Source: Pseudomonadota bacterium (GTDB lineage: Bacteria; Pseudomonadota; Alphaproteobacteria; Kiloniellales; J153). Taken from it: 39,900 nt of DNA. Positions 1 to 39,900 of this stretch are shown one piece after another. The notes beneath the pieces were generated by a model. The model made no database searches and had not been told where the DNA came from. It was given only the letters and a program-made list of their open reading frames with translations. The stretch is taken from contig JACZVL010000005.1 in NCBI GenBank assembly GCA_022572685.1, forward strand, positions 1-39,900, given 5' to 3'. Numbering within the stretch: the stretch's first letter is position 1; the number at the start of each line of letters is the position of its first letter. A program made the position numbers and the translations under genes.

Positions 1-2
1 GC

Positions 3-686
3 GGCGCGCTGGCCGAGGTCGAGGCCCAGGCGAAATTCCTCGATCCCGCGGGGCTCGACCCGGCGGCGCGCGCCGAGATCGACGACGAGCTCGCCTGGGC
101 GCGGGCCTTCGGGCGTGACAGCGCCGGGCGCGCGCAGCCGGTGACCCTGGTGCTGACCGACACCCACCCGGGCAACTTCCTGATCGAGGCGGCGGAGGGC
201 GGCGCGGCAGGGGGCGGGGCGGCGCAGGGCGGCGTGGCGCGCGCGGTGATCGTCGATCTGGAGAAGGCGCTCTACGGCTCGCCGGCCACCGATCTGGCCC
301 ACGCCACGCTGTACTCCTCGACCACCTGGGACCCGGACACCTGGGCCACCCTCGACCTGGAACAACTCGCCGCCTTCTACCGCCGCTATCTGGAGCTGAT
401 CGGCGAGGAGCTCGCGCAAGACCTCGCCCCCTGGCTGGTGCCGCTGCGCCGGATCACCCTGCTGCGGGCGGTGACCTGGTGCGCCAAGTGGCGGGTGCTG
501 CACGCCCGCGCCCGGCGCGCGGACCCGGAGCGGGCCGAGAGCACCGAGGACTGGTCCGCGGAAAATACCGATCCCGCCACCATCGCCCACGTCGCGGAGC
601 GCGTCGACGACTACCTGGCGCCCGAGACTCTCAAAGCCATGCGCGGCGAATGGCTGGGCCGGCCCGGGCTGCAGGACCTGATTTGA
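3..686 (+). CDS. APH/choline-kinase-like phosphotransferase, 5'-truncated by window edge
   Basis: The frame is open from the first bases of the window, so only the C-terminal part (about 227 residues) is present and the true start lies upstream. A kinase-like catalytic loop is visible in TDTHPGNFLIE (the Asp and Asn of the Brenner motif), followed about 35 residues later by VIVDLEKALYGSPATDLAH, where the Asp-x-Glu replaces the DFG metal-binding motif. This arrangement is typical of the aminoglycoside phosphotransferase / choline kinase superfamily (PF01636), which transfers the ATP gamma-phosphate to small-molecule hydroxyls. The helical C-terminal lobe with several Trp and Arg residues also fits. 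The substrate cannot be told from sequence, and chromosomal members are usually not resistance genes. An internal GTG at 141 would cut off part of the fold, so it is unlikely to be the start. Confidence 0.75.
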   Translation, partial: GALAEVEAQAKFLDPAGLDPAARAEIDDELAWARAFGRDSAGRAQPVTLVLTDTHPGNFLIEAAEGGAAGGGAAQGGVARAVIVDLEKALYGSPATDLAHATLYSSTTWDPDTWATLDLEQLAAFYRRYLELIGEELAQDLAPWLVPLRRITLLRAVTWCAKWRVLHARARRADPERAESTEDWSAENTDPATIAHVAERVDDYLAPETLKAMRGEWLGRPGLQDLI

Positions 687-805
687 GCGCGACTCCGAGT
701 CGCGCCCCGATTTGCGCCGGATTCGGGGCCCTATACCCGATTCGTTCCGCATTAAGTTGGCCGATTATTCTTTATTTGTTCTTGGTTTGTTGCTACGATG
801 TTTGG

Positions 806-1924
806 ATGGTCGATCTGCTTCCCGACCGCCCACGCAAGGGTCGCGGCGCCATCGGCAACCCGAGCGGGCGCTACGAGTCCCAAACCCGGCAGCTGATCGA
901 TGACGGCTGGGCCGAGGGAGGCTGGGCCGAGGGCTGGACCGGGCAGGCGGGCCGGGGCGCCGGGACCGCGCCGGCGCTCGCGACCGAGGTCGGGATCGAC
1001 GCCAGCCGGACGGTGATCGCCAGGAACGCCTCCCCCGACGTGCCCTTCGACCGTTCGATCAATCCCTACCGCGGCTGCGAGCACGGCTGCGTCTACTGTT
1101 TCGCGCGGCCCGGCCACGCCTATCTCGGCCTCTCCCCCGGGCTCGACTTCGAGACCCGCATCTTTGCCAAGCCCGAGGCCGCCAAGCGCCTGAGCGCGGA
1201 ACTCGCCAAGCCGTCCTACGTACCCGCGGTGATCGCGATCGGCACCAACACCGACCCCTACCAGCCGGTGGAAAAGCGCCTGGGGATCACCCGCTCGATC
1301 CTGGAGGTGCTGTGGGCGGCGCGCCACCCGGTCGCCATCGTCACCAAGTCGAACCTGGTCTTACGCGATCTCGACATCCTGGCGCCCATGGCCGAGGCCA
1401 AACTCGCCCGCGTGCTGGTCTCGGTCACCACGCTCGATCCCAGCCTCGCCCGCAAGATGGAGCCGCGCGCCGCCCGGCCCGGCTTGCGCCTCGAGACCAT
1501 CCGCCGCCTGGCGGATTCGGGCGTGCCGACCGGCACCCTCGCCGCGCCCATGATCCCAGGCCTCAACGACGACGAGCTGGAAGCCATCCTCGAGGCCGCG
1601 GCGCGGGCCGGGGCGACCAGCGCCGGCTACATCCTGCTGCGCCTGCCGCTGGAGGTCAAAGCGCTGTTCATCGAATGGCTGGAGGTGCACTTCCCGGACC
1701 GCAAGAAGCGGGTGCTGGCGCTGCTGCGCGCGTGTCGCCGCGGCAAGCTCTACGACCCCGCCTTCGGCACCCGCATGACCGGCGAGGGCGTCACCGCCCA
1801 GCTCCTCGCCCGCCGCTTCGAGCTCGCCTGCAAGCGCCTGGGGCTGGCCGGCAACGAGTGGGACCTCGACACCAGCCAGTTCGAAAAACCAAGACCGCAC
1901 GGCGAGCAACTGGCGCTGTTTTGA
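806..1924 (+). CDS. PA0069-family radical SAM protein
   Basis: A 372-aa protein. The radical SAM cysteine cluster is CEHGCVYC at residues 91-98 (C91, C95, C98, the CxxxCxxC spacing), preceded by NPYRGC, which marks the PA0069 / SplB-like branch of radical SAM enzymes. These bind a 4Fe-4S cluster and cleave S-adenosylmethionine; no substrate is established for this branch. Downstream, IGTNTDPYQPVEK, VTKSNLVLRD and APMIPGLND are typical strand-end motifs of the TIM barrel. The ATG at 806 follows an AT-rich stretch (about 750-800) that probably holds the promoter. An upstream extension in the same frame runs antisense-like through the previous gene and is not credible. The gene is directly followed by the first copy of a 196-bp repeat. 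Confidence 0.88.
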   Translation: MVDLLPDRPRKGRGAIGNPSGRYESQTRQLIDDGWAEGGWAEGWTGQAGRGAGTAPALATEVGIDASRTVIARNASPDVPFDRSINPYRGCEHGCVYCFARPGHAYLGLSPGLDFETRIFAKPEAAKRLSAELAKPSYVPAVIAIGTNTDPYQPVEKRLGITRSILEVLWAARHPVAIVTKSNLVLRDLDILAPMAEAKLARVLVSVTTLDPSLARKMEPRAARPGLRLETIRRLADSGVPTGTLAAPMIPGLNDDELEAILEAAARAGATSAGYILLRLPLEVKALFIEWLEVHFPDRKKRVLALLRACRRGKLYDPAFGTRMTGEGVTAQLLARRFELACKRLGLAGNEWDLDTSQFEKPRPHGEQLALF

Positions 1925-1937
1925 AGCGCCCCCAACA

Positions 1938-2133
1938 AAATCCCTCGCCCCGACTCCGGCGCCCGCGTTAAGGCTGGCGCTGACCCTTGGCTGTTGCTGG
2001 ACTTGCGGGCCATGCACGACGCCGCGAACGACCTGACCGGTCTGGCCATCATCGCCCTGGCGGCGCTGGCCTGCGGCATGGCCATGCAGCGCCTGCGCCA
2101 GCCGCCGGTGCTCGGCTACATCCTGGCCGGCGC
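1938..2133 (+). repeat. 196-bp direct repeat, copy 1
   Basis: This segment matches 3188-3383 with no gaps and eight mismatches (at 1968, 1982, 1983, 2056, 2082, 2104, 2107 and 2113). It contains the upstream region and the first 40 or so codons of the cation:proton antiporter gene. Five of the six coding differences are synonymous; the sixth is an Ala/Val change. The offset is 1250 bp, so everything between the copies (2134-3187) looks like an insert. The pattern fits recombination with a diverged homologue rather than a very fresh duplication (inference). Confidence 0.9.
2012..2133 (+). pseudogene. 5' fragment of CPA2 antiporter gene
   Basis: Starting at the ATG at 2012, this fragment encodes about 40 residues ([20 protein letters not shown]...YILAGA) nearly identical to the start of the intact antiporter at 3262. 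After 2133 homology stops abruptly, and the frame runs into unrelated sequence (AEPPFMAGRG...) and then antisense through the phytanoyl-CoA dioxygenase gene. It retains the upstream DNA of the intact gene and may still be transcribed, but it can only yield one transmembrane helix plus junk. Confidence 0.8.
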
Positions 2134-2195
2134 CGCCGAGCCGCCGTTCATGGCCGGGCGCGGGCAACCGCAATCCATCGCCTTTGTTCAAGCTG

Positions 2196-2987
2196 TCACG
2201 CGTCGAACCAGTATCCGTCGGGATCGCCCGGATAGACGCCGAGGTATCTCCCGTGGGCCTGATAGCCCATCAAGCGGCGGACATGATCCGGATAACTGTC
2301 GGCGATCTCCCGGGGCACTGTCAGGTATTGGTTTTCCTCCTGACGCAACCAGCCGAGGCTGTAGGTTGTGATCAAACCCGTGCGAGCCGCATTTGTGGTG
2401 TTGGCGCCGCCGCCGTGTATGGTCGAGCCAAGATAGAACAACACCGAACCCCGTGACATCACGGCCTGCTCGACATCATTCTCCTCGACACTGTCGATGT
2501 CCCGAAGATCATGACTGCCGGGCACGATTCGGGTCGCCCCATTCTCGACCGTAAAATCGTGCAGGGCCCACATGGCGGAAATTTGGAATTCCACGTCGGG
2601 AAGGCGCAAGGGATAGAAACCGTCATCGCGGTGCAGAACCTGAACTTTTTCGCCGGGATGAATTTCGATCGCCGTCGTAGAGCCAATTCGGTAGTTGCTG
2701 CAATGGCGCTTCAAGACGGCATCCGCGACCTCCATGACGCGGGGGTGTGCGATCAGATCCGCCGAGGCCCGGGACAATCCCAAGATGCCGCCCAATCTCA
2801 GCGTCGTGTAGCCATTGAAGTCATTCTGGAACTTATGGCCTTGCTCGTCGAACGGACCACGCAAGTTCTCCAGAATGCGATCGATCACATCATCGGATAC
2901 CTGATCGGCAACGATAACGCCGCCGTTCTGCATGAGCGCGGCAACCACGTCGTTGGAATCGGATTCTCTGTCCAAAGTCTGAACCAT
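2196..2987 (-). CDS. Phytanoyl-CoA dioxygenase (PhyH) family protein
   Basis: A 263-aa Fe(II)/2-oxoglutarate-dependent oxygenase. The iron-binding triad is visible as H119-x-D121 (in LHRDDGFY) and H191 (in STIHGGG), and R202 (in AARTGL) is the likely 2-oxoglutarate carboxylate ligand. PGSH at 156-159 is typical of the family (PF05721). Members hydroxylate small molecules, lipids or secondary metabolites; the substrate here is unknown. The ATG at 2987 has a good ribosome binding site (GAGGG about six bases upstream). Base composition is visibly less G+C-rich than on either side. The gene lies antisense between two copies of the antiporter 5' end, with no transposase beside it, so it was probably acquired as cargo by recombination (inference). 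Confidence 0.88.
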
Positions 2988-3187
2988 CTTATGCCCTCAA
3001 GTGGTGAGCAGGAGACGCGAGGAAACCGCATCTCCGGGATACCTAGCGAGGCCCGCAATCCGGCCATATAACTCGAAATGCAGAAGCTTGTGTAGACCTG
3101 AACTCGGCAGGGGTTACTCCCGGCGCTTCGCGGTTCACCCGTCCCGGGCGCATTCTCGACAGATTTTCGAGCCGAGGCACTACTAAC

Positions 3188-3383
3188 AAATCCCTCGCCC
3201 CGACTCCGGCGCCCGCGCTAAGGCTGGCGCTCGCCCTTGGCTGTTGCTGGACTTGCGGGCCATGCACGACGCCGCGAACGACCTGACCGGTCTGGCCATC
3301 ATCGCGCTGGCGGCGCTGGCCTGCGGCATGGTCATGCAGCGCCTGCGCCAGCCCCCCGTGCTGGGCTACATCCTGGCCGGCGC
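3188..3383 (+). repeat. 196-bp direct repeat, copy 2
   Basis: This is the copy joined to the complete antiporter gene; see 1938-2133. Here the repeat covers about 74 bp of upstream DNA and the first 122 bp of the gene. The non-repeated stretch just before it (2988-3187) has lower G+C and belongs to the insert. Confidence 0.9.
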
Positions 3384-4584
3384 GATCCTGGGCCCGGCCG
3401 GCCTCGGCGTCACCGAGAACCGCGAATTCATCCAGCTGCTGGCCGAGCTCGGCGTGCTCATGCTGCTGTTCCTGATCGGCATGGAACTGTCGTTGCGCGC
3501 GGCACGCGAGGTCTGGCGCCTGGCCCTCGCCGTCACCACCTTGCAGATCGCGGTCGGGCTCGCGGCCATGGCGGCGCTCGGCGCGGCGCTCGGCTGGCCG
3601 CTGCCGCTCACCCTCCTGCTCGGCTTCGTGGTCGCGATCTCCTCCACCGCGGTCGCCATCAAGATGCTCGAAGAACTCGGCGAGCTGCGCAGCCGCACCG
3701 GCCAGATCACCATCGCCATCCTGGTGGTCCAGGACCTCGCGGTGGTGCCGATGATGCTGATCGTCAGCTCCTTCGGGGACCAAAACACGTCCGTGGTCGA
3801 GGTCTCGATCAAGGTCGCGCTCTCGGTCGGCTTCCTGGCGCTGTTGGTGTTCTACCTGTTGCGCCGCGAGCGCCTGCGCCTGCCGTTCGCGCGCATGGTC
3901 GGGCGCAATCCGGACCTGATCCCGCTCGCGGGTCTCGCGTTCTGCTTCGGGGCGGCGGCGATCTCGGGCCTGCTCGGCCTGTCGCCCGCCTACGGCGCCT
4001 TCCTGGCCGGGCTGGTGATCGGCAACTCGACCAGCCGCCGGATCATGATCCACCACACCGGGCCGATCCAGGCGGTTCTCTTGATGGTGTTCTTCCTGTC
4101 GATCGGCCTGCTGCTCGACTTCGCCTACATCTGGAACAACCTGGGCACCGTGGTCCTGATCGTGCTTTTCGTCGCGGTGCTCAAGACCGGGCTCAACGTG
4201 GTGTTCATCCGGGTCATGGGCCAGCCCTGGCCGCGCGCCTTCCTGTCCGGCGCGCTGCTGGCCCAGTTGGGCGAGTTCTCCTTCGTGCTCGCGGCCCTCG
4301 GCCTGAGCGCCGGCGCCATCGACGACGCCTCCCACCGCCTGATCGTCGCGGTCACGGTGCTGTCGCTGCTGGCCAGCCCGTTCTGGCTCGAGACCGCGCG
4401 CCGCCTGCACGGGGTGGCGCTGCTCGGCATCACCTCCGGCCGCGAGACCCTGCGCCTGACCTTCGGGCCCGAGGCCCGGGCGCTGGCCCGCTCCTCGGCG
4501 CGCGCGGAAAATCTGGCGGGCCGTGCCGTGCGGTGGATCGGCGCCCGCTTGCGCCGCCGCGCGCCAAAGGACCCGGAAACCTAA
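3262..4584 (+). CDS. CPA2-family monovalent cation:proton antiporter
   Basis: A 440-aa polytopic inner-membrane protein with about 12 hydrophobic segments. [19 protein letters not shown] is the signature of the CPA2 / KefB-YbaL family (PF00999). Other visible family motifs are [36 protein letters not shown] (with the transport-type Asp) and [14 protein letters not shown]. It exchanges K+ or Na+ for H+. There is no C-terminal TrkA-N nucleotide-binding domain; instead it ends in a short basic tail, so it is shorter than the roughly 560-620 aa of full KefB-type proteins. I chose the ATG at 3262 because the family usually begins at this helix; a TTG at 3244 would add six residues. The stop overlaps the rnhB start (TAATG), indicating translational coupling. 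Confidence 0.88.
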
Positions 4585-5249
4585 TGCCGGACTTCGCGCT
4601 GGAAACCGCGATTCGCGCGCGTCTCGGTGAACGAGTCCTGGTGATCGGCCTCGACGAGGCCGGGCGCGGACCCTGGGCCGGACCGGTGGTGGCGGCGGCG
4701 GCCTGGCTCGATCCGCAGCGCTGCCCGGCCGAGTTGCGCCGCGGCCTGGACGACAGCAAGCGCCTGAGCCCGGCCCGGCGCGCCGAGCTGCTCGAAATGC
4801 TCGAAGACAGCGCAGCCCGCGGGACCGTGGCGCTCGGCCTGGGCGCGGCCGGGGTCGCGGAGATCGACGAAATCAACATCCTCCAGGCGACCTTGCGCGC
4901 CATGGCGCGGGCGGCGGCCGATCTTACGGCCGGTCTGGCGGCCCGGGGCGGCCGGGCCCCGGACGCGGCGCTGGTCGACGGCAACCGGCTGCCGGAGTTG
5001 CCCTGCCCGGCCGAGGCGGTGGTCGGCGGGGATGGCTTGAGCCTGTCGATCGCCGCCGCCTCGATTCTGGCCAAGGTGACCCGGGACCGGCGCATGGCGG
5101 CGCTCGCAAAGGCCCATCCCGGCTACGGCTGGGAGCGCAACCAGGGCTACGGCACCGCCGAGCACCGCGCCGCGCTCGCGCGCCTGGGCGTCACCCCCGA
5201 GCACCGGCGCTCGTTCCGCCCCGTGCGTGAGGCTCTTAACGCTCGTTAA
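4584..5249 (+). CDS. rnhB: Ribonuclease HII
   Basis: A 221-aa enzyme that cuts the RNA strand of RNA:DNA hybrids and removes single ribonucleotides from DNA. The catalytic residues are all in place: D24 and E25 in [15 protein letters not shown]132 in ALVDGN and D150 in [21 protein letters not shown]. The 18-residue gap between the last two acids matches E. coli RNase HII. DSKRLSP is also conserved. The ATG shares its A with the antiporter stop codon, so the two genes form one operon. The 3' end contains the first half of a CtrA-like box for the next gene. In many alphaproteobacteria rnhB lies next to ccrM, as here. Confidence 0.95.
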
Positions 5250-5291
5250 CCTATTGACTCAAAAAGACTCTTGACCCGGAGTCCCGTCTGA

Positions 5292-6521
<1,230 letters not shown>

Positions 6522-6582
6522 GAGTCCAGCCCGAATTAGGTGTTTGATTTGAAACGGGGAATCCCGTGTCAACAGCACCACT

Positions 6583-6649
6583 ATGTCACTCCCGCGAAAG
6601 CGGGAGTCCAGACGCTTCCCATGGATTCCCGCTTTCGCGGGAATGACAT
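6583..6649 (+). repeat. REP/MITE-like inverted repeat (28-bp arms)
   Basis: Arms 6583-6610 and 6622-6649 are complementary at 26 of 28 positions, with an 11-base loop. Both mismatches become G-U pairs in one RNA strand, suggesting selection on an RNA stem or mutation of an otherwise perfect palindrome. The core (TCCCGCGAAAGCGGGA) resembles intergenic palindromes often scattered in many copies through proteobacterial genomes. It lies between the ends of ccrM (+) and the GGDEF gene (-), so it may also stop transcription from both sides. A small hairpin (ACGGG/CCCGT, 6554-6567) precedes it. Confidence 0.75.
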
Positions 6650-6706
6650 GAGACAATCGTAAATTGTCGTAAATTGGGGTCCGGGCCGCGCGAGCGGCAG
6701 GCGCTC

Positions 6707-7666
6707 CTAGACCGCGGCGCGGCGCTTGCCGGCCTGGGGGCCGACGTCCTCGCAGAACGCGAAGGCGCGCTTGCCCTGGCGCTTGACCTCGGCCATGGCC
6801 AGCTCCGCGTTGGCGGCGAGTTCGTCCGCGGTCACGCCGTCGCCGGGCAGCAGGGCGATGCCGATGCTGGCGCCCAGCGAGATCTCGTCGCCGGCCAGGT
6901 AGATCGGCCGGCACAGCGCCGCCAGGATGCGCTGGGCCGCCTCGCGGGCGCCCTTGGCGCCTTCGAGCACCGGCAGGATGACGCCGAAGCGGTCGTGGTC
7001 CAGGCGCGCCACGGTGTCGCTCTCGCGCAGGCAGTCCGTGATCCGCTTGGCGGCCGCCTGGAGCAGCAAATCGCCGGCCTCCTGGCCGAAGGAATCGTTG
7101 ATCTCGCGGAAGCCGTCCAGGTCGACGATCTGGACCCCGATCTGTCCGCCCTTGCGGCGCGCGACCGAGACCGCGCGCTCGAGGCGGTCGTGGAACAGGG
7201 TCTGGTTGGGCAGTTCGGTGAGCGCGTCGTGGAAGGCGAGATAGGACTGGCGCGCCTCGTTCTGGGCGCGCTCGCCCGGATCGGCGAACACCGCGACGAA
7301 GCCAGTGGTGGCGCCGGTGGTGGCGCCATCCTCGGCGCTGAGCGCATCGACGGTCAGGAATTCGGGATGGCTCTCGCCGCCCTTGCGCCGGTGCCACAGC
7401 TCGCCCTGCCAGTGTCCCCGGGTCAGCAGCGCGTTCCACATGGCCTCGGTCGCATTGTTCGCCTGCTGGGCCGCCTGCTGGCCGGTGGCGGCGAGGTCCT
7501 GCAGGCTGTGGCCCAGGACCTCCTCGAGCCGCCAGCCGGTGACCCGGCAGTAGGCCGCGTTGACCGAGACGATGGCGCCCTCCGCGTCGGTCACCACGAC
7601 CGCGTGGGACATGCTGTCGTACGCCTGGAGGGGGGCCTGGAGACGAAGAGTCGGGTCTTGGGTCAT
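6707..7666 (-). CDS. PAS-GGDEF protein with degenerate active site
   Basis: A 319-aa, probably cytoplasmic protein. Residues about 12-130 form a PAS sensor domain (AVVVTDAEGAIVSVNAAYCRVTGW). A GGDEF domain follows (about 140-305) with the usual entry motif HDALTELPN and the metal-site strand VDLDGF. The signature is DHDRF (223-227) instead of GGDEF, so diguanylate cyclase activity is very unlikely. The RESD sequence at 214-217 keeps the RxxD inhibitory-site spacing just before the signature, so c-di-GMP binding remains possible. No EAL domain follows. The gene is convergent with ccrM, and its upstream side leads into the 36-bp repeat cluster. It is probably a c-di-GMP receptor or an evolutionary remnant (inference). 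Confidence 0.85.
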   Translation of the reverse strand: MTQDPTLRLQAPLQAYDSMSHAVVVTDAEGAIVSVNAAYCRVTGWRLEEVLGHSLQDLAATGQQAAQQANNATEAMWNALLTRGHWQGELWHRRKGGESHPEFLTVDALSAEDGATTGATTGFVAVFADPGERAQNEARQSYLAFHDALTELPNQTLFHDRLERAVSVARRKGGQIGVQIVDLDGFREINDSFGQEAGDLLLQAAAKRITDCLRESDTVARLDHDRFGVILPVLEGAKGAREAAQRILAALCRPIYLAGDEISLGASIGIALLPGDGVTADELAANAELAMAEVKRQGKRAFAFCEDVGPQAGKRRAAV

Positions 7667-7811
7667 GGCTGGAGTCCGCTGCGCTCGCCTGCCGAAGGGG
7701 GCCGGACGCGATTCCGCCCGGCGCTACGAAGCCACGACTTAATCGAATTGCGGTGAACATCGCCTTAACGCCAGGCCCCGAAACCGGAACATTTCCGGCA
7801 ACCGGGCCCCC

Positions 7812-8009
7812 AAAGGGCTGGGGTCAGGTCTTGCATTGCCACATTCCAAAGGGTTGGGGTCAGGTCTTGCATTGCCACATTCCGAAGGGCTGGAGTCAGG
7901 TCTGGCGTTGCCACATTCGACCCGCGGCACCTGGCGTGCCCTCCGAACGGCGGCAAGGAACCTCGGTCCTGGGGAAATGTGGCAATGCAAGACCTGACCC
8001 CAGCCCTGG
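7812..8009. repeat. 36-bp tandem repeats plus inverted copy (REP/RAYT-type)
   Basis: Three head-to-tail 36-bp units lie at 7812-7847, 7848-7883 and 7884-7919; the first two differ at one base, the third at several. Each contains GGGGTCAGGTCTTGCATTG or a variant. An inverted copy lies at 7973-8009, separated by 53 bases. I associate sequences of this type (GGGGTCAGGTCTTG...) with the borders of IS200-like, REP-associated tyrosine transposase genes. No transposase lies between the copies, so this would be a non-autonomous or collapsed element. It fills most of the 378-base gap between the GGDEF and carboxypeptidase genes. No other gene is visible in that gap. Confidence 0.85.
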
Positions 8010-8044
8010 ACCCCAGCCCTGCTGCGCCGCCGGTGCGCCGGGGT

Positions 8045-9277
8045 TCAGCCGGCGGCGAGGGCGTGGCGGGCGACCTTGCGCATCAGCGTCGGCAGGGCGG
8101 CCGCGTCCAGCTCCTCGGGCCGGAACCAGCGCCCCATGGCGCCGGGCACCGCGTCCCCCGCGTCCCCTGGGGCAGCCCCCAGGGCGGGCGCGGTCCAGAC
8201 CTCGAGTTCGAGCCGGAAATGGGTGAAGCCGTGGCGCACCACCCCGGGCAGCGGCCGCCAGGGCGCCGACCCGGGCGCCAATGTGGACGCCACCGGGGCC
8301 GCCACCGGGGCGACCACCGGGGCCATCACCGGGGCCACCACCGGGGCGGCCTTCCGGGCGGCCGGCCTCTTCGGCGTGGCGGGCGGTGTGACCGGCGCGA
8401 TCCCGGCCGAAGGCATGAAGTCGCCGGCCAGCGCGAAGGACGGCTTGCGCGGCGGCGGCGCCGGGATCTTGTCCGGGCCCGTGGAGGCCAGCTTGGCGAA
8501 GCCGCGGTCGAGCAGCTTGGCGATGTGGCGGTCGCGCGAGCGCGGCGTCTTGCCGCCGAACACCACCGCGATCAGGCGCCGCCCGTTGCGGCTCACCGAG
8601 GCGGCGAGATTGAAGCCCGAGGCCCGGATGTAACCGGTCTTGATCCCGTCGGCGCCGGCGTACTTGCGCAGCAGGCGGTTGTGGTTGCGGTACCGCTTGC
8701 CCTTGTAGACGAACTCCTTGGTCGCGAAGAGCCGGTAATACTTTGGAAAATCCCGGATCAGCGCACGCGCCAAGGTCGCCATGTCGCGCGCCGTGCTGAG
8801 CTGGCGCCGGTTGGGCAGGCCCGAGGCGTTGCGGAATTGGGTCCGCTTCATGCCGAGCGCCTTGGCCTTCCGGGTCATCATGCGGGCGAACCTGGTTTCC
8901 TTCTCACCCAGTGCCTCGGCCACGACCACCGCGGCGTCGTTCGCCGACTTGGTGATCAGCGCCAGGATCGCGTTCTTGACGGTGATCGTCTCGCCCCGCT
9001 TCAGCCCCAGCTTGGCCGCCGGCATGCCGGCCGCCCGGCGCGAGACCTTGAGCTTCTTGTCGAGGGTGATGTCGCCGCGCTCCAAGGCCTCGAAGGCCAG
9101 GTAGAGGGTCATCATCTTGGCCAGCGAGGCCGGGTAGTTGCGCGTGTCGGCGTTGGATTCGTGGAGCACCCGGCCGGTGTCGTAGTCGATCACGATCGAG
9201 GCGTAGCGCGCCTGGGCTGCGGTCGCGACCGACAGCGCGAGTGCGAAAATCAACACCCCCGCAGCCGCGCGCAGCAT
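8045..9277 (-). CDS. D-Ala-D-Ala carboxypeptidase fused to a MutY C-terminal-like domain
   Basis: A 410-aa protein. Residues 1-23 are a signal peptide (AAGVLIFALALSVATAAQA). The penicillin-binding catalytic motifs are S51-x-x-K54 (SLAK), S111-A-N113 and K213-T-G215, so residues about 24-265 form an active-looking DD-carboxypeptidase (peptidase S11, trims peptidoglycan stem peptides in the periplasm). An Ala/Pro/Val linker made of short repeats (about 310-333) leads to a different domain. Residues 339-410 (WRPLPG.VRH.FTHFRLELEV ... GRWFRPEEL...ALPTLMRKV..HAL) match the NUDIX-like C-terminal domain of the adenine glycosylase MutY, not the SPOR domain often found here. In the periplasm that domain could not act on DNA. 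I placed the start at 9277, directly before the signal peptide; 9364 would add 29 unlikely residues. Confidence 0.85.
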   Translation of the reverse strand: MLRAAAGVLIFALALSVATAAQARYASIVIDYDTGRVLHESNADTRNYPASLAKMMTLYLAFEALERGDITLDKKLKVSRRAAGMPAAKLGLKRGETITVKNAILALITKSANDAAVVVAEALGEKETRFARMMTRKAKALGMKRTQFRNASGLPNRRQLSTARDMATLARALIRDFPKYYRLFATKEFVYKGKRYRNHNRLLRKYAGADGIKTGYIRASGFNLAASVSRNGRRLIAVVFGGKTPRSRDRHIAKLLDRGFAKLASTGPDKIPAPPPRKPSFALAGDFMPSAGIAPVTPPATPKRPAARKAAPVVAPVMAPVVAPVAAPVASTLAPGSAPWRPLPGVVRHGFTHFRLELEVWTAPALGAAPGDAGDAVPGAMGRWFRPEELDAAALPTLMRKVARHALAAG

Positions 9278-9493
9278 TGGAAAGCGGCCGGATATCTGGT
9301 TAAGTTCGGACGTCAGACTCCGAAGCAAAGGTGGTACCCTCCGACACTCGGCTAGTAAGCTCATGATTCGACGACGATTCTAAGAATTCGTTTCAGGTCT
9401 GTCCAGGGTAATGGTTGGCCTCTTGCAAAATGGTTAAAATTCGATCTTTCGCCTTCCCGAATCGCAGGCCGAATCGCAGGGCTGAAGCCGGGT

Positions 9494-10207
9494 TTGACCC
9501 CGCGGCCAAGGCGGCGCCCGGCTCTCGGCTTGGCCCTGCTGGCTTTGGGGGTGCTCGCCGGTTGCGCCTACCAAGGGGCGATCGACCAGCCGGTCACCAT
9601 CAAGGCGACCTGGTTCAGCTACTTGAACGGCGACGATATCCGCGCCGCCTGCACCGACGGCGCGCCGTCGTGGTACCGCCTGGTCTACAACGGCAATTAC
9701 GAGGAGCAACTGCGCAGCTACGAGGTCGTCGCCGACGGCACCGGCGGGGCCTACTACTCGGCCCGGGTGCAGACCGGCTCCGGGTTGGACTTGACCAGGT
9801 TCTCGTTCGGCAACCTGCAGGCCATGGCCGGCTGGACCAAGGTCCAGGCCCGGCTGATTCCGGCGGATTATGCCGCGCTCGAGCGCGCGCTGGAGGCGAG
9901 CGGCGCCTTCGGTCCGGCGCCGGTGGGTCTGCGCCTGGCCTCCGAGCAGTTCTATTGGGTCGCCAGCCTGTGCCGGGACGGCCGGTTCTACTTCAACGCC
10001 TGGCTTTACCCCTCGGCGCGCGCCGCCGGGATCCGCTTTCCCCAGGCCCTGCTGGGCCACGACGGGACCGGGATCGCGGTCAACCCGCCGCGCGTGGTGG
10101 CCGGGATCGAGCGGATCAGGCGCACGATCAAGGGCCAGGGCGGGCCGCGGCACTTCGACCTCGAGGTCGGCGAAAATGGTTTCAAGGGCCACCGGACCCT
10201 CTTTTGA
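9494..10207 (+). CDS. Putative lipoprotein of unknown function
   Basis: A 237-aa protein with a lipoprotein signal: basic N-terminus (RPRRR), hydrophobic core and the lipobox LAGC, with Cys24 as the lipidation site. The predicted mature protein would be anchored in the inner or outer membrane facing the periplasm. No domain is recognised in the remainder, which is rich in Tyr and Trp (IKATWFSYLNGDDIRAACTDGAPSWYRLVYNG). The wording is reminiscent of conserved alphaproteobacterial hypothetical proteins. The start is a TTG; no in-frame ATG or GTG lies before the signal peptide. Upstream sequence is AT-rich (9415-9450) and could carry a promoter divergent from the carboxypeptidase gene. Confidence 0.7.
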   Translation: MTPRPRRRPALGLALLALGVLAGCAYQGAIDQPVTIKATWFSYLNGDDIRAACTDGAPSWYRLVYNGNYEEQLRSYEVVADGTGGAYYSARVQTGSGLDLTRFSFGNLQAMAGWTKVQARLIPADYAALERALEASGAFGPAPVGLRLASEQFYWVASLCRDGRFYFNAWLYPSARAAGIRFPQALLGHDGTGIAVNPPRVVAGIERIRRTIKGQGGPRHFDLEVGENGFKGHRTLF

Positions 10208-10293
10208 GCCGCTATTATCAGCGCTCCCTTGGGGGCCGATTTTGTTAACGATTGGTCAAATATCATGACCTGGGTGGTCGACGCGCGGTCCCG

Positions 10294-10305
10294 CCCCCAT
10301 ATTAT
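10294..10305 (+). promoter_or_regulatory. Possible promoter of the clpS-clpA operon
   Basis: CCCCCATATTAT contains both a sigma70-like -10 (TATTAT, 10300-10305) and a CCCCATAT resembling the sigma32 heat-shock -10 element. No convincing -35 is visible at the expected distance. A TTAA-N7-TCAA sequence at 10245-10259 is one base away from a CtrA box. These are tentative motif readings. Confidence 0.3.
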
Positions 10306-10394
10306 CCGTCGTTAGGGACTTTTCCGTGGGCCACCAAAACCGATATCATGGCTAGAGTCGCGGCCGGCAAGAGATGAGCAGATACCCATCCACC

Positions 10395-10721
10395 ATGAGT
10401 GACGGAGACAAGAAGGGAAACCACATCCCGTCGACGGACGTGATCGTCAAGACCCGGCCCAAGACGAAGACCCCGTCGATGTACAAGGTTTTGATGTTGA
10501 ACGACGACTACACGCCGATGGAGTTCGTCGTTCACGTCCTGGAGAAGTTTTTCGGCATGAACCGTTCGGAGGCCACGCGCGTCATGCTGCACGTTCACCA
10601 GCGCGGTGTGGGCATGTGCGGCGTCTTCACTTACGAAGTGGCTGAATCCAAGGTCAGTTCCGTGGTAGACTACGCAAGACGGAATGAGCATCCCTTGCAA
10701 TGCACCCTAGAAAAGGAATAG
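10395..10721 (+). CDS. clpS: ATP-dependent Clp protease adaptor ClpS
   Basis: A 108-aa adaptor that binds N-end-rule substrates and hands them to ClpAP. Family motifs are [24 protein letters not shown] (the N-degron pocket strand and helix) and [25 protein letters not shown]. The variable, charged N-terminal tail (about 30 residues) is typical. I chose ATG 10395 (MSDGDKKG) because alphaproteobacterial ClpS proteins usually start MSD/MSE before this tail; ATG 10374 would add seven residues. The clpA gene starts seven bases after the stop, giving the conserved clpS-clpA operon. Confidence 0.95.
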
Positions 10722-10728
10722 CTGACGA

Positions 10729-13047
<2,319 letters not shown>

Positions 13048-13085
13048 CCCCGCGGGAGCCAAGCGGCCCGGCCGGGGACAAGACG

Positions 13086-14207
13086 ATGCCCGCGCGCTGC
13101 CTGGACGGTTTCCGCGTCCTCGACCTCTCGCAATACCTGCCCGGGCCCTACGCCGGGCAGATCCTGGCCGACCTCGGCGCCGAGGTGGTCAAGGTCGAGC
13201 CGCCCGCGGGCGACCCCATGCGCGCCGTCCCGCCGCTCGACGGCGACGGCGTCTCCGCCTTCTACAAGCTGGTCAACGCCGGCAAGACCGTGGTCCGCCT
13301 CGACCTCAAGGACGCGGCCGGCAAGGCGGCCTTCGTGCGGCTGGTGGAAAAGGCGGACGCGCTGGTCGAATCCTATCGGCCGGGGGCGTTCGACAGGTTG
13401 GGACTGGGCGCCGCGGCGCTGCGCGAGATCAACCCCGGGCTCGTGCACTGCGCGCTCTCCGGCTTCGGCCAGACCGGCCCGGCGGCGCTGAAAGCCGGGC
13501 ACGACATCAACTACATGGCGCTCGCCGGCGGGCTCGCCACCTCGGGCTCGTCCGACCGGCCGGTGAGCGCGCATCCGCCGACCGCCGATTTCGCCGGCGG
13601 CATGCAGGCGGCCCTCACCGTGGTCGCCGCGCTCCTGCGCCGGGAGCGGACCGGGGCGGGGGCCAGCATCGACACCAGCATCGCCGAGACCGTGCTCGGC
13701 TGGCAGGCGCTGGTGCTGACCGCCGCGCTGCGCCCGGGCCACGAGCCCCGGCGCGGCGCCGAGCGCCTCAACGGCGGCGCCGCCTGTTACCAGGTTTACG
13801 CGACCGCGGATGGGCGCTTCGTCACCCTGGGCGCGCTCGAGGCCAAGTTCTGGGCCAACTTCTGCCGCGCGCTGGACCGCGAGGACTGGATCGCGCGGCA
13901 GTGGGAAGCCCTGCCCCAGACCGCCCTGATCGCGGCGGTCGCCGAGGCGATCGCCGCACGGCCCTTGGCCGCGTGGCAGGCGCTGCTCGCCGGCGTGGAT
14001 TGCTGCTACCAGGCGGTGCTGGAGCCCGCCGAGGTGCTCGAAGACCCGCAAATCCGCGCCCGCGGCCTGCTGCGCGCCACTCCCGGGCCCGAGCCCCGGG
14101 TCGAGGTGGCGTTTCCGGCGCTGTTCGACGGCGCCCCGCCCGTGCCCCGCGCCCCGCTCGAGGAACGCGCCGCCGAGGACCTGCTCGCCGCCTGGGACGG
14201 TGTCTAG
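13086..14207 (+). CDS. CaiB/BaiF CoA-transferase family, alpha-methylacyl-CoA racemase-like
   Basis: A 373-aa protein of CoA-transferase family III (PF02515). The N-terminal Rossmann-like part reads LDLSQYLPGPYAGQILADLGAEVVKVEPP. The GHDINYMALAGG segment is characteristic of alpha-methylacyl-CoA racemase, in which H139 and D168 (ADFAGG) would be the acid/base pair that inverts the 2-methyl centre through an enolate (known for the mycobacterial enzyme). It therefore probably epimerises (2R)/(2S)-2-methylacyl-CoA in branched-chain fatty acid breakdown rather than transferring CoA. The ATG at 13086 follows a GGGGA sequence. It lies 38 bases after clpA on the same strand, and the next gene starts three bases after its stop. 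Confidence 0.85.
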   Translation: MPARCLDGFRVLDLSQYLPGPYAGQILADLGAEVVKVEPPAGDPMRAVPPLDGDGVSAFYKLVNAGKTVVRLDLKDAAGKAAFVRLVEKADALVESYRPGAFDRLGLGAAALREINPGLVHCALSGFGQTGPAALKAGHDINYMALAGGLATSGSSDRPVSAHPPTADFAGGMQAALTVVAALLRRERTGAGASIDTSIAETVLGWQALVLTAALRPGHEPRRGAERLNGGAACYQVYATADGRFVTLGALEAKFWANFCRALDREDWIARQWEALPQTALIAAVAEAIAARPLAAWQALLAGVDCCYQAVLEPAEVLEDPQIRARGLLRATPGPEPRVEVAFPALFDGAPPVPRAPLEERAAEDLLAAWDGV

Positions 14208-14209
14208 GT

Positions 14210-14881
14210 ATGACGCGGCCGTGCGGCGTGGTTCTGGCGCTGTTGCTGATGGCCTCCACCGAGGTTCTGGCGGCATCGGCCCAGGCAACGGCGGACTGCC
14301 CGGGCGATCCCGGCATCGACTACGACATCGAGCTCAAGATCGATATCCCCGAACCGCGGCTGCACCACGATCTCGGCATCGCCGAGCTCAACCGCGAGGC
14401 GCCGCACGGCCCGGGCCAGCGGGTCCTGGGCCGGGCCGATACCGGGCTCGAGTTCGGCTGGGCGGTGCGCTTCGAGTGGCGGCCGCGGGGCGCGGGCTAT
14501 TGTTTCTGGGTGCGGCGCACGGAGCTGGCGATCCGCCACCCCTCGCCGGACATCTACGTTGCCCGCGAGTATCGCCGCGGCAGCTGTGCCTACCGGGCGA
14601 TCCTGGCCCACGAGCGGCAGCACATGAGCACGTCGCAGAAGCAGATCGACCGCTTCCTGCCCCGGCTGCGCTGGGTGCTGACCTCGCTGCGCATTCCGAC
14701 CGGGGCGCGGCCGATTTTCGTGACCTCGGCCGAGGCGGCCAAATCCGAGGTCCGGGCGTTGATGAAGGAATTGGCCGAACCGCTGTTCCGGGAGATCGGC
14801 CAGGCGCTGCGCGCGGCGCAGGCGAAGCTCGATTCCCCGGCGAGCTACCGGCGCCTGCGCAAGAAATGCAAGAGGTGGTGA
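14210..14881 (+). CDS. Secreted HExxH-motif protein, putative metallopeptidase
   Basis: A 223-aa protein with an N-terminal signal peptide (about 1-25, ending near AASAQA). The central strand YRAILAHERQHMST contains H134-E135-x-x-H138, the zinc-binding motif of gluzincin/metzincin-type peptidases. The rest is unlike the well-known zinc protease families; the sequence before it (DIELKIDIPEPRLHHDLGIAELN) and after it (basic helical tail, RRLRKKCKRW) is not recognised. It could be a DUF922-like protease or a non-catalytic relative. The start codon ATG at 14210 lies three bases after the racemase stop, so it is likely co-transcribed, though the functions seem unrelated. Confidence 0.65.
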   Translation: MTRPCGVVLALLLMASTEVLAASAQATADCPGDPGIDYDIELKIDIPEPRLHHDLGIAELNREAPHGPGQRVLGRADTGLEFGWAVRFEWRPRGAGYCFWVRRTELAIRHPSPDIYVAREYRRGSCAYRAILAHERQHMSTSQKQIDRFLPRLRWVLTSLRIPTGARPIFVTSAEAAKSEVRALMKELAEPLFREIGQALRAAQAKLDSPASYRRLRKKCKRW

Positions 14882-14933
14882 CGGCGGGGCGCACCGCCTC
14901 GCCGACCCGAGACCCGAGCTAGCGGAAAACGCG

Positions 14934-15332
14934 TTAGTTTTCGTCGATCCGACGCGCCAAGGCGACGACTTTCTGTTCCAGCTCCGCCGGCGAGAACGGC
15001 TTGACGACGTAGCCGCTGACGCCGCTCTTCTTGGCGGCCATGACCGAGTCGATGGTGCCGCGGGCGGTGACCATGAGGAACGGCATCTCGGGCATGGTCA
15101 TGCGCACCTGCTTGAGCAGGTCGAGTCCGCTCATGCGCGGCATGTTCCAGTCGCAGATGATCAGGTTGATCAGGTCACCGCCGCCGTCCAGGAACGTCTG
15201 GGCCTCGCGGCCGTCCCTTGCGGTGAAGGCCTGGCCGACACCCATGTCCTTGAGCACGGCCTGAATCAGCTTGAGGGTGCGCGGGTTGTCCTCGACGATG
15301 AGGATGTGAAGTTTCTGAAGGTCCAGTTCCAT
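14934..15332 (-). CDS. Single-domain response regulator (CheY-like)
   Basis: A 132-aa receiver domain with no output domain. The acidic pocket is E14-D15 (IVEDNP), the phosphoacceptor is D61 (IICDWNMPRMSG), and the switch and conserved residues are T89 (MVTARG) and K111 (VVKPFSP), so it should be phosphorylated normally. It lies 41 bases downstream of the hybrid kinase gene on the same strand, and is the third gene of a signalling operon. Because the kinase's own receiver lacks the phosphorylatable Asp, this protein is the likely phosphate acceptor and acts by protein contact or as a phosphate relay (inference). Confidence 0.93.
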   Translation of the reverse strand: MELDLQKLHILIVEDNPRTLKLIQAVLKDMGVGQAFTARDGREAQTFLDGGGDLINLIICDWNMPRMSGLDLLKQVRMTMPEMPFLMVTARGTIDSVMAAKKSGVSGYVVKPFSPAELEQKVVALARRIDEN

Positions 15333-15373
15333 GGCGATTGTCCGTGGTTTCCAGGGGCGTTGCTAGGTTCGAA

Positions 15374-18337
15374 TCAGGCGGCGCTGGTTTGCAGCGGCGC
15401 CGTGTCGAGAATCTCGCGCACGTTACGGGCGAGGTCTTTCGGGTCGAAAGGCTTGATCAGAAGGCCGCTGTTAGCGACCTGGTCGATCTCCGCCATGATG
15501 CCGGTATCGGCTTCGCCCGCAATGTAGAGGACACGAAGGTCCGGCGTTTCGGCGGTCATCATGGCGGCCAGCGCGCCGCCGCCGAGCCCGGGCAAACTGA
15601 CGCCGACCACCAACAGGTCGATGGCGGAGCTCTGTTGTTGAAATATCTCGGCGGCCTTCATGCCGTCGTTGGTCGCCAGGACCGTGTAGCCCAGGGTCTC
15701 CAGGGTGATGCGCGCGCGCCGCCGCGCCGCCGCCTCTTCCTCGACCAGCAGCACGGTCTCGCAGCCGATCAGCGCGTCCTTGCCCTCGGCCAATTCGCGC
15801 AGGCCGGTCATGTCCTCGTCCAAATGGGGCAGGTAGATCGTGAACACGGTGCCTCGGCCGATCTCGCTGTCGACGGTGATCACGCCGCCCGACTGCTGGA
15901 CCATGCCGTAGACCATGGCCAGGCCGAGTCCGGTTCCCTCGCCCTCTTCCTTGGTCGTGAAGAAGGGCTCGAAGATCTGCGCGATCACGTCGTCGCCGAT
16001 GCCGGTACCGGTATCGGTGACCGAGATCGCGACGTAGCGTCCCGGGTCGGCTTGTTCGAAGCCGGCGATCGCGGTTTCGTCGAGATCGGCGAGATCGCTG
16101 CCGATCGACAGTCTGCCGCCATCGGGCATGGCGTCCCGGGCATTGATCGCCAGGTTGAGCAGGGCCTGCGCGAGCCGCCCCGGATCGGCCCTGACGCAGA
16201 TCTCCTTCTCCGGTATTTCGATATCCAGGGAGATCGGGCCGCCCACCAGGGGGCCGATCAGAACCGCGGTATCCTCCAGAACCTTGGCGACGCTGACGAC
16301 CTTGGCCTCCAGGATCTGCTTGCGGCTGAAGGAAAGTAGCTGACTGGTCAGACTGGCGGCCTGATCGGCGGCGCTGATGATGTCCTGCGACCACTCGCGC
16401 ACGACCTCCGGATTGTCGGCCTGGCGATGGACCAGGTGGGCGAAGCCGCCGATCGCGGTCAGCAGGTTGTTGAACTCGTGGGCGACTCCGCCGACCAGGC
16501 GGCCGATCGCTTCCATCTTCTGGGCCTGGCGGAACTCCTCCTCGATCCGCTTGCGGTCGGTGATGTCGGCGAAGGTGGCGGTGAAGCCGCCGCCGGGAAG
16601 CGGATTCATGCGCCGTTCGAGTACCGTGCCGTTGGGGCGGGAATGTTCGTCGATATGGGGCCTGTCTTGCATCAAGGCTTTCATGCGGCGATCGACCAGT
16701 TCATCGACATCGCCGGAGCCAAACTCACCCCGTGTGGCAAGGTAATGGGCGATCTGCCGGTAGGGCATGCCGGTCGCAATCGTTTCCGGTGGCAGTTCGA
16801 ACAGCTCCTGAAATCGGGAATTGAAGGCGGCTACCTGGCCGTCGGCGTCCACCAGGATGATGCCCTCGGAAATGTTGTCGAAGGTCGTGCGCAGCAAGTG
16901 GGTCTTTTGAATCACCTCGCGTTCGGCCTCGAGTTGGGCGGTCACGTCGGTGCCGGTGCCCCGATAGCCGTCGAACTCACCCACGGCGTTGAAGATCGGA
17001 ATGCCGCTGATGCGCACTTGGCGGGTCTCGATGTTCGGCCCGCGAATGTCGAAGTAAAAGTCGCGAAAAGGCTCCCGCGCGGAGATCGTCTCGTGGTGCT
17101 GCCACCACTTGGGATCGTTGTCGTCGGCCCAGGGCAGTTCCTTTCGGGTCTTGCCGAGAAGGTCCTCGGCGTTGAGGCCGGTGACCTTCTCCATCTTGCC
17201 CGAAAAATAGGTGTAACGCCCATGCTTGTCGGTTTCCCAGATCCAGTCGCTGGCGATATCCGCGATGTCGCGGAACCGCTGCTCGCTCGACTTGAGGGCG
17301 TTTTCGGCCCGCTTGCGTTCGCTGATGTCGACGATGAAGCCGACGAAGTTGATCCGGTCGCCAAGCCGCATCTCGCCCAGGGATATCTCCACCGGAAAGA
17401 CGGAGCCGTCGGCATGGCGCGCGATCAGCTCGCGGGTCCTGCCGATCACCATGGCGGCCGCGGGGTTGGTGCGATGGGCCAGATGATGCTGGTGAACCAC
17501 GGCGATTTCCTCGGGCATCAGCATGGTCACGTCATTCGACACCGCATCCGCCGCGCTGTAACCGAACAGGCGCTCCGCCGCCGGATTGAAGGACACGATC
17601 GTGCCTTGGCCGTCGATGGTGACGATGCTCACGACCGAGTTGTTGAGGACCGCGCCGAGCCGTTCCGCGACGTCCTGGGCCGTCGCTTCGGCCGCTTCCG
17701 CGGTGGCGAGCAGTTTGGTCGTGGCCTTGGTCTCGCGGAACAGTAGCGCGACCAGCATGGCGCCGCTCAAGATAACCCCGAGCAGGAGGATCAGGAGCAG
17801 CCAATAGGTTTGCGCGGTCGCCACGCGGAAATCGGCGGCGCGGCCCTGCTCGGAGAGATTGGTCCGTTGCGCCAGGCTCTGCAAGAGATAGGCGTGCGGC
17901 GCCAGGCGCTCCCGGATCGCCGCGATCGCGGGGCCGTCGCCGGCGCCCAGGGGGGCCCGCAACCGCGGCTCGATCTCCCTGAGCGTCTCTCCGAGCGCGG
18001 CGATGGTCTCCGCCGCTCCCTCGACCGTCAGGAGCCGCGCGCCGACCTCGCCGCCCTCGTAGACGTCGAGTCGGCTCCACAGCACATCCAGACGCAGCAG
18101 CGCCTGGTCCCGCGTGGCGCGGCCTGGCTCCGCGGCGTAGCGGTCGAGGGCGCCGGCGAACCGCCAGTACTCGACCACGGTCTGCGACGCCGACCAGTAG
18201 AGCAGTTCCTTGATGTCGCCGGGGTTGTCCCGGCTTTCTTGCAGGAGCTTGCCGAAGCCGAGCAGCAGGGTGACCGCGAATACGAGAATCGTAATCAGCG
18301 GCAGAACATACCGTCGGCCTCGGATCGAAAGGCTCAT
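15374..18337 (-). CDS. Triple-PAS hybrid histidine kinase with degenerate receiver
   Basis: A 987-aa membrane-bound sensor kinase. Transmembrane helices at about 11-30 and 177-200 frame a 146-residue periplasmic domain. Three PAS domains follow (about 229-340, 353-468, 485-595); DISERKRAE, DVTAQLEAE and DITDRKRIEE are the typical C-terminal PAS ends. The dimerisation histidine is H620 (VAHEFNNLL). The ATPase lobe has NLAINARDAMP (N box), DTGTGI (G1) and GTGLGLAMVYGMV (G2). The C-terminal receiver (about 860-980) has lost its phosphoacceptor: LLVVGVSLPG carries Gly912 where Asp is expected, and the acid pocket is EEE. K962 remains. Its ATG overlaps the upstream gene's stop (ATGA), implying translational coupling. 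It probably senses a periplasmic signal with the upstream molybdopterin-fold protein and signals to the following CheY-like protein (inference). Confidence 0.92.
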   Translation of the reverse strand: MSLSIRGRRYVLPLITILVFAVTLLLGFGKLLQESRDNPGDIKELLYWSASQTVVEYWRFAGALDRYAAEPGRATRDQALLRLDVLWSRLDVYEGGEVGARLLTVEGAAETIAALGETLREIEPRLRAPLGAGDGPAIAAIRERLAPHAYLLQSLAQRTNLSEQGRAADFRVATAQTYWLLLILLLGVILSGAMLVALLFRETKATTKLLATAEAAEATAQDVAERLGAVLNNSVVSIVTIDGQGTIVSFNPAAERLFGYSAADAVSNDVTMLMPEEIAVVHQHHLAHRTNPAAAMVIGRTRELIARHADGSVFPVEISLGEMRLGDRINFVGFIVDISERKRAENALKSSEQRFRDIADIASDWIWETDKHGRYTYFSGKMEKVTGLNAEDLLGKTRKELPWADDNDPKWWQHHETISAREPFRDFYFDIRGPNIETRQVRISGIPIFNAVGEFDGYRGTGTDVTAQLEAEREVIQKTHLLRTTFDNISEGIILVDADGQVAAFNSRFQELFELPPETIATGMPYRQIAHYLATRGEFGSGDVDELVDRRMKALMQDRPHIDEHSRPNGTVLERRMNPLPGGGFTATFADITDRKRIEEEFRQAQKMEAIGRLVGGVAHEFNNLLTAIGGFAHLVHRQADNPEVVREWSQDIISAADQAASLTSQLLSFSRKQILEAKVVSVAKVLEDTAVLIGPLVGGPISLDIEIPEKEICVRADPGRLAQALLNLAINARDAMPDGGRLSIGSDLADLDETAIAGFEQADPGRYVAISVTDTGTGIGDDVIAQIFEPFFTTKEEGEGTGLGLAMVYGMVQQSGGVITVDSEIGRGTVFTIYLPHLDEDMTGLRELAEGKDALIGCETVLLVEEEAAARRRARITLETLGYTVLATNDGMKAAEIFQQQSSAIDLLVVGVSLPGLGGGALAAMMTAETPDLRVLYIAGEADTGIMAEIDQVANSGLLIKPFDPKDLARNVREILDTAPLQTSAA

Positions 18338-18885
18338 TGAACGTCGAGGTTGACCAGCTGCCAGAGCCACTTGGCATCGATGTTTTGGTTCCGCAACTCG
18401 GGATGCTCGTCGCGTGGATAGACGATCCACAGCGGTCCCTTGTCGCGCGGCGTCAGGTCGACGCCGTCCATCCTGAAGGCGAACAGCACGTCGTAGGATT
18501 CGAAGTCGGAGAACGGGATCTCGATGGCGTAGTCGTTGAGCGCCCGCGCCGAGACCTGGTCGCCGGTGGCGCCCACGGCCTTCAGCAGGTCGCGCGCCAG
18601 CACGCCCTCGAACCTCGTGACCCCATCGGTCCAGGAGGTCGAGGTGTTGACCTTGGTGACGCCGAGCCGCTCGAGCATGGCGCGGTCGAAGCGCGCGACG
18701 CCGTCGCCGTTGGTGTTCTCGATGGCGCCGGAAATGGTCAGAATCACCCGGCCGCTGGGTTGGGGCAGGGGCTCGCCGGCCAAGGTCGGCGCGGTGAGCG
18801 CGATGGCAAGAAGAAAGACCGTGAGCAGGCCGCCGCGAACCATCCGCGCGACCGAAAACTGAAGGGCAACGAAGTTCCTGAACAT
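18334..18885 (-). CDS. Periplasmic molybdopterin-oxidoreductase-fold protein
   Basis: A 183-aa protein with an N-terminal export signal (hydrophobic stretch at about 18-36, cleavage near TLAGEP). The rest (ILTISGAIENTNGDGVARFDRAML...LGVTKVNTSTSWTDGVTRFEGVLARDLLKAVGA...LNDYAIEIPFSD...KGPLWIVYPRDE...KWLWQLVNLDV) resembles small periplasmic proteins with the sulfite-oxidase-type molybdopterin-binding fold. No cysteine is seen that could ligate molybdenum, so it is more likely a binding or sensory protein than an oxidoreductase. It overlaps the hybrid kinase by the ATGA arrangement. Such genes often precede PAS sensor kinases, suggesting that it presents a ligand to the kinase (inference). Confidence 0.65.
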   Translation of the reverse strand: MFRNFVALQFSVARMVRGGLLTVFLLAIALTAPTLAGEPLPQPSGRVILTISGAIENTNGDGVARFDRAMLERLGVTKVNTSTSWTDGVTRFEGVLARDLLKAVGATGDQVSARALNDYAIEIPFSDFESYDVLFAFRMDGVDLTPRDKGPLWIVYPRDEHPELRNQNIDAKWLWQLVNLDVQ

Positions 18886-19047
18886 TGGCGAATACTCCGT
18901 AAACGGGTTGAGTCACCCCCGGCCCTGGCCCCGAAACGACAAGCAAGGATTGGCGCCGCCCCCCCCAAAGGGCGCGCAGGCCGCCATCATTGGCCAGCAT
19001 GGTTTCGGATTGGTTAATTCCCTAGAGCCGCCGTGGGTATGCGGCGG

Positions 19048-20211
19048 TCAGTCCCGGTCCTGGCGGAACGGCCCGAAGGTGGCCAGGCCGGCGATCTCGC
19101 CGGCGATCCCGCGCCGCTCGTGGGCCAGGTAGTTTTCGACCGCCTCGCGGAATCCCGGATCGGCGATCCAGTGGGCGCTGTAGGTTTCCACCGGCATGTA
19201 GCCGCGCTGGATCTTGTGCTCGCCCTGGGCCCCGGCCTCGACCCGGGCCAGCCCATGCTCGATCGCGAACTCGATGGCCTGGTAGTAGCAGGCCTCGAAG
19301 TGCAGGAAGCGATAATCGCCGAGCGCGCCCCAGTTGCGGCCGTAGAGCGCGTCCTCGCCGAGCAGGTTGAGCGCGGCGGCGATCATCTCGCCCCGGTCCT
19401 CGGCGACCACCAGGACCACGCGCTCGGTCAGCGTCTCGCCCAGTCGGTGAAAGAAGTCACGGGTCAGATAGGGGCTGCCCCATTTCCGGTCCGCGGTCGC
19501 CAGGTAGAAGCGGTGGAAGGCGTCCCAGTGGCGCGGCTCGATCGCCTCGCCGCGCAGGGCGCGCAGGGTGATGCCGCTTTCGGCCACCTTGCGCCGTTCC
19601 TTGCGGATCATCTTGCGCTTGCGCGAGGTGAGCCCGTCGAGGAAGGCGTCGAAGCTGTCGTAGCCCCGGTTGTGCCAGTGGAACTGCCGGCCGGTGCGCC
19701 GCAGGAACCCGGCGTCGCCGAGTTGCCGCCACTCCGCTTGCTCGCAAAAGGTGACGTGCAGCGAGGACACCTGATGGCGCCGCGCGACCTCGGTCAGGCC
19801 GGCGATCAGGGTCGCGGAGACCGCTTCGGCCTCGGCGCCGGGCCGGACCAGCAGGCGCGGCCCGGTCACCGGGGTGAAGGGGACGCAGGCCTGAAGCTTG
19901 GGGTAGTAGCTGCCCCCGGCGCGCTCGTAGGCGTCGGCCCAGCCCCAGTCGAAGACGTATTCGCCGTAGGAATGGCTCTTGAGATAGAGCGGCGCCGCCC
20001 CCAGCAACCCGCCATCACGATCGGGGACCACCAGGTGCCGCGGCTGCCAGCCCTGGTCGGGAACCGCCGAGCCGCTCCGCTCCAGGGCGCTCAGGAAGGC
20101 GTGGCTGACGAAGGGGTTTTGGGCGCCCGCGCAGGCGTCCCAGGCCTCGGCGCTGACCTCGTCGATGGCGCCCAGCAGGGTGGCGGTTACCGGTTCGGCG
20201 CCGTCAGGCAT
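19048..20211 (-). CDS. FemAB-like / GNAT-superfamily acyltransferase (PF04339-like)
   Basis: A 387-aa cytoplasmic protein of the family loosely named peptidoglycan biosynthesis/recognition (FemAB-like). Characteristic stretches are NPFVSHAFLSALE near the N-terminus, PLYLKSHSYGEYVFDWGWADAYERAG, the basic SRKRKMIRKERRKV, and the C-terminal GNAT-like ALYGRNWGALGDYRFLHFEACYYQAIEFAIEHGL followed by EAGAQGEHKIQRGYMP. Family members are presumed to transfer aminoacyl or acyl groups; no substrate is established. I chose ATG 20211 (MPDGAEPVTATLL) over the GTG at 20259, which would add 16 residues lacking family character. No clear ribosome binding site is visible for either. Confidence 0.82.
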   Translation of the reverse strand: MPDGAEPVTATLLGAIDEVSAEAWDACAGAQNPFVSHAFLSALERSGSAVPDQGWQPRHLVVPDRDGGLLGAAPLYLKSHSYGEYVFDWGWADAYERAGGSYYPKLQACVPFTPVTGPRLLVRPGAEAEAVSATLIAGLTEVARRHQVSSLHVTFCEQAEWRQLGDAGFLRRTGRQFHWHNRGYDSFDAFLDGLTSRKRKMIRKERRKVAESGITLRALRGEAIEPRHWDAFHRFYLATADRKWGSPYLTRDFFHRLGETLTERVVLVVAEDRGEMIAAALNLLGEDALYGRNWGALGDYRFLHFEACYYQAIEFAIEHGLARVEAGAQGEHKIQRGYMPVETYSAHWIADPGFREAVENYLAHERRGIAGEIAGLATFGPFRQDRD

Positions 20212-20520
20212 GTCTCGGGCCCGGGCATGGTGTCGCTCCGCAGGGGGTAGGGACGGCACCGACTATAGCGAGTCGCGGCGCCTGGCGGGAGGGGTGGGCA
20301 GGCGTTCCGGCCACACGACAGGGTCCGGCGCCGATCGGTCGGCGCGCCGGCGCAAGAACCCGGGCTACAGCTACCACTCCCCACCTCAACGGCCCCGCCC
20401 TGCGCGGGAATCATCGCGGTCCGGCGGTGCCGGAAGCCTTTGCTACCAAGACCTTGGAGCCTGACCCTTCCCCGGTCGCGCTCCTTGGAAACTGCCTGGG
20501 CAACCTGCCTGGCTAGCAGG

Positions 20521-20688
20521 TCAGGCGGCGATGCCTTCGCGCCAGGCGCTGGAACTCTTGCAGGTCCGGCAGATTCGCTCGCCGGGCCAGCTACTCAGGA
20601 ATTCCTCACGACACTTGAGGCACTTGCGCTCTTTCGTATCGTATTTGCGGTCGGGTTCGGGTTTCGAATTTTTCTCGGAACTGCTCAT
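20521..20688 (-). CDS. 55-aa zinc-ribbon protein
   Basis: A short gene with ATG at 20688 and TGA at 20521-20523. After a charged, Ser-rich N-terminus (MSSSEKNSKPEPDRKYD) comes a CxxC-x(18)-CxxC zinc ribbon: CLKC ... WPGERICRTC, ending KSSSAWREGIAA. The Trp-Pro-Gly-Glu-Arg-Ile-Cys turn between the knuckles is the kind seen in small conserved proteobacterial zinc fingers. It probably binds nucleic acid or a protein partner; function unknown. Between it and the FemAB-like gene (20260-20520) no further gene is visible. Confidence 0.75.
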   Translation of the reverse strand: MSSSEKNSKPEPDRKYDTKERKCLKCREEFLSSWPGERICRTCKSSSAWREGIAA

Positions 20689-20710
20689 GGCGCGGATATA
20701 TAGCAGCAGT

Positions 20711-20807
20711 CACGGCGAAATGCGACACTTTTGTTGCACCGCAAAAGGACATTTTTGTGGGCCAATTCAATAGGGAACGAGTGAAACCGGTGGGCCCGGG
20801 CCAATTC
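20711..20807. mobile_element. Possible insertion-sequence end relic (IS21-like)
   Basis: This AT-richer segment contains two direct copies of GGGCCAATTC (20759-20768 and 20798-20807) and a stretch (GCGACACTTTTGTTGCACC ... AAAAGGACATTTTTGTGG) that resembles the multiple terminal repeats of IS21-family elements. No transposase is present. It abuts the truncated histidine kinase fragment, so an insertion and later deletion may explain both relics. The family assignment is from memory and tentative. Together with the next entry it accounts for the 373-base gap. Confidence 0.4.
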
Positions 20808-20849
20808 GACGCACCCGCCGACGCGGCCTCGGGCGGCGGCCCGCTTGGA

Positions 20850-21040
20850 TGTGGTGGGCCGGCCGCGCCCATTGCGGGGCAGCCGCAGGGTGATCTCGGT
20901 GCCTTGGCCGAGCCGGCTCTCGATCTCGATCTCGCCGCCCAGGAGCTCGGTGAAGCGCTTGGCCAGGGGCAGGTCAGGTTGACCTCGGCGGCTTCGGCCT
21001 GGTCTAGGGCTTTGCGGTGTTCCGCTGTGACATCGGGGCC
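20850..21040 (-). pseudogene. Histidine kinase remnant (internal deletion)
   Basis: Read on the minus strand, 20975 to about 20860 encodes LPLAKRFTELLGGEIEIESRLGQGTEITLRLP, the C-terminal end of a HATPase_c domain (from the second G box to the last strand). Just upstream in another frame (about 21025-20985) is EHRKALDQAEAAE, which resembles the coiled linker before a HisKA domain. The whole core between them (HisKA and N box) is missing and the frame is shifted, so this is a decayed kinase. No start codon or complete domain remains. Confidence 0.65.
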
Positions 21041-21061
21041 CGGGGCCGGAACGCGGCCGCC

Positions 21062-22447
21062 TCACTCCGGCTGCAGGTACCAGGCGTATTCGCGGGCGTC
21101 GATGTGGTTCTCGAAGGTGTCGAGCTCGGCGGTCTTGCAGGCGGCGTAGAGGCCCGGGTAATCGGCGCCGAAATAATCCGCCAGCACCTCGGACTCGAGC
21201 AGGCGCGCGAGCGCCGGCCGCGGCCGGAACGGCAGGTCCGGGTCGGGGGCGAAGCCGGCGTTGCCCTCGAACGCCGGCGGCGGCGCGATTCTCTCGGTCA
21301 GCCCGTGGTGGACGCCGGCGAGCAGGGTCGCGAGCGCGAGATAGGGGTTGGCGTCGGCGCCCGCGACCCGGTGCTCGATGCGCCGCGCCGCGCCCCGGCC
21401 GAGCGGGATGCGGAGCGCCGTCGAGCGGTTCTCGAAGCCCCAGCAGCGCCGGATCGGCACGAACAGGTTGGGCTGGAAGCGCCGGAACGAGTTCACGTTG
21501 GGGGCCAGGAAGGCCATGGCTTCGGGCAGGGTCGCGAGCACGCCGCCGACCGCGTGCTCGAGCGCGGCGCTGGCCGGCGCCTGGCCGCCGTCGAAAACGT
21601 TGCGGCCCTGCCCGTCGAGCAGGCTGAGGTGCATGTGCAGGCCGCTGCCGGTCTGGTCCAGGTAGGGCTTGGCCATGAAGCTCGCGCGCAGGCCATGGCG
21701 CTGCGCCACCGCCTTGAGCGCGCGTTTGAACAGCACGCAGTGGTCGACCGCGAGCAGCGGGTCGTCGACGTGCCGCAGGTTGATCTCGTACTGCCCGGGC
21801 GCGTATTCCGCGGTCGTGGCGCCGATCGGGATGTCCTGGGCGGCGCAGGCCTTGGTGACCTCGTCGAGCAGGGCGTCGAAGGCCGCGACTTCGGCCATGC
21901 CGTAAACCTGGGTGCCGGTTTCGCGCACGCCGGTGAGCGGCGAGATCGGCGGCCGCGGCGCGCCAGCCTCGGTGCGCTCCGGATCGATCAGGTAGAACTC
22001 GAGCTCCATCGCCACCACCGGGGTGAGGTCGAGCTCGGCGAAGCGCGCGGCCACCCGGGCCAGGATGTTGCGCGGCTCGTAGGGGTAGGGGGCGGCGTCT
22101 TCGATGACCAGGGTGGTCATGAGTTGGCAAGTCGGCCGCGCCGCCCAGGGCACCGGCTTGAGCGAGCCCGGCACCACCCGCACGGCGGCGTCGGGGTCGC
22201 CGTCGGAGAAGCCGATGCCGCCGGGGTCGTGGCTCGCGCCCATGGTGTCGAGCAGATAGACCGAGGCCGGCATGGCGACCTCGCCGCCGTAGAGCTTGGC
22301 CAGAAAGTCGATCGGGTAGCGCTTGCCGCGCAGGATGCCCGAAAGGTCGGCGAAGATCGCATCGACCGATTCGACCTTGGGATGGGCCTTCAGGAAGTCC
22401 CGCGCCTCTTTGGGCAATTTGGCGAGCGGTTTGGTCATCGCCGCCAT
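21062..22447 (-). CDS. Glutamine synthetase family, gamma-glutamylputrescine synthetase-like
   Basis: A 461-aa protein of the glutamine synthetase superfamily. Motifs visible are DLSGILRGKRYP near the N-terminus, VVAMELEFYLID (Glu metal ligands), EYAPGQYEINL, HMHLSLLDGQGRNVF (metal-binding His), NSFRRFQPNLFVPIRRCWGFENRSTALRIP (ATP/Glu-binding Arg cluster) and the C-terminal TFENHIDAREYAWYL. This pattern fits the PuuA-like branch, which ligates glutamate to putrescine or other amines using ATP, rather than GlnA, which has a different N-terminus and an adenylylation loop. The adjacent RidA-type gene supports an amine or amino acid catabolic role. It shares an upstream intergenic stretch of 29 bases with the RidA gene on the same strand. 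Confidence 0.88.
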   Translation of the reverse strand: MAAMTKPLAKLPKEARDFLKAHPKVESVDAIFADLSGILRGKRYPIDFLAKLYGGEVAMPASVYLLDTMGASHDPGGIGFSDGDPDAAVRVVPGSLKPVPWAARPTCQLMTTLVIEDAAPYPYEPRNILARVAARFAELDLTPVVAMELEFYLIDPERTEAGAPRPPISPLTGVRETGTQVYGMAEVAAFDALLDEVTKACAAQDIPIGATTAEYAPGQYEINLRHVDDPLLAVDHCVLFKRALKAVAQRHGLRASFMAKPYLDQTGSGLHMHLSLLDGQGRNVFDGGQAPASAALEHAVGGVLATLPEAMAFLAPNVNSFRRFQPNLFVPIRRCWGFENRSTALRIPLGRGAARRIEHRVAGADANPYLALATLLAGVHHGLTERIAPPPAFEGNAGFAPDPDLPFRPRPALARLLESEVLADYFGADYPGLYAACKTAELDTFENHIDAREYAWYLQPE

Positions 22448-22476
22448 AAACCCCCTAGTTGGTTAACAAAACGACC

Positions 22477-22944
22477 TCAGGCGATCTCGGCGATGGCGTC
22501 GATTTCGACCGCGACGCCGAGCGGCAGGGCGCCGGCGGAGACCGCGGCGCGGGTGTGCTTGCCGGCGTCCCCGAACACCGCGACCATGAGATCGGAGGCG
22601 CCGTTGATCACTTTGGGCTGATCGGCGAACTCGGGCGTCGAGTTGACGAAGCCGCCCAGCTTCACGATGCGCCGCACCCGGTCGAGATCGCCGCCGCAGG
22701 CGGCCTTGAGCTGGGCGATGATGTTGATGGCGCAGATGCGCGCCGCCTCCTGGCCCTCCTCGACCGAGAACTCGGCTCCGACCTTGCCCTGGAACTTGAA
22801 CGCGCCGTCGACCAGCGGCACCTGGCCGGAGATGAAGACCAGGTCGCCGCTGCGCACGTAGCCCACGTAGTTGGCGACCGGCGCGGCGGCCTCCGGGACC
22901 TCGATGCCTAAGTCCGCCAAGCGCGCGTCAACCTCTCCTGCCAT
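22477..22944 (-). CDS. RidA family protein
   Basis: A 155-aa member of the YjgF/YER057c/UK114 (RidA) family, of the longer subgroup with an N-terminal extension. The core motifs are FISGQVPLVDG, and TRAAVSAGALPLGVAVEIDAIA with R132 at the position of the catalytic arginine that binds the imine carboxylate. RidA proteins hydrolyse reactive enamine/imine intermediates produced by PLP enzymes or amine oxidation (known). Location directly upstream of the gamma-glutamylputrescine-synthetase-like gene suggests they are co-transcribed and deal with amine breakdown (inference). Confidence 0.9.
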   Translation of the reverse strand: MAGEVDARLADLGIEVPEAAAPVANYVGYVRSGDLVFISGQVPLVDGAFKFQGKVGAEFSVEEGQEAARICAINIIAQLKAACGGDLDRVRRIVKLGGFVNSTPEFADQPKVINGASDLMVAVFGDAGKHTRAAVSAGALPLGVAVEIDAIAEIA

Positions 22945-23107
22945 GTCGTGACTCCCTATAGACTCGTTGATTCCATTCGATAATTGCGCGCGAGCATAAC
23001 CCCGGACACGGGGCCGGGCAAGCAGCGCGGCCCCTGGTGTCGCTGACGCGTCGCGTTGTCTGGTTTATGTCGCGTAGGTGTCGACCGCTGTTGCGGCGGC
23101 TTCAGGC

Positions 23108-23139
23108 TTGACTCCGTACCGTGCTACGGCGTTTAGGCT
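23108..23139 (+). promoter_or_regulatory. mer-type MerR operator/promoter of the DUF7482-like gene
   Basis: TTGACT (23108-23113) is followed by a dyad CCGTA...TACGG inside the spacer and by TTTAGGCT, giving a -10 (TTAGGC or TAGGCT) at 19-20 bp. The over-long spacer with a central dyad is the hallmark of MerR-family promoters. The first 12 bases, TTGACTCCGTAC, equal those of the Tn501 merT promoter and of the merR promoter at 26829-26860 in this window. Confidence 0.8.
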
Positions 23140-23176
23140 GCGCCTTCGATATTGATCCGAAACAGGAGGCGCGGTG

Positions 23177-23743
23177 ATGAGACCTGTCCTGAAGACCAAG
23201 AAGCTAGTCGCGATTCTGTTTCTGGCCCTGGTTACGGCATCTCCGGTCTGGGGGCAGATGACGGAAAACACCATGATGCCCATGGCGGGCATGATGTCCG
23301 GCGAGGCCCCGGTTGTCCCGCCTGTCACGGGTTACAGTGAAGGGCAAGAAATCCTGTTCCTTCACACCGAGGCTTCAGACTCCGAAATCGCCAAATTGCT
23401 CACGGACATGATGGGGTCACCGGTCCTCGTGGTTCCGGCGCTCGCCAAGGTACCGAAGGAAACCTTGGCCCGGGTCTACGTCTTCACCAACGGCCCGAAA
23501 CCGGCCGGACCCATGGGGCCGCTGGGGTTCCAGCCAGACGTCTTCGAGAGCCCACCGGGCTTTCCCGGCTACAGCCCGCTACGGACCGTGGTTTTCGTCA
23601 CCTGGAACGATCAGGCGTCCGCCAGAATTCTGAAGTCTGGCGCAGAGGTTCGAGAGAGCCTGCGAAATGGCGATCTGGCAATGGAGCAGCCGGGCGTGGT
23701 CGTAAACATGCCGATGTTGACCTGGCCGGGAGGGCGGCGCTAA
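23177..23743 (+). CDS. Secreted DUF7482-like protein
   Basis: A 188-aa protein with a signal peptide (MRPVLKTKKLVAILFLALVTASPVWG). Next comes a Met-rich segment (MTENTMMPMAGMMSG, six Met in 15 residues) that could bind a soft metal. The remaining domain (ILFLHTEASDSEIAKLLTDMMGSPVLVVPALA...VYVFTNG...GPLGFQPDVFESPPG...YSPLRTVVFVTWND...VVVNMPMLTWPGG) matches what I remember as DUF7482, with no known activity. I chose ATG 23177 because AGGAGG lies seven bases upstream; a GTG at 23174 is too close. A mer-type operator precedes the gene, so it is probably induced by the MerR protein encoded at 26352-26807. It is convergent with the NHL gene. Confidence 0.75.
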   Translation: MRPVLKTKKLVAILFLALVTASPVWGQMTENTMMPMAGMMSGEAPVVPPVTGYSEGQEILFLHTEASDSEIAKLLTDMMGSPVLVVPALAKVPKETLARVYVFTNGPKPAGPMGPLGFQPDVFESPPGFPGYSPLRTVVFVTWNDQASARILKSGAEVRESLRNGDLAMEQPGVVVNMPMLTWPGGRR

Positions 23744-23777
23744 CGCGATCCCCCGAGCCGAGGCGCGGTGCGGGCCG

Positions 23778-24027
23778 GTGACGCCATTTACCCATAAATT
23801 ATAAGGGGGATTTTAAAGCCTCCCTGATATGTAGGGAGATCAACGGCTTACAAGGCCGATCTTCCACTTACTCCGCAGCCTCGCCACCGCCGGGGCGATT
23901 TTATTAAGCAAACCTTTAAACAGAATATCGACGAATTTTTGCTACAAATTTGTCACACACCCACCACGACACGTCGCGACTTCGCACGACCTCTCGGCCC
24001 CGCCCCCCGCGCGGGGCCGATTTTTTT
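23778..24027 (+). ncRNA. Candidate small RNA region
   Basis: The 430-base gap 23744-24173 holds no gene. Its first half is strikingly AT-rich. GTGACG and TATAAG, 16 bp apart (23778-23805), resemble a promoter, a small stem (CTCCCT...AGGGAG) lies just behind it, and a strong intrinsic terminator ends at 24027. This would give an RNA of roughly 215 nt with no reading frame. It may instead be simply the 3' untranslated region of the DUF7482-like gene. Confidence 0.3.
23995..24027 (+). terminator. Rho-independent terminator
   Basis: CGGCCCCGC (23995-24003) and GCGGGGCCG (24011-24019) form a perfect 9-bp stem with a 7-base loop, followed by A and seven T residues. It ends plus-strand transcription from the DUF7482-like gene or the candidate RNA. 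On the other strand there is no T-run. Beyond it, 24080-24135 contains G/C hairpins (GGGGGC/GCCCCC) that could slow the opposing NHL transcript. Confidence 0.85.
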
Positions 24028-24173
24028 CAAGGCCGGTTTTCCGCCGTCTCCCGGAGGACCCCTAGCGAAGGTCCTTGAAATCGCCCCCGTTCACCGCAGA
24101 GCGGGCCTGGGGGCGATTCCAGCCCCCGGAAGCAGCTTCTCGAGACCGACTTTCCGCCCTTCATCCCCGATCA

Positions 24174-25172
24174 TCATGGCCCCGCCTGGTCCGCCATGGA
24201 TCGCCATTTCTGGATGCGGTTGTTGCCGTAGTCGGCGGCGAACACCGTGCCATCCCCGGCCACGGCCACCGCGGTGACGTAGGAAAACTGCCCGGGGCCG
24301 GTCCCTTTCTCGCCGAAGGCCGAGAGAAAGGCGCCGTCGGAGGTGAACCTCTGGATTCGGTGGTTATAGAAGTCGGCGACAAAAACCGTCCCCTTGCCGT
24401 CAACCGCCAGGCTCGTGACCGTGGCGAACCAGCCATTGAACGGGCCGAAGATGTTGATGCCAAAAGGACCGCCCCACTTGCCCAGGAAACCGCCGTCGGG
24501 CGCGAACCGCTGCACTCTGTCATTGTAGCCATCGGCGACCAGAAGAACGCCCCCCGGACCCAGGACCACGTCCGTGGGGTAATTGAACTCACCGGCCCAG
24601 ATACCGGCCTCGCCCGTGGTTCCCCACTGGCGCAGGAAGCTGCCGTCGGCGCGCAGCTGCTGAATTCTCTGATTGTAGAAGTCGGCCACGAAGAGATCGC
24701 CATTGGGCGCGATGGCGATACCCCCCGGGGCATTGAACTGACCGGGGCCGCTGCCGGCACTTCCGATGATCCTGCGCGGGGTTCCATCGAGGCCGAAGAC
24801 CTGGATGCGGTCGTTCCAGTATTCGGCGACGTAGAGTTCTCCGTTGGCGATCCTGAGATTCATCGGCCGGCCCAACGCGCCGGGACTCTCGCCGGGCTCA
24901 CCGAACTGGCGCTTGAAGGTGCCGTCGAAGTCGAAGACCTGGATACGGCCGTTTCGGGAATCGGCGACGAACACCTCGCCGCCGGCGACGGCGATGCCGG
25001 TCGGGTCGTCGAACTGCCCCGGGCCACCGCCTTTCTCGCCCCATGCCATCACGAATTCGAATCCTGGCTCCTTGGACCAGGGCACGAAGGCCAACCAACC
25101 GCCAACCAGCAAAACCGCCAGAAAGAGCAAAACGCCACCGAAGACCTTGAGAAGCTTACGTCGCATGGCCAT
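24174..25172 (-). CDS. Membrane-anchored NHL-repeat beta-propeller protein
   Basis: A 332-aa protein. A single transmembrane helix at about 9-29 (VFGGVLLFLAVLLVGGWLAFVPW) anchors it with the rest in the periplasm. Six NHL-type blades follow, each with the pattern F..P.GIAV....VFVAD..N.RIQ.F..DG.....G, for example GQFDDPTGIAVAGGEVFVADSRNGRIQVF and GQFNAPGGIAIAPNGDLFVADFYNQRIQQL. NHL propellers usually bind ligands or proteins and are not catalytic on their own. It is the last gene of the merR - HMA - beta-barrel - NHL operon, 11 bases after the barrel gene. Role in metal handling is inferred from context only. Confidence 0.85.
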   Translation of the reverse strand: MAMRRKLLKVFGGVLLFLAVLLVGGWLAFVPWSKEPGFEFVMAWGEKGGGPGQFDDPTGIAVAGGEVFVADSRNGRIQVFDFDGTFKRQFGEPGESPGALGRPMNLRIANGELYVAEYWNDRIQVFGLDGTPRRIIGSAGSGPGQFNAPGGIAIAPNGDLFVADFYNQRIQQLRADGSFLRQWGTTGEAGIWAGEFNYPTDVVLGPGGVLLVADGYNDRVQRFAPDGGFLGKWGGPFGINIFGPFNGWFATVTSLAVDGKGTVFVADFYNHRIQRFTSDGAFLSAFGEKGTGPGQFSYVTAVAVAGDGTVFAADYGNNRIQKWRSMADQAGP

Positions 25173-25183
25173 TCCATCATTGG

Positions 25184-26041
25184 CTAGAAGGTGTATTTGA
25201 TCTCGAACTTGAACCGATAAGCGGATTCCGGCTGAGCCCCGTCAAGGCCGTGGGCGATGGGAATCTGCACACCGGTTCGAAGCGCGACGTTCCGGTAGGT
25301 CGCGAATATCCCCGGCGACAGGAACAGCTCCCAGCCGCCGGTGTCGGCGACGGCGGCGCCGTTCAGTCGGTCGCGCCCGGCGTTTTCCCAATTGAGCTCG
25401 AGGAACACCACCGTGTCGGGTTCGAGATAGCCGGTGAGCGCGGGACGGACGCCGCCGACGATGTCGAGGAACTGCCTGTCGCCTTTTTCCAGACCGCCGG
25501 CGCCTTCGGTGTTAAGCCGGTAGCGCGCCGCCAGATTGTAGTACCAGCGCCGGCTCTCGTGGCCGTAGAGCAGCCCGCCGACGAAATCGGTGGAGCCGCT
25601 GCCGAGCCGGGGGGTGCGGCCGTCGTCGCCGGTCGGAAGCTTGACCTGGCCCAGGACCGCCGCCGCACGCTGAACGCCCGGGGTATCGAGCCTGAGGAAG
25701 CGATAGCGGCTGCGCAGCACGATATCGCCCAAGCCGGAGGAGCCGTCGTCATTCAAGTCCTTGGTGACGAACGGCAATTCCAGCTCCGCCGTCCAGTCGG
25801 CGGTCAGGCCGTATTCGAACTCGAGCTCGACTTCCTGCCCGGTCTCCCGGTCGCCGGCGCCGCGCGCCCGGTCCCGGGTGTACCCGATCGTCACTTCGAG
25901 GCCGCCCCCGTAGACGACGTGCGGGCCGGGTGTGAAAATCGGGTTGTGGGCCGCGCCGGGGTTCGCCATGGCAACCATGCCGGCGGCCAGAAGCGCGGCG
26001 AACCGAACCGATCGAGTTGAAAGGGGGCGTCTTCGACTCAT
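25184..26041 (-). CDS. Outer-membrane beta-barrel transporter-like protein
   Basis: A 285-aa protein with a signal peptide (VRFAALLAAGMVAMANPGAAH). Alternating hydrophobic/polar strands run through the rest (VYGGGLEVTIGYTRDRARG, VELEFEYGLTADWTAELELPF, IVLRSRYRFLRL, WYYNLAARYRLN), and it ends in YRFKFEIKYTF with the terminal Phe that marks outer-membrane barrels. It resembles the PF13557-type (phenol-degradation MetA-like) channel family, known mostly from annotation. The ATG at 26041 lies five bases after the HMA gene stop, so both are in one operon. A role in metal or organometal passage is an inference. Confidence 0.8.
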   Translation of the reverse strand: MSRRRPLSTRSVRFAALLAAGMVAMANPGAAHNPIFTPGPHVVYGGGLEVTIGYTRDRARGAGDRETGQEVELEFEYGLTADWTAELELPFVTKDLNDDGSSGLGDIVLRSRYRFLRLDTPGVQRAAAVLGQVKLPTGDDGRTPRLGSGSTDFVGGLLYGHESRRWYYNLAARYRLNTEGAGGLEKGDRQFLDIVGGVRPALTGYLEPDTVVFLELNWENAGRDRLNGAAVADTGGWELFLSPGIFATYRNVALRTGVQIPIAHGLDGAQPESAYRFKFEIKYTF

Positions 26042-26046
26042 TCGAT

Positions 26047-26355
26047 CTACTCTTTGTTCGGCGCCTCGAACTTGCGCAGGGTGAATCCGGCCTCATCGAC
26101 GGCTTGCTTGGCGGCGGCCTCGTCGAGGGTCGCCCCGTCGGCCAGGGTCACCAAGACGACGCCGCCATCGATATCGATGTCGATCTTCTCGACGCCGTCC
26201 AGGCCGCCGACCTTCTTTTCGACGCCGTAGGCGCAGAACGGGCAGGCCAACCCGTCAACGTAGAGCTTGTAGACATGGCTATCGGCGAGAACGGCCGTCG
26301 CGGCCAACCACATCATCACCAGAACCAATCCCGTTGGTTTTAGAAATTTCGTCAT
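26047..26355 (-). CDS. Secreted heavy-metal-associated (HMA) domain protein, MerP-like
   Basis: A 102-aa protein: signal peptide (MTKFLKPTGLVLVMMWLAATAVLA) then one ferredoxin-like HMA domain. The metal-binding loop is GLACPFC with C38 and C41 (CPFC rather than the CAAC of classical MerP), followed by AYGVEKKVGGLDGVEKIDIDIDGG and a second half ending in GFTLRKFE. It should bind a soft metal such as Hg(II) or Cu(I) in the periplasm. Its ATG overlaps the merR stop codon (ATGA), so synthesis is coupled to the regulator. Confidence 0.88.
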   Translation of the reverse strand: MTKFLKPTGLVLVMMWLAATAVLADSHVYKLYVDGLACPFCAYGVEKKVGGLDGVEKIDIDIDGGVVLVTLADGATLDEAAAKQAVDEAGFTLRKFEAPNKE

Positions 26356-26807
26356 CTCGCGCTCTCCTGGTGGTCGGCCTTCGCGGGTACGCGGGTCTCT
26401 CCGGTGGCGGCGACCAAGGATTCCATGATCGAACACTTGCGTAGCGCGCCCCGGCCCGGACAAGCCGCGATCAATTCATCGAGGGCCGACCGGATTCGCC
26501 CGAGCTGCGCCATTTTCTGGTCAACCTCTTCCAGCTTTGCCGCCGCCCGTTCGCGCACCTCGGAGCAGTCGGCGGACGGATCGGCCCGCAGCGACAGAAG
26601 CTCCTCGATTTCCCGCAACGAAAATCCGATCTCCTGGGCTTGGCGGACGAACCTGATCCTCCGCACGGTCTCGATGGGATAGCTCCGGTATCCACCATGC
26701 CGTGGTTTCAGGGGTTGTTCGATCAGACCCTTGCGCTCGTAGAAACGAATGGTTTCAACGCCGACCCCGGCGTTTTTAGCGGCCCTGCCAATGGTCAATT
26801 CGGTCAT
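26352..26807 (-). CDS. merR: Mercury-type MerR transcriptional regulator
   Basis: A 151-aa MerR-family activator/repressor. The winged helix-turn-helix is TIGRAAKNAGVGVETIRFYERKGLI, and the dimerisation helix follows residue 75. C81, C116 and C125 have exactly the spacing (35 and 9) of C82, C117 and C126, which bind Hg(II) in Tn501 MerR, so mercury is the most likely inducer, although related lead- or cadmium-type regulators exist. I chose ATG 26807 (MTELTIG) because the predicted transcription start lies near 26822; ATG 26822 would make an almost leaderless mRNA. It controls its own operon through the operator at 26829-26860. Confidence 0.88.
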   Translation of the reverse strand: MTELTIGRAAKNAGVGVETIRFYERKGLIEQPLKPRHGGYRSYPIETVRRIRFVRQAQEIGFSLREIEELLSLRADPSADCSEVRERAAAKLEEVDQKMAQLGRIRSALDELIAACPGRGALRKCSIMESLVAATGETRVPAKADHQESAR

Positions 26808-26828
26808 CGTGTTCGATTCCATGATCAC

Positions 26829-26860
26829 ATTCTGCACTACGTACCTTAGTACGGAGTCAA
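26829..26860 (-). promoter_or_regulatory. MerR operator/promoter of the merR-HMA-barrel-NHL operon
   Basis: Minus-strand TTGACT (26860-26855) is followed by the dyad CCGTAC-TAAG-GTACG in the spacer and by a GCAGAAT -10 region at 19-20 bp. The dyad and 12-bp start TTGACTCCGTAC match the site before the DUF7482-like gene. It lies immediately before merR, so the regulator and the three genes behind it are probably derepressed together by the metal. Confidence 0.8.
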
Positions 26861-26997
26861 GGCGGATTGCTGACAAAATCGAATTTTTTTGTCGCCGGGG
26901 AGCGGCCGTCACATCGGGCTCGGTCCAGGGGGTCGACTCGGGGTCGACCCCGATTGGAATGCTAGTGCGTTGGAGGGGACTGCGGCCCGCCTTGGGT

Positions 26998-27318
26998 TCA
27001 GCCCTCGCGCGCGATCGTCTGCACCACCTCGAAGCCCTCGAATTGGGGTGGCCCCTGGTAGATGTCCTTGCGGGCGCCGGCCCGGGCGTGGGCCTTGCGG
27101 AACGCCTCCGAGTGGGTCCAGTCCTCGAACTGCCGGTGGCTCTGCCAGAGCGTGTGGGAGACGTAGAGCCTGTGGTCCGCCGCCTCGGGTCCGCGCAGCA
27201 GGTGGAACTCGACGAAGCCGGGGACCGCCCGGAGATGGCTATCGCGCGCGGCCCAGATGCGCTCGAATTCGGCCTCCTCGCCCTTGAGGATTCGGAAGCG
27301 GTTCATGGCGATGAACAA
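26998..27318 (-). CDS. ABM-fold (antibiotic biosynthesis monooxygenase) family protein
   Basis: A 106-aa protein with the dimeric ferredoxin-like ABM fold: FIAMNRFRILKGEEAEFERIWAARDSHLRAVPGFVEFHLLRG ... YVSHTLWQSHRQFEDWTHSEAFRKAHA. Such proteins include IsdG-type haem oxygenases and small cofactor-free monooxygenases; the substrate is unknown. The start is TTG at 27318, supported by AAGGAG eight bases upstream and by family members beginning MFIAMNRF; the ATG at 27306 would delete the first strand. It is the last gene of the run that begins with the LEERIAPS peptide, 17 bases behind the YqaA-like gene. Confidence 0.82.
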   Translation of the reverse strand: MFIAMNRFRILKGEEAEFERIWAARDSHLRAVPGFVEFHLLRGPEAADHRLYVSHTLWQSHRQFEDWTHSEAFRKAHARAGARKDIYQGPPQFEGFEVVQTIAREG

Positions 27319-27335
27319 GGTCGTGTCTCCTTGGT

Positions 27336-27767
27336 TTAGGGCCACAGCCAGTCGACCGTGCCCAGCAGCACAGCATAGCGCCCGGTCTTGCCGATGGCGA
27401 CGAGAAGCAGGAACGGCAGGAAGCGCGTCTTGAGCACCCCGGCGGCCAGGGTGATCGGGTCGCCGATGACCGGCACCCAGGCGAGCAGCAGCGACCAGAT
27501 GCCGTAGCGGTTGAACCAGGCGCTGGCGCGGTCCAGCTCCCGGGCCTTGACCGGGAACCATTTGCGGTCCCGCCACTGCAGGCAGAATCGCCCCAGGCCC
27601 CAGTTGGCGACCGCGCCCAGCGTGTTGCCCAGGCTGGCCGCGGCCAACAGCGCGGCCGCCGGAAAGGCCCCGGAGACCTGCATGCCGACCAGCAGGGCCT
27701 CGGAGGAGAACGGCACGATGGTGGCGGCCAGAAACGCGGTCAGGAACAGCCCGAGGTAGGATTCGAT
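27336..27767 (-). CDS. YqaA-like (DedA/VTT) small membrane protein; unusual start
   Basis: A 143-aa polytopic inner-membrane protein: ESYLGLFLTAFLAATIVPFSSEALLVG, then SLGNTLGAVANWGLGRF, AWFNRYGIWSLLLAWVPVIGDPITLAAGVLKT and KTGRYAVLLG. This is the short VTT/YqaA pattern. The family N-terminus requires the residues from about 27767 on, yet no ATG, GTG or TTG lies in frame there. An AGGGAG ribosome binding site sits eight bases before an ATC codon at 27767-27765, so initiation at ATC or a sequence error is possible. A GTG at 27716 is the first usual codon but would remove the first helix. It lies 19 bases behind the PqqD-M50-HlyD gene. Confidence 0.75.
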   Translation of the reverse strand: MESYLGLFLTAFLAATIVPFSSEALLVGMQVSGAFPAAALLAAASLGNTLGAVANWGLGRFCLQWRDRKWFPVKARELDRASAWFNRYGIWSLLLAWVPVIGDPITLAAGVLKTRFLPFLLLVAIGKTGRYAVLLGTVDWLWP

Positions 27768-27786
27768 CGCGCGCGCTCCCTGGGTA

Positions 27787-30243
27787 TTACCACCAGGACC
27801 AGAACTCGACCCTGAAAAACCGGACGAACCGCCGGGAAACGATCTCGATCAGGCGCCGGTCGCCGACGTAGATCTTGCCGTAGCCGGTCATCTCCGGCTT
27901 GAGGGCGAGATCGCCGTTTTCGACCTCGGTATTGACCCGGACCACCTTGCGCTTGAGGCCCTCCTCTTCCGCCATGGCGGTGGCGGCGATGGCGGTCACC
28001 ACGCCGGTGAAGCTGCGGCCGGGATAGGCGCGCGCCTTCAGGGTCACTTCCTGGCCCAGGCGGACCTCGCCGATGTCCTTCTCCGAGATCAGGATCTCGC
28101 CGATGGCGGTGCGGTACTCGTGAATCTCGAGGATCAGGTCGCCCCGCTCGACCAGCTCACCGATCTTCTCTTGCGGCTTGGCGGTGGTGACGATGCCGTC
28201 GATCGGGCTGTGGATGACCAGCAGTTCGAGCTGCCTGGCGACGTAGCCGCGTTCGGCCTCGAGCCGCGCAAGCTCCGCCGCCATGGCCTCGATATCCTCG
28301 GGGCGGGAGCCGGCGAGCAGCACGTCGAGCTTGGCCTTCGCTTCCATGATCTCCTGCTCGGCCACCGCCTGGTCCTGGCGCACTTCGGCCAGCTCGTCGG
28401 CCATGGCGACCCGGAGGTCGGCCTGGGCCTCGTCCAGCTCCTTGCCCCGCACGGAGGCCCGCTCCTGGCTCTGGGAGAAATCCTTTTGCGAGATCAGCCT
28501 CTTGTCGATCAGCGGCCGCAGGCGCTTCAACTCCAGGCGGGCGAAGCGCAACTGTTCCTGCGCCTTCTCGACGCCGCTGTGGGCGCGGGCGATCTTCTGC
28601 CGGTTGATGGCGCGGTATTCGGCGTAGCGGTTGCGCGCGTGTTCGAGCCGGGTCTTGGCGGTCTCCATCTCCTGGCGCGTGACCGCGATCTCCTGGGCGA
28701 TGGGTCCGGCCTTGAGGCCCCTGAGATCGGCCTGGGCCTGGCGGACCTGGGCCTCGATCTTGGCCAGCTCCGCGCGTTTCTCCAGGCCCGCCAGGCGGGC
28801 GATGATCTGGCCCGCTTCGACCGCGTCCCCCTCGGCGACCGCGATCTCCTCGATCAGGCCCTCGACCTGGGCCCGCACGTCGGCGTTGTGGGCCGGCAGG
28901 ATGTTGAACTCGCCCGACACCGGCATGTCGATGCGCACGACGATCAGCGCCAGCACGAAGCCGCCGAGGGCCAGCGAATAGACCACCCGGCGCGAGACGG
29001 CTCCGGCGGTATTCTGTGCCAATCCGGCACCCGGGCCGCGCGTGAACAGGCGTTTGAACGGGCCGCGGGACACCAGGAACAGCAGGCCCATGAAGATCAG
29101 GAACCCGGCGCCGTCGTAGTTCTCGATCAAGAAGCCGCCGATGCGCGAGGCGATCCAGAACAGCATCAAAATCGAGAAGAAAAACGCCAGCACGCCGTAG
29201 GTCAGATAGATGCGCCGCTCGCGGGGGCTGACCTCCAGCCTGGGCGCCCGGCGCCAGGACCACAGCGCCTTCACGCGCGACCCCAGGTAGCCGAAGGCGC
29301 GGGCGCGCAGGTTCGGGATCTCCAGCCAGTCGCTCAGCATGTAATAGCCGTCGAGCTTGATCAGCGGCACGAAGTTGAACAGCACCCGGATACCCGAGGT
29401 CCCGATGACCACCAGCGCGATGTAATTGAACAACGTCTCCGGCGCGCTCACGCGCCAGACCAGGACCGACAGCGCCCACAGGAAAAACTCGAAATAGCTG
29501 CCCGCGAAGGTGACCCAGAGGCGCCTGGACTTCTCCGGGAACAGCCAGGCGTCGCTCACGTTGCAGTACAGCCCCGGGTTGAAGAACAGCAGCAGGACGC
29601 CGATCTCGTGAACCTTGCCGCCGAAGTGCTTGCAGGTCAGGCCGTGGGCGAACTCATGCAGCACCGTGGTCAGCAGGATCACGAACCAGGCGACCACCAG
29701 GGTCTCGATGGTGAAGATGTCGCCTATGTCGCGGGCCAGCTCGGCGCCGTTGGCGAGCACCACGCCGAGCGCCAGCAGGATGCTGGCGGCGGACAGGGCG
29801 ACGAAGGCGGGGGTGAAGCAGAAGCGCAGCCGTCCGACCATGCGGTCCAGGAGCGCGTCGGGATCGATGACCTTGTAGCGCAGGTACAGCAGGCTGCCGC
29901 GCAGGCGGCGCCGCTGGGGACCGGCGCCAGCCGCCGTGGCGCGCCGGGAGCCGTCCTCGGCCGCGTCCTCGGGCGGCTCGATCAGCCCGCGTTGCCGCAG
30001 GCTCTCGACGAAGGCGGCCAGGGTGTCGGGGTCCAGCTCCTCGCCGAACTCGGTCTTGGCCGCGGCGCCGATCTCCTCGGATGTGGTCGTGCCGTCGAGC
30101 CGCTCGATGATGAACCACTCGGCCGCGCCGAAGCGGAAGAACCGCTCGCTCGCCAGGTCCTTGACCACGTGGATGACCTCGCCATCGGCCTCCTGGCGGC
30201 TGATGCTCAGATCGCGGCGGAATATGGGACCCGATGCGCTCAC
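27787..30243 (-). CDS. PqqD-like / M50 intramembrane protease / HlyD adaptor fusion
   Basis: An 818-aa three-part protein. Residues about 10-90 form a PqqD-like domain (VVKDLASERFFRFGAAEWFIIERLDG...FVESLRQRGLIE), which in other systems binds RiPP leader peptides. Residues about 140-440 are a site-2-protease (peptidase M50) with zinc ligands H196-E197-F-A-H200 in VLHEFAHG and D298 in LIKLDGYYM, plus about ten transmembrane helices. The C-terminal part (450-818) is HlyD-like: biotinyl-lipoyl hybrid halves around long coiled-coil helices (AELAKIEAQVRQAQADLRGL...) and a beta-barrel. GTG 30243 is chosen since AAAGG lies upstream; a TTG at 30300 would add 19 residues. Its neighbour is a small leader-bearing peptide, so it probably cleaves and exports that peptide (inference). 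Confidence 0.88.
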   Translation of the reverse strand: MSASGPIFRRDLSISRQEADGEVIHVVKDLASERFFRFGAAEWFIIERLDGTTTSEEIGAAAKTEFGEELDPDTLAAFVESLRQRGLIEPPEDAAEDGSRRATAAGAGPQRRRLRGSLLYLRYKVIDPDALLDRMVGRLRFCFTPAFVALSAASILLALGVVLANGAELARDIGDIFTIETLVVAWFVILLTTVLHEFAHGLTCKHFGGKVHEIGVLLLFFNPGLYCNVSDAWLFPEKSRRLWVTFAGSYFEFFLWALSVLVWRVSAPETLFNYIALVVIGTSGIRVLFNFVPLIKLDGYYMLSDWLEIPNLRARAFGYLGSRVKALWSWRRAPRLEVSPRERRIYLTYGVLAFFFSILMLFWIASRIGGFLIENYDGAGFLIFMGLLFLVSRGPFKRLFTRGPGAGLAQNTAGAVSRRVVYSLALGGFVLALIVVRIDMPVSGEFNILPAHNADVRAQVEGLIEEIAVAEGDAVEAGQIIARLAGLEKRAELAKIEAQVRQAQADLRGLKAGPIAQEIAVTRQEMETAKTRLEHARNRYAEYRAINRQKIARAHSGVEKAQEQLRFARLELKRLRPLIDKRLISQKDFSQSQERASVRGKELDEAQADLRVAMADELAEVRQDQAVAEQEIMEAKAKLDVLLAGSRPEDIEAMAAELARLEAERGYVARQLELLVIHSPIDGIVTTAKPQEKIGELVERGDLILEIHEYRTAIGEILISEKDIGEVRLGQEVTLKARAYPGRSFTGVVTAIAATAMAEEEGLKRKVVRVNTEVENGDLALKPEMTGYGKIYVGDRRLIEIVSRRFVRFFRVEFWSWW

Positions 30244-30349
30244 CCGATACCCTTTCCGGTGGCGGAAAACCCGTGACGGCGCGTCGAACGGCCGCCCCAA
30301 GCTATGGGAAAAATATCAATTCGATGGGGTAATGGCGGGCCGCGCGGCG

Positions 30350-30387
30350 GGCGAGGGGGGAGATCGCTTCACCGAAGCGACCTCGCC
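30350..30387 (-). other. Hairpin between peptide gene and transporter gene
   Basis: TCGCTTC (30364-30370) and GAAGCGA (30374-30380) form a perfect 7-bp stem with an ACC loop. GGCGAGG (30350-30356) and CCTCGCC (30381-30387) extend it after a seven-base bulge. No T-run follows on either side. It lies in the 173-base gap before the PqqD-M50-HlyD gene and could act as an attenuator or RNA-stability element, letting the peptide be made in excess over its transporter. Confidence 0.55.
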
Positions 30388-30416
30388 ATCCCTACAAGCG
30401 AAATAAGTCAGCAGGA

Positions 30417-30611
30417 TTATGGCGCGCCGTGGGAAACGCCAGCATTTGAGAAGTTAGCCGAATGATTGGCGTTAGAAGCCTTGTTTGGCAGATCAGTTCT
30501 GTCATCGGAGCCCGCAGCGTCGTCGGAGTTACTGATGGTCAAATCCAAACCCACGATACTTGGTGCAATCCGCTCTTCCAAGTCCTCGATTTTCAGGATC
30601 ATCTTCTTCAT
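30417..30611 (-). CDS. LEERIAPS-tagged small peptide, putative exported precursor
   Basis: A 64-aa peptide. Its N-terminus MKKMILKIEDLEERIAPS is amphipathic and contains the LEERIAPS tag (residues 11-18), an arrangement like the LEPRxLL tag of planctomycete secreted proteins. After it come a short hydrophobic part (IVGLDLTIS) and a polar Asn/Ser/Asp-rich tail without Cys (NSDDAAGSDDRTDLPNKASNANHS...). It has no transmembrane helix and is not a normal Sec signal. A GGGGAG ribosome binding site is ten bases before the ATG. The base composition is lower in G+C than its neighbours. It sits just upstream of, and on the same strand as, the PqqD-M50-HlyD gene, which makes it the most likely substrate. 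Its final activity is unknown. Confidence 0.75.
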   Translation of the reverse strand: MKKMILKIEDLEERIAPSIVGLDLTISNSDDAAGSDDRTDLPNKASNANHSANFSNAGVSHGAP

Positions 30612-30766
30612 GTTATGACATCTCCCCTAAATAGTTCGGCTCCGCGCCAGCACGACCTCCTGCCCACCAATCCACGGAACCGTTGCTCCATTGGTACACG
30701 ACTTTAATCCGCTGTGGTAACCTTATTCGCGTCACAAAGACGTGAAAAATGAAGGTGTTACCCGCT

Positions 30767-30774
30767 ATGGTTAA
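30767..30774 (-). promoter_or_regulatory. TTAACCAT half-site, possible CtrA box
   Basis: Minus-strand TTAACCAT equals the eight-base CtrA half-site of alphaproteobacteria. It lies about 160 bases before the LEERIAPS peptide start in an AT-richer stretch. A match of this length may be chance; it is noted because the region upstream of the peptide (30612-30814) holds no other gene. Confidence 0.25.
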
Positions 30775-30814
30775 CGGAAGTTCCGGATTCCGCCTTGGAA
30801 GCTTCGAGCCGGGC

Positions 30815-31174
30815 CTAGCGCGCGAAGCCGGCGAACTGGGTCATGTGCGCGGCGCCGAAGCCGGCCAGGGCGTCCCGGACCTCGGCGCTGGGGTCGCCGT
30901 AGACCGTCAGGCGCGACGGGTCGGCGCAGGCCAGGAAACGCTCGGCGAACTTCGCGCCGAAGTTCCCGAGATGGACCATGGTCGCCGCCGAATCCGCGTA
31001 GCGTTCGTAAATATGGAAGGTCTTGCCGTCGTCGCCGGTGAACCACTCGTAGTGGCTGGTGCCGGGCTCGTCGGCCTGGGTCGCCTCCGACATCTCCCGG
31101 GCCAGCGCCTTGAAGGCGTCGAGCTGGCCGTCCTTGACGCTGAGTTCCAGAACCCAGCTAACCGCATCGCTCAT
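30815..31174 (-). CDS. ABM-fold monooxygenase-like protein
   Basis: A 119-aa protein with the ABM-type ferredoxin fold: SWVLELSVKDGQLDAFKALAREMSEATQADEPGTSHYEWFTGDDGKTFHIYERYADSAATMVHLGNF. It resembles the YgiN/ quinol monooxygenase-like group of PF03992. A His-rich edge and conserved Tyr-Glu-Trp are visible; no cofactor motif. The ATG at 31174 has an AGGGG sequence about eight bases upstream. It follows the hotdog thioesterase by 58 bases on the same strand and may be at the distal end of the nrdJ transcript. It is distinct from the second ABM protein at 26998-27318. Confidence 0.8.
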   Translation of the reverse strand: MSDAVSWVLELSVKDGQLDAFKALAREMSEATQADEPGTSHYEWFTGDDGKTFHIYERYADSAATMVHLGNFGAKFAERFLACADPSRLTVYGDPSAEVRDALAGFGAAHMTQFAGFAR

Positions 31175-31232
31175 CTCTTGCACCCCTGTCGTTGTGGAAC
31201 CTGTTGATAGCACGCCGCAGGGGGCTCTGGCA

Positions 31233-31682
31233 TCAGGTCTTGTGCAGCGACACCCGGCGGCCGGCCCAGTCGGGGAGTTCCGGGGCCCGGGCCTCGGCGA
31301 GCGCCGCCTGGACCGCCTCGGGCAGGGCGGCGCCGCGCCCGGCGCGGGTGTCGTAGTGCAGCCCGAGGCATTCGAAGGTGGCGCAGACGGCGCCCTCGAC
31401 ACGCATCACGTGGGCGATGTGGATGCGCTTGGCGTCCGAGCCCAGGACCAGGCTTTCGACCTCCATCAGCGCCGGCGCGCGCACTTGCCTGAGGTAGCGG
31501 ATGTGGCTCTCGAGCGTGTACAGCGCGCCGCCGCCGCGCTCGAAGTACGCGACCCCGATGCCGAAATGCTCCTGCAGCGCCCAGGAGGCGTTGCTGAAGG
31601 GGACCAGATAATAGGCCTCGTTGAGGTGCCCGTAGGGGTCGAGCCAGGCGTCGAGTACCGGTTCGGCGTGAAGCTTGAGCAC
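31233..31682 (-). CDS. Hotdog-fold acyl-CoA thioesterase
   Basis: A 149-aa protein of the 4-hydroxybenzoyl-CoA thioesterase type. The active-site strand WLDPYGHLNEAYYLVPFSNASWAL contains the catalytic-type Asp followed by GHLN, as in betainyl-CoA or 4-HBA-CoA thioesterases, and the partner strand IRYLRQVRAPALMEVESLVL is typical. It hydrolyses acyl-CoA thioesters in the cytoplasm; substrate unknown. Carnitine-operon betainyl-CoA thioesterases look similar. GTG at 31682 is preceded by GAGG. Only 12 bases separate it from the nrdJ stop, so both are probably one transcript. Confidence 0.82.
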   Translation of the reverse strand: MLKLHAEPVLDAWLDPYGHLNEAYYLVPFSNASWALQEHFGIGVAYFERGGGALYTLESHIRYLRQVRAPALMEVESLVLGSDAKRIHIAHVMRVEGAVCATFECLGLHYDTRAGRGAALPEAVQAALAEARAPELPDWAGRRVSLHKT

Positions 31683-31694
31683 GGTCCCTCGGTA

Positions 31695-34600
31695 CTACGA
31701 GCAGCCGTTGGTCGCGCCGCAGGTCGTGCACTTCAGGCAGGTGCCGTTGCGCACCATGGTGAAGTTGCCGCACTCGCCGCAGGAATCGCCCACGTAGCCT
31801 TTTACCCGTGCCTCGCGCAGGCGCTCCAGGCGCGGGACCACCCGCTCGGCGACCCCGCCTTGGACGCCCCCACCTTGGATTACGGCGGCCTGGACCGCGA
31901 CGGCTCCGGCGGCGCCGATGTCGCCGGCGATTCCTGGGCTGGCGCCCGAGGTGGCCGTGGTGCTGGCGGCCGTGGCCGGCGCCCGCCCGGCGCCGCCCTC
32001 CAGGACCCGGAAGCGGTTGCGCACGTAGCCGGTCGAGGCGACCAGGCGCAGGTTCTCGGCCGCGGTGGCGCGCTGCACCACCGGCAGGTCGCCCTCGTTC
32101 GCGCCCTTGCCGAGCGAGTCGGGCAGCATGTCGCTCGGTTCGGCGTGGGCCAGGTCGTTGCGCCCCAGGTAGGAGATCGCGAGCTCGCGGAAGATGTAGT
32201 CGAGCACCGAGGTCGCCATCTTGATGGCTTCGTTGCCCTCGACCATGCCCGCGGGTTCGAAGCGCGTGAATGTGAAAGCCTCGACGTATTCCTCCAGCGG
32301 CACGCCGTACTGCATGCCGATCGAGATCGCGATGGCGAAGTTGTTCATCAGGCTGCGGAAGGCGGCGCCTTCCTTGTGCATGTCGATGAAGATCTCGCCG
32401 AGCCCGCCGTCCACGTACTCGCCGGTGCGCAGGTACACCTTGTGCCCGCCGACGATGGCCTTCTGGGTGTAGCCCTTGCGCCGCTGCGGCAGGCGCCGGC
32501 GCTCGACGTTGACGCGTTCCACGATCCGCTCCACGACCCGTTCGGCGACGATCTCGGCGCGCTGGGCGGCGGGCGCGGCGGCGATGCGCTCGACCACGCT
32601 CTCGTCCTCCTCCTCCGCCTCCTCGTCGCTCTCGAGCAGGCCCGCGCTGAGCGGCTGGGACAGCTTGGAGCCGTCGCGGTAGAGCGCGTTGGCCTTGAGG
32701 CCGAGCCGCCAGGACAGCATGTAGGCGTCCTTGCAGTCCTCGACGTCGGCATCGCTGGGCATGTTGATGGTCTTGGAGATCGCGCCCGAGACGAAGGGCT
32801 GGGCCGCGGCCATCATGCGGATGTGGCTCTCCACCGAGAGGCAGCGCTGGCCGCTCCGGCCGCAAGGGTTGGCGCAGTCGAAGACGGCCAGGTGCTCGGC
32901 CTTCAGGTGCGGCGCGCCCTCCAGCATCATGGCGCCGCAGCAATAGGTGTTGGCGGCTTCGATCTCCGCCTTGGTGAAGCCGAGCCCGCTCAGCATGTCG
33001 AAGGCGACGTGGTTGAGCCGCGCCTCGTCGAAGCCCAGCACCTTGGTGCAGAAGTCCGCGCCGAGGGTCCACTGGTTGAAGGCGAACTTGATGTCGAAGG
33101 CGCTGGGCAAGCTCGCCTCCAGCGCCTGCAGCGTGGCCTTGTTGAAGCCTTTCTCCTCGAGCCGCGCGTGGCAGATGCCGGGCGCGTCCTCGAGGGTGCC
33201 GTGGCCGACCGCGTAGCGGATGATGTCCTCGATCTGGGTCTCGGAATAGCCCAGCGTGCGCAGCGCCTCGGGCACCGTGCGGTTGATGATCTTGAAGTAG
33301 CCGCCGCCGGCCAGCTTCTTGAACTTGACGATCGCGAACTCCGGCTCGATGCCGGTGGTGTCGCAGTCCATGACCAGCCCGATGGTGCCGGTGGGCGCGA
33401 TCACGCTGACCTGGGCGTTGCGGTAGCCGTGCGCCGCGCCGAGTTCCAGCGCCCGGTCCCAGGCCATCTTGGCGGCCTTGATCAGCACCCGCTCGGGGCA
33501 GGCCTCGGCGTCGAGCGGCACCGGCTTGACCGAGAGCCCCTCGTAGCCGGCCTCTTCGCCATAGGCCGCGTAGCGGTGGTTGCGGATCACCCGGGTCATG
33601 GCCTCGGCGTTCTCGGCATAGCCCGGGAAGGCGCCGAGCTCGGCGGCCATCTCGGCCGAGGTCGCGTAGGCGACGCCGGTCAGGATCGCGGTCAGCGCGC
33701 CGCAATAGGCGCGCGCTTCCTCGGAGTCGTAGGACAGGCCGTGCGCCATCAGCAGCCCGCCGATGTTGGCGTAGCCCAGGCCGAGGGTGCGGAAATCGTA
33801 GGAGCGCTGGGCGATCTCGCGCGACGGGAACTGGGCCATCAGCACCGAGATCTCGAGCACGATGGTCCACAGGCGCACCGCGTGCTCGTAGGCCGCGACG
33901 TCGAAGCGGCCGTCCTCGTGGCGGAACGCCATCAGGTTGAGCGACGCCAGGTTGCACGCCGTGTCGTCGAGGAACATGTACTCGGAGCAGGGATTGGAGG
34001 CGTTGATCCGGCCCGCGTTGGGGCAGGTGTGCCACTCGTTGATGGTGGTGTCGTACTGCATGCCCGGATCGGCGCAGGACCAGGCCGCGACCGCGATCTG
34101 CTCCCACAAATCGCGCGCCGGAAGGGTCTTGGCGACCTTGCCGTCGGTGCGCTGGATCAGGTCCCAGTCGCCGTCGGTCAGCACCGCCTCGATGAAGCCG
34201 TTGGTCACCCGCACCGAGTTGTTGGAGTTCTGGCCCGAGACCGTGAGATAGGCCTCCGAATCCCAGTCGGTGTCGTAGGTCCGGAACTCGATCGAGGTGA
34301 AGCCCTGGCGCGCCAGCCGGATCGCGCGCTGGACGTAGTTCTCCGGGATATCGGCGCGGCGCGCGGCCCTGATCGCCTGCTTGAGCAGGGCGTTGCGTTT
34401 CGGGTCGAAGGCGGCGTCGGCGGCGGCGTCGGCGTCGTCTTTGGATTTATTCGGCGAATCGTTTGCGGTGTCGTTCGCGGCCGGGTCTTTTTTGCACGCC
34501 TGCATGACCGCGTTCAGGTGCCGGTTGCACGCCTTGGAGCCGGCGACCAGGGCCGCCACCTTCTGCTCCTCGGTGACCTTCCAGTTGATGTAAGCCTCGA

Positions 34601-35486
34601 TGTCCGGGTGGTCGATGTCGACGCTGACCATCTTGGCCGCGCGCCGGGTGGTGCCGCCGGACTTGATGGCGCCGGCCGCGCGGTCGCCGATCTTGAGGAA
34701 CGACATCAGGCCCGACGACTTGCCGCCGCCCGACAGCGCCTCGTTCTCGCCGCGCAGGCGCGAGAAGTTGGTGCCGGTGCCCGAGCCGTACTTGAACAGC
34801 CGCGCCTCGCGCATCCACAAATCCATGATGCCGCCGTCGTTGACCAAGTCGTCGCTGACCGACTGGATGAAGCAGGCATGGGGCTGGGGCTGCTCGTAGG
34901 CCGAGGTCGAGCGCACCAGCCTGCCGGTCTCGAAGTCGACGTAGTGGTGGCCCTGGCTCGGCCCGTCGATGCCGTAGGCCCAGTGCAGGCCGGTGTTGAA
35001 CCACTGCGGCGAGTTGGGCGCCGCCATCTGGCGCGCCAGCATGTAGCGCAGCTCGTCGTAGAAGGCGCGCGCGTCCTCCTCGGTGTCGAAGTAGCCGCCC
35101 TTCCAGCCCCAGTAGGTCCAGGTCCCGGCCAGGCGGTCGAAGACCTGCCTGGCACTGGTCTCGCCGCCTTCCGAATCCACCGGCTGGTCGGCACCGGAAT
35201 TGGAGTCGGAGCCAGGGTCGGAGTCGGCGGGGACCGAACGCCACAGCCAGGACGGCACCGCGTTCTCCTCGACCCGCCTCGACTTGGCGGGCACCCCACG
35301 CTTGCGGAAATACTTCTGCGCCAGGACGTCGCAGGCGACCTGGCTCCAGCCGGTCGGCACCTCGATATCCTGGGCCTGAAACACCACCGAGCCGTCCGGA
35401 TTCCGAATCTCGCTCGAGGTCGTGCGAAACTCGATGTTCTGGTAGGCGTCCTTCTTCGCATCCGTGAAACGGCGTTCGACCCGCAT
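31695..35486 (-). CDS. nrdJ: Vitamin B12-dependent (class II) ribonucleotide reductase
   Basis: A 1263-aa enzyme that makes deoxyribonucleotides using adenosylcobalamin and works with or without oxygen. Visible motifs: [23 protein letters not shown], the radical site region [34 protein letters not shown], and [19 protein letters not shown]. The C-terminus has the alphaproteobacterial four-cysteine ribbon [22 protein letters not shown]. Three low-complexity Ser/Asp/Ala-rich stretches are present (residues about 86-109, 330-358 and 1175-1215), so the protein is longer than minimal NrdJ. The ATG at 35486 follows GAGGGA eleven bases upstream. A thioesterase gene follows 12 bases behind. Confidence 0.96.
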
Positions 35487-35573
35487 GACCCTGCTGTTCC
35501 CTCTGTCTTAGGTGTTGATTTTGTTGCCCCGCGCCCCCCAAAAACTCCGCCGGAACGTCTCTCGACGCCTGTC

Positions 35574-35620
35574 CGGATAGATCTTGTGGGGGGAAACGAT
35601 CTAACCACAAGATGTGGCGC
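35574..35620 (-). promoter_or_regulatory. Putative NrdR box pair upstream of nrdJ
   Basis: The 9-bp arms ATCTTGTGG (35581-35589) and CCACAAGAT (35605-35613) are perfect inverted copies. If read as NrdR boxes (35574-35589 and 35605-35620), their centres lie 31 bp apart, three helical turns, as is usual for NrdR box pairs. Each box has one good half. NrdR represses ribonucleotide reductase genes when dATP is high (known); regulation here is inferred. Confidence 0.5.
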
Positions 35621-35638
35621 ATGTCACCAGAGAAACGA

Positions 35639-35653
35639 TTAATGAATCGTTAA
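35639..35653 (-). promoter_or_regulatory. CtrA-type box with embedded GANTC site upstream of nrdJ
   Basis: TTAA-TGAATCG-TTAA is an exact TTAA-N7-TTAA CtrA consensus, and its spacer contains GAATC, a target of the CcrM enzyme encoded in this window. The site is also a near-perfect inverted repeat (AACGATT/AATCGTT). It lies about 155 bases before the nrdJ start, suggesting cell-cycle control of deoxyribonucleotide synthesis (inference). Confidence 0.5.
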
Positions 35654-35715
35654 AGCGCCAGATTTGGGGAGGAAACGGGGGATATCCTGGGGGCGCCGCG
35701 GGCGCGCGCTCCCGA

Positions 35716-36606
35716 TCAGTCTCGCGGCCGGGCCAGGCTGGCCAGCATGAGGGCGCCGATCACCAGGGCGACTCCGGCCATCTGCACCGGCATCAGGCGC
35801 TCGCCGAGCAGGATCGCCGCGGCGGCGATGGCGACCAGGGGCTCCAGGTTGAAGATCAGCGAGGTGGGTACCGCGCCGGCGGCGTGGAGCGCCACGAACA
35901 TCGACAGCATGGCGCCCGCGTAAAGGACGCTGAGACCGCCCATGCCGAGCCAGCCGGAACTCGTCTCGGGCAGGACGAAGCCGCCGAGGATCGGCAGAAA
36001 CAAGGGAATGATGCAGGCGCCGAACAGGTTGGAATAGAGCGTGACGCCGAGGGCGTGATAGGCGCGCAGCACCTTGGGCGAGATCATGAACACCGTGGCC
36101 GCCGAGACCGCGGCCAGCAGCGCGAGCGCGACCCCGCGCCAGTCGAGCACCTCGAGCGAGGGGCCGAGCGCCAGCGCCAGGCCGGCGAAAGCGAGCCCGA
36201 ACGCCCCGAACCGCCCCCAGCCGAGGCGTTGGCCGTGGAGCATCGACGCGGCCGCGATCACCATCAGCGGGTAGGTGTAGAACACCACGGTGGCGACGGA
36301 GACCGGAATGAACAGGATCGAGGTCATGTAGCCGAAGGTGACCCCGAGGTTGCCGAGCGCGACCCGGAGCAGCCCGCCGTAGAGCGCGCGCGGCGGGCGC
36401 AAGCCGCGGCCCAGCGCCAACAGGGTCGTGGACATGACCGCGACCGCGACCAGGTAGCGGATTTCCATGGCCGCGCCGGCGCTGGCGCCGCCGTTGTAGG
36501 CGACCCGCGTGAGCGTGATCACGATGCCGAACGAGGACGCGGCCACCGCCGCCAGGATCAGCCCGGTGGCCAGCGAGGGACCGGCGCCGGCCACAGGCTC
36601 ACGCAC
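35716..36606 (-). CDS. EamA family (DMT superfamily) transporter
   Basis: A 296-aa inner-membrane protein with ten hydrophobic segments in two EamA repeats (PF00892). Typical stretches are LILAAVAASSFGIVITLTRVAY at the start, FGYMTSILFIPVSVATVVFYTYPLMVI, and the C-terminal IFNLEPLVAIAAAAILLGERLMPVQMAGVALVIGALML. Such transporters export metabolites or amino acids; substrate not predictable. The start is uncertain: GTG 36606 overlaps the preceding gene's stop by eight bases; TTG 36615 is an alternative. It is downstream of, and probably co-transcribed with, the DUF6352-like gene. Confidence 0.87.
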   Translation of the reverse strand: MREPVAGAGPSLATGLILAAVAASSFGIVITLTRVAYNGGASAGAAMEIRYLVAVAVMSTTLLALGRGLRPPRALYGGLLRVALGNLGVTFGYMTSILFIPVSVATVVFYTYPLMVIAAASMLHGQRLGWGRFGAFGLAFAGLALALGPSLEVLDWRGVALALLAAVSAATVFMISPKVLRAYHALGVTLYSNLFGACIIPLFLPILGGFVLPETSSGWLGMGGLSVLYAGAMLSMFVALHAAGAVPTSLIFNLEPLVAIAAAAILLGERLMPVQMAGVALVIGALMLASLARPRD

Positions 36607-37639
36607 GCTCGGCAAGGGGCAGGTTGACCAGCAGGTTCTGGGGCTTGAGGCGCAGGCTCCCGTCCGGGGTCATGGCCATGGCCAGGTAGACCGGGCGCCC
36701 GGCGATGTCGGCGGCCATCACGCTGGGGTCGGCGAACTCGAGCCGGAACAGGGCGAGCAGGCGGGCCAGGCGCGCCTCGCCGACCTCGACTCCGTTGTAG
36801 AGGTCGTTGAGCAGGGCGCTGCCCTCGGCGTCCAGGCCGACGTGCCAGACCCATTTCTCGTCGGCGATGGTCTGGACCGGCTGGATCGAGACCGAAAGGT
36901 CGAGGAAGTGCCCGACCCAGGCCTCCAGGACCCGGCACAGGGCGTCCAGCCCGGCGCCGGCGAAGTTCAGGTTGAGCACGGTGTCGTAGCGCTGGTCGCG
37001 GGTCCAGTAGAGCGCCGCGTTGGTCTCGTCGAGCACGTCGAGCTGGACCGTGCGCAGCGGCGCCTGGGCCTCCACGATCAGGCGGCCGAGGGAGCCGAAG
37101 CCGCCGCTGGTGGCGTGCATCTCCACGGTCTCGGCGTCGGCCGCCATGACGTGGCCGTCGTTGATCGTGACCTTCTGCTCGCGGAACAAAAGCTCGCCGG
37201 CGCGCGCCCGCAGGCCGTCCTCGCAATCCTCGAGCACGGCGCGCAGGATGACGTGCGCCAGCTGGTCGATGAACAGCGGCGGCACCGGGATCGCGTCGCC
37301 GCCTGGGGCGTCGCCTTCGTCCGCCGGCAGGAACAGTCGCAGATAGCACTCCTCCAGAGTGCTGGCCGCGGCCAGGCGGTCGCGAAAGGCGAGCACGACC
37401 CGGTAGTTGTCGCGCGCGTCGGAATCGGCGAGCCCGGCCAGGCGCGCCTCCGAGACCGCCTCGCGGGGATTGGCGAGCAGCGCCGCGTGGAGCGCCCGCT
37501 CGGCGGCGCAGGACTCCTCGACCGGGCGCAGCTCCGGGCGCAGGAAGTAGGCGCGCAGGAAATCATCCCCCACGGCGAGGTGTCCCTGGGGCCCCGGTTC
37601 CAGCAGGCGATAGCCCGAGTCGGTCCAAAAATCCGGCAT
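36599..37639 (-). CDS. DUF6352-like conserved alphaproteobacterial protein
   Basis: A 346-aa soluble protein beginning MPDFWTDSGYRLLEPGPQGHLAVGDDFLRAYFLRPEL. It resembles a conserved alphaproteobacterial family that I recall as DUF6352, with no known activity. No signal peptide, transmembrane helix or catalytic motif is seen. Several acidic stretches and a C-terminal GRPVYLAMAMTPDGSLRLKPQNLLVNLPL are visible. I set the start at ATG 37639 because the family begins MPDFW; ATG 37699 would add 20 residues. It is divergent from NDUFA12 across 74 bases and followed by the overlapping EamA gene. Confidence 0.75.
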   Translation of the reverse strand: MPDFWTDSGYRLLEPGPQGHLAVGDDFLRAYFLRPELRPVEESCAAERALHAALLANPREAVSEARLAGLADSDARDNYRVVLAFRDRLAAASTLEECYLRLFLPADEGDAPGGDAIPVPPLFIDQLAHVILRAVLEDCEDGLRARAGELLFREQKVTINDGHVMAADAETVEMHATSGGFGSLGRLIVEAQAPLRTVQLDVLDETNAALYWTRDQRYDTVLNLNFAGAGLDALCRVLEAWVGHFLDLSVSIQPVQTIADEKWVWHVGLDAEGSALLNDLYNGVEVGEARLARLLALFRLEFADPSVMAADIAGRPVYLAMAMTPDGSLRLKPQNLLVNLPLAERA

Positions 37640-37713
37640 GGCCGCTTCTATATGGACTGAGCGGCGGTGAGGTGCAATATTCCCCCGCGCCCGCGACAAA
37701 AATTGAGGATTCG

Positions 37714-38094
37714 ATGGCAGGCACCTCGCTCGGCACGCGGCTCTACACCTGGCTCAAAGGCGAGGCGGTCGGCAGCGACAGCTTCGGCAACCGCTATTTC
37801 CGGGAGAAGGGCGGTGGCAAGGTGCACCCCGACTCGATTCGCAAGGAGCGGCGCTGGGTCCTCTACAACGGCGAGGTCGAGGCCAGCCGGGTGCCGCCGG
37901 ACTGGCACGGCTGGCTGCACCACACCGTGGCCGAGCCGCCGCCCCCCGGGGGCCCGGCCCGGCGGCCCTGGGAGAAGGCGCACCTGCCGAACCTGACCGG
38001 CACCGGGGCGGCCTATCTGCCGCCCGGCCATACCCTGTCCGGCGGCAAGCGCGCGCGCGGCACCGGCGACTACGAGCCCTGGACGCCGGAATAA
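37714..38094 (+). CDS. NADH:ubiquinone oxidoreductase subunit NDUFA12 homologue
   Basis: A 126-aa supernumerary subunit of respiratory complex I (B17.2/NDUFA12), found in alphaproteobacteria and mitochondria. Diagnostic stretches are LYTWLKGEAVGSDSFGNRYF, ERRWVLYNGEVEASRVPPDWHGWLHH and PWEKAHLPNLTGTGAAYLP. It binds near the NDUFS6 subunit on the matrix-equivalent side (known). ATG 37714 is preceded by GAGG five bases upstream; upstream in-frame sequence lacks family character. The gene order NDUFA12 - MlaD - DUF2155 is conserved in many alphaproteobacteria. Confidence 0.95.
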   Translation: MAGTSLGTRLYTWLKGEAVGSDSFGNRYFREKGGGKVHPDSIRKERRWVLYNGEVEASRVPPDWHGWLHHTVAEPPPPGGPARRPWEKAHLPNLTGTGAAYLPPGHTLSGGKRARGTGDYEPWTPE

Positions 38095-38140
38095 CGCCCC
38101 GAGCGGGCGGAACGCGCGGGAAAGCACGAGGGAGACCGTA

Positions 38141-38608
38141 ATGCAACGGAACGTGATCGAGACCGTGATGGGCGGGGTGGTGCTCATCGTTGCCGCCATG
38201 TTCGTCGGCATCGCCTTCCGAAGCGGCACCGTGACCACGCCGGCCGGCTACCAGGTCACCGCCGAGTTCGACGACGCCTCGGGCATGGGGCCGGGCAGCG
38301 AGGTGCGCATGTCGGGCGTCAAGATCGGCACGGTGTACAGCCAGGAACTGGACCCGGAAACCTATTTCGCCGTGGTCACCCTGAACATCTCCGATGCGAT
38401 CAGGCTGCCGCGCGACACCTCGGCCCGGATCATCTCCGATGGCCTCCTGGGCAGCAACTTCATCGCACTCGAGCCCGGCGGCGACGAGGAGATGATTCCG
38501 CCCGGTGGCGAGATCACCTTCACCCAGGGCTCGATCAACGTGGTCGACCTGCTCGGCCGCTTCATCTTCAGCGCCGCCGCGGTCGGCGGCGACAAAAAGG
38601 CGGATTGA
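38141..38608 (+). CDS. mlaD: Outer-membrane lipid asymmetry protein MlaD
   Basis: A 155-aa MCE-domain protein. One N-terminal helix (ETVMGGVVLIVAAMFVGIAF) anchors it in the inner membrane, and residues about 38-120 form the MCE domain (YQVTAEFDDASGMGPGSEVRMSGVKIGTV...LPRDTSARIISDGLLGSNFIALEPGG). MlaD forms a hexameric ring in the periplasm that carries phospholipids between MlaC and the MlaFE transporter (known). A GAGGGAG sequence precedes the ATG. The stop overlaps the next gene's start. Confidence 0.94.
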   Translation: MQRNVIETVMGGVVLIVAAMFVGIAFRSGTVTTPAGYQVTAEFDDASGMGPGSEVRMSGVKIGTVYSQELDPETYFAVVTLNISDAIRLPRDTSARIISDGLLGSNFIALEPGGDEEMIPPGGEITFTQGSINVVDLLGRFIFSAAAVGGDKKAD

Positions 38609-39156
38609 CGGCGGACGCGATCAAGACCGGGCTGGCCCGACCCGTGACCCTCGAGAAGCATCGCCGCGCGGCTCCAGTTCCCCGGTCCCGGGCCGCCGCC
38701 CTGATTGGACTGGGTCTGGCGCTGGGCGCCGGCCCGGCCGCGGGCCAGGAAGCGGGCCAGGAGGCCGGGCGCCTGGGCGCCATCCTGCAGGGCCTGGACA
38801 AGACCACGGCGCGGGTCTCGACCATCGAGGCGCCGCTCGATCGGCCGGCGCGCTTCGGCACCCTCCAGATCGTCGCCCGCGCCTGCCACAAGAAGCCGCC
38901 GACCGAAACCCCGGAGAGCGCGGCGTTCCTGGAGATCGTCGATATCCGTCCGGATTCGCCCGCGATCCCGGTGTTTACCGGCTGGATGTTCGCCTCCTCC
39001 CCGTCGGTCTCGGCGATGGAGCACCCGGTCTATGACGTCTGGGTTATCGACTGCCGCGCGATCGCACCGCCCGAGGTGGATATCGAGGCGGCGCCCGAGG
39101 CCGGGGCGGCCGGGGAGGCCACGACCCCCGATCTCGGCGAACCGCAGGTACAGTGA
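38605..39156 (+). CDS. DUF2155 domain-containing secreted protein
   Basis: A 183-aa protein with a signal-like hydrophobic segment at about 30-47 (AAALIGLGLALGAGPAAGQ). The DUF2155 domain occupies about 60-150: GLDKTTARVSTIEAPLDRPARFGTLQIVARACHKKPPTETPESAAFLEIVD...VFTGWMFASSPSVSAMEHPVYDVWVIDC, including the conserved Cys pair that probably forms a disulfide. It acts in the periplasm; function unknown. The start is TTG at 38605, overlapping mlaD by four bases. In related genomes aat and accC often follow; here they do not. Confidence 0.85.
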   Translation: MTADAIKTGLARPVTLEKHRRAAPVPRSRAAALIGLGLALGAGPAAGQEAGQEAGRLGAILQGLDKTTARVSTIEAPLDRPARFGTLQIVARACHKKPPTETPESAAFLEIVDIRPDSPAIPVFTGWMFASSPSVSAMEHPVYDVWVIDCRAIAPPEVDIEAAPEAGAAGEATTPDLGEPQVQ

Positions 39157-39174
39157 CGCCGGGCCGGAATCTGC

Positions 39175-39214
39175 CCTAGGAAACGCCTGTATTTCCTAGG
39201 AAACGCCTGCATTT
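39175..39214. repeat. Two 20-bp tandem repeats
   Basis: CCTAGGAAACGCCTGTATTT and the same with C at base 16 are adjacent in the 171-base gap after the DUF2155 gene. A palindromic CCTAGG begins each unit. A GTTAAC site follows. No gene or terminator is visible in this gap. Confidence 0.9.
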
Positions 39215-39333
39215 CGGACGGTTAACGAATTCAAGAAGTCTCCGGCCTACTCTGCCCCAGGGCAGCCCGGCGGAGTGGGTCCGAATCGGCGGTTCGGGCG
39301 CCCGTTGCGCTGGGTCCAAGCCGAGGGATGGTC

Positions 39334-39867
39334 ATGACTGCAGGGTGGGACAGCGCGGAGAATACCGACCGGCCGGGCCCGGCGGAAGGCCAGCCGAGCC
39401 ATTCGCGCACCCTCGCGCGCCTGGTGAAGGGCAAGAACATCAACCCGGAGACCCTGCTCGCGACCGACTACCTCAATCACTTCAACGAAATCGTCATGCT
39501 GATCGACATGGTGCCGACGATGCTGGAGTGTTTCGAGGACGCCAAGGCCTGGGCTCCCAAGAGCTACGAGCAGCACTTCCAGGACAGCGTGTTCGCCGAC
39601 AAGGCCCTCGCGATCCTGGCCTACCAAAACGCGCCGACGCAGTACCGCGAGCCCTTCGACGACACCGTGGCCGCGATGAACGTCCTGGTCGCCCAGGGCC
39701 TGACCGCCATCGAGGCGTCGATCGCGACCGGCGAGCCGGGCCGCATCGAACTGGCCGTGAGCGAGGTCTCGCGCAAACTGCAGTCCCGCATCGACAGGTG
39801 CTCGGCCATCATCAACGGCCACACCGCCAAGCTCGACCAGTCCGGCGTCGACGCGCTGTTCGATTGA
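39334..39867 (+). CDS. Conserved alphaproteobacterial hypothetical protein
   Basis: A 177-aa soluble, mostly helical protein with no signal peptide or transmembrane helix. The N-terminal 30 residues are polar and disordered-looking (SAENTDRPGPAEGQPSHSRT); the core ATDYLNHFNEIVMLIDMVPTMLECFEDAKAWAPKSYEQHFQDSVFADKALAILAY and ASIATGEPGRIELAVSEVSRKLQSRIDRCSAIINGH form amphipathic helices. I do not recognise a functional family, though the core looks well conserved. ATG 39334 is preceded by GAGGG at a good distance; ATG 39328 is too close to it. It is followed by 33 bases to the window end. Confidence 0.75.
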   Translation: MTAGWDSAENTDRPGPAEGQPSHSRTLARLVKGKNINPETLLATDYLNHFNEIVMLIDMVPTMLECFEDAKAWAPKSYEQHFQDSVFADKALAILAYQNAPTQYREPFDDTVAAMNVLVAQGLTAIEASIATGEPGRIELAVSEVSRKLQSRIDRCSAIINGHTAKLDQSGVDALFD

Positions 39868-39900
39868 CGGGGACGGCGCGCCAAACCGCGGCGGTCCTTA

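Follow-up and report, generated by a model that had tools for sequence, protein, structure and literature searches.

A LEERIAP-tagged peptide and an RRE–M50–HlyD fusion form a conserved pair that is probably a widespread peptide-secretion system

The window, a 39,900-nucleotide stretch of an alphaproteobacterial contig, carries a small ORF with an N-terminal LEERIAPS tag upstream of a gene for a single polypeptide that joins an RRE/PqqD-like domain, an M50 protease, and a HlyD-type periplasmic adaptor. The pairing of tag and fusion is conserved beyond chance, as established bioinformatically, and probably marks a widespread peptide-secretion system. The reading that we consider fairly probable is that the small ORF encodes a secreted-peptide precursor and that the fusion would serve as its dedicated machine for recognition, cutting, and export. 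The pair has the following features:

27787..30243, minus strand: RRE/PqqD–M50–HlyD fusion, 818 residues; start probably GTG 30243; coordinates include the stop
29959..30243, minus strand: RRE/PqqD-like domain, residues 1–95, three strands, then helices
29239..29862, minus strand: M50 / site-2 protease domain, about residues 128–335
29644..29658, minus strand: HEFAH zinc motif, residues 196–200, with H, E, and H invariant in 24 relatives
29341..29355, minus strand: LDGYY motif, residues 297–301, with D298 invariant in 24 relatives
27790..28935, minus strand: HlyD-type periplasmic adaptor, residues 437–818, 3' of the last TM segment (420–438)
30417..30611, minus strand: tagged small ORF, 64 residues, leader MKKMILKIEDLEERIAPS followed by a polar tail
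30558..30581, minus strand: LEERIAPS tag, residues 11–18 of the peptide
30621..30628, minus strand: Shine-Dalgarno-like AGGGGAGA, 5' of the peptide ATG, rated good or strong

The small ORF is exactly what the first-pass annotation had claimed, a 64-residue peptide with a LEERIAPS tag and a polar tail upstream of the fusion. Its translation is MKKMILKIEDLEERIAPSIVGLDLTISNSDDAAGSDDRTDLPNKASNANHSANFSNAGVSHGAP (30417–30611, minus strand), the tail is rich in Ser, Asn, Asp, Gly, and Ala, and 173 nt separate it from the downstream fusion gene on the same strand. Neither Pfam nor NCBIfam has a model that covers the tagged peptides, none of their models matches the window peptide, and a direct tblastn of the 64 residues against plasmids gave no match. 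Because short variable peptides are unreachable by direct tblastn, we used a degenerate tag scan, in which the pattern hydrophobic-E-x-LEERIAP was sought in the DNA of 84,980 species genomes, blind to neighbouring genes. The scan yielded 113 loci, 56 with a short ORF tagged near its N-terminus and 57 without. A fusion, called as a match to the M50 domain of the window at E<1e-10 in stretches of at most 8 kb, lies in the same stretch at 34 of the 56 short-tag loci versus 1 of the 57 others (Fisher p about 7e-13, with loci treated as independent, which they are not fully); that sole locus, L085, itself encodes a tagged protein of 198 residues. At the 34 loci, the 47 tagged ORFs all share the strand of the fusion, and 42 of them lie upstream of it, at a median tag-to-M50-domain distance of about 710 nt. 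The pairing recurs in about a dozen phyla, including Acidobacteriota, Verrucomicrobiota, Planctomycetota, Gemmatimonadota, Nitrospirota, Nitrospinota, and Myxococcota, with further cases in Rokubacteria, Eisenbacteria, Zixibacteria, Betaproteobacteria, and, via L117/L182, Bacteroidota. Among 22 further short-tag genomes with no fusion in the scanned stretch, 19 carry one elsewhere; G658, G664, and G674 are short-tag genomes without any fusion match. All nine genomes known only for long tagged proteins also carry a fusion. The background rates of the fusion in three phyla are 12/149, 12/95, and 2/145 at E<=1e-60, seeds included; 37 tag genomes were scored at the looser 1e-20, and 30 of them pass 1e-60 too.

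The association also holds in the reverse direction. Starting from 24 fusions of three phyla, of which L215, L216, and L218 were dropped as having no upstream sequence, a tagged small ORF is found within about 1.5 kb of 12 of the 21 tag-blind fusions, and of 10 of the 11 that belong to the window's own clade; these loci overlap in part with those of the tag scan (L219, for example, is L127). Both directions bear out the co-occurrence that had been proposed for testing. Variant tags near the tag-blind fusions read LEARIAP, LEQRIAP, and LEKRIAP, and the untagged fusions (L200–L202, L204, L208–L210, L224) fall mainly in other clades. The fusion itself is common: in a sample of 399 genomes of the window's phylum, 76 carry one. 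No tag was found beside 34 Pseudomonadota fusions (L004–L037; 0/34). Homologous fusions with no tagged neighbour had been named in advance as evidence against the proposal: the window's clade withstands this challenge, but outside that clade, among fusions that serve giant LEPR-XLL proteins, the proposal fails it.

A tree of the RRE–M50 region (114 rows) gives this division a phylogenetic form. The window belongs to a 98-supported clade of 43 fusions from many phyla, 37 of them tagged, and fusions beside LEPR-XLL genes fall in a separate 99-supported clade of 30, which has no tag. The tag label changes 12 times on the tree versus 37 in shuffles. Six rows of the window's clade are labelled untagged, mostly because the contig is cut short or a start codon was missed, and L205, so labelled, does carry the tag. 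The special feature is the tagged-peptide clade and not the fusion architecture as such. Small ORFs that appeared conserved beside untagged fusion clades were set aside as clusters made up mostly of antisense ORFs of the fusion.

The LEPR-XLL loci (NF012209) share the three-domain fusion, and the adjoining proteins bear an N-terminal LEPRxLLSAD tag, but their cargo runs to thousands of residues, they have extra HlyD and TolC genes, and their fusions form their own clade. NF012209 matches neither the window peptide nor other LEERIAP and LEPRIAPS sequences, against 29–36 bits for three LEPR-XLL controls. Small peptides with LEPRIAPS occur at locus L185, which is suggestive of intermediates between the LEPR-XLL and LEERIAP tags. 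PSSM similarity of the LEPR sites is weak: the LEPR site is the best-scoring segment in three of four proteins, where shuffles scored as well 4, 4, and 30 times in 500, and in the fourth (Methylosinus) the best segment lies elsewhere. The comparison is no more than suggestive of LEPR-XLL and LEERIAP being two forms of one tag. Another reading takes the tag for a sorting signal that is not removed: the M50 domain would serve as a holdase or gate, and the peptides would stay on the envelope as elements of a Gly/Asn/Pro-rich matrix or surface, a small-scale version of the giant surface proteins of the LEPR-XLL type that sister fusions handle. It would suit the giant LEPR-XLL proteins beside the sister fusions, the LEERIAP-tagged planctomycete proteins of 500–1500 residues found in genomes with LEPR-type fusions, and tails that are repetitive, low in hydrophobics, and weakly matched to collagen-like sequences. 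We rate it unlikely, as invariance of the zinc-protease residues throughout the clade suggests a need for catalysis, and many products would extend just 3–40 residues past the tag.

Across 105 distinct tagged peptides, the leader is nearly fixed as LxLx[IV]EELEERIAP, with L at position -5 (84%), I, V, or L at -3, and E at -2; LE-E-RIAP holds almost without exception, and the next residue is S, G, D, or T. The fixed letters of the tag are so by construction, because the peptides were collected by the tag; the conservation at positions -7 and -5 before it is not a product of that collection. The tails of the same peptides have a median of 35 residues and contain 23% Gly, 11% Asn, 11% Ser, and 10% Pro. 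Near-identical cores appear in different phyla: GYEGQPGNQG, NNNPPLNNTNNPGNE / NNNPPLNNTNNPGNEGTGGQVSTG, and GNPGNEVSNG. Between L065 and L157, 18 synonymous changes and 1 nonsynonymous change are found among 54 codons, and between L059 (Verrucomicrobia) and L117 (Bacteroidetes) 37 synonymous and 9 nonsynonymous among 70; between L098 and L102 the constraint is only weak. These codon changes indicate purifying selection on the whole peptide. A leader-like nature of the tag is well supported by the co-occurrence, the tree, and the fold comparison. A quite improbable alternative casts the peptide as a regulator of the fusion, whose binding through the tag would switch the protease or efflux activity while the HlyD part moves some other substrate. 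A single fusion often serves a whole array of different peptides, and in Gemmatimonadota and Zixibacteria the tails shrink to 3–15 residues, so that the tag is almost C-terminal and little cargo is left, as a regulator would allow; against this, conservation of the cores across phyla does not depend on the leader, and a single locus can hold several different cores, both of which are more typical of cargo.

The fusion was described in the first-pass annotation as PqqD-like, M50, and HlyD domains in one polypeptide, and all three are found. Its start is placed at GTG 30243, for a protein of 818 residues, because relatives begin near PKLRSDLVISRQ; the alignment with them favours this codon over TTG 30300. 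Long ORFs on the plus strand opposite the fusion were dismissed as high-GC shadows. The Pfam match to PqqD (E 1.3e-4) is slightly below the cut-off, and the fold settles the assignment: in the AlphaFold model (pLDDT 86), strands 13–19, 22–29, and 34–38 are followed by helices, which is the RRE order (three strands, then helices; wHTH), and the top Foldseek matches in the PDB are TbiB1 (E 4.9e-4) and TfuB1, both leader complexes. The sequence profile of the domain also matches PqqD 3g2b and TfuB1 6jx3. A leader-binding fold for the PqqD-like domain is well supported by these fold matches. The M50 domain combines HExxH in a TM helix with a distal N..P..LDG, the arrangement that defines site-2 proteases, and across 24 complete relatives P293 is invariant and N290 nearly so. 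The protease, called active-looking from its HEFAH and LDGYY motifs, is probably active, because H196, E197, H200, and D298 are invariant in the same relatives. Seven hydrophobic TM segments, with basic residues in alternate loops, give a clean positive-inside pattern; the HExxH and LDG motifs are predicted to sit where TM2 and TM4 end on the cytosolic side. In the predicted topology, the RRE lies on that same side together with both catalytic motifs, and the HlyD part, which is matched by both sequence and fold, is periplasmic.

PqqD-like domains bind RiPP leaders, M50 enzymes cut within membranes, and HlyD proteins bridge to outer-membrane export. Taken together, the catalytic positions, the predicted topology, the RRE fold, and the pairing make leader recognition, cutting, and delivery by HlyD the best-fitting reading. 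In this model, the cytosolic RRE/PqqD-like domain would bind the leader, the site-2-protease domain would cut it at or just after IAP, near the cytosolic face, the freed Gly/Asn/Ser/Pro-rich peptide would be handed to the periplasmic HlyD part, and it would leave through an unlinked TolC-type channel, the presumed outer-membrane partner. The predicted topology is compatible with binding of the tag, with its removal by the M50 domain, and with export by way of HlyD, all of which are plausible; we infer each step, from leader binding through the cut and its position to translocation, export, and the outer-membrane partner. Three sets of observations count against the mechanism. First, the substrates of known site-2 proteases are for the most part embedded in the membrane, whereas the tagged peptides lack a TM helix. 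Second, no ATPase is linked to the pair; nor is a TolC gene, and the window genome, an 81%-complete MAG, has a single OEP match, which is partial and unlinked. Third, the window tail is unlike the recurrent cores, and third-position GC is 0.60 in the peptide against 0.93 in the fusion.

The first-pass annotation had remarked that no ABC ATPase is nearby, and the window contig is indeed free of ABC matches, with 88 matches elsewhere in the genome. A type 1 (ABC/HlyD/TolC) system is defined by a linked ABC ATPase, and none recurs among 20 neighbourhoods, each spanning at most 19 kb; nor does a TolC or a RiPP enzyme, and no gene but the fusion is conserved in all of them. EmrA, MacA, and HlyD, the tripartite adaptors, match the adaptor domain of the fusion by sequence and fold. 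These adaptors partner with MFS or ABC pumps, whereas the inner-membrane partner here is a protease. TbiB1 and TfuB1, the lasso-peptide B1 proteins, have the same three-strand helical fold and were solved leader-bound, but they are stand-alone and hand leaders to soluble enzymes, unlike the fused RRE here.

Among protease families, the best match is the daptide intramembrane metalloprotease NF041824, which covers the RRE and M50 part over nearly the whole model (E 2.3e-63 to 2.3e-67); the window fusion scores 214.6 bits and its relatives 209–228, below the cut-off of 300. The window-type protease differs from that of daptides in its fusion to HlyD, its LEERIAP leader, and the lack of recurrent modifying genes in the 20 neighbourhoods. 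The epipeptide metalloprotease YydH/LiaK (NF058609) likewise is an M50 zinc protease for a small precursor, but the match is weak (E 2.5e-9; 37 bits against a cut-off of 225) and that type has no HlyD fusion. Daptides and epipeptides are leader-guided RiPPs that are chemically modified before cleavage. By analogy, the tagged peptides might be RiPP precursors modified before cleavage by enzymes that are locus-specific or encoded elsewhere, a reading that overlaps our best explanation and that we think somewhat unlikely. The RRE–M50 combination is one seen in RiPP proteases, and two candidate modifiers exist: a 2OG-Fe(II) oxygenase (PF13759), which flanks six loci, all with a double GYEGQPGNQG core, and no other locus examined, and a 330-residue protein of unassigned family downstream of LEARIAP fusions. 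The oxygenase is a candidate tailoring enzyme for the GYEGQPGNQG core. However, the loci share no conserved modifying enzyme, the window has no adjacent candidate, and no modifier was seen among the ORFs examined beside the window pair. Leader removal by site-2-clan proteases is itself already known for RiPPs, as for TmcP, which removes the TMcin leader and whose loss of active-site residues blocks the product (PMC13252029). In that system, found in Gram-positives, the precursor is embedded in the membrane and the protease has no reported fusion to an RRE or HlyD domain (PMC13252029).

A plain LEERIAP pattern, run on the 399 genomes of the window's phylum, returned no short N-terminally tagged peptide beyond the window (the remaining matches look like chance), and such an ORF is absent from the other sampled genomes of its class. 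This absence and the low third-position GC of the peptide would fit acquisition from another phylum. The folding of the RNA between peptide and fusion is no better than in shuffles (z -1.0), and no promoter or terminator signals stood out at the pair. A last reading takes the window ORF for a relic, arisen by chance or decayed, whose tag is a coincidence; it would agree with the ORF's unique core, outside every recurrent type, with the same low GC, and with the pattern scan, which found no second tag in the genome. It is nonetheless very improbable, given a full-strength leader (PSSM score about 40), a Shine-Dalgarno sequence, an intact adjacent fusion, and a strand and position that exactly match the 34 other loci.

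LEERIAP peptides as a family, their link to a single clade of fusions, and the one-tag idea are new within the libraries searched. Literature on the tag motifs, the peptide cores, and the domain combination yielded no description, and two RRE surveys make no mention of M50 or HlyD. The earlier statement that no system of this architecture had been described thus stands for the libraries searched, but it does not extend to the fusion itself, which is widespread beside LEPR-XLL genes. More tentatively, we propose a distinct secretion class in which a single polypeptide would recognise the LEERIAP leader, cut it, and export the peptide with no dedicated ATPase, and of which the LEPR-XLL loci would be the giant-protein branch. 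RRE–protease–adaptor fusions would then define a general tag-guided secretion pathway, serving cores common to about a dozen phyla. If right, the proposal would give a function to many membrane fusions whose annotation says no more than HlyD or peptidase M50, as well as to many small ORFs likely to be overlooked by gene callers, would make leader, protease, and exporter testable in a single protein, and would offer a handle on how giant LEPR-XLL proteins exit the cell. The near-identical cores shared across phyla suggest a conserved extracellular role; we found no record of their study. Locus L225 belongs to the cultured isolate Pseudogulbenkiania subflava DSM 22618, for which GQLGYEGQPGNQG products would be expected.

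PqqD-M50-HlyD fusions were found at five plasmid loci, where they adjoin additional HlyD adaptors.

L033–L037: PqqD-M50-HlyD fusion loci on plasmids of Mesorhizobium, Thalassospira, Pseudosulfitobacter, Magnetospirillum and Methylosinus

Giant proteins are encoded near the fusion in most of these loci, an LEPR-XLL-type tag was read in four of the five, and TolC is present at three. The gene set constitutes a putative secretion system for giant proteins that apparently has yet to be described. DUF3467 proteins also occur at three of the plasmid loci.

The LEERIAP tag itself stands at the N-terminus of planctomycete and related proteins of ~500–1500 residues (L062, L069, L094, L105, L106, L120, L124, L149, L158, L168). 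All the genomes of this kind that were checked (n = 9) contain a fusion, and the five fusions placed in the tree are all of the LEPR-associated type.

At the other end of the size range, the tag nearly coincides with the C-terminus. Gemmatimonadota ORFs (L068, L081, L113, L123, L132, L142, L143) combine an extended RiPP-like leader, LTPEQKxxVRxATGK, with tails of just 3–8 residues, and Zixibacteria peptides total 21–29 residues (L066, L074, L075, L079). At L206 and L207, the fusion adjoins an array of three to four near-identical 31-residue peptides (MAKKSTKKVVKLNVERLEKRIAPTRAAIAMG).

Two further genes accompany particular fusions or peptide cores.

L227:9455–10465, L228, L238, L239, L241:3503–4489: ~330-residue protein
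L061/L235, L065, L084, L108/L236, L135, L225: adjoining 2OG-Fe(II) oxygenase (PF13759)

The ~330-residue protein, which has no family match in Pfam or NCBIfam, is encoded immediately 3' of Rokubacteria LEARIAP-type fusions and adjoins a single acidobacterium fusion. The oxygenase adjoins only loci with a double GYEGQPGNQG core. A metallo-beta-lactamase-fold protein (MKRNRHLRLSLFTVPELSIGRAPLTPQNSQ...) shares a contig with the fusion in Rokubacteria (L226:5785–7332), and its N-terminus is closely resembled in Nitrospirae (L244:8616–10000).

The HlyD part of the fusion closes with a conserved RVEFWSW tail preceded by a predicted helix (27787–27830 in the window, and relatives), an ending that is unusual among adaptors.
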